Positions 1 to 23,686 of a DNA stretch of 23,686 nucleotides are shown here, piece by piece; within the stretch, counting starts at the first letter, position 1; the number at the start of each line of letters is the position of its first letter. The notes below the pieces were generated by a model. It did no database searches. It saw only the letters and a program-made list of their open reading frames with translations, and was not told the origin of the DNA. The position numbers and the translations under genes were made by a program. Source of the DNA: a virus; the IMG/VR virus record IMGVR_UViG_3300046534_000593, positions 1 to 23,686 of that record, one strand, 5' to 3'.

Positions 1-458
1 CCGTTGGGCCAACGTGGGGTTGCTGTGAGGGCTACAATCCATGTTCCTTGCGCCTGATAGTGCCTGACAATTTTAAGCATCTGAGCGCCACCAAAATGCC
101 CCTCATCAACAAACAGGATCTTCAGCTTCGGAGCGCTGTCCATCCTCCGCGCTAAGGTGTCGCTCATGATCATATGCACCTGCGCAAACGGGCTTGGACG
201 CCTGCCAGCCGCAACAAAACCGTGATCAATCCCAAACGCGTCAAGAGTCTTTGATGTCTGCTCAAGGAGTTTTTTGCGCGGGACCATAAACCCCACGGAG
301 TTACTCTTCGCAACGGCTGACTGGATCATGTGCAGGGCCAATCGGGTTTTACCGAATCCCGTTGCCGCCTGCACAATCACGGATTTGTTCCGACGCATTG
401 CCGCCCGGGTTTGTTCGACTAGGGCGGATTGATCGGGGTAGAGGCTAACTAGTGTCAT
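1..458 (-). CDS. SF2 DNA/RNA helicase, N-terminal part (cut by window edge)
   Basis: Likely an ATP-dependent superfamily 2 helicase of the phage replication module; only the first 152 codons are in the window. Visible motifs: Walker A/motif I ATGFGKT at residues 32-38, motif II DEGH at 118-121 (instead of the usual DEAH or DECH), and motif III TATP at 145-148. The conserved PDQ near residues 8-10 resembles the Q-motif region of UvsW/RecG-like and DEAD-type phage helicases. The ATG overlaps the stop of the methyltransferase gene by an ATGA, and an AGAGGGG lies about 9 nt upstream, so the start is well supported. It is the last visible gene of the leftward replication operon. The substrate cannot be told from this fragment. 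Confidence 0.85.
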   Translation of the reverse strand, partial: MTLVSLYPDQSALVEQTRAAMRRNKSVIVQAATGFGKTRLALHMIQSAVAKSNSVGFMVPRKKLLEQTSKTLDAFGIDHGFVAAGRRPSPFAQVHMIMSDTLARRMDSAPKLKILFVDEGHFGGAQMLKIVRHYQAQGTWIVALTATPRWPN

Positions 459-1171
459 AAGTCAAACCCCTCTTGCGTGGCAGGTTTTGGCGGTGCCACA
501 AATAAATCAGGCTGGTCATATGCCGCCTGCACACGCTTGCAAGCTATCTCGAAATAATCAGGATCAAGTTCAATGCCGATTCCTTTGCGCCCTAGTTTGG
601 CACAGGCAACAAGGGTTGTTCCGCTGCCCATGAAGGGGTCTAGGATTGTTTCGGCGTTGGGTAGGAACCCAAGGCACCACTGCATTACGCCTAATGGTTT
701 TTGCGTCGGGTGCTGCCTAAATGTTGGCGTTTTAACTTTGTCCATTTCTCCTTTTCTAATAAACCCATTCCAAGTCCAAACTATACGGCGCGTTGCTATC
801 TTCATATTGGTCCAAGCTAATTCACAATCCGCGAAATCGGTTGACCCGTTTTGCTTATCCCAAACAAGCCAACAAGAAGTTGGCGGCAAATCATAATAAT
901 TGCCGCCGAAAATAATTGAATTCTTTGCCATAGAAACCGCTATATTGATGGCTTCGTCTGCGGTTGATGTGTCCCATTGCTTGTGGGCGTATAAATCAGA
1001 TTTTGCCAACTTTCGGCGACTGGCAGACTTTCCGCCACTTTCCCCAATCCCATAAGGCGGGTCCGTCACAACTGCGTCCACCTTCCCAAGCGCGGGCATC
1101 ACCTCAAGGCAGTCACCAAGATACAAATCGCAGTCACCAATTTTAACGTGCTTTTTCCATGGGTCGGTCAT
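455..1171 (-). CDS. Beta-class DNA methyltransferase (N6-adenine or N4-cytosine)
   Basis: Transfers a methyl group from S-adenosylmethionine to an exocyclic amino group in DNA. In 238 residues the catalytic motif DPPY (37-40) comes before the SAM-binding motif DPFMGSGTT (178-186), the order that defines the beta class. HPTQKP near 154 is also typical of these enzymes. No recognition domain beyond the core and no restriction partner are visible, so it is probably an orphan methyltransferase protecting phage DNA from host restriction or marking replicated DNA. GGAGGA sits 6 nt before the ATG, and the start overlaps the upstream primase stop by ATGA. The target sequence and the choice between adenine and cytosine cannot be read from sequence alone. 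Confidence 0.93.
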   Translation of the reverse strand: MTDPWKKHVKIGDCDLYLGDCLEVMPALGKVDAVVTDPPYGIGESGGKSASRRKLAKSDLYAHKQWDTSTADEAINIAVSMAKNSIIFGGNYYDLPPTSCWLVWDKQNGSTDFADCELAWTNMKIATRRIVWTWNGFIRKGEMDKVKTPTFRQHPTQKPLGVMQWCLGFLPNAETILDPFMGSGTTLVACAKLGRKGIGIELDPDYFEIACKRVQAAYDQPDLFVAPPKPATQEGFDL

Positions 1172-3819
1172 CTAAAATCCTCCGGCGCATAATCACCGAA
1201 CGGCAATTCCTCCTCGTCGTGCTCCGCTGTGTCACGGCCAAGCACATCGTTGACAGGGATTGCAATCGCTTTGCTAAACAATCCCGCCATAAAATAGATT
1301 GTTTTGTTGCCAAGATTGTGCGCTGACGGATAATCAGCTAGAGTTCTGAACCACGGTGTATAGGGAGTATCGGCAAGCAATTTCTTGAGCTGTGGCGCTT
1401 GGTTCGCTATGTACAACTCATTGTCTTTGACGCGTAAACCGTACTGCCTGAGTGCCTTGTCGGCTTCCTCTTGGTGCGGGTCTTTCAGTTTGCTGGCCTT
1501 GCTGACAAGATCACCAACAGCCGCCTCGCGTGTCATTCCAGCGTGATCATAACGCACGCGCGCTGTCATGATATAGGTCAACAGCCTTGAAGGGTCGCTT
1601 TCTTCACATGCAGCCGTGTGCCAGTCCCAATCCTGCCCGCTGATCCATGCCTTTGCGTCTTCCATGCTGACTTCTTTAGTTGTCGTCAACATGTATGCAC
1701 CGGCCAACATCGGCCCCATCTGATCACCAGAACGCTTGTTCCCAAAAACGTCAGTTGCAGCACGGCTAAAAACCGCAATGTTTTTAAGCAGCGTCGGCAG
1801 GTTCGCAATTGTCCTGGCAAGCATGGCTTTTGAGTATTCCGGCGTTAGTGTTTCGTAAATGTTGTTCATCAATAATTCGAAACGGTCGCTGCGATCTGGT
1901 CGTTCGTCGCGCATCAATTCAAGCATTGAGAACCGTCCAAGGTCTTGAGTGTTCTCAACCCTAGCAATAATTGAAGCAAAGCAAAAACAGCTATTTATGT
2001 TGTAATCCTTGTAGGCGTTTACGATCACCCCGCCCGATGATGCCAAGCGAACAAGCAAAACCATGTCCTCAATACTTTGCTGTTGACGCTTGGTGTCCGC
2101 TTCCATCTCGTCAAGCACAACGCATCTTCCGCTAGTGCTAAGTTTTTTGCGTATTCCTGCTTCAGTCGATTTTTGATCTGCATTAATGGAAACCTTGCCA
2201 AGTAACGGCCTAATAATCTGCTGAATAACTGTAGATTTTCCGCTCTGCGTTGCACCAGTAACCCAGATATGCGGCCTCCAATTTATAGCAGAACCAATCG
2301 GAGCAACCACTAGCCAGCCAGCCAAAAGGTAAGCAAACTGCGACTTTTTCCACGTCACGGATTTGCATATATTCAAGAGCTTCGCCGCTTCCGCGTTAGA
2401 TAACGGATCACACTTTATGTCGTAAAGATTCGGCCCGCTCTCATAGACATATTCCCCCTTGAACTCTGCTGGGTGCTTTGAAGTTTTGTCCATTTTCACG
2501 ATGGAAGTTCCGCAGTTAACAATCGGTTCCCCGTTGTCAATCCATGCGCCAATGCCTCGCACACTTTCCGGCTGGAATATGCCAAGCAAATGACAGGCGT
2601 TCATCAGATCAGAGCAAGCAAACTCGGCGACCTTGTTCGTTGCCGTTTTTCCGTCGGGGTTGTAGTGCTTCATCCAAAACCCATAGGGCGCAAGTTTTTG
2701 AAGGTTCGCGATCCGCTGCATGTCCGTTGCAGACATTTTCTCAATCTGACCGGTCGTTTTTGGGAAAAAATAATAAATCCCCGCATCATATCCTAGCGGC
2801 CTAATCGCCCGCATTGCGTCGTGCTGTTCTTCTGGCAGGTCTTGGACTCGCTCATAGTCGCCAGACTGCCCTTCGCAATCATCGTAACGATCCGGTAGAG
2901 CCTCAAACGCGGCCCGTACAGAGGCATCTCCACACGCTCGGGCGTAGTCATCCCAATCGGTCAGGCCTGCCTCCACAGGGGGCGCTATGACGCGACAGCC
3001 CCCGATTGCTAACGCAGACTGTTGTGCGTGGTATATGCCAGGATTGTATGGCGTGCCGTCCGGCTTTGTGTTCTCGTGGTCGTTGTCGGCTGCGATGATA
3101 AACTCGGTGTCCGGATATTTCGCCAGCAAGATTTTTGCCACTGGCTTCAGGTTGCCAGAGTCAAATGCAGCGACAACAGGCAGGCCCGTACAGCGCCGCA
3201 ATGCGCAGGCCGTGGCGTATCCCTCACAAATGAGGATGCGCGCCATTGGCTCGCCTCTGTCGGCTATCGGAAAATATGAACCGAGCTTAGTCGAGCCAAA
3301 CAAAAACCGCTTCCCCCCGTCGCCCGTAATGAACTGAAGCCCGACGATTCCAGACTTCGCATACAACGGCACAACAACGCTGCCCTGTGAAATGCGCGCC
3401 CCGTTTAGCGTGGTGCCTTTGTTGTCGAGATAATCCGTGGTGCCTGTCTTGTCGGCACCGTCCCAGATCCGCCTAGACTTATCTGCTGCAGCCTCGGCGA
3501 TCCGTTTGGTTTCGGCGTCGCGTGCTTTCTTGGCTTCAGCGGCTTTGCGTTTCCAGTCGGCCCGCTCTTCTGGCGTTGCTTTGCGTGTCGATTTGGAGTG
3601 CCAAGCGTGCATGACTCCTTGCTTAAAAGAGTGCACCCAGCCAACAGCAAACCCATCGCCTTCAATCTTAAGCTGATAACTGGCGTTCTGTGTTTTTGCT
3701 CGGTCGCCTGCCAGCCTGTAACGGTTGCGCGTGTCGTCTGCTACGATCTCGTCCGGGTTTTCCGGCCCGCAATCGTGGGCGCGCATATGGTCAATAAATG
3801 CGGCTATCTGGTCAGTCAT
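1168..3819 (-). CDS. Phage primase-helicase with TOPRIM and P-loop ATPase domains
   Basis: An 883-residue replication protein expected to prime and unwind DNA at the fork. The N-terminal 75 residues resemble those of TOPRIM-type phage/plasmid primases, followed by a charged, Ala/Lys-rich stretch (about 85-125). The TOPRIM domain shows the catalytic Glu in LICEGYATA (Glu199) and the acidic pair in AADND (Asp245, Asp247). The C-terminal ATPase has Walker A GATQSGKST (522-530) and Walker B VVLDEME (Asp570-Glu571). I chose the ATG at 3819 over an in-frame ATG at 3858 because GGTGGAG lies 8 nt upstream of it and it gives a 4-nt ATGA overlap with the preceding zinc-ribbon gene. The domain order is clear; the unwinding activity is inferred. 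Confidence 0.9.
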   Translation of the reverse strand: MTDQIAAFIDHMRAHDCGPENPDEIVADDTRNRYRLAGDRAKTQNASYQLKIEGDGFAVGWVHSFKQGVMHAWHSKSTRKATPEERADWKRKAAEAKKARDAETKRIAEAAADKSRRIWDGADKTGTTDYLDNKGTTLNGARISQGSVVVPLYAKSGIVGLQFITGDGGKRFLFGSTKLGSYFPIADRGEPMARILICEGYATACALRRCTGLPVVAAFDSGNLKPVAKILLAKYPDTEFIIAADNDHENTKPDGTPYNPGIYHAQQSALAIGGCRVIAPPVEAGLTDWDDYARACGDASVRAAFEALPDRYDDCEGQSGDYERVQDLPEEQHDAMRAIRPLGYDAGIYYFFPKTTGQIEKMSATDMQRIANLQKLAPYGFWMKHYNPDGKTATNKVAEFACSDLMNACHLLGIFQPESVRGIGAWIDNGEPIVNCGTSIVKMDKTSKHPAEFKGEYVYESGPNLYDIKCDPLSNAEAAKLLNICKSVTWKKSQFAYLLAGWLVVAPIGSAINWRPHIWVTGATQSGKSTVIQQIIRPLLGKVSINADQKSTEAGIRKKLSTSGRCVVLDEMEADTKRQQQSIEDMVLLVRLASSGGVIVNAYKDYNINSCFCFASIIARVENTQDLGRFSMLELMRDERPDRSDRFELLMNNIYETLTPEYSKAMLARTIANLPTLLKNIAVFSRAATDVFGNKRSGDQMGPMLAGAYMLTTTKEVSMEDAKAWISGQDWDWHTAACEESDPSRLLTYIMTARVRYDHAGMTREAAVGDLVSKASKLKDPHQEEADKALRQYGLRVKDNELYIANQAPQLKKLLADTPYTPWFRTLADYPSAHNLGNKTIYFMAGLFSKAIAIPVNDVLGRDTAEHDEEELPFGDYAPEDFR

Positions 3820-4001
3820 GTGTCCAGCTCCACCAATTGGCTGCCGCAATGTGGGCAAAGCTCTGGAATACCTGGCGCTCCGATAACTTCATCGCAATCG
3901 GCGCAATACATATCATCGCAGTGCAGTGCGTCATAGTAATCATCAAGCGCGTCGAGGTGCCTGTTGATTGCGCAGGCGTTCCCGTCTGTTGAGTGTGTCA
4001 T
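3816..4001 (-). CDS. Small zinc-ribbon-like protein
   Basis: A 61-residue acidic protein and the first gene of the leftward operon. Two CxxC knuckles (CADC near 35-38 and CPHC near 50-53) are spaced as in a zinc ribbon, so it probably binds one zinc ion. Such small proteins often sit beside phage primases and could act as a detached zinc-binding accessory domain, but that is inference. Its ATG follows the leader CAACAAGGGGAAATGAG, which resembles the leaders of several small genes on the other strand. Its stop overlaps the primase start by ATGA, so the two are likely translationally coupled. Confidence 0.75.
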   Translation of the reverse strand: MTHSTDGNACAINRHLDALDDYYDALHCDDMYCADCDEVIGAPGIPELCPHCGSQLVELDT

Positions 4002-4106
4002 CTCATTTCCCCTTGTTGGTTTCCCGTTTGCAGCGCCTGTTCATGTTGAGCCGCTCTGTTTTTTTAGCCTCGGAAAAACACGTTTGCAAGCGAAAAAACG
4101 GCCTCA

Positions 4107-4379
4107 GTTATGGGTTTCGGTTATAAAGTTATGCCGCGTAGTGAATGATTTCAATGACTTAGGCATGACATAACTCATAACCCAAAATAAAAGAGGGGCG
4201 TACTCATAGCACATGATGCATAACACGGGGTCACAAGAGGAGAGACGATCTATACGACCCCCTCTTTATTATATTATTAGTTATAAAGAAGTAAGTAAGT
4301 AAGTAAGGGCCTGATTTCGTTCAGAAATTTTGATAACCAAAAGCATAACTGGCCCGGTTATCCTCAGTTATCCGGTTAT
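4107..4379. repeat. Iteron-like array of 12 GTTAT/ATAAC pentamers
   Basis: GTTAT occurs at 4107, 4120, 4128, 4280, 4357, 4367 and 4375, and its complement ATAAC at 4170, 4177, 4220, 4333 and 4345: twelve copies in 273 bp, where about one would be expected by chance at equal base composition. Several pair up as GGTTAT, a short gap, then AGTTATG or AGTTATCC (for example 4119-4133, 4356-4373, and inverted at 4169-4182 and 4332-4350). This suggests a dimer-binding unit in both orientations. Confidence 0.7.
4291..4306 (+). repeat. Tetranucleotide repeat (GTAA)4
   Basis: Four perfect copies of GTAA follow the AT-rich stretch in the divergent control region. Lying outside any gene, it could change promoter or origin spacing by slippage, or be incidental. 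Confidence 0.6.
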
Positions 4380-4394
4380 GAACCGATTTAGGCG

Positions 4395-4423
4395 TTGACC
4401 TCACCTCCAATTATTAGTAGATA
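4395..4423 (+). promoter_or_regulatory. Candidate promoter of the rightward accessory operon
   Basis: TTGACC (4395-4400) is followed after 17 nt by TAGATA (4418-4423), 31 nt upstream of the first accessory gene. The -35 box is strong and the -10 box weak, which is common in alphaproteobacteria. Three GTTAT copies end only 16 nt upstream of the -35 box, so the promoter may be controlled by whatever binds the array. Confidence 0.45.
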
Positions 4424-4453
4424 TAGGTCATCAAGGGCAAAGAGGACGCCAAC

Positions 4454-4684
4454 ATGAAGATCGAAAAAAACATACCAATGCCGAGACCAAGAAACCCCCG
4501 CTCGATTGCTAGGTCATACGATTGGCCGGACATGCAGGTGGATGACAGCGTGTTTTTTGACAATGAGCCAAAAGGGTCTCAGTCAAATCCTTCCGTTGCT
4601 GCCAAATGCTGGGGCGCAAATCATGGCGCTGAGTTTTCATCCCGCAAAGAAGGCAACGGCGTTCGCATCTGGCGGGTAGCTTGA
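4454..4684 (+). CDS. Small phage protein, possibly DUF7303-like
   Basis: A 76-residue protein, first in the accessory operon, preceded by AGAGGA 8-9 nt before the ATG. Its pattern (KIEKNIPMP, then DMQVDDSVFF, a small-residue middle, then VRIWRV at the end) resembles a family of small phage proteins I remember as DUF7303, whose function is not known to me. There is no membrane segment or catalytic motif. Placement next to the replication control region suggests early expression. The family name is from memory and should be treated as tentative. Confidence 0.65.
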   Translation: MKIEKNIPMPRPRNPRSIARSYDWPDMQVDDSVFFDNEPKGSQSNPSVAAKCWGANHGAEFSSRKEGNGVRIWRVA

Positions 4685-4720
4685 TCTAACGCGCAACCAA
4701 CAACACAGAGGGAACACACC

Positions 4721-4933
4721 ATGACACAGATCAGCATCAAAACGAAGTCTTACCATCGTAACAAAAGTTACAACGCGATTGCCGACGCGCTGCTTGATGA
4801 GGGCTACGGGTACACAACTCAAACCGGAACATTTGAGATCGACGTTGACGGCGTAACGCTTACAACAAACGCGCCTCGAAATTTCGTTGAGCGCATCGAC
4901 TTCACACGTAGCGCGGTGACAATCCGTGGGTAA
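4721..4933 (+). CDS. Hypothetical small protein
   Basis: A 70-residue protein I do not recognise. A good ribosome site (GAGGGA) precedes the ATG. The N-terminus is basic (KTKSYHRNKSY), followed by a predicted helix (NAIADALLDEG) and a beta-rich second half (TGTFEIDVDGVTLTT, then VTIRG), suggesting a small alpha/beta fold. Its stop overlaps the next gene's GTG start by 8 nt, so it belongs to the accessory operon. No function can be assigned. Confidence 0.6.
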   Translation: MTQISIKTKSYHRNKSYNAIADALLDEGYGYTTQTGTFEIDVDGVTLTTNAPRNFVERIDFTRSAVTIRG

Positions 4934-5060
4934 GCGTGTGGCATGGGTGGTCATTGGCCTAGTCATAGGGCTGATCTCTGGCACCATCGTTGACAAAGCA
5001 ATCGCCAACGCGGCACACAGCGCCGCAAACCAACACCAGCAACAGGGTGACAAGCCATGA
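4926..5060 (+). CDS. Tiny single-pass membrane protein
   Basis: A 44-residue ORF starting with GTG, which overlaps the previous stop by 8 nt; its own stop overlaps the next ATG by ATGA. This tight packing is the main evidence that it is real. After a basic start (GKR), residues 5-21 (VAWVVIGLVIGLISGTI) form one hydrophobic helix, followed by a polar Ala/His/Gln-rich tail (SAANQHQQQGDKP). It would sit in the inner membrane with its N-terminus probably inside. A role in superinfection exclusion or as a spanin/holin accessory is possible but unsupported. A GTG 12 nt further in is an alternative start. Confidence 0.55.
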   Translation: MGKRVAWVVIGLVIGLISGTIVDKAIANAAHSAANQHQQQGDKP

Positions 5061-5467
5061 ACGAACTGCATGAAATAATCACCAATGACGAAATCTTTCG
5101 AGTGCATGGACATGCCGACTTTGGTGACATGTTGCCAAGAGAGGTCGTCAATAATGGGGTTGTAAAATGTGCATTTGGCTTTTCTTGCGGGGCAACTCAG
5201 CTTTACATTCTTAAAGAACACGGCCTTGTGACAAAACCAAGTGATTATCTTTGCCCTGCTCGCTTAACGGAAAAAGGCAAGCGGTACGGTCGATCAATCT
5301 ATTTGCCTAAACGGCTCGCCATGACTGACGACCACACCCGCAAGATCAAGCTGGACACGCTGCGAGAGGTGCAGAAGGTGCTGGCGTTCGCTATGTCGGA
5401 CACGTCAAACTTGGCACGCGCAACAGCAGCCAATGCAATCAGCAAAATGATGGAGGAACTGAAATGA
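5057..5467 (+). CDS. Hypothetical protein with possible winged-helix N-terminal half
   Basis: A 136-residue protein joined by ATGA overlaps to the genes on both sides. Residues 20-85 (a Cys-containing helix, then LYILKEHGLV, then LTEKGKRYGRSIYLPK) read like a small winged-helix DNA-binding domain, with the LTEKGK turn typical of such folds. From Met89 (MTDDHTRKIKLDTLREVQ) the rest is one or two helices and looks like a separate small protein. This may be a fusion of two accessory genes, or the inner Met may be used as a second start. I do not recognise a family. Confidence 0.55.
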   Translation: MNELHEIITNDEIFRVHGHADFGDMLPREVVNNGVVKCAFGFSCGATQLYILKEHGLVTKPSDYLCPARLTEKGKRYGRSIYLPKRLAMTDDHTRKIKLDTLREVQKVLAFAMSDTSNLARATAANAISKMMEELK

Positions 5468-5640
5468 CTGAGCAAAAAACAATGGAAATAATCAATTGGA
5501 TCATATTTCTATCAATGCCGATCCTGCTGATATGGGCAATCAACGCATTAGTCCCGGAAGCGGAAATTGCGCTGACTGTTGAAAATTGGTGTGCTTTATT
5601 TATTGTGATCGTCTGCATACGGGAGGCATCTAACCCATGA
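5464..5640 (+). CDS. Small two-helix membrane protein
   Basis: A 58-residue ORF linked to both neighbours by ATGA overlaps (5464-5467 and 5637-5640). Two hydrophobic stretches are visible: residues 8-28 (starting EIINWIIFL and ending INALV) and 42-54 (WCALFIVIVCI), separated by an acidic loop (PEAEIALTVE). Size and topology would fit a holin-like or exclusion protein, but no endolysin gene is nearby, so this is only a possibility. The coding call rests on the overlaps and clean membrane pattern. Confidence 0.55.
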   Translation: MTEQKTMEIINWIIFLSMPILLIWAINALVPEAEIALTVENWCALFIVIVCIREASNP

Positions 5641-5846
5641 CTGACGCGACCACATCCAGAATGCAGGCAATGCGGCACCGGCATTCAGTCGGATCTGGCA
5701 CCATGCGCCAGGTCATCGCAGGGCTAGGCGATGATGAAATGGATTGGCTATGGGAATCTGCATCAAAGGCCGGGCTGAATGTTGCAGAGTGGGCCGCGCA
5801 AATAATTTGCGACGCTTATGATGAGGAAAAGGGAGACACGCCATGA
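5637..5846 (+). CDS. Hypothetical small protein, possibly ribbon-helix-helix-like
   Basis: A 69-residue protein connected by ATGA overlaps to its neighbours. The C-terminal 40 residues (GDDEMDWLWESASKAG, then NVAEWAAQII and DAYDEEKG) suggest two amphipathic helices, as in small CopG/Arc-like proteins that use an aligned helix pair for dimerisation. The N-terminus is basic (RMQAMRHRH). DNA binding is therefore plausible but not shown. Confidence 0.55.
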   Translation: MTDATTSRMQAMRHRHSVGSGTMRQVIAGLGDDEMDWLWESASKAGLNVAEWAAQIICDAYDEEKGDTP

Positions 5847-6217
5847 CGACCGCACGGGATAATATCTCGCAGATAATTGACGAAATGGTAAGATATGACG
5901 GGTTCATGGGGGCGTGGGATGCACATGACGCCGCCGACGAAATCCTTGCCGCGCTCCCTGACATGATCGCGCCGCTGATTTGGGACAAGCACCCAGACCA
6001 GCACGAGTGGTACAATGTGACACACATGGACATTGACGGGATAGAATACGGTTATACAATCGCAGGGGTCAGGTCAAAGTGGGCCGTTTATCTTAGGTTC
6101 GGGAATAAGCGCGTTGGAGGGTTGCATCGTGTTCCCCAAGAGGCGTTTGACTGGGCCAACACCCACCACCGAGCAGCGATCATGGCATCGTTCCAGACAC
6201 CAACAATCACCCCTTGA
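5843..6217 (+). CDS. Accessory protein, paralogue of the gene at 7196
   Basis: A 124-residue protein whose start overlaps the previous stop by ATGA. It shares two blocks with the 92-residue protein at 7196-7474: LAALPDMIAPLIWD (here) against LAALPSMIEPLVWD, and ANTHHRAAIMASFQTP against ANTHHIAAITAAFQTP. I know this arrangement (an ALPxMIxPLxW start and an ANxHHRAAI end) from many small alphaproteobacterial phage proteins of unknown role. The middle is variable and beta-rich with aromatic residues. No catalytic motif is visible. It closes the tight part of the accessory operon. Confidence 0.7.
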   Translation: MTTARDNISQIIDEMVRYDGFMGAWDAHDAADEILAALPDMIAPLIWDKHPDQHEWYNVTHMDIDGIEYGYTIAGVRSKWAVYLRFGNKRVGGLHRVPQEAFDWANTHHRAAIMASFQTPTITP

Positions 6218-6664
6218 CGCGGCTTGGCAGTTCGTCCATGGTGTAGAGGTTGCTTGTGTTTTGTTCCTTTCATGAGTTTCCTTTTGTTGTTGGTAGTGGC
6301 CCGCGCTTTCCCCTCCCTTGCGCGGGCCACGACAACGCCGCTTTTTTGTAGTGTGATATAACAAGTTGCTGCGAGTGCACTTCGTAGCGAGTTAGGCGCA
6401 AATCCTTTCTGTCACACTTCATGAGCGCGGCGGCGTGGAAAGCAGACACGCGCGTTGTGGCCTTACTCAGTGTTGCAGGTGGAATAGGTTTTCGGGCGGG
6501 CATAGGATTCAACGCCGAGCTGATATGTTACCCGCGATTAAATTGGCGCTCCGTAAGTTTCCCAAGTCGGCTTGGAGGCAGCCCATCGCAAAGAGCCCTA
6601 CCACGGCATGAGAGTTTGAGCAGGATTAGCGACCTGCCCGCGTTCATTTTAATCAGGGCGATCA
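6218..6664. other. 447-bp gap without a convincing gene; contains structured DNA
   Basis: Between the two paralogue-bearing segments there is no ORF with both a ribosome site and coding character on either strand. It contains an 11-bp perfect hairpin (6296-6330) followed by a T6 run, and a 7-bp inverted repeat AGTGTGA/TCACACT at 6350 and 6412. On the minus strand a CAACAACAAAAGGAAA sequence precedes an ATG at 6273, echoing the leaders of other small genes. It may be a decayed gene, a regulatory RNA, or a recombination scar. Confidence 0.4.
6296..6348 (+). terminator. Strong hairpin with downstream T-run, likely terminator or structured RNA
   Basis: GTGGCCCGCGC (6296-6306) and GCGCGGGCCAC (6320-6330) form a perfect 11-bp stem around a 13-nt pyrimidine loop. 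A T6 run begins 11 nt after the stem (6342-6347), further than usual for an intrinsic terminator. On the opposite strand the loop is purine-rich (AGGGAGGGG). It could end the accessory operon transcript, though it may equally be a non-coding RNA element. Confidence 0.5.
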
Positions 6665-7171
6665 ATGACAAGCAAATCACAAGCGCGACGCAATAAACGC
6701 CAGCACACCAAGCCCCAAGAATGGCCCGCTGAGCGCGATGCTGTAGCAATCCCCACCCAACCCACATCACGACCAACAGATCAGCGTCTAGCGCGCGGAC
6801 ATTGGGCCTCAGGCGATACCAAACCCGGCAGCGCATACGTTGATCTTGCCTGTGACATGATCGGGCGTCTTTTGGTTGAGGGCAAAATATCACAACAGCA
6901 GGCACAGGCCGCGCGGTCGTTTTCTGAAGCTCAAGGCGCATACAGATCAGAAATAGGCATATCGGAAAGCAAGTCATGCCTCGCTGAGTCGTCCTGTGGG
7001 TTTGATGCCAGCGACGGCAACCCTGAAATCTACAAGCGTTACAACAAAATGACGGACAAACTCGGATATGTAAGATCCGCGACGCTCAGGAACGAATGCA
7101 ACAAAATGGCCCGCGAAAATCCGCGCAGTCTTGACGCTCTGCGCAATGCGCTTGACTGCTTGGCAGGGTAA
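6665..7171 (+). CDS. Basic phage protein, candidate late-gene regulator
   Basis: A 168-residue protein with an AGGGCG ribosome site 6-7 nt before the ATG; an in-frame stop 15 nt upstream fixes the start. The first 50 residues are basic and Pro/Gln-rich (SKSQARRNKRQ). Residues about 55-165 form a helical core: LACDMIGRLLVEGKISQQQ, then AARSFSEAQGAYRSE, then a Cys/Ser-rich linker and IYKRYNKMTDKLG. I recall similar 'GKI..xQ..A..F' cores in alphaproteobacterial phage regulators, but cannot name the family. It lies just before the late promoter/terminator, where lambda-like phages place an antiterminator (Q). That is a positional inference only. Confidence 0.65.
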   Translation: MTSKSQARRNKRQHTKPQEWPAERDAVAIPTQPTSRPTDQRLARGHWASGDTKPGSAYVDLACDMIGRLLVEGKISQQQAQAARSFSEAQGAYRSEIGISESKSCLAESSCGFDASDGNPEIYKRYNKMTDKLGYVRSATLRNECNKMARENPRSLDALRNALDCLAG

Positions 7172-7195
7172 ACCAACACAACAAAGGGGAAAGAT

Positions 7196-7474
7196 ATGAC
7201 GAAAGAAGAATTTCTTGCCGCACTTCCAAGCATGATTGAGCCGCTGGTGTGGGACGGGTTTCGCAGCGGACCCTATAAAATCTACGTTTATGATCAGGGG
7301 GCTGATCTTTGGTTTTGCACCAAGGCATTTAATTGCGAGGCAGGTTACAAGCGACTGCTTGGGGCATACGTGACGCGGGTTAGCATTGATGACCTCAAGC
7401 AAGAAGCCAACACCCACCACATTGCCGCGATCACAGCGGCGTTCCAAACGCCGTTCACCCCAACTCTTGACTAA
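7196..7474 (+). CDS. Accessory protein, paralogue of the gene at 5843
   Basis: A 92-residue protein preceded by the leader ACAACAAAGGGGAAAGAT, shared with other small genes in the window. It keeps both blocks of its longer paralogue: residues 5-19 (FLAALPSMIEPLVWD) and the ANTHH block near 71, followed by AAITAAFQTP. The middle is shorter and divergent, with several aromatic residues and two Cys. Its 3' end overlaps the -35 box of the candidate late promoter. Function is unknown. Confidence 0.7.
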   Translation: MTKEEFLAALPSMIEPLVWDGFRSGPYKIYVYDQGADLWFCTKAFNCEAGYKRLLGAYVTRVSIDDLKQEANTHHIAAITAAFQTPFTPTLD

Positions 7475-7494
7475 CGCGCAAAAACTGCTATTTA
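7467..7494 (+). promoter_or_regulatory. Candidate late promoter (copy A)
   Basis: TTGACT (7467-7472), a 16-nt spacer containing GCGCAAAAA, then TATTTA (7489-7494). A very similar element lies at 14674-14702 (TTGCAC, GCGCAAAAA, TATTTC), and similarity continues about 19 nt past the -10 box, ending in AATTG. Two independent copies, each before structural genes, support a real shared promoter. Transcription would begin near 7501. Confidence 0.55.
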
Positions 7495-7509
7495 TGAGTG
7501 CGAGGAATT

Positions 7510-7539
7510 GCGTTTAGTCGAAAGGCTGGGCGCTTTTTT
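7510..7539 (+). terminator. Intrinsic terminator just downstream of late promoter A
   Basis: The left arm 7510-7519 (GCGTTTAGTC) pairs with 7524-7533 (GGCTGGGCGC) over 10 bp, including four G-U pairs, around a GAAA tetraloop, and six T follow (7534-7539). Only about 10 nt separate it from the predicted transcription start, so it would release a very short RNA unless transcription is antiterminated. Confidence 0.65.
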
Positions 7540-7581
7540 GTTGGGCGGGATGCTCACACCACATGAAAAGGCGGGAAGCCT

Positions 7582-7614
7582 ATGCGATCTATACATTCAA
7601 GTTTTTCAAAATGA
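7582..7614 (+). CDS. Ten-codon leader ORF coupled to small terminase gene
   Basis: ATG at 7582 follows GCGGGAAGCCT and encodes MRSIHSSFSK. Its TGA (7612-7614) overlaps the ATG (7611) of the terminase small subunit as ATGA. The terminase ATG has no ribosome site of its own (preceded by TTTTTCAAA), so translation of this mini-ORF probably delivers ribosomes to it. It could be chance, but the exact overlap is telling. Confidence 0.4.
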   Translation: MRSIHSSFSK

Positions 7615-7913
7615 CTTTGCACGGCGGTAAGAGAACAGGCGCAGGCAGAAAGCCCGGGGCAACATCACTTGCCAAGCGTGATCTGGCGTCTATGGCCAAG
7701 GAGCACGTTGACCTAGCCTTGTCCGTATTGGCGGAAATTGCAGCAGCAGGGCAAAGCGAACCTGCGAGGGTATCAGCGGCCAACGCGCTCCTAGATCGAG
7801 CATACGGCAAGCCAATCCAAGGCACTGTGCAGATCCCAGCGGAGAAAGCGCCGCAAATGTTCGAGGGGTGGGATATTGAGCGAGCGGAATCTGATACGCC
7901 TGACGCTGACTGA
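7611..7913 (+). CDS. terS: Terminase small subunit
   Basis: Recognises phage DNA for packaging and regulates the large subunit. In 100 residues the N-terminal basic GGKRTGAGRKPG (5-16) is typical of one family of small terminases, followed by helices (SLAKRDLASMAKEHVDLALSVLAEIAA and RVSAANALLDRAYGKP) that form the oligomerising core. I chose ATG 7611 rather than ATG 7563 because GGKRTGAGRKPG normally lies at the extreme N-terminus, and because of the ATGA overlap with the leader ORF. The upstream start would add 16 residues and overlap the leader in another frame. The gene overlaps the large subunit by 38 nt. Confidence 0.85.
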   Translation: MTLHGGKRTGAGRKPGATSLAKRDLASMAKEHVDLALSVLAEIAAAGQSEPARVSAANALLDRAYGKPIQGTVQIPAEKAPQMFEGWDIERAESDTPDAD

Positions 7914-9135
7914 GCCGCAAGAACGGTTTCTAATGTCTAAAGCAAAGCATCCGGCGTTCGTTGCTGGTTTCGGCGCGGGCAAGTCCGAGATAATGGCCTG
8001 CTCTGCGCTTGGAGACGCGGCCCACAGCGCCACGGCATTGATCGGGCTGTACGCGCCAACCTACGACCTTGTGCGGCTTATCACGGCCCCGCGCATTTGC
8101 GCCAAACTTGAGGAACAGGGCATTCCGCACAGGTGGAATAAGTCCGATAATGTGATCTATACATCATGGCCGCGCTTCGGTGATTTTTTACTACGCACCA
8201 TGGACAACCCTGAGCGCATTGTAGGATATGAGACCTACCGCTCGCATGTTGACGAGCTTGACACGCTCAAGACTGAGGCTGCGCGCAAGGCATGGAATCA
8301 GATCATTGCACGCAACCGGCAGCGACCTGAAGGCATCAAGCGGCCATTCAATCGCGTTTCAGCATATACGACGCCCGAGGGTTTTGGATTCGTCTATGAG
8401 CGCTGGGCAAAGAACAAAACAGAAGGCTATGAGTTTTTCCAAGCCCCGACGTATAGCAACCCATTTCTGCCTGATGATTATGTTGACAACCTGCGGGCTA
8501 GTTATCCGGCGCAGTTAATTGATGCCTATATTGAAGGGCAGTTCGTTAACCTCACATCGGGCACGGTCTACAATTCATTTAACCGAGAGACCAATCGCAG
8601 CCCCGAAACCCTGCAACCAGGTGAGCCGATCCGGCTCGGCATGGACTTCAACGTAGGGAATATGGCCGCATGTGCGTTTGTGCTGCGTGAGAACGACTGG
8701 CACTGTGTTGATGAGATTAAGGGCGGCATTGATACACCTTCGATGATCACGACCATGGCAGAGCGATACGAAGGCCACAGCGTTATTATTTACCCTGACG
8801 CAAGCGGCAACAATAAGAGCAGCAAGGGCGCGTCATTGTCTGACATCTCACTGCTGAGGAATGCAGGCTACACGATACGAACCAAGCCAAGCAACCCGCG
8901 CGTGAAAGACAGGGTGCAGGCGGTCAATATGGGCTTCCAGCGGGGGCGTGTGTTCGTCAACCCTGACACCTGCCCCGAGACAGCGCGGTGCCTTGAGCAG
9001 CAAGCTTATAACAAGCAGGGCGAGCCGGACAAGACAACCGGACTTGACCACCAGAATGACGCATTCGGTTATCCTATCGCGTATGAAATGCCGATCAGAA
9101 ACACCGCGAAGGTGCAAGAGCGAATCCGGTTTTAA
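7876..9135 (+). CDS. terL: Terminase large subunit
   Basis: The packaging motor ATPase and nuclease that pumps DNA into the prohead and cuts it. The 419 residues show Walker A GFGAGKS (31-37), a Walker B-like HVDELD (Asp126-Glu127), and RNase H-like nuclease acidic residues in MDFNVG (Asp257), YPDASG (Asp308) and DHQNDAF (391-395). It begins with TTG, with GAGGGG about 7 nt upstream, inside the small-subunit gene; an ATG at 7933 would remove the conserved LTEPQERFL stretch. Its length fits the compact terminases found with DUF4055 portals. Confidence 0.95.
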   Translation: MSERNLIRLTLTEPQERFLMSKAKHPAFVAGFGAGKSEIMACSALGDAAHSATALIGLYAPTYDLVRLITAPRICAKLEEQGIPHRWNKSDNVIYTSWPRFGDFLLRTMDNPERIVGYETYRSHVDELDTLKTEAARKAWNQIIARNRQRPEGIKRPFNRVSAYTTPEGFGFVYERWAKNKTEGYEFFQAPTYSNPFLPDDYVDNLRASYPAQLIDAYIEGQFVNLTSGTVYNSFNRETNRSPETLQPGEPIRLGMDFNVGNMAACAFVLRENDWHCVDEIKGGIDTPSMITTMAERYEGHSVIIYPDASGNNKSSKGASLSDISLLRNAGYTIRTKPSNPRVKDRVQAVNMGFQRGRVFVNPDTCPETARCLEQQAYNKQGEPDKTTGLDHQNDAFGYPIAYEMPIRNTAKVQERIRF

Positions 9136-9144
9136 GGAAATACC

Positions 9145-10575
9145 ATGTCAAAAACAGTCAATAAACGATCTGCGGTTATGGCTGCAATTGTCCAATCCTC
9201 GGAAAAGGGCCGCGCTCTTATGGGCGGCACCGAAGCAATGCGAAAGGCTGGGCAGAAGTACCTGCCTAAGTTTGGCGCGGAAGACGATCAAGACTACAAG
9301 GCTCGGCTGGCGTCGTCTTGGCTGTTCAACGGGATGCGCAAAACCGTTAAAGACATGACCGGGCGCGTATTCACAAAACCCATTGAGATAGCAGAAGGCC
9401 CTGACCGCCTTAAAGAATTCGCCGAAGACATCAACATGCAGGGCCAAGACCTGAGCGCGTTTGCATCTGACATATTCAAGGACGCCTTTGTGCCGGGCAT
9501 TTCTTACATTATGGTGGATGCCCCGCGACGTGAGGGCGAGACCACACGCGAGCAGGCTGCAACGCTTGGCCTGCGTCCTTACATGGCGCACCTGAAGGTT
9601 GAGGATGTGCTAGGGTTCAAAACTGAGACGTACGGCAACGTCCTAGCGCTGTCTATGCTGCGGATCATGGAGTCAGTCAAAGAAACAGACCCAGCCGATG
9701 AATTTACGCAAATCAGCGTGGATCAGGTCCGAGTGCTTACGCGCGAGGGCGGCACAGTATCGGTGCGCATCTACCGTGAGAACGACAAAAACGACTGGCT
9801 TGTGTTTGACGAATACCTGACCAATGCCGAGGAAATCACGGTTATCCCGTTTTATGCCCAGCGCACGGGTTTCTTCACCGCTGAACCTGTGCTTGAAGAC
9901 CTTGCGGACGTGAACATTGCGCATTGGCAGTCACAATCTGACCAGCGCAATATTCTGCATGTTGCCCGCGTGCCGATCTTGTTTGCATCTGGCAGGCGAC
10001 CTGATGAGCCGATTGTGATCAGTGCCTCGAACGCGGTTACTTCAGAAGATCCGGCCTCAAAGCTGGTATGGGTTGAGCACACCGGCGCGGCTATTGGCGC
10101 GGGGCGTACTGACCTCAAAGACCTGGAATATCAGATGCAGGCGCTTGGCCTTCAGTTGCTTGTAGCGAGCAATGAGACCGCAACCGGTGCTGTGCTGGAC
10201 TCTGCCAAGGAAACATCAACCCTGTCAATGATGGCCGACAACCTGAAGGACGCACTTGAACAGGCGCTTAAATGGATGGCGTTTTATGACGGGTTGCCAG
10301 AGCAGGACATCACAATCGTCGTCAACAAAGACTTCGGCATTATGCCACTGACCGCGCAAGAAGTGCAGGTCATGCAACAGGACGTTGCGCTCGGCCTGTT
10401 GTCAAAAGAGGCATATTATGAGGAACGCAAACGGCGCGGATTCTTGCGGCCTGATCTTGACACTCAAGGCGACATGGACGCAATCTCACAGCAGCCGCCT
10501 GACCTGACTGGTGAGGCGTTGGACCTGAGCGGCACGAGCGGTGTTGATAGCGCATTGGCGGCTTTGAATGGATAG
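9145..10575 (+). CDS. Portal protein, DUF4055 type
   Basis: Forms the dodecameric channel at one capsid vertex that binds terminase and the neck. The 476-residue sequence has features I know from DUF4055 portals: an N-terminal YKARLASSWLFNGMRKTV region, FVPGISYIMVD near 115-125, DVNIAHWQSQSDQRNILH near 255, and a Gln-rich helix with ETATGAVLDSAKE near 355. TAAGGAAA precedes the ATG. It follows the large terminase by 9 nt and overlaps the collagen-like gene by 8 nt at its end, in one late transcript. Confidence 0.9.
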   Translation: MSKTVNKRSAVMAAIVQSSEKGRALMGGTEAMRKAGQKYLPKFGAEDDQDYKARLASSWLFNGMRKTVKDMTGRVFTKPIEIAEGPDRLKEFAEDINMQGQDLSAFASDIFKDAFVPGISYIMVDAPRREGETTREQAATLGLRPYMAHLKVEDVLGFKTETYGNVLALSMLRIMESVKETDPADEFTQISVDQVRVLTREGGTVSVRIYRENDKNDWLVFDEYLTNAEEITVIPFYAQRTGFFTAEPVLEDLADVNIAHWQSQSDQRNILHVARVPILFASGRRPDEPIVISASNAVTSEDPASKLVWVEHTGAAIGAGRTDLKDLEYQMQALGLQLLVASNETATGAVLDSAKETSTLSMMADNLKDALEQALKWMAFYDGLPEQDITIVVNKDFGIMPLTAQEVQVMQQDVALGLLSKEAYYEERKRRGFLRPDLDTQGDMDAISQQPPDLTGEALDLSGTSGVDSALAALNG

Positions 10576-11383
10576 GGATCTAGGAGAGTTTGTCGGCAAG
10601 GGTTTTGCTGTGCTGCGTGATCGTCTGAAGGCCGTTGAGTCACGTAAGGCGATCAACGGCATTGACGGGCAAGACGGCAAGGACGGAAGTGCAGGGCCGC
10701 AAGGTTCGGCAGGCCCGCAAGGTGACGTAGGGCCTGAAGGTAAGACAGGCACGCAAGGCGATGTTGGCCCAAAGGGCGATCAAGGTAACAGCGTAAAAGG
10801 AGATAAAGGCGATGAAGGCGAATCCATACGGGGCGAAAAAGGGGACCAAGGGAACCAAGGCCAAGCCGGTGAAGCGGGGCAAGTAGGGCCAAAGGGCGCA
10901 AGGGGTGAACCTGGCGCGAAAGGCAACGACGGGCGAACAGTAACAGGCCCACAAGGTGACAACGGAGAGGGTGTCCAGGCGGCGTCAATCAACGAACGCG
11001 GGCACCTGATCATCACGCTTGACGATGGCCGCAAGATCGACGCAGGCAGGGTCAAGGGCCGAGACGGGCAGTCATATCAAGGCATGATCGCAGGCGGACC
11101 AAGCACGCCCAGACCGTCGGGCATTGCAACTCTGGACTTTGGCGCGTCGGCTAAGACATCAACCGTTGTGGTCACTGGTGTTGATGCGATCACCGCGACC
11201 TCGGTTGTGCTGGTCAAAATGCGCATTGAAGACACCGACGATCACACTGCCGAGGATCTGTTGATTGACCCAATACGAGTTGAGGCGTTTGCAATTGTGG
11301 CGGGCGTTGGCTTTACGATATACGGCGCGATGGAAAACGCGCCTGCAAATGGAAAATATAACGTCCAGTGGGCGCTAGGTTAG
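10568..11383 (+). CDS. Collagen-like fibre protein
   Basis: A 271-residue structural protein. Residues 31-135 are Gly-X-Y repeats (about 30 triplets) interrupted three times by five-residue units: GNSVK (73-77), GESIR (84-88) and GRTVT (122-126). Such repeats form a collagen-like trimeric rod, common in phage fibres. The N-terminal helix (FVGKGFAVLRDRLKAVESR) may be the attachment or trimer-starting part. Residues about 185-271 (TLDFGAS onwards, ending YNVQWALG) look like a beta-sandwich tip found at the end of phage fibres. Because it lies between portal and head genes, a head or neck fibre is as likely as a tail fibre. Confidence 0.85.
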   Translation: MDRDLGEFVGKGFAVLRDRLKAVESRKAINGIDGQDGKDGSAGPQGSAGPQGDVGPEGKTGTQGDVGPKGDQGNSVKGDKGDEGESIRGEKGDQGNQGQAGEAGQVGPKGARGEPGAKGNDGRTVTGPQGDNGEGVQAASINERGHLIITLDDGRKIDAGRVKGRDGQSYQGMIAGGPSTPRPSGIATLDFGASAKTSTVVVTGVDAITATSVVLVKMRIEDTDDHTAEDLLIDPIRVEAFAIVAGVGFTIYGAMENAPANGKYNVQWALG

Positions 11384-11391
11384 GAAATCAA

Positions 11392-12273
11392 ATGGCAGTC
11401 GAAATTAAATCAGGCGCAGGCACGGACCTTGCAACAGTTGAGCCAAACTCAAAGTCAATAAGGGTTACAAACTTTAGCACCGGTGGCATTGAGGGTTTTC
11501 AATCTCTGCCGATTACTGTGCCGATCACTGATGTTTCGGCACTAAATGACGACCTAATCGCGGCTTTGGACGTGTCGCAGTACAAGTTTATCAGCCTTCA
11601 GCTTGTCGGCACTTGGGCGGCTACTGTGTCGTTTCAGGGGTCAAACGACGGCGGCACATTCTACCCTATTGTGACATCCAACCCAAGCGGGGGGCAGGCA
11701 ATTGGCGAATCGTCAACGACTGAAAATCGGCTTGTAAAGGTTCCGACGATCTACAAATTTGTGCGCATTAGGGTGACGGCTTACACCTCGGGCATTGTTG
11801 AGGGCGTGGCGTTTGGCCATCGTGATGAAAACTCGTCGGGTCTTATTGCTGCGATTGGGCCTGTGACGCTAAACCCTGAGACAACCAAGAAAATCGGCAA
11901 CGTGGGCATCGCGCAAAGCGGCAGCACCGTGACCTACCAGAAATTCATCTCTGACACGACGACGAACGCGACCGCAGTGTCAAGCGTGCCTGCAAATATC
12001 TCAATCCTGCACATGGAAAACAGCGGTGACGGCGTGCGCTACGTTAAGTTCTACAACAAGGCCAGCGCGCCCGTGGTTGGAACTGACGTACCGCTGATCA
12101 CAATTGGTATTCCGGCAGTGTCAAGCTCAAGTTTTACGCTGCCTGCGCTGGTCGGCATTGACTTTTCCATAGGTATTTCCTTCGCTATCACCTTGGGCGC
12201 GGCTGACAGTGACACCACCCCGCTCAGTGTTGCGGCCAACGTCACCGGGCTTATTGCTTACTCCGCGTTGTGA
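11392..12273 (+). CDS. Beta-rich virion structural protein
   Basis: A 293-residue protein. I start it at the ATG at 11392 (MAVEIKSG), preceded by AGGAAATCAA, rather than an in-frame upstream ATG. Residues about 60-145 contain the pattern LVGTWAATVSFQGSNDGGTFYP followed by YKFVRIRVTAYTSGIVEG, which I know from beta-sandwich domains of phage fibre and head-decoration proteins. The C-terminal third (from ISILHMENSGDG through KFYNKASAP) resembles another such domain. It follows the collagen-like gene directly, so the two may form one appendage. No enzyme motif is seen. Confidence 0.7.
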   Translation: MAVEIKSGAGTDLATVEPNSKSIRVTNFSTGGIEGFQSLPITVPITDVSALNDDLIAALDVSQYKFISLQLVGTWAATVSFQGSNDGGTFYPIVTSNPSGGQAIGESSTTENRLVKVPTIYKFVRIRVTAYTSGIVEGVAFGHRDENSSGLIAAIGPVTLNPETTKKIGNVGIAQSGSTVTYQKFISDTTTNATAVSSVPANISILHMENSGDGVRYVKFYNKASAPVVGTDVPLITIGIPAVSSSSFTLPALVGIDFSIGISFAITLGAADSDTTPLSVAANVTGLIAYSAL

Positions 12274-12330
12274 TGGCTTGATTTAGGCAGGCAAGCGGCG
12301 TAAGGTTAGGGGGCAACAAAGGGGAATGAG

Positions 12331-12651
12331 ATGACTGACATGCCGCCAAAAATATGGGCAAAACAAGAAGACGATAGCAATTTTGCGCAAACTGGCATTT
12401 GGTCAACAGATCGATGCCAGTATTACGATGATTTGGAATTTTGTTACGTGCGCTTGATTGTGGCTCAATCAAAAAAAGCTGATATTGAAAGCCGTGCAGG
12501 TTTGCGCATTGAAGCACTGACCGAGGCATTGCAAAGCATTCACGACGTGCCATTTGACAAGCCTGCCAACTTCCACGCCTCAGATGAGGACTGGCTAAAA
12601 CGCAGGGCGCAAATGATGCAGAACGCGGCAAGAATTGCGTTGAACCCATGA
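12331..12651 (+). CDS. Hypothetical accessory protein, moron-like
   Basis: A 106-residue protein I do not recognise. The leader GCAACAAAGGGGAATGAG before its ATG matches those of several other small genes. It is visibly AT-richer than the flanking structural genes. Its N-terminal half is polar and aromatic (WSTDRCQYYDDLEFCYVR), and the rest is helical with a SIHDVPFDKPANFHASDEDW segment. Its stop overlaps the head morphogenesis gene by ATGA, so that gene may depend on it for translation. Position and composition suggest an inserted accessory gene. Confidence 0.65.
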   Translation: MTDMPPKIWAKQEDDSNFAQTGIWSTDRCQYYDDLEFCYVRLIVAQSKKADIESRAGLRIEALTEALQSIHDVPFDKPANFHASDEDWLKRRAQMMQNAARIALNP

Positions 12652-13730
12652 CCAGCGCCAACGATAAAATCCTTGACATCATGACGACCCGCGCGCTTGA
12701 CCTGCAAAGGCTGGCGGCGGGTCAGGCGCGCGATGTGGGCAGGTTTCTTGACGAGCTTCAAGGCGACATTGTCGCCCAACTTGCGCGCATTGATCCGACG
12801 GGCATTGACGGTATTTCAAGGCGTCAGGCGCGGCTAGAGAAGCTCTTAAAGCAGGTCAGGGGTACGATCACGGCGTCTTACCGGGCCGAGGGTGTGCGGC
12901 TTGCTAACGAATTGCGCGAAATTGCAGACATTGAAGCCCGGTTCGCTGTGTCTGCAATCAATCGGGGCGCGGGTGTTCAGCTTATTACAACAGAGCTAAC
13001 ACGCGGGCAGCTTGTGGCGATTACGGGTGACCTGTTAGTGCAGGGCGCGCCGGTGTCTGACTGGATCTCACGGCAGGGCGGCGACACGCTCAAAAGGTTC
13101 CAAGACAACATGCGGCTTGGAATTGCTCAGGGGGAAACCAACGGGCAGTTAATCCGACGGATCCGAGGCGGCAAGCAGAACGGTGAAGTCGTTGAGGGCT
13201 TCATGAAGATCACGCGGGCGCACGCTGACACGTTGGTGAGGTCGGCCACGCAGGCGGTGTCACAAGCGTCAAGGCAGGCGGTCTACAACGACAACGACGA
13301 GCTCATAAAGGGCGAGCAGTGGGTCAGCACGATTGACCTCCGCACTACCATTCTATGCTCGGCGCGTGATGGCCTGCTCTATACCGTTGGAACACATGAG
13401 CCGATTGACCACAGCCTGCCGTGGTTCGGTGGACCTGGCAATCTGCACTTTGGTTGCCGGTCAACGTCAACGCCTGTACTGAAGACATTCCGCGAGCTTG
13501 GGTTTGACATTGACGAAATACCGGAATCCACACGCGCAAGCCTTGACGGGCAGATACCACAGGACACGTCGTTTGAAGGCTGGCTATCTCGGCGGACTGT
13601 TGCAGAGCAGAATGAAAACCTAGGCGTTGGGCGTGCTAAGTTGTGGCGCGACGGCGATATATCTTTTAGGGATCTGATGGACGCAAACGGGCGCGAATTG
13701 ACGTTGCAGGAGTTGCGCGCGCGGGTGTAG
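12648..13730 (+). CDS. Mu F-like minor head morphogenesis protein
   Basis: A minor capsid component that in SPP1 gp7/Mu gpF relatives binds the portal and may be injected with DNA. The 360-residue protein has a helical N-terminal half (1-200) and the family core at about 205-285: a helix ending ASRQAVYNDND, WVSTIDLRTTILCSARDG (Cys237), then PWFGGPGNLHFGCRST (Cys270). The paired cysteines and the final HFGCR in place of the common HPNCR are typical. It starts by ATGA overlap with the 106-residue accessory gene. Confidence in the family is high; its exact role here is inferred. Confidence 0.88.
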   Translation: MTSANDKILDIMTTRALDLQRLAAGQARDVGRFLDELQGDIVAQLARIDPTGIDGISRRQARLEKLLKQVRGTITASYRAEGVRLANELREIADIEARFAVSAINRGAGVQLITTELTRGQLVAITGDLLVQGAPVSDWISRQGGDTLKRFQDNMRLGIAQGETNGQLIRRIRGGKQNGEVVEGFMKITRAHADTLVRSATQAVSQASRQAVYNDNDELIKGEQWVSTIDLRTTILCSARDGLLYTVGTHEPIDHSLPWFGGPGNLHFGCRSTSTPVLKTFRELGFDIDEIPESTRASLDGQIPQDTSFEGWLSRRTVAEQNENLGVGRAKLWRDGDISFRDLMDANGRELTLQELRARV

Positions 13731-13759
13731 GGTTGAGGCGAACCAAAGGGGAATAAATT

Positions 13760-14191
13760 ATGAAATGGTATGTGCCGCTAAGACGACCAGTTGACCCATC
13801 GCAAAGCAACGCCATGCGCCAATACAGCATCGAAGAAATGTTTAAAGAAGGACGTCGCTTTGATGCTAAGACGAAAAGCCAGTTTGTTTCTGAACTTCAA
13901 GAAATCCATGACTTTGAGATAAACGATACAAATAGGTTCAAATGGTTCAAAGTTGTGCTTCAGGTCGCAATTGATGGCGTTCCTCAAGGCGAGCTTTTGG
14001 GAATGACACCAACAGGTGCGGAGGGAGTGGTGAAAGTCGCATTCTTGTACAATGAGTACACTGATATGACCGGGCGTGACTTTAACATATTTATTCCTGA
14101 TGATGATAAGTTGGCTGGGGATTGTAAAACCTTACACAAAGATAGGGTTTCCGTTTGGATGCCAAAAGACGAACTGACTACGGCCACCTAA
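13760..14191 (+). CDS. Hypothetical accessory protein, moron-like
   Basis: A 143-residue protein with no family I recognise. The leader AACCAAAGGGGAATAAATT precedes the ATG. It is AT-richer than the head genes. An N-terminal segment with SIEEMFKEGRRFDAKTKSQF is helical; the rest looks beta-rich (FKWFKVVLQVAID, VVKVAFLYNEYTD, FNIFIPDDD, VSVWMPKDE). The ending resembles small domains that bind other proteins, but this is only an impression. The gene's last bases belong to a 20-bp sequence repeated at the end of the next gene. Confidence 0.65.
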   Translation: MKWYVPLRRPVDPSQSNAMRQYSIEEMFKEGRRFDAKTKSQFVSELQEIHDFEINDTNRFKWFKVVLQVAIDGVPQGELLGMTPTGAEGVVKVAFLYNEYTDMTGRDFNIFIPDDDKLAGDCKTLHKDRVSVWMPKDELTTAT

Positions 14192-14206
14192 CACCAAGCC
14201 CCTTGC
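14187..14206 (+). repeat. 20-bp direct repeat, copy 1
   Basis: CCTAACACCAAGCCCCTTGC spans the stop codon of the 143-residue gene and is identical to positions 14658-14677, 471 bp further on. The repeats bracket the 135-residue accessory gene and its leader. Confidence 0.9.
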
Positions 14207-14257
14207 TAAGGTTAGGCGGCGGCGCTAGGGTGTGGTTATCAACAAAGGGGAATGGCT

Positions 14258-14662
14258 ATGGTTCAACAATACGTAAAAGCAGTGGATATAGATGGGGTAA
14301 CTTATGACTTTACTGAGTGGTCATGGGGTGACATTGGCATGGACCAACTTGCCAAAATAAACGAATGCACTGCCGAACTGGTCGCTTCGGAAATATTTAA
14401 ATCGTTGGTTTTGAACATTGAAATATCAGGGGATCTTATGGGCCAGCCTGTTGTTAGCACTGACGCCGTTGATGATGCTTTCTTTTCTTTTGACATTGCT
14501 GCGGCTGTGGCTGGGGCAGTTCATGAAATTGAGACCAACTATCATCCCAACTTTATAGAACAGCACAAGGAAGAAACACGCCAGCACATGCTGCTTTTTA
14601 GGGCAAAGTTTGCTGCGCTGGTTGACATCATTGACGCATCGCCCACCTTGAAAGCCCCCTAA
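14258..14662 (+). CDS. Hypothetical acidic accessory protein, moron-like
   Basis: A 134-residue acidic protein. Of two close ATGs (14252 and 14258) I chose the second, because the ribosome site AAAGGGGA of the leader CAACAAAGGGGAATGGCT then has normal spacing, as in the sister cassettes. It has a beta start (QQYVKAVDIDGVTYDFTEW) followed by helices and a C-terminal helix (EETRQHMLLFRAKFAALVDIID). No known family is evident to me. The gene is AT-richer than the capsid genes and is bracketed by exact 20-bp repeats, suggesting acquisition or exchange as a cassette. Confidence 0.68.
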   Translation: MVQQYVKAVDIDGVTYDFTEWSWGDIGMDQLAKINECTAELVASEIFKSLVLNIEISGDLMGQPVVSTDAVDDAFFSFDIAAAVAGAVHEIETNYHPNFIEQHKEETRQHMLLFRAKFAALVDIIDASPTLKAP

Positions 14663-14677
14663 CACCAAGCCCCTTGC
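14658..14677 (+). repeat. 20-bp direct repeat, copy 2
   Basis: Identical to 14187-14206 and again spanning a stop codon (TAA at 14660-14662). Its last four bases (TTGC) form the start of the -35 box of promoter B. Confidence 0.9.
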
Positions 14678-14702
14678 ACTCGGCGCAAAAAGCGTGTATT
14701 TC
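14674..14702 (+). promoter_or_regulatory. Candidate late promoter (copy B)
   Basis: TTGCAC (14674-14679), 17 nt including GCGCAAAAA, then TATTTC (14697-14702). It aligns with promoter A at 7467-7494, and similarity extends downstream to a shared AATTG. It would transcribe the DUF1660-like microgene and, past two terminators, the scaffold and coat genes. Confidence 0.5.
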
Positions 14703-14740
14703 TGTGCTTGAATAATTGTGACTTGCGGGAGGGCAAGAAA

Positions 14741-14866
14741 ATGATGAAGTTTATTTGCGCTATATTTGGGCACAAGCTCATTTACGACATGACCATTGCA
14801 AGCGATCCGGCGTTTGGGAAAATTGACAGGCACGTATGCCGCTGCGGCAAAGTTACAATAACCTAA
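14741..14866 (+). CDS. DUF1660-like microprotein
   Basis: A 41-residue protein below usual gene-calling limits, with a strong ribosome site (GGGAGGG, 8 nt before the ATG). It has the layout of small DUF1660-type prophage proteins: an N-terminal KFICAIFGHKL and a C-terminal VCRCGK, where Cys6, His11, Cys33 and Cys35 could hold zinc. The function of this family is unknown. It lies between promoter B and two terminators, so it would be made even when transcription stops before the coat genes. The start could equally be the second ATG (14744). Confidence 0.7.
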   Translation: MMKFICAIFGHKLIYDMTIASDPAFGKIDRHVCRCGKVTIT

Positions 14867-14888
14867 CACACGAACCAAGATAACCTGC

Positions 14889-14925
14889 CCCGCCTCTCAA
14901 CGATGCGCCTCTGGGCGGGTTTTTT
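14889..14925 (+). terminator. Intrinsic terminator before scaffold gene (first of two)
   Basis: CCCGCC (14889-14894) pairs with GGCGGG (14914-14919) across a 19-nt loop and is followed by six T (14920-14925). It lies 22 nt after the microgene's stop. Confidence 0.6.
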
Positions 14926-14945
14926 ATTACCAAAAATCAAACCAC

Positions 14946-14969
14946 GGCCCTGCATCTGCGGGGCCTTTT
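14946..14969 (+). terminator. Second terminator-like hairpin before scaffold gene
   Basis: GGCCC (14946-14950) pairs with GGGCC (14961-14965), possibly extended by inner GC pairs in the 10-nt loop, followed by TTTT. Weaker than the preceding terminator. The downstream GGCGGGATGC and CGGGAAGC match the leader downstream of terminator A. Confidence 0.5.
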
Positions 14970-15012
14970 GCGCTGGCGGGATGCCTGCGCCTTAACAGCG
15001 GGAAGCTGACCT

Positions 15013-15717
15013 ATGAAAATCGAAGTAACCGACGCCACCACATTGCCCACATGGCTTCAAGGCCACGTGTCTGAAGGCCACCTTGATCTAGGCGCACTTG
15101 CTGCACCAGAGGACGTGAGCGGGCTTAAAACAGCCCTCTCCAAAGAGCGCGGCAATGCTGCGGCTTATAGCAAATACGGCACGCCTGACGAGATTGAGGC
15201 GCGCATTGCTGACCTGACAGACAAAGCCAAGGGCAGCGGCAAAGGCAGCGAAGACGCACAGGCCAAGCTTGACGCAATGAAGGCTGACTACGAGGGCAAG
15301 CTGACCGGCGCAAACGACCGCATGACAAAAATGGTGCAGCGTGGCGCGGCGTCCGACCTCAAGGCAGAACTGGCAAAAGCTGGATTCATTGCGGAATCCA
15401 TTGACGACATCGCATCAAGCGCGATGGGTCGTCTCAAATTTACAGACGACGGCACCGCTCAGGTCATGACATCTGACGGAAAGCCAATGATTGGCAGCGG
15501 TGCCGATCACGGAGCGACCCTAGCCGATCTGGCGAAGGAACTTGCAGCATCCAAATCCTACGCGGTTCGGGATGCTGGCAAGGGCGGCGGCGGGAAGCCT
15601 GCCGGATCAGCGGGCGGGACGCCTGACAAACCCACAGTCACTTGGTCGCAATTCGAGGCAATGTCTCAATCCGACCGAATGACATTTTCAAAATCAGGCG
15701 GCGCAGTCAAAAACTAG
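15013..15717 (+). CDS. Capsid scaffold protein
   Basis: Guides coat assembly and leaves or is lost before maturation. The 234-residue protein is helical and charged, with predicted coiled-coil character around residues 40-125 (starting ALSKERGNAAAYSKYG, through EARIADLTDKAK and AKLDAMKADYEGKL), then a flexible Gly/Ala region (GKGGGGKPAGSAGGTPDKP, about 188-206) and a short helical tail that would bind the coat. Position immediately upstream of the coat gene is the strongest evidence. GCGGGAAGC precedes the ATG. No maturation protease gene is seen nearby, consistent with a P22-like capsid. Confidence 0.8.
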   Translation: MKIEVTDATTLPTWLQGHVSEGHLDLGALAAPEDVSGLKTALSKERGNAAAYSKYGTPDEIEARIADLTDKAKGSGKGSEDAQAKLDAMKADYEGKLTGANDRMTKMVQRGAASDLKAELAKAGFIAESIDDIASSAMGRLKFTDDGTAQVMTSDGKPMIGSGADHGATLADLAKELAASKSYAVRDAGKGGGGKPAGSAGGTPDKPTVTWSQFEAMSQSDRMTFSKSGGAVKN

Positions 15718-15737
15718 CCCGCGAATAGGAGCCACAA

Positions 15738-16895
15738 ATGGTAAACGTACTCACAGACCTTGCAGCCGACATCTACCGCGCTGCTGATATTGTCGGCCGC
15801 GAATTGGTTGGCGTCATTCCATCGGTGACAATTAACGCCGGGTCCGAGGGCGCGGCTTTCGGTGATACCGTGCGCGCAGCATTCACCGCACAGCCGACGC
15901 TCAACGAAACTTACACGCCGTCCATGACCATTCCGCAGGGTGATGACCAGACCGTAGCGAACAAGACAATGACAATCGACAAGGTTGCCAACGTCCAGAT
16001 TCCGTACACTGGCGAGGACATCAAGCACCTGAACAACGGTGCTGGGTATGAAACCGTCTACGGAGATCAGATCGCGCAGGCATTCCGCACAATCACAAAC
16101 AAGATTGAAACGCACGTTGCGCTTCAGTTGTCGCTTGGTTCGTCGCGCGCGATTGGTACGGCTGGCACTACGCCATTCGGATCAAACTTCAACGAGATTG
16201 CAGAACTGCGCCAAATCCTTGTTGACAACGGTATGCCGCTCGACGGCCAAGCAACCGTTGCAATGAACTCTAACGCAGGCGTGAAGTTGCGCAACCTTGC
16301 ACAGTTGCAAAAGGTCAACGAAGCGGGCGGCGAAGAATTGTTGCGCCGGGGTGAATTGCTCAACCTGCAAGGCTTGATGCTCAAAGAGTCGAACGGGATT
16401 GCACAGCACGTCAAAGGTACCGCAGTCAGCGGGCTTGTTAACGGCGCGCTGGCAGTTGGTGATACTGCTGTTGTGTTTGACGGTGCAACGGCTGGCTCAA
16501 CTGGCTACAAGGCCGGCGACGTTGTTACTTTTGCCGCCGATGCCAATAACAAATATGTTGTTGAAACCGGACTTGTTGGAACCTCCGGCACAATCACGCT
16601 TGCCGCACCCGGCCTTCGAGTTGCAATTGCTGACAACAACGCCATCACCGTCTTGAACGACTCCGCCAAAAACATTGTCTTCCACCGCGCTGCTTGCGAG
16701 CTTGTTATTCGCCCGCCTGCAATGCCCCTTGGTGGCGATGCCGCAATCCAGCGCGTTACAGTGCAAGATCCGTTCTCTGGCATTGTTTACGAGATTGCGG
16801 TCTACAACGGCTACGGCAAAAAGATGTTCGACATTACGACTTTCTATGCTGCCAAAGTTTGGAAGCCGGAATTCGTCGCAACCTTGCTCGGTTAA
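15738..16895 (+). CDS. Major capsid protein, P22 coat (gp5) type
   Basis: Main shell subunit with an HK97-like fold. The 385-residue protein begins DLAADIYRAADIVGRELVGVI, has IPYTGEDIKHLNNGAG near 95 and a long helix near 115-135, and contains an extra beta-rich insert at about 226-306 (KGTAVSGLVNGALAVGDTAV to VLND), placed where P22 gp5 carries its insertion domain. It closes with IAVYNGYGKKMFDITTFYAAK, typical of this family. AATAGGAG precedes the ATG. P22 coat is about 430 residues, so this insert is smaller. Confidence 0.9.
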   Translation: MVNVLTDLAADIYRAADIVGRELVGVIPSVTINAGSEGAAFGDTVRAAFTAQPTLNETYTPSMTIPQGDDQTVANKTMTIDKVANVQIPYTGEDIKHLNNGAGYETVYGDQIAQAFRTITNKIETHVALQLSLGSSRAIGTAGTTPFGSNFNEIAELRQILVDNGMPLDGQATVAMNSNAGVKLRNLAQLQKVNEAGGEELLRRGELLNLQGLMLKESNGIAQHVKGTAVSGLVNGALAVGDTAVVFDGATAGSTGYKAGDVVTFAADANNKYVVETGLVGTSGTITLAAPGLRVAIADNNAITVLNDSAKNIVFHRAACELVIRPPAMPLGGDAAIQRVTVQDPFSGIVYEIAVYNGYGKKMFDITTFYAAKVWKPEFVATLLG

Positions 16896-16904
16896 TCTTC
16901 GCAG

Positions 16905-16926
16905 TGGGGCCGGTTCGCTGGCCCCA
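16905..16926 (+). other. Stable hairpin after the coat gene, no T-run
   Basis: TGGGGCCGG (16905-16913) pairs with CTGGCCCCA (16918-16926) over 9 bp around a TTCG loop. No T-run follows, so it is more likely an RNA-stabilising or processing element at the end of the abundant coat message than a terminator. Confidence 0.6.
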
Positions 16927-16953
16927 TCACCAAGGCTAAAATAGGAGCTTACT

Positions 16954-17196
16954 ATGTCAAAAGAAAACATCGGGGCGCTTGGCGGCGACGACCACACGCC
17001 TTCAGACACAGCGATCATCGGGCGGCACACGCGTGGGTTCCAAGTCGCTGTTGCTGGGGCTGTTGCTCTTGGCTATCCTGACGGCACAACTCAGGCGTGG
17101 CCCGCTTGCGTCGCTGGCGTGTTGCACCCGCATGATGGGTTTAACCAAATCTTGGCATCGGGCACAGCTGCAACCGGCATTGTTGTGGCTTACTGA
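16954..17196 (+). CDS. Spike base protein, RCAP_rcc01079 family
   Basis: An 80-residue virion protein. The pattern TPSDTAIIGRHTRGFQVAVAG, then PDGTTQAWP, then VLHPHDGFNQILASGTAATGIVVAY matches the Rhodobacter capsulatus gene transfer agent spike base protein RCAP_rcc01079 (GhsA), part of the head spikes used to bind recipient cells. TAGGAG precedes the ATG. It directly follows the coat gene, and its stop overlaps the next ATG by 1 nt (TGATG), so base and distal protein are likely made together. The match is from memory and not searched. Confidence 0.8.
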   Translation: MSKENIGALGGDDHTPSDTAIIGRHTRGFQVAVAGAVALGYPDGTTQAWPACVAGVLHPHDGFNQILASGTAATGIVVAY

Positions 17197-18011
17197 TGAT
17201 TCTTGGTCTCGGCCTTGGGCTTGGCTTCAGAGTGCAGGCAGGCGGCGGCGCATATTCACCTGCCCCGTTGTTTGCCGCTGGTGAACAGGGCGCGTGGTAT
17301 GATCCGTCGGACTTGTCAACGCTGTTCAAAGGCGATGCCGGGACTGATCCGGTGACTGCTGACGGTGACGCTGTTTCGCGGATGCTTGATAAATCTGGGC
17401 GCGGGAATCATGCGACACAAACCACAGTTGCAAAACGCCCGCTATACCGAACAGGGGCGGGGCTTTCTTGGCTTGAGTTCGACGGGACCGCAGATTCAAT
17501 GATTACGCCGACGATAACGCCCGGAGTTGATAAGCTCCAAACTTTCGCGGGGTTGCTTAAAGCCGACGGCTTGGCAAGAATGATATTGGAAACTTCCTTT
17601 AACGCAGGAAGCAATAACGGCACATTTTACGTTTTGGCGGGGGAGGACAACGCTGCAAGATACACGGCACTCGGCGGCGGAACATCGGCGGGGCCGGTTG
17701 GCAATCGCATTGCTAAAATCCTTACTGCGTCCTCTTATCCTGAGACTGCTGTTATTACATCAACAGCGGACATTGCTGGTGATTCCGTGCATATGAGGAA
17801 AAACGGCGTTGAAGGAACTGCCGCGACTGGTGACATGGGGACGGGCAATTTTCTTGCGTTCCAGATCAACATTGGCGCAAGGCAGCAAGTCTCACTTTTT
17901 CTAAACGGCAATATATATCAGATGATTATTCGCTTTGGCCCTAACCTTTCGGCGGGGGAGATTGACGACGCTGAGACGTTTGTTGCGGGGAAGGCAGGGG
18001 TTGTTCTATGA
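17196..18011 (+). CDS. Lectin-like (LamG/ConA fold) head-spike or fibre protein
   Basis: A 271-residue virion protein. Residues about 30-80 carry GAWYDPSDLSTLFKGDAGTDPVT, then SRMLDKSGRGNHATQTTVAKRP and LEFDGTADSM, the signature of a concanavalin-like/LamG domain seen in many marine phage structural proteins. Such domains bind carbohydrate. Coupled to the spike base gene, it probably forms the distal, cell-binding part of a head spike, like GhsB in the gene transfer agent, though the sequence kinship with GhsB is not established here. The start overlaps the previous stop. Confidence 0.75.
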   Translation: MILGLGLGLGFRVQAGGGAYSPAPLFAAGEQGAWYDPSDLSTLFKGDAGTDPVTADGDAVSRMLDKSGRGNHATQTTVAKRPLYRTGAGLSWLEFDGTADSMITPTITPGVDKLQTFAGLLKADGLARMILETSFNAGSNNGTFYVLAGEDNAARYTALGGGTSAGPVGNRIAKILTASSYPETAVITSTADIAGDSVHMRKNGVEGTAATGDMGTGNFLAFQINIGARQQVSLFLNGNIYQMIIRFGPNLSAGEIDDAETFVAGKAGVVL

Positions 18012-18400
18012 TCCTTACAATTTCAGTGCCGGATTTGCACGTTTCGGACGCCAACCACTACGCGATGGTCCTTGGCTATAGGGCTGCTGATGCGCTCACC
18101 TATGGCCACAGGCTGTGGCTTGATAGTGTCGGCAATGGTTACGCGGCGGCATCGCTTCCAATTTCTGACACGTTCATCGGTACGGCAACGTCATTGCTCG
18201 CACGCCCTACTTGGGACGCTGCACAGATCATTGATATGAGCGCCGCCCGTCGCGCTCAGGCGCTAGTAGTGCTGTGGATATATGGCAGTGCATCAGCCGC
18301 CCCACAGGCAAGCCCTGACGCTATCACGGCCATAGGTGGGATGAACGCGGCGGATGCTCTTGCGCTGATGGGGCTAACATCCGTCATAGAAACAATTTAG
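18008..18400 (+). CDS. Hypothetical structural-region protein
   Basis: A 130-residue protein started by ATGA overlap with the lectin-like gene. Mixed sequence: beta strands at the start (ILTISVPDLH), a middle SLPISDTFIGTATSLLARP, a helix with AARRAQALVVLWIYGS, and a C-terminal Ala-rich helix (AADALALMGL). I do not recognise it. Its position between spike and connector genes suggests a virion or head-tail joining role. Confidence 0.6.
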   Translation: MILTISVPDLHVSDANHYAMVLGYRAADALTYGHRLWLDSVGNGYAAASLPISDTFIGTATSLLARPTWDAAQIIDMSAARRAQALVVLWIYGSASAAPQASPDAITAIGGMNAADALALMGLTSVIETI

Positions 18401-18409
18401 GGCGGCATA

Positions 18410-18901
18410 ATGGCACTTGTAACCACTATTGGCGGCGCGACTTCAGACAGCTACGGCACGCTAGCCGGCTATGAGGACTACGCCGCAGCGCGGGGCTTGA
18501 CGCTTGCCCTGACCGACGCATTGAACGAAATAAACCTGCGCAAGGGCGCAACCGGCCTTGATCGAAAGTTCTCATTCATCGGAATGCAGCAATACCAATT
18601 TCAAGCGCGCGCATGGCCTCGGTTGGTCAACGATCTGGTGGACGACTGGCCGATTGATCCTGACACAATCCCAAATAATATCATCTATGCACAGTTCGAG
18701 TTTGCTTATCTGTTGCAGGGCGGTGTTGATCCATTCGCTACAATCACAACGAGCAGCACGAGCGAAAGCATTAAAGTCGGTCCGATCACGATTTCAGGCG
18801 ACACGCTGCCAACATCAACGCCCCGCTTGGTTGCGCTTGAAGGACTCTTGCGCGGCTACATCAAAGGCGGGCCGGGTATGGCGCGAATGGTTCGGGGCTA
18901 A
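18410..18901 (+). CDS. Head-tail adaptor, DnaT-like (DnaT_2) type
   Basis: A 163-residue protein matching the layout of the family often annotated DnaT-like ssDNA-binding protein, which in phages sits at the adaptor position: SDSYGTLAGYEDYAAARGL near the start, ALNEINLRKGATGLDRKF, QARAWPRL near 67, and IPNNIIYAQFEFAYLL near 90. Those helices resemble HK97 gp6-like adaptors that bind the portal. The name is historical; binding of single-stranded DNA is not implied. GGGCGGCATA precedes the ATG. Confidence 0.75.
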   Translation: MALVTTIGGATSDSYGTLAGYEDYAAARGLTLALTDALNEINLRKGATGLDRKFSFIGMQQYQFQARAWPRLVNDLVDDWPIDPDTIPNNIIYAQFEFAYLLQGGVDPFATITTSSTSESIKVGPITISGDTLPTSTPRLVALEGLLRGYIKGGPGMARMVRG

Positions 18902-19281
18902 TGGCTACACTTGCTCAATATGCTGCAATAACGCTTGCAAAGATCAAATCTAAGCAGCCTGACGCGGTTCAATCTGGAACGGTTCAACAGCCAACCCCTA
19001 GGGCGTCAGGCGGCGGCCCAAGCGATCCTACAGGCGGCACGGCTGGGACTGCCCCTAGCCCTGTCTCTGCTGACATGGCGGTATTTGAGATTGCAGAGCG
19101 TCGCATTGATGGCACAAACATTCAGGCCGGTGATTATCAAGTGATAGTTTGGCCAACATCAATTGAAATAACTCTTGACGACCTCATAATCTGTCAACAG
19201 GGAACTCTTACTATCGCAGTCCTTGGCCGAGTGGCATCAGGCGGCGAAACCGCGCTTTATGACATGGTGTGCCGTGGCTAG
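18901..19281 (+). CDS. Probable head-closure/neck protein
   Basis: A 126-residue protein whose ATG overlaps the adaptor stop by 1 nt (TAATG). A short helix (MATLAQYAAITLAKIK) is followed by a Gly/Pro/Thr-rich linker (about 27-57) and a small beta domain with VIVWPTSIEITLDDLI, then LTIAVLGRVASGGETALYDMVCRG. That ending resembles phage head-closure proteins that end in a strand of type YDI.VR. I infer its role from that and from its place between adaptor and gp10-like genes. An inserted flexible linker is unusual. Confidence 0.6.
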   Translation: MATLAQYAAITLAKIKSKQPDAVQSGTVQQPTPRASGGGPSDPTGGTAGTAPSPVSADMAVFEIAERRIDGTNIQAGDYQVIVWPTSIEITLDDLIICQQGTLTIAVLGRVASGGETALYDMVCRG

Positions 19282-19711
19282 TTTTGAAGATCAGATGCGC
19301 CGCATTGAGATTAACACCGTGCGCAGGCTGGATATGTTTGGGCGTAAGATTGCTTTAGAGCTGTTCAGGCGCGTGATTTACAAAACGCCTGTTGATAGCG
19401 GGCGCGCGCGGGCGAACTGGCAGGTGACAATCGGATCGGCAGCAAGTGGCACAGTTGAGATTGATGACACTAACGGCACAGCCACAATGACAAGGGCAAC
19501 CGCAGCGAGCCGCGGCTTTAGGGCAGGCGATATTATCTACCTGACCAACAACCTGCCCTATATTATGAAGCTGGAAGAAGGCGGTTATCCTGACGGGCCT
19601 AAAACAGTTGGCGGGTTTTCGCGTCAAGCTCCTGCGGGCATGGTCGCGCTGACGGTTCAAGAGTTTGCCATAGTCGTCAATCAAATTCTGGTAGAAGTGA
19701 GAGACACATGA
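19274..19711 (+). CDS. HK97 gp10-like neck/tail protein
   Basis: A 145-residue protein with the family hallmark TPVDSGRARANW (residues 38-49), then IYLTNNLPYIMKLEEGG and a C-terminal helix with MVALTVQEFAIVVNQ. I take GTG at 19274 (VASFEDQMRR), which overlaps the previous stop by 8 nt and gives the usual short N-terminal start; longer ORF starts at 19223 or 19259 would run deep into the preceding gene. The protein completes the head-tail junction. The stop overlaps the next start by ATGA. Confidence 0.82.
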   Translation: MASFEDQMRRIEINTVRRLDMFGRKIALELFRRVIYKTPVDSGRARANWQVTIGSAASGTVEIDDTNGTATMTRATAASRGFRAGDIIYLTNNLPYIMKLEEGGYPDGPKTVGGFSRQAPAGMVALTVQEFAIVVNQILVEVRDT

Positions 19712-20115
19712 GCAATGTAGACAGCGACATCACGCAAGCCCTGAACACGCAAGCCGAGGTCATGATTGCGGCTCTGAGCTATCCTGCAATCTGGGCTGGC
19801 AAAGGCGGTGACACGCCTGCGGTTGAATACGTGACGATCCAGCAATTGCGGAACGACGATGTGCCTCTTGGGTTGTCAGATCAGGTCTACACGCGGCAAG
19901 GGTTTTTAATCATCACGCTGGTTTCTGATCTGGGCATTTACGACGTGGTGGCACGCAAGCGGGCCGGTGCCATTGCGGCGTATTTTAAGCGCGCGCAAAC
20001 ACTCAGTGCAAACGGCACCAAGTTGACAATAGTTGGCGCGACGATCCGCGACGGGCGGCAAGAGGCCCAGCGATGGGAGACGCCCGTTTATATCAGTTAT
20101 AGGAGCCTAACATGA
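19708..20115 (+). CDS. Tail terminator-like protein, DUF4128 type
   Basis: A 135-residue protein that likely caps the tail tube and joins it to the neck. The order of elements fits DUF4128/tail completion proteins: a first helix (SDITQALNTQAEVMIAAL), YPAIWAGKGGDTPAVEYVTI, LIITLVSDLGIYDVVARKRAGAIAAYF, and a closing ETPVYISYRSL strand. It is coupled by ATGA overlaps to genes on both sides. Confidence 0.75.
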   Translation: MSNVDSDITQALNTQAEVMIAALSYPAIWAGKGGDTPAVEYVTIQQLRNDDVPLGLSDQVYTRQGFLIITLVSDLGIYDVVARKRAGAIAAYFKRAQTLSANGTKLTIVGATIRDGRQEAQRWETPVYISYRSLT

Positions 20116-20264
20116 TCAAGAAGAAACCACGCACCGACGAAGCACCGGAAGAGGCACCAGCCGCACCGGAGCGCGTTGCGCTCACAAACAAAGCGGGCGC
20201 AGGGGCAACCCCACTCGCACAAGACGTTGAAGCCTGGCTAAGCATCGGCTGGTATCGCGTTTAG
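20112..20264 (+). CDS. Small basic/Ala-Pro-rich protein at end of connector operon
   Basis: A 50-residue ORF too short for many gene callers, started by ATGA overlap with the tail-terminator gene. It has a basic start (IKKKPRTDE), an Ala/Pro/Glu-rich middle (EAPEEAPAAPERVAL) and a C-terminal motif VEAWLSIGWYRV. Short proteins with a WL..GW ending at this location are familiar from alphaproteobacterial phages; their role is unknown to me. Terminator-like structures begin right after its stop. Confidence 0.6.
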   Translation: MIKKKPRTDEAPEEAPAAPERVALTNKAGAGATPLAQDVEAWLSIGWYRV

Positions 20265-20270
20265 AAATAC

Positions 20271-20309
20271 CCAACGCTCGCGGGTAGCCTGACGGCAAAG
20301 CGGGTTTTT
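20271..20309 (+). terminator. Terminator-like structure 1 after connector operon
   Basis: CC-aa-CGCT (20271-20278) can pair with AGCGGG (20299-20304) with an AA bulge; an inner GCC/GGC stem adds stability; five T follow (20305-20309). It lies 7 nt downstream of the small gene's stop. Confidence 0.4.
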
Positions 20310-20327
20310 CCCTAAATCTGAAACAAG

Positions 20328-20345
20328 CCCCGCGAGCGGGGTTTT
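20328..20345 (+). terminator. Intrinsic terminator 2 before tail tube gene
   Basis: CCCCG (20328-20332) and CGGGG (20337-20341) form a tight stem-loop with a CGAG loop, followed by TTTT. The 5' half (CCCGCGAGCG, 20329-20338) is the exact complement of CGCTCGCGGG at 20275-20284, so a longer alternative hairpin can replace it. Confidence 0.6.
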
Positions 20346-20366
20346 AGTGCTTTGAAAGGCAATAAA

Positions 20367-20858
20367 ATGACGACTTCAAACCAAATCGGTATTACGCTTT
20401 ACGGCGTGGCGGGTGTACCATCTGCGAACACAAGCACGGCTTTTGAGGCGCTTACATTTGTGCAGTTGAAAAAGACGCAACTCTTGCCCAATTTTGGAGT
20501 GGCCCACAGCAACATTGACGTTTCTGACCTCGGCACTGGCTTTACATCGGGCGTAAAAGGGGCCGGCACTGGCAACGACTCTCCGTTTACTTTCCACGGC
20601 GATGGCGCTGACACTGGCATGGCAACGGCGATTGTGGCGGCTGGCGCTGACGCAGGGCTGTATTCTTTGAAGATCGTCAAAGGCACTGGCACAGACTCCG
20701 GCGACGGCCCTGCACCAGTCACAGGCGACGTTGTGGAGTATGCGCAGGGCTACTTGCACACGTTTGTCCTCAACCCCAAGGATGACGCATCCTTTGAGGG
20801 CGGGTCAATCAATTTCAAACAGAACGCAAAGACCATCACTGCGACTGAGCCTGCCTAA
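20367..20858 (+). CDS. Major tail tube protein
   Basis: A 163-residue protein, Gly/Ala/Asp-rich with few charged helices, typical of a tail tube subunit. It begins MTTSNQIGITLYGVAG, contains NFGVAHSNIDVSDLGTGF, and ends ASFEGGSINFKQNAKTITATEPA. I chose ATG 20367, with AAAGG 7 nt upstream, over a TTG at 20352. Position between the tail terminator and chaperone genes supports the call; the family is assigned by context and composition, not by a specific motif. Confidence 0.75.
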   Translation: MTTSNQIGITLYGVAGVPSANTSTAFEALTFVQLKKTQLLPNFGVAHSNIDVSDLGTGFTSGVKGAGTGNDSPFTFHGDGADTGMATAIVAAGADAGLYSLKIVKGTGTDSGDGPAPVTGDVVEYAQGYLHTFVLNPKDDASFEGGSINFKQNAKTITATEPA

Positions 20859-20863
20859 CTAAT

Positions 20864-20910
20864 CCGCTTCGGCGGTAGGGGGCGGCGCGGTTTGGTTCGC
20901 CCGTCGCCCC
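20864..20910 (+). other. Two hairpins after the tail tube gene, no T-run
   Basis: CCGC-TTCG-GCGG (20864-20875) is a small hairpin with a classic cUUCGg loop. Next, GGGGCGGCG (20879-20887) pairs with CGTCGCCCC (20902-20910) in a 9-bp stem. As after the coat gene, no T-run follows; they probably protect the abundant tube message. Confidence 0.55.
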
Positions 20911-20940
20911 TGCTTTGAACCAGAACCAAAGGATTAAACA

Positions 20941-21438
20941 ATGGACTTGACTTCGCTCAACACAAAAGACGCGGCTGAAGATGGCGCGGAACTGCACTTT
21001 ACGCACCCTGCAATGGGTCATTTGATGTATTCAGGTGAGGGCGCTGACCTTATCACCGGCGCGATTGTGGACGCTGAAAAGCCGCATGTGCCTATCATGG
21101 GTATTGTGCGCGGGCTTGAGAGCAAAACCGTTCGGGATATGCTCAAGGCATCGGCCAAAGCAAAGTTGACAAGTCGCAATGTCAAGAACAACAGCCCAAC
21201 GCACATCCCGACAGACGCGGAAGTTGAGCGCGAAATGTCCGAAGCGCAGAAGTCCGGCATGGATCTTGCTTGTGTTCTTCTTGCCGACATCACCGGCCTG
21301 ACAATTAACGGCAAACCGATGGAGCCGACAGACGCAAACAAGCGCAATTTCTTCGGCCAGTCTGATGACTTGATTACGCAGGTGCTTGACGTTGCGAAGG
21401 ACAAGAGCCGTTTTTTCGCCAAAGGCTTGAAGCGTTAA
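20941..21438 (+). CDS. Tail assembly chaperone, zero-frame product (lambda gpG-like)
   Basis: Helps assemble tail tube subunits on the tape measure. The 165-residue acidic helical protein includes TVRDMLKASAKAKLTSRN and DAEVEREMSEAQKSGMDLACVLLADITG, and ends SRFFAKGLKR. AAAGGA precedes the ATG. A slippery site near codon 158 lets some ribosomes change to the -1 frame and extend the protein with the downstream open frame, giving a 289-residue product like lambda gpGT. Position between tube and tape measure genes is the standard one. Confidence 0.82.
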   Translation: MDLTSLNTKDAAEDGAELHFTHPAMGHLMYSGEGADLITGAIVDAEKPHVPIMGIVRGLESKTVRDMLKASAKAKLTSRNVKNNSPTHIPTDAEVEREMSEAQKSGMDLACVLLADITGLTINGKPMEPTDANKRNFFGQSDDLITQVLDVAKDKSRFFAKGLKR

Positions 21439-21446
21439 TTCGAGCC
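21411..21446 (+). promoter_or_regulatory. Programmed -1 ribosomal frameshift signal
   Basis: Slippery heptamer TTTTTTC (21411-21417) is in the correct phase (T TTT TTC) with the chaperone frame. After a 6-nt spacer (21418-21423) an 8-bp hairpin forms: GGCTTGAA (21424-21431) with TTCGAGCC (21439-21446), one G-U pair. Its loop carries the zero-frame TAA stop. Spacing is in the range of known -1 sites. Confidence 0.85.
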
Positions 21447-21809
21447 GCTGAACAAATAGGGTTTCTGCACTCAACGATTGAAAAAGACGGAAAACCCCTA
21501 AGCAATAACCCGCGCGGCAAAGAGATTGAGTTGCGCGGGCAAGAGGTTCCAATGGTGCAACTTGACGCGGGTGAGTATCTTCTTGACGCACTAATGAAGC
21601 TAGGGTTCTGCGCAATCGCCCCGATGATCGGACCCGCGCCGCACAGTTACGGGAATGTTTACGACTTTGCGCGCGCGACCCAAAGAGTTGACGAGCCTTG
21701 GGAAATTGAAGCGCTGGTTGATATGTCCTCCGCATATTGCCGTGGATTGAATCGCGGCAAGAACCCGTTTGCCAAGTCCCCGCTGCAAATGTTTGACGAG
21801 AAAAACTGA
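21417..21809 (+). CDS. Tail assembly chaperone, -1 frame extension (lambda gpT-like)
   Basis: This frame is open from the slippery site to a TGA at 21809, adding 130 residues to the 159 encoded up to the slip. It reads RQRLEALIRAAEQIGFLH and continues through LDAGEYLLDALMKLGFCA and WEIEALVDMSSAYCRGLNRG. It lacks a good independent start: the TTG at 21531 has no ribosome site and would lose conserved-looking helix content. Frameshifted expression explains it better. It ends 12 nt before the tape measure GTG. Confidence 0.8.
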   Translation, partial: RQRLEALIRAAEQIGFLHSTIEKDGKPLSNNPRGKEIELRGQEVPMVQLDAGEYLLDALMKLGFCAIAPMIGPAPHSYGNVYDFARATQRVDEPWEIEALVDMSSAYCRGLNRGKNPFAKSPLQMFDEKN

Positions 21810-21821
21810 AGGAATACCGCT

Positions 21822-23686
21822 GTGGATGTAGCCTCTCTATCACTTCGCGTTGACACGTCCGACCTGACCGACGCACAGCGTGAATTGCGCAGACTAGGCA
21901 ACCAAGGCGGGCAAACTGAAGGCCAGGTCACACGGTTTGGCGGGGCTGCACAACGTAGCTTTGGCGTTGTCGCGGCGGCTGCTACGGCTGCACTTATTTC
22001 GGTTGTGTCTCTGGGCGCTGGGTTCAATAAATTTGTAGCCAATACTATTACGGCAGATTCGGCACAGGCACAGTTAGCTGCCGCGATCGCGTCAACAGGA
22101 GGCGCAGCAGACCGAACTCTTGAGCAGCTAAACCAGCACGCGGCGGCTTTGCAAAAGATCACAAACGTTGGCGATGAAGCAACAAACGCGATGCAAGGCG
22201 TTCTTTTGACATTTACGCAGATTCAAGGGAGCGTCTTTGACCGTGCAACGGCGGCAGTTCTTGACCTGTCAACGGCCATGGGAACCGGCCTTAATGCGGC
22301 GGCGCTTCAGGTCGGCAAGGCTCTCAACGACCCTGTTCTAGGCATGACAGCGCTTTCGCGCTCAGGTATTCAATTCACGCAAGCGCAAAAAGATGTGGTT
22401 GCGGCAATGGTAGAAACTAACAATGTCGCCGGTGCTCAAGCGATCATTCTTGACGAGCTTGAAAAGCAGTTTGGCGGATCTGCAGCGGCGGCCAGAGGCA
22501 CGCTTGGCGGTGCACTGGAATCATTAGGCAACGCATTTGGTGACCTTTTTGAGATTGCTAACGAAGGTTCTGATTCATTGCGCACGGCTGTTGAAAGCTT
22601 AATTGATACAGTTTCAGACCCTAGCTTTGTTGCGGCAATTCAAGGCATTGGGGTTGCTATGTTTGGAATGGCGCAGGTTGCCATAAAGGCGCTATCTGCA
22701 ATTTCAAGCGCTTTTACGTTGGCTGCAGAAAATGTCAAAACGCTAGGGGTTGTGATTGCGGCTATAGTTGCGACACAAATACCGGCTGCGGTTGCCGCGT
22801 TTATTGCTTACACCGCAGGCGTGGGTGCGGCTGGCTTAGCAACTGGTGCGTTGACCGCCGCTGTCACTTTGGCACGCGCGGCATTGATCGCACTTGGCGG
22901 GCCGATTGGTATAATTTCGGGATTGCTTGGCGCGGTTGCAGCCGCATACATCCTATTTAATGACAATGTTGACACAGGCACGGAAGCGAGCACGCGGGCG
23001 CAAGAGGCGATGGGTCTCTTAAACGAGACTATTGACACCTTTTCACAAATTGAAAGCCCTGCCGCACAAAGCGCTGCTCTGGGGAATGCTATGGCTTATA
23101 GGGAGCAGGCAGCGGCGGCACTTGAGGTTGCAAGGGCAGAATTGCTAAAAATTCAAGCGATGAATGAAAGCGCAGAGCAGCGGCTTGCTGAGGGCGGCGG
23201 CGTCATGCCTTTTGGAACAAAATTGGGCCAGGAAAGCGCGAATGCCAGTGCTGAAGTTGTTGACGAGTTGACCTTTGCGCTTAATATGGCAGACTTTAGG
23301 ATCAAATCCCTTGCCACAACTATAATGAACCAACAGGTGCCTGCTGTTGTTAAGGCGGCAAAAGTGACTGACGAAGCAACGGACATTATCAAGAAGTCTA
23401 GCGGTGCTGTTGACGACTTGACCGAATCCCTAGACGATGGCGCAACCTCGGCTGACGGGTTCGCAGACACATTCCGCGACGGTATCACGAGCGCGTTTGA
23501 CTACGTGCTAGGCGGCATGAAAAACGGCATGGACGGGCTGCTTGACATCTTTAAGCGCACACTGATCGACATGATCAAGTATGCCATTATGAACCCGATT
23601 AATTTGCAGGGCGGCATGAGCATTGCGGGATCATCGGGCGGGGGAATGGGCGCAAGTTTGGCTGGTGGCCTTGGCGCGTCCTTGAC
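21822..23686 (+). CDS. Tail tape measure protein (truncated by window end)
   Basis: Sets tail length and is ejected with DNA. It begins with GTG, with AAGGAA about 9 nt upstream, and stays open for at least 621 codons to the end of the window. Features: an N-terminal VASLSLRVDTSDLTDAQRE coiled start, hydrophobic stretches at about 50-72 and 305-385 (VVIAAIVATQIPAAVAAF onwards), a prophage tail-length domain including LLTFTQIQGSVFDRATAAVLDLS and ALSRSGIQFTQAQ, and a lambda-TMP-like FRDGITSAFDYVLGGM to IDMIKYAIMNPI near the end. It follows the chaperone gene, as expected. Confidence 0.92.
   Translation, partial: MDVASLSLRVDTSDLTDAQRELRRLGNQGGQTEGQVTRFGGAAQRSFGVVAAAATAALISVVSLGAGFNKFVANTITADSAQAQLAAAIASTGGAADRTLEQLNQHAAALQKITNVGDEATNAMQGVLLTFTQIQGSVFDRATAAVLDLSTAMGTGLNAAALQVGKALNDPVLGMTALSRSGIQFTQAQKDVVAAMVETNNVAGAQAIILDELEKQFGGSAAAARGTLGGALESLGNAFGDLFEIANEGSDSLRTAVESLIDTVSDPSFVAAIQGIGVAMFGMAQVAIKALSAISSAFTLAAENVKTLGVVIAAIVATQIPAAVAAFIAYTAGVGAAGLATGALTAAVTLARAALIALGGPIGIISGLLGAVAAAYILFNDNVDTGTEASTRAQEAMGLLNETIDTFSQIESPAAQSAALGNAMAYREQAAAALEVARAELLKIQAMNESAEQRLAEGGGVMPFGTKLGQESANASAEVVDELTFALNMADFRIKSLATTIMNQQVPAVVKAAKVTDEATDIIKKSSGAVDDLTESLDDGATSADGFADTFRDGITSAFDYVLGGMKNGMDGLLDIFKRTLIDMIKYAIMNPINLQGGMSIAGSSGGGMGASLAGGLGASL

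Follow-up and report, generated by a model that had tools for sequence, protein, structure and literature searches.

A candidate promoter-proximal antitermination switch ahead of the packaging genes of a marine bacterial virus

The analyzed stretch of DNA, in the following called the window, comprises the 23,686 nucleotides of the IMG/VR virus record IMGVR_UViG_3300046534_000593. Ahead of its packaging genes lie a late promoter (P) and, only a few bases further on, an intrinsic terminator (T), which are preceded by the gene for a 168-residue protein and a small ORF (Table 1). This small ORF and the ORF 5843-6217 both belong to PHROG 23314 (function unknown) and share 79% identical DNA at 6155-6201.

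Table 1. Positions of the promoter, the terminator and the neighboring genes and elements in the window.
Feature	Position	Strand	Basis or remark
Gene of the 168-aa protein, candidate antiterminator	6665-7171	+	homologs directly upstream of P in relatives; AlphaFold; predicted function
92-aa ORF between candidate gene and P	7196-7474	+	stop codon overlaps -35 (CTTGACTAA); paralog of ORF 5843-6217
Late promoter P	7466-7494	+	conserved in 19 distinct loci; held-out promoter-model test
Conserved part of -35/-10 spacer, candidate antiterminator-binding element	7475-7487	+	conservation, including L125
Initially transcribed element GAATTGCGTTTAG, candidate -10-like pause element	7505-7517	+	conservation; putative role
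Intrinsic terminator T (10-bp stem, GAAA loop, T6)	7510-7539	+	sequence reading, scan, folding
First small hairpin, GGGAT loop	7542-7556	+	one G-T pair
Second small hairpin, AGGC-GGGAA-GCCT	7569-7581	+	GGGA 9 bases before an ATG
Micro-ORF, 10 codons (MRSIHSSFSK)	7582-7614	+	TGA overlaps terS ATG at 7611 (ATGA)
Terminase small subunit gene terS, likely	7611-7913 (ORF listed from 7563)	+	PHROG 15261, function unknown; role by position
Terminase large subunit gene terL	7876-9135	+	PHROG terminase large subunit

The -35 element CTTGAC (7466-7471) and the -10 element CTATTT (7488-7493) of P were read directly from the sequence, and transcription is expected to start at 7500-7501, seven bases past the latter. 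A scan with the E. coli consensus found no promoter on the + strand within 6060-8546 and missed P, because its -10 region (CTATTT/TATTTA) lacks the final T. The alphaproteobacterial promoter form is CTTGAC-N17-CTATAT, which the P of the window is taken to resemble. It is by this likeness and by the conservation in relatives that P is recognized as a putative promoter.

T is composed of the hairpin GCGTTTAGTC-GAAA-GGCTGGGCGC (7510-7533) and the stretch TTTTTT (7534-7539), so that direct reading and folding confirm the 10-bp hairpin with GAAA loop and T6 which the original prediction had placed before the terminase genes. Of the 10 pairs of the stem five are G-C and four G-T, and with a G+C-containing hairpin followed by a run of T it has the form of an intrinsic terminator. 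In a simple scan of positions 1-12000 it ranks first among 16 terminator-like sites, a count which by itself is not above chance, since shuffled sequences average 15.6 sites. The RNA of 7505-7540 folds with -14.8 kcal/mol (z -4.35), a stability reached by none of 200 shuffles, and the RNA of 7501-7539 with -15.5 kcal/mol (z -3.09; 2 of 200 shuffles equally stable). Counted from a start at 7500, the stem spans +11 to +34, and the default terminated RNA is therefore predicted to be about 40 nt long, which agrees with the length proposed originally. Rfam gave no match at the gathering cut-off in the window and a single chance match near the site (E 7.2), and no tRNA was found in the window by ARAGORN.

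Downstream of T, the overlap of the micro-ORF stop with the terS start suggests translational coupling, and similar micro-ORFs ahead of terS were seen by eye in relatives. Tandem small hairpins with a GGGAN loop occur at 7542-7581, 14978-15004 and 15592-15620 of the window, in most cases directly ahead of a start codon. The window contains two strict pairs, compared to 0.01 expected, and the third (7547) needs one G-T pair. In related loci the letters of the stems vary while the pairing holds (GGC/GCC, AGC/GCT, GAC/GTC, CGC/GCG), and these hairpins are possibly a translation-control site for the head genes; for a CsrA-like role their register presumably misfits the usual CsrA loop. The late region also contains an ORF with collagen-like G-X-Y repeats (10568-11383).

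Relatives of the locus were collected by searches with the TerL protein (80 viral loci) and with TerS (29), and pattern scans added nine more. The promoter pattern scan covered 118 of 120 loci and the window, leaving out L110 and L111 as copies of the window. With duplicates counted once, it yielded 18 distinct promoter sequences, and L004, in which the spacer is changed, is the nineteenth. In nine of the 19 distinct loci (the window, L002, L009, L010, L019, L021, L031, L040 and L117) T follows directly after P with unchanged spacing; five of these nine (L009, L010, L019, L021, L117) are nearly identical to one another. TTGACTA, the AAA of the spacer, TGCTATTT and AATTGCGT are common to all nine without exception, and the last is also retained in L024, L033, L037 and L119, which are without a terminator of the window type. 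The initially transcribed AATT(G/A) element, which differs from a consensus -10, is conserved across many loci. Across the nine loci the pairing of the T stem is retained in 93.3% of cells, compared to 33-46% for slid partners. Compensatory changes do not add to this, because none of the pairs is changed in both partners and shuffled sequences perform equally well. Hairpins were present in all seven loci of the window type that were folded, the weakest being that of L009 with -6.8 kcal/mol and one broken pair. The claim of a promoter just ahead of the terminator is thus supported by its conservation together with a terminator ahead of the packaging operon, even though the E. coli consensus scan passes over it.

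In each of the 19 distinct promoter loci a homolog of the 168-residue protein is encoded upstream of P (tblastn). For L035, at a contig edge, and L019 only the last 33 residues of it are present; L020, the twin of L019, is complete. The alignment shows a basic N-terminus and the motif RPTxERxARGxW. AlphaFold models, with mean pLDDT values of 67 and 70, are helical in the C-terminal half and of low confidence in the first ~33 residues, and the basic N-terminus is predicted to be disordered. It presumably resembles the arginine-rich segment of lambda N, a likeness which is not used as evidence. In the L010-type loci, L037, L040, L126 and L128 the -35 element overlaps or abuts the stop codon of the upstream homolog gene; in the control for this closeness, any TTGWC lay within 12 nt of the stop in 111 of 1438 cases. 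No INPHARED phage record matched the protein, and for the P-T site all matches were short and attributable to chance (E about 6). A viral-contig search with the protein gave none, and tblastn on the collected loci gave many.

Genome searches with the profile or the protein led to matches in 2 of 394, 4 of 390, 2 of 385 and 3 of 390 genomes, altogether in five different genomes: G334 (L125), G152 (L126), G531 (L128), G1026 (L132) and G180 (L130). L130 (E 2e-4), which has an internal stop and by eye lies in a housekeeping region, was dropped as a chance match. L125, L126 and L128, found by the protein alone, carry a matching promoter within 190 bases past the gene and then a terminator, and in L125 and L128 a TerS-like ORF is next by eye. 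A promoter model trained on 12 phage loci only was applied to five held-out homologs, covering 450 bases past each gene. Out of 1415 control regions, two score as high as L125, seven as high as L128 and 16 as high as L126. In L003 and L022 the model found no match in the 450 bases past the homolog; by eye L022 has a promoter-like CATAGT and a hairpin, which pass no test here. L132 has no clear P-T arrangement and no matching promoter. A promoter-then-terminator rule, which was tuned on these data, flags 15 of the 22 family loci, among them L011, L016 and L034 for the stem of a tRNA, which are therefore not counted as terminators; among 1425 controls it also flags 50 if 438 bases are considered and 18 if the site must be near the stop. 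A generic rule for E. coli-type promoters fails for the family, finding P-T in two of 22 family loci compared to 23 of 1425 controls.

The same layout also occurs where the upstream protein is a different one. In L044, L039 and L135 a gene of a different family, coding for 204-217 aa, is followed by a promoter, a short interval, a hairpin with a T run and late genes. L135, in which the stop codon lies inside TTGAC, was found with the L044 protein as the one match in 198 genomes. By profile comparison no relation of the L044-type family to the 168-aa family was found, and none of DUF6456 to the A6-type proteins. L050, which equals the Brevirhabdus prophage L121 in length and match, shows the layout with a third upstream protein. 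For L039, L044, L050 and L135 the promoter was identified by visual inspection. In 12 loci the stem starts at +4 to +42 relative to the expected start, and at +4 to +19 in ten of them.

What follows P differs between the relatives. In L024, L037, L004 and L084 no terminator precedes the leader of the packaging genes. In L011, L016, L033, L034, L035 and L119 another RNA lies between P and a different strong terminator adjoining the leader; in five of these six it includes a tRNA gene, namely tRNA-Met after P in L011, L016, L034 and L035 and, at a greater distance, tRNA-Tyr in L119. Other structured RNA was found in L003, L004, L024, L033 and L084, and Rfam, applied to 12 relatives not including L003, detected only tRNA at the gathering cut-off. 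As P may be followed by a terminator, a tRNA, another RNA or nothing, entry into the late region seems to be fixed at P, with a variable content between P and the genes. The tRNAs and structured RNAs would also suit the explanation that P and T form a tiny RNA gene, or the emptied slot of a phage RNA gene, with T as the RNA end and the late genes driven otherwise. This appears unlikely, since in L024, L037, L004 and L084 the transcript would continue into the packaging genes without meeting a terminator, the chromosomal loci L125, L126, L128 and L135 have P and T without a recognizable RNA gene between them, and no further promoter was seen between T and terS.

As a separate observation, an unnamed RNA of two long hairpins is found in L003 (2110-2290), L004, L011, L016, L024, L033, L034, L084 and L119. 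The base stems are constant, the tips are wholly different between phages, and some tips hold pieces resembling the T-arm of a tRNA. A second conserved RNA-like stretch, GTGTC...GCGTTATGA...GACACAGCC, occurs in L003 (2385-2440), L034, L035, L036 and L119.

The weak hairpin of L009 and the share of G-T pairs in the stem of the window would be in line with attenuation without a dedicated phage protein, in which T either is leaky and only adjusts how strongly the late genes are transcribed, or is under the control of host factors. That the site is strictly linked to a single upstream protein family, also where the terminases downstream differ, argues against such a mechanism and leaves it rather improbable. 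That T instead terminates the upstream early genes, P being a chance match and the late genes starting elsewhere, would fit with the position of T 36 nt past the stop of ORF 7196-7474 and with the failure of the E. coli-type scan to call P, but it is the least credible explanation, as P is conserved far beyond chance and recurs beside homologous genes in other prophages.

The comparison of the loci establishes that P is conserved, that T adjoins it and that the upstream gene is conserved as well; from the sequences we infer where transcription starts, that it pauses and terminates there, and that the protein binds DNA and acts by antitermination, the last of which is well supported by comparison. 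With a probability of about 0.7, P and T form together with the upstream gene a Q-like promoter-proximal antitermination switch at the late promoter of a Rhodobacterales-type phage. By default, the polymerase would leave P and be halted by T about 40 nt later, and terS, terL and the head genes would stay off because the polymerase is stopped at T. The protein encoded at 6665-7171, or its counterpart in the relatives, would most likely bind DNA within or beside the -35/-10 spacer, of which the conserved part may be an antiterminator-binding element by analogy to QBE, ABE and ZBE, which sit in the spacer. Binding would take place while the polymerase is held just past the start, and at a pause near +20 the 5' arm of the T hairpin would still be inside the polymerase. 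The protein would then board the polymerase, which would ignore T and later terminators. The packaging genes of this marine bacterial virus are thus probably off until the protein of the upstream gene permits readthrough. The short interval is informative as to how soon an antiterminator has to board, and since promoter, terminator and candidate protein are all defined, the switch is directly testable.

By sequence, the 168-residue protein does not belong to a Q family (lambda Q, 21Q, 82Q): for 17 members, the window included, Pfam/NCBIfam gave no convincing match to a Q family or to any other, and for further homologs Pfam likewise gave no Q-family match. According to the accessible text of PMC9371919, the Q families share no significant sequence similarity among themselves. 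PHROG 15385 (function unknown) weakly matches 16 of the 17 members. Neither the protein of the window nor the 16 other members reach the cut-off of PF20057 (DUF6456), which only the intermediate L132 matches (34.2 bits, cut-off 26.3); L132 also matches the profile of the 168-aa family at 1.1e-8 and the phage-only profile at 5.4e-5, and the residues of the DUF6456 and family-profile matches overlap. A direct comparison of the two profiles fails (probability 1.1% or less), and the link to DUF6456 is for this reason a lead and not a family assignment.

In a Foldseek search against viral models 13 matches had a probability of at least 0.84, one of them named DUF6456. This DUF6456 phage protein is at rank 7 (E 0.007, TM 0.44/0.37), for a query model with a mean pLDDT of 70. 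A search of PDB structures with E up to 0.001 gave no match. The best VIA structure matches, with Z 4.5 and 3.8, are in the range that the tool calls common, and matches to sigma region 4 chimeras (Z 2.1-2.2 over residues ~92-168) were not taken as evidence. GafA homologs are annotated as DUF6456 in the accessible parts of PMC9638019 and PMC9765227, and GafZ of Caulobacter is described in those of PMC11150451 as an antiterminator homologous to the C-terminal domain of GafA. Via L132 it is suggested that the 168-residue protein is distantly related to DUF6456 (GafA/GafZ). A more far-reaching and tentative proposal, which we hold to be somewhat less probable than its opposite, is that it represents the DUF6456 antiterminators in phages, as a new Q-like family of late regulators of Rhodobacterales phages whose relatives gave rise to GafA/GafZ by domestication, and that it acts at the most compact promoter-terminator switch known. 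If the DUF6456 link is true, it points to the origin of the gene transfer agent antiterminators.

In the literature searched, which was largely without subscription papers, no description was found of a late-control system of this kind in marine alphaproteobacterial or Rhodobacterales phages, and a term search in the accessible text of the prophage survey PMC8224337 found none either. A lambda N/nut-type arrangement, with a boxA/boxB site upstream of the terminator, is not seen, as there are only ~10 nt between the start and the hairpin, and the small GGGAN hairpins lie after T and not upstream.

The locus appears to be organized like Q/pR'/tR', with an interval that is unusually short. Like lambda Q and 21Q, the candidate regulator gene is located directly upstream of the late promoter, and a terminator precedes the late genes; in lambda, a promoter-like TTGACT-17-TAAATT starts 43 bases past the Q stop. 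The late promoter and the terminator before the first late gene, which characterize a Q-type module, are recognized here by sequence and conservation. The 168-residue protein differs in having no Pfam/NCBIfam match to any Q family, and the stem of T begins at +11, whereas lambda tR' lies ~190 nt from the start. The original prediction of a lambda-like Q layout is partly supported, in that the P-T unit is conserved and a candidate gene occupies the Q position in every promoter-bearing relative, but the terminator is not universal among them.

The spacer binding element and the -10-like pause element of lambda-type Q systems, as described in the accessible part of PMC6606751, both have candidate counterparts in the window. 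The same two elements, one in the spacer and one just past the start, are shared by the Q and AlpA systems (accessible parts of PMC6606751, PMC7969949 and PMC9371919). GafZ/GafA (DUF6456) of gene transfer agents also act on an alphaproteobacterial, phage-derived late cluster, and GafZ has a helix-turn-helix of sigma-like type, its site being located between -35 and -10 (PMC11150451, accessible text). Unlike at the P-T site, terGTA is located after the first gene and not right after the start, and GafZ works with GafY and IHF.

In the AlpA system of Pseudomonas aeruginosa the promoter is likewise followed at once by a terminator. A C-terminal helix-turn-helix of AlpA binds the spacer element, and a ring assembles within the RNA exit channel (accessible text of PMC9371919). 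AlpA differs in that it controls host lysis genes, and no sequence match to it was found. At its target PA0807 the terminator begins 26 bp past the start, as given in the accessible text of PMC7969949. The short interval therefore has a precedent, and with about 11 bases that of the window is still shorter.

Follow-up and report, generated by a model that had tools for sequence, protein, structure and literature searches.

The window analysed here, 23,686 nucleotides of the viral record IMGVR_UViG_3300046534_000593, comes from a marine phage and carries two leaders ahead of head genes: copy A (7467-7579) precedes the terminase small subunit gene terS (7611-7913; phrog_15261, its location ahead of terL, and relatives), and copy B (14674-15006) precedes the scaffold protein gene (15013-15717; phrog_206, E 1.5e-14). 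All features described below lie on the plus strand. The elements that the initial annotation had listed as common to both leaders (TTG, GCGCAAAAA, TATTT, AATTG, a T-rich terminator, GGCGGGATGC and CGGGAAGC) were found in both, in the same order and where it had placed them. Its further observation that a microgene separates the promoter from the terminators in copy B was also confirmed; this gene (14741-14866, 41 codons) has its own GGGAGG, no Pfam match, and is not conserved among the relatives viewed. In copy A a short leader ORF, MRSIHSSFSK (7582-7614), ends in a TGA that overlaps the terS ATG, and is kept in eight contigs as MxxxxSSFS[RK] or MTKQASFSR. The phage collection contains no close sequenced relatives of the window phage. 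Our analysis resolved the two leaders into three separable modules: tandem hairpins, a promoter-like element and, in copy B, an abiF-like terminator.

The promoter-like element of copy A (7467-7493) consists of TTGACT, GCGCAAAAA within the spacer, and CTATTT; that of copy B (14674-14702) consists of TTGCAC, GCGCAAAAA and TGTATTTC. Both have sigma-70 spacing (16-18 nt), as TTGACT-N16-TATTTA and TTGCAC-N17-TATTTC, and neither is listed by a consensus scan. The window has exactly two occurrences of the combination GCGCAAAAA-N3..8-TATTT, one at 7476 and one at 14683 (shuffled expectation 0.01); the gap of N5-7 proposed earlier misses copy A, where it is N4. Other shared words are poor markers: GGCGGGATGC alone with one mismatch gives five matches in the window against 2.85 expected and CGGGAAGC alone three against 1.12, which is weak evidence, and AATTG and TTG occur at chance frequency. 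Among relatives, element A is kept ahead of terS or a methylase gene in the leaders of L003, L011, L095 and L197, and element B, together with 25 nt downstream, in L003, L007, L106 and L185 and more loosely in L011 and L197. All seven matches to the promoter-like motif in 483 kb of strand-bases fall at these two leader positions. The test by which the initial annotation would have been refuted had a mixed outcome: random occurrences in coding DNA were not found, but the motif is absent before homologous genes of distant relatives. The element is probably read by a host sigma-70-type polymerase and would yield a short RNA ending at the terminator.

Copy A has a single intrinsic terminator (7510-7539), with a 10-bp stem, a GAAA loop and T6, about 40 nt past the -10 (z -4.65); similar terminators were found in L003, L076, L170, L174 and L191. 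It was considered as a second abiF RNA and ruled out, its stem being plain and its loop GAAA. In copy B, T residues follow each of two hairpins, at 14884-14925 and at 14946-14969; the second is a terminator-like sequence with 8 bp, an ATCT loop and T4, whose position is matched in L003, L004, L014, L182, L185 and L197. The labels promoter and terminator rest on conservation, since a generic scan gives neither copy a promoter score and shows no enrichment of terminator-like sites at the two leaders. In relatives, the interval between promoter-like element and terminator holds small-RNA cargo, namely tRNA-Met and abiF-like RNA.

The boxes GGCGGGATGC and CGGGAAGC are not DNA operator words but two tandem RNA hairpins with C-GGGA(A/T)-G pentaloops, located immediately 5' of the gene start, whose stems covary strongly. 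In copy A (pair score 44.0 bits) these are UGGGC-GGGAU-GCUCA (7542-7556) and AGGC-GGGAA-GCCU (7569-7581), the latter abutting an ATG; in copy B (45.3 bits) they are GCGCUGGC-GGGAU-GCCUGCGC with one U-U mismatch (14970-14990) and CAGC-GGGAA-GCUG (14996-15008), whose loop lies at -13 from the scaffold ATG. Both GGA-loop hairpins are present, far above chance, in 38 of 42 distinct scaffold upstream regions, which were gathered by protein similarity without use of the motif and form an independent, unbiased sample; loop 2 lies at -10 to -18 from the start codon in these 38. The stem covariation score is 0.561, compared with 0.183 in shuffled controls and at most 0.15 when the stems are slid, and two-sided stem changes number 124 vs 43.9. 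A search of Rfam 15 with an E-value limit of 1 gave no match at the hairpins, abiF being the only family hit anywhere in the window.

A model of the hairpins (R1) searched against 1 Mb of phage DNA gave matches in the leaders of terS or methylase genes, in those of scaffold genes and at one site within the scaffold gene, and nowhere else. Of 198 genomes of the host family, Rhodobacteraceae, just two had a match, both holding a prophage of this kind. Hairpin-bearing prophages are present in Loktanella sp. 3ANDIMAR09 and Brevirhabdus pacifica DSM 27767. A host regulon was rejected, as R1 finds no site outside prophages in these genomes under stricter filters, with which weak sites may be lost. 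The coding site, a third copy of the tandem motif (15589-15623; GGCGGGAAGCC...GGCGGGACGCC), lies in the scaffold C-terminal linker. Its counterparts in relatives are weak matches to R1, and both glycine sites are encoded by GGG in 35 of 35 genes, neighbouring glycines being mostly GGC.

About 24 relatives have the hairpins ahead of both gene sets, and about 22 hairpin-negative ones have them at neither leader, paired behaviour that one trans-acting factor would predict. The initial annotation is supported in part: the two leaders belong together as one set. A single duplicated promoter-leader module found no support: promoter, terminator and hairpins are separable. Hairpins are nearly universal; 27 of 76 leaders have a strict terminator, and 10 of 78 have the promoter-like motif, which is specific to both leader positions and limited to close relatives.

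The tandem hairpins most probably serve translational control and are bound by a phage protein, which would act on the start codon of the head gene just downstream. The leading candidate binder is the scaffold protein: the scaffold subfamily is present in all 21 hairpin-positive contigs and in none of 15 negative ones, the classified scaffolds all belong to phrog_206 except that of L139, and the same hairpins precede terS genes of several unrelated families. The idea of a scaffold repressor is based on co-occurrence inside one lineage.

Other roles for the hairpins appear less probable. They could be mRNA processing or 5'-stability elements, at which an RNase cuts or is blocked, so that late transcripts are split before terS, before the scaffold gene and near the scaffold/coat boundary. 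Hairpins immediately 5' of genes are the classic form of stability element, and the copy within the scaffold gene, close to its 3' end, adjoins no start codon, but loop 2 keeps a tight distance from the start codon and the loop letters GGGA are conserved, which is more than a generic stabiliser needs, and we consider this reading unlikely. A role in cis-acting antitermination of the HK022 put kind, by which polymerase passes late terminators, is quite improbable: the transcript does have two stem-loops, about a third of the leaders have terminators, and the L004 scaffold gene is preceded by a terminator after which no promoter was recognised, but the hairpins lie downstream of the local terminators and are locked to start codons, and many contigs have them without any terminator. 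An RNA of the HK022 put type is located upstream of the terminators that it suppresses; other terminators do lie further downstream of the hairpins. Sites of the Csr/Rsm type, bound by CsrA, are strongly disfavoured. Such sites would account for a GGA in a short loop closed by C-G and for two tandem sites, one adjoining the ribosome binding site, but the loop has five bases, not six, and a search for CsrA (PF02599) that detected the E. coli protein found none in 14 phage records and three host genomes; CsrA was rejected as the factor.

AbiF (Abi_2) is a HEPN ribonuclease of anti-phage defence, related to Cas13 and tied to the origin of CRISPR-Cas13. The presence of an abiF-like RNA within copy B had been overlooked in the initial annotation. 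This RNA, a hairpin followed by a T-run (14884-14925), has the inner stem of RF03085 and a letter-perfect 15-nt loop, GCCTCTCAACGATGC, identical to the family consensus. It is named abiF-like and not a family member because it scores 27.0 bits, below the curated gathering cut-off of 37 (E-value 0.5 in the first, unprompted search). Abi_2 (PF07751) is absent from the record of the window phage (G000). Of 90 phage records in the group, only about 10 have abiF RNA, including the leaders of L187, L210, L213, L003, L007, L008 and L107; in L089 RF03085 reaches 38.7 bits, above the cut-off, immediately before the terS hairpins. The outer stems of L089 and L187 differ on both strands in a compensatory manner.

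Outside this group, orphan abiF RNA occurs in at least 120 stretches of viral contigs with diverse neighbours, and it scores 44-56 bits in six isolated phages. It precedes the scaffold gene in Aeromonas phages PZL-Ah8 (50.1 bits) and PT2 (44.4 bits) and terminase genes in Salicola phage CGphi29 (50.1 bits), and in S-SZBM1, a relative of cyanophage S-CREM1, it sits within a tRNA cluster. Caulobacter phage RW was rejected as a carrier, having a BLAST match only and none to RF03085. Abi_2 was found in none of 64 viral records with abiF RNA, many of them fragments, by the PF07751 search, whereas it adjoins the RNA in six of eight bacterial genomes; among 197 Rhodobacteraceae genomes just 5 give an abiF-RNA match of any kind. 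Rhodobacteraceae with an AbiF include G030 and G183. In the relatives and isolates the RNA often precedes scaffold, capsid or terminase genes. A strict association with late operons was rejected: the downstream ORFs are diverse, some encoding HNH proteins and terminase small subunits, and distal control ORFs include terminases too.

We propose that the first terminator of copy B mimics the RNA antitoxin of AbiF and may bind the protein; co-expressed with the head genes, it would hold the AbiF of the host in check during head protein synthesis. It is rather doubtful that it is an ordinary intrinsic terminator with chance resemblance or an inactive remnant. T6 follows the hairpin, the window score is under the cut-off, and the loop has drifted in L003, L007 and L008 (TCATTGAAGC); against this stand the exact 15-nt loop, a long loop and internal bulge that are odd for a terminator, homologues above the cut-off, which relatives have at this very position and isolated phages have too, and the stem compensation between L089 and L187. 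The reverse, that a late RNA of phages was taken over by AbiF systems and that AbiF detects phage transcripts bearing the motif, would fit the wide spread of the orphan RNA in viral contigs and its position near capsid genes or tRNAs in several isolates. We know of no role of abiF RNA as an AbiF trigger and regard this as a long shot. Against it, and for the decoy, speaks RCd22, the abiF RNA of C. difficile, which binds AbiF directly and thereby neutralises it both in cis and in trans (PMC12373285).

Taken together, leaders A and B may be control regions, built of independent RNA modules, that open the head operons terS-terL-portal and scaffold-coat; to this, jointly with the whole explanation, in which promoter-like element, hairpin control and AbiF decoy are independent modules, we assign a probability of about 0.5. 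The broader proposal falls a little short of even odds: many kinds of phage would carry an orphan AbiF antitoxin RNA as a decoy that silences AbiF throughout infection, frequently located among tRNAs or ahead of scaffold, capsid or terminase genes. The window lineage would hold it as a leader terminator, and the tandem hairpins of that leader would be a separate, undescribed control RNA of head genes. If true, this would be a natural and widespread means of escaping, through a 40-nt RNA, a defence tied to the origin of CRISPR-Cas13, in isolates that include PZL-Ah8, PT2 and CGphi29. The tandem hairpins, a covarying element ahead of head genes for which the Rfam search gave no match and which accompanies unrelated terminase genes, point to an undescribed phage RNA-binding regulator.

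Several known systems bear comparison. The scaffold mRNA of P22 is autoregulated, and the window phage shares with P22 a P22-type coat protein and control sites at the scaffold gene, but its sites also precede terS and its RNA partner is putative. Csr/Rsm targets likewise present tandem GGA hairpin loops near a ribosome binding site; the window phage differs in its pentaloop and in that CsrA was not found in the hosts and phages searched. With abiF RNA (RF03085; RCd22, PMC12373285) the window RNA shares the loop GCCUCUCAACGAUGC, a three-pair inner stem, a GC-rich outer stem, an upstream promoter (putative in the window) and a 3' T-run, but it lacks an Abi_2 gene, stands ahead of head genes, reaches 27 of 37 bits and has one motif where RCd22 has two. 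An abiF sRNA is likewise reported within a phage genome, that of cyanophage S-CREM1, and the part of the report that deals with it gives no counter-defence reading (PMC9964418). Pseudo-ToxI of phage PhiTE is an RNA mimic of a type III antitoxin (PMC3475682): in both cases a phage RNA resembles an antitoxin RNA that belongs to abortive infection, but the PhiTE escapes arose as rare mutants facing ToxIN, whereas the abiF-like RNA recurs in natural phages.

The most interesting content of the two leaders is a new tandem hairpin element and an orphan abiF-like RNA. Sequence inspection bore out the order and places of the elements that the initial annotation had described as common to copy A (7467-7579) and copy B (14674-15006). 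Leader A is followed by genes for the terminase small subunit (terS, phrog_15261), terminase large subunit and portal, and leader B by the scaffold (phrog_206) and P22-type coat protein (phrog_283) genes. The promoter-like pattern GCGCAAAAA-N3..8-TATTT has two occurrences in the window and none elsewhere in it (0.01 expected); the spacing of N5-7 suggested originally matched copy B but missed copy A. GGCGGGATGC and CGGGAAGC are each, taken alone, too common in the window to prove anything. A leader peptide of 9-10 codons (7582-7614, MRSIHSSFSK; MTKQASFSR in relatives) is kept in 8 contigs, and its stop codon shares an ATGA with the start codon of terS, possibly reflecting translational coupling. 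Tail-fibre/collagen-like and F5/8-type-C-like genes are inserted at 10568-12273, between the portal and head morphogenesis genes.

Relatives gathered by similarity to the coat protein or scaffold reveal what the shared boxes are: each comprises an RNA hairpin's loop, C-GGGA(A/T)-G, together with some of its stem. The stems vary jointly, e.g., GTTGGC/GCCAAC, GTTCGC/GCGAAC and GCTGAC/GTCGGC in hairpin 1, and CAGC/GCTG, TGAC/GTCA, TAGC/GCTA, TCGC/GCGA and AGGC/GCCT in hairpin 2. In alignment A2 (53 distinct pairs) the covariation score was 0.561, compared with 0.183 after shuffling and no more than 0.149 when the partners were slid, and two-sided changes were found in 124 cells; since entry into this alignment required some pairing, the innermost three pairs are partly due to selection. 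In an unbiased set of 65 scaffold loci collected by protein similarity, which yielded 42 distinct upstream regions, two hairpins were present in 38, one in three and none in one, the last probably having a misplaced start. Loop 2 begins 10-18 nt, mostly 13-14 nt, upstream of the scaffold ATG.

No Rfam family matched the tandem hairpins in a search of the window. R1, a covariance model built on the two hairpins, gave 105 matches across 63 loci (1 Mb), each of them in one of three places: upstream of terS or of an inserted methylase gene, upstream of the scaffold gene, or within the scaffold gene. Both leaders carry hairpins in about 24 contigs, and neither does in about 22 coat-protein relatives. 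Several unrelated families are represented among the TerS proteins encoded after hairpins; the scaffold genes after hairpins belong to phrog_206 wherever classified, except that of locus L139, which had no match. An inserted ParB/DNA-methylase gene with its own hairpin pair precedes terS in L003 (937-2405), L117 (2122-3450) and L210 (2500-2539). Of the 198 host-family genomes scanned with R1, just two had matches, Loktanella sp. 3ANDIMAR09 and Brevirhabdus pacifica, in both cases at the prophage sites; the hairpins are therefore an element of phages and not a host regulon.

The promoter-like elements are distributed differently. The relaxed motif TTG[AC]..GC[GT]..AAA..TATT[TC] had seven matches in 483 kb of strand-bases, all in the two leaders. 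An A-type element (TTGACTNACNGCNNAAAACNTGCTATTT) is distinct from a B-type one (TTGCNCCCNGCGNNAAANTGGTGTATTT), the spacer box being common to both, and the two types occur together in the window, L003, L011 and L197. As the motif was found in only 10 of 78 leaders overall, it is limited to close relatives. Intrinsic terminators near the hairpins were detected by strict search in 27 of 76 leaders, and L004 and L005 have hairpins and one terminator without such a promoter; given this unequal occurrence, promoter, terminator and hairpins are separable modules. The dispersed regulon read by a single factor, proposed earlier, is partly supported, for the hairpins and for the promoters of close relatives. 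A tRNA-Met (CAU) gene precedes the terS hairpins in L089 (4730-4804), L134 (1452-1526), L187 (2357-2431) and L095 (7436-7510), in the last case sitting between promoter and hairpins. tRNA-like remnants were seen upstream of the terS hairpins in L197.

The scaffold linker GGGGKPxGSxGGxP encodes the tandem motif again. Both critical glycine codons are GGG, and the lysine codon AAG, in 35 of 35 distinct scaffold genes, these being related sequences, so that the number is not a probability; GGC accounts for 61 of the 70 neighbouring linker codons, and GGG is never used in the C-terminal GG pair. Judged by synonymous codons, the constraint on the linker acts on nucleotides. It preserves a third tandem GGGA hairpin pair at 15589-15623, some 115 nt upstream of the coat gene.

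The first T-tailed hairpin of copy B (14884-14925) matched the Rfam abiF RNA (RF03085), the antitoxin RNA of the AbiF toxin, at 27.0 bits, below the gathering threshold of 37. Its E-value is 0.5 over the whole of Rfam and 1.2e-4 when this record is compared with that family only; taken alone, this match is suggestive only. In L089 an abiF RNA above the cut-off (38.7 bits) lies directly between tRNA-Met and the terS hairpins, and L187 has a match in the same place (32.4 bits) with the outer stem altered on both strands. Further matches precede the methylase hairpins in L210 and L213 (27.8 bits) and the scaffold gene in L003, L007, L008 and L107 (about 21 bits). In the Rhodobacteraceae loci L249 and L251-L253, members of this RNA family precede genes of the AbiF toxin family (Abi_2, PF07751), and in L382 the exact loop of the window precedes an Abi_2 gene.

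A sequence scan for CGCCTMTCAACGATGCGC found at least 120 stretches in viral contigs; among the matches listed, 109 of 119 retain an outer stem of 5 bp or more, compared with 15% at random positions. PF07751 was absent from all 64 viral records tested (50 among the matches listed, 8 hairpin-lineage records with abiF matches and 6 isolates with RF03085 matches), so on the sequence level these RNAs are orphans, while Abi_2 adjoined the RNA in 6 of 8 bacterial genomes, one of the six being a below-cut-off fragment at a contig edge; the viral and bacterial sets differ in how they were sampled, and fragments are frequent among the viral records, which makes the contrast a strong one but not a calibrated test. 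A bacterial abiF RNA just above the cut-off (L250 1501-1536, 37.2 bits) belongs to genome G058, in which no Abi_2 was found. In two of the isolates, Aeromonas phages PZL-Ah8 (50.1 bits) and PT2 (44.4 bits), the abiF RNA directly precedes the capsid assembly gene, the arrangement seen in the window; a match below the cut-off precedes the coat gene of Rhizobium phage Pasto (30.3 bits). Others lie before the terminase genes of Salicola phage CGphi29 (50.1 bits), beside tRNA genes in Synechococcus phage S-SZBM1 (55.7 bits), and near a tRNA-Gly gene in Mycobacterium phage Thibault (JN201525; L389 1501-1537, 54.9 bits), whose record is without Abi_2. BLAST returned similar sequences to the Thibault RNA in more than 30 mycobacteriophages. 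Elsewhere in viral contigs the neighbours are diverse.

The sequences themselves show where the modules lie, that the stems covary, that the hairpins are restricted to phages and that the viral abiF RNAs are orphans. Beyond this, we infer that the promoter-like element would be in use, that a phage protein would bind the tandem hairpins and so set translation of terS and scaffold, and that the abiF-like RNA would bind AbiF and hold it inactive. The first candidate for the hairpin-binding protein is the scaffold, because its subfamily is present in 21 of 21 hairpin-positive and 0 of 15 negative contigs (co-occurrence in one lineage being weak proof), because its own gene includes the site as a coding copy, and because the P22 scaffold is autoregulated. 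As to the abiF-like RNA, no statement on an orphan-decoy role of phage RF03085 was found in the passages searched, which came from the main text of openly available papers. An abiF RNA is listed for cyanophage S-CREM1 (PMC9964418). RCd22, which carries abiF motifs, neutralises AbiF by direct binding, both in cis and in trans (PMC12373285), and RNA mimicry is the means by which phage PhiTE escapes ToxIN (PMC3475682).

Follow-up and report, generated by a model that had tools for sequence, protein, structure and literature searches.

Evidence for a programmed −1 ribosomal frameshift in the tail assembly chaperone genes of a divergent family of environmental phages

Two overlapping frames ahead of a tape measure gene

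The question raised by this locus is whether two overlapping phage reading frames, G and T (20941-21809), are joined in translation by a programmed −1 shift of the ribosome. The window, that is, the whole stretch of DNA analysed, is a 23.7-kb metagenome contig from IMG/VR (23,686 nt); the tail genes and signal elements given below all lie on its plus strand. Its gene order is the usual one for a long-tailed phage: large terminase, portal, major head protein, tail terminator (19708-20115; PF13554, E=1.2e-19; phrog_179, E=6.9e-16), major tail protein (20367-20858; phrog_158, E=2e-5), G, T, and a tape measure protein that runs off the window's end (21822-23686; phrog_27166, E=2.4e-34). The G/T pair is flanked by the major tail protein gene on one side and the tape measure gene on the other. 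Between the portal and head genes, 10568-11383 encodes a predicted protein of 271 aa in which collagen-like Gly-X-Y repeats form one long stretch.

G is read from the ATG at 20941 to the TAA at 21436-21438, giving 165 aa (20941-21438). Near its 3′ end, the heptamer T TTT TTC (21411-21417; Phe-Phe) stands in the zero-frame phase ..AGC CGT TTT TTC GCC.., and this is the single occurrence of T TTT TTC on the plus strand of the window. The −1 frame is open from 5′ of the heptamer through 21809, with its TGA at 21807-21809; T, taken as the −1 frame domain past the slip (21417-21809), comprises 130 codons and the TGA, and the predicted fusion would measure 159 + 130 = 289 residues. The heptamer is followed by a 6-nt spacer, GCCAAA (21418-21423), and then by an 8-bp hairpin, in which the 5′ arm GGCTTGAA (21424-21431) and the 3′ arm TTCGAGCC (21439-21446) form seven Watson-Crick pairs and one U·G pair (21428-21442) around a 7-nt loop, GCGTTAA (21432-21438), that contains the zero-frame TAA. 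A preliminary description of this DNA had listed the same elements: the position of its in-phase heptamer is correct to the base, its 6-nt spacer and 8-bp stem with the stop in the loop are present on the sequence, and translation gives the same 130 open codons and 289-residue fusion.

In G genes, strict X XXY YYZ heptamers occur at a background rate of 0.0043 (about 0.4%) per in-phase site, and the chance of finding at least one in phase within the 49-nt overlap is ~6%. Given this rate, the heptamer of the window, taken alone, is weak and suggestive evidence of frameshifting.

The slippery heptamer and the G and T proteins among relatives

Direct scans of IMG/VR with the window's G and with its T yielded no confirmed relative, both proteins being too divergent. 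Relatives were instead gathered with a tape measure protein query, which led to 30 loci, and more were added with a T alignment and a second tape measure query; a T profile then located T at 129 loci, which together hold 60 distinct overlap sequences. T is in −1 relative to the ORF before it in all relatives examined, and a strict in-phase heptamer, either here or two codons downstream, is present in 59 of the 60 distinct regions (GGGAAAC in 33, TTTTTTC in 10, TTTTTTG in 10, AAATTTT in four, GGGAAAG in one and TTTTTTT in one). Hence, the heptamer is conserved far beyond chance.

The sole exception among the 60 is L136, a distant and weak relative with the same G/T layout and no strict heptamer. 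Two sampled Vibrio phages, K20 (L153) and 1.137.O (L154), likewise have the G/T layout and no strict X XXY YYZ in the overlap; their last codons up to the G stop read TCG GAA ACT TTT ATT CTC GCG TAG, and the same T domain occupies the −1 frame relative to a G-like ORF. Evidently, the family does not always use a strict-heptamer signal. The preliminary description had named homologues without the heptamer, or with the two frames fused or separately started, as evidence that would speak against a frameshift; apart from L136 and the two Vibrio phages, the comparison produced none. With one query, the only T relative found in a genome collection was a contig of a planctomycete MAG labelled Blastopirellula (NVWB01000285.1), which may be phage DNA wrongly assigned to that bin.

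For the window's G, the match to PHROG 313, 'Tail assembly chaperone', is weak (E=0.003). G is alignable across the family, and 23 of 37 G family members match PHROG 313, the best with E=9.5e-12. Structures were predicted from alignments without isolate-phage rows. The predicted fold of G (mean pLDDT 80.5) matches two tape-measure chaperones of Caulobacter phage Sansa in a viral structure library, of 161 aa (E=1.1e-5) and 310 aa (E=4.9e-5), and more weakly the chaperones of Escherichia phage Seurat and CcrColossus. Searches against solved structures returned weak, unrelated matches only, which say nothing against the chaperone assignment, and Pfam held nothing relevant for the window's G or T. 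These family and predicted-fold matches support the homology of G to known tail assembly chaperones. The C-terminal residues of G vary with the heptamer (FF, FL, GN, NF), and the slippery property is retained.

T modelled alone (AlphaFold, 31 aligned sequences) has a mean pLDDT of 95.4, with a first helix at residues 2-17 past the slip. The window's T matches PHROG 18915 (E=1.3e-5), a family whose function is not assigned in PHROG, and NCBIfam gave nothing for T; its predicted fold weakly matches the chaperones of Seurat (E=0.05) and Sansa (E=1.6). In PHROG 4966 (311 positions), the fusion of the relative L025 matches the G-side stretch and that of Acinetobacter phage Effie the T-side stretch, as expected if PHROG 4966 holds fused proteins.

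If T were instead a separate gene, reached by internal initiation or by re-initiation past the G stop, the heptamer would be incidental. The T-frame codons TTG 21531 and ATG 21552 do have AGAG- and AGAGG-like sequences upstream, and GenBank gives T its own late-starting ORFs, labelled hypothetical proteins, in Paracoccus phage vB_PkoS_Pkon1 (L002:3543-4348), two Acinetobacter phages (L004 and L005) and Rhizobium phage P106B (L151). However, the TTG, the first start-like codon in T (residue 39), lies 38 codons past the slip and the ATG 45, which puts both well downstream of the first predicted helix and also beyond the conserved L-A-Q motif that comes after the slip. Among the representatives, the T frames hold no start between the frame opening and the slip; their first starts are scattered, often within the conserved domain, and are thus not conserved in position as the heptamer is. 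Furthermore, an annotated long fusion exists in Sansa. We therefore regard a separately initiated T as very improbable, and the reading frames support the view that T is translated solely as an extension of G. In the four GenBank phages just named, the conserved start of T and the heptamers (GGGAAAG, AAATTTT, TTTTTTT) suggest a frameshift fusion that the annotation has missed; throughout the family, most annotations leave T without a function or start it late.

The hairpin and its association with the heptamer

The predicted folding energy of the window's hairpin is −12.7 kcal/mol (z = −2.67), and an equally good fold was obtained in 2 of 200 dinucleotide shuffles; Rfam has no match at the slip site. 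The hairpin tests across the family used 30 representatives less than 85% identical, which are related sequences, so that the p values overstate their independence. In these 30, dinucleotide shuffles fold less well than the 45 nt past the heptamer (mean z −0.90, Wilcoxon p=9e-4), and so do most stretches of the neighbouring genes (mean percentile 0.22). When the T codons past the stop are replaced by synonymous ones, the window's fold is weakened in 98% of trials (34 nt, p=0.02), and the same holds across 29 representatives (34 nt, p=1e-5); the effect is smaller over 45 nt (p=6e-4 overall, 0.23 for the window).

The position of the stem tells a similar story. Mean hairpin energy among the representatives peaks 7 nt past the heptamer, and hairpin onset across the family peaks at 6-8 nt. 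Scored as stem onset 6-8 nt past the heptamer, the pure-U regions rank 1 of 239 offsets, and they still do so when reduced to seven representatives, one per lineage by our own choice; the GGGAAA regions rank 2 of 239, with the best offset one base earlier. In 5 of 29 representatives, no stem starts 5-8 nt downstream of the heptamer. In most regions, the pure-U heptamers lie 25 nt and the GGGAAAC heptamers 19 nt before the G stop, two codons apart and in the same phase. Given that the two heptamers sit 6 nt apart relative to the stop, the hairpin tracks the heptamer and not the stop.

This bears on two points of the preliminary description. It had counted the stop in the loop among the features that make the site clean enough for a test case; the stop was scored inside the hairpin in 21 of the 24 representatives with a stem starting 5-8 nt downstream, and in 13 of these 21 it is fully unpaired. 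The count depends on the stem chosen. A stop in the loop is probably a family habit that follows from geometry, as the overlap ends soon past the slip and the hairpin spans the next 15-25 nt. It had also proposed comparing homologues for a conserved heptamer and for compensatory changes in the stem, and the heptamer is indeed conserved. Fixed-column covariation is not significant in the GGGAAAC group, where it could be tested (439 of 2000 shuffles), and the 3′ arm there also encodes a conserved Ala-Ala; the synonymous-codon test favours pairing. The family-level evidence for the hairpin is the position of the stem and the synonymous-codon tests, not fixed-column compensatory changes.

A run of six Ts could also join the frames at the level of RNA, if RNA polymerase slipped on it and left an insertion or deletion in some of the mRNAs. 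The homopolymer is present, and transcriptional slippage is known in bacteria (PMC5009743), but T6 is short, the relatives keep a two-triplet X XXY YYZ (GGGAAAC, AAATTTT) and not a homopolymer, and the hairpin keeps its ribosome-type spacing of 6-8 nt from either heptamer. We give transcriptional slippage as little credence as a separately started T. That G and T are a single gene, broken by a sequencing error or by a true inactivating frameshift mutation, is hardly credible at all: sequencing errors commonly fall in homopolymers and the contig comes from a metagenome, but dozens of independent contigs and isolated phages show the same −1 layout with different heptamers.

Under the programmed frameshift reading, a modest new detail of this family is that its lineages appear to have swapped a pure-U heptamer and a GGGAAAC two codons downstream for one another, with the hairpin moving as well. 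The window and its closer relatives carry pure-U heptamers, which are not the same seven bases as GGGAAAC. On the T tree, six changes between heptamer classes are needed where three is the minimum possible, although several placements, the window's included, are on long branches and the exact number of changes is uncertain. L091 (TTTTTTG) and L114 (GGGAAAC) are sisters on this tree, with support of 99/96. It should also be noted that many GGGAAAC sites are preceded by the codon TTG, as if by a remnant of TTTTTTG.

A Shine-Dalgarno-like AAGGA (21397-21401) lies 9 nt upstream of the window's heptamer, where it suggests a possible 5′ stimulator. Shine-Dalgarno-like tetramers are found 9-11 nt upstream in 15 of 21 pure-U regions versus none of 34 GGGAAA regions, against a background of about 0.15. 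When codons are shuffled synonymously, the effect in the pure-U group is moderate (combined p=0.007, for sequences that are related), and the AAGGA of the window is not beyond codon choice (p=0.33); the GGGAAA group, too, scores low by this energy measure (p=6e-4). Since the motif-count signal fell to this level in the window under the synonymous-codon null, we do not claim AAGGA as a stimulator. The enrichment at pure-U sites is a suggestive lead, partly explained by codon use.

It is conceivable, and we put it forward tentatively, that the whole signal behaves as a movable cassette: the heptamer would switch repeatedly, the hairpin would re-form 6-8 nt past whichever heptamer is used, the Shine-Dalgarno-like sequence would accompany pure-U sites only, and the G:GT ratio might be held constant by the exchange of parts. 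In any case, the homologues pair heptamers and hairpins in a range of natural combinations, with which one could test how the chaperone ratio is kept while the signal evolves.

Proposed mechanism and comparison with known systems

Taken together, we consider it very probable, from sequence comparison, that the site is a programmed −1 ribosomal frameshift in the tail assembly chaperone gene of a tailed phage. The lambda-G/GT-like frameshift put forward in the preliminary description is supported by the gene order, the PHROG and predicted-fold matches, the absence of a T start near the slip, and the conserved heptamer and hairpin. Most ribosomes would read G to its TAA and produce the 165-residue chaperone. 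In a minority, the tRNA-Phe in the P site (on UUU) and that in the A site (on UUC) would both slip one base back onto UUU UUU, helped by the hairpin beginning 6 nt downstream, and these ribosomes would continue in the −1 frame to give the 289-residue G-T fusion. By analogy with gpG and gpGT of lambda, G would coat the tape measure protein and T would recruit the tail tube protein, with neither G nor G-T staying in the virion. We infer that the shift occurs; its efficiency, the G:GT ratio, and the assembly roles of G and T are taken over from lambda.

The likeness to lambda gpG/gpGT consists in a chaperone gene before the tape measure gene, a −1 shift close to where G ends, and a T that would be made only as a fusion. 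The slippery site of lambda is GGGAAAG, in contrast to TTTTTTC with a stable hairpin in the window, and searches of phage-collection proteins with the window's G and T did not return lambda. The G/GT shift of lambda is a low-level −1 shift and is widely conserved (PMC5009743).

In SPP1, gp17.5/17.5* corresponds in function to gpG/gpGT, and its putative −1 shift is at UUUUUUC, a heptamer identical to that of the window (PMC6316719). The pure-U Phe-Phe heptamer, which the preliminary description had called a variant, is therefore not new: it is already on record for SPP1, and TTTTTTC recurs in 10 of our 60 regions. SPP1 differs in being a Bacillus phage, in having no detected protein similarity to the window's proteins, and in that no hairpin is described in the passages of PMC6316719 consulted.

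Among Caulobacter phages, AAAAAAC has been reported for phiCbK and GGGAAAC for Colossus (PMC3556154). The record of Sansa annotates its long chaperone with 'ribosomal slippage', and GGGAAAA is found at the annotated position. Sansa, phiCbK and CcrColossus thus resemble the window in an annotated or inferred −1 slippage, and Sansa and CcrColossus also in the predicted fold of G; Sansa differs in having no comparable hairpin at its slip site (−7.3 kcal/mol).

In E. coli, H_HH.U_UU.Y motifs, U_UUU_UUC included, are among the most efficient; G_GGA_AAC is weak, although IS elements probably make use of it (PMC4066793). The standard components of bacterial −1 signals include a structure 5-8 nt downstream and, optionally, a Shine-Dalgarno-like sequence upstream (PMC4066793), and the 6-nt spacer of the window falls within this range of structure onset. 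E. coli dnaX and the IS3 family share with the window a heptamer and a structure 5-8 nt downstream, and some of these signals have an upstream Shine-Dalgarno-like stimulator (PMC4066793, PMC5009743), although the genes and the heptamers are others; the architecture is common to them, and the ancestry is not. The locus is a well-conserved new example of a device used by most long-tailed phages, with a mechanism that is not itself new, and the G/GT frameshift is supported here in this divergent family of environmental phages by comparison and not by eye.
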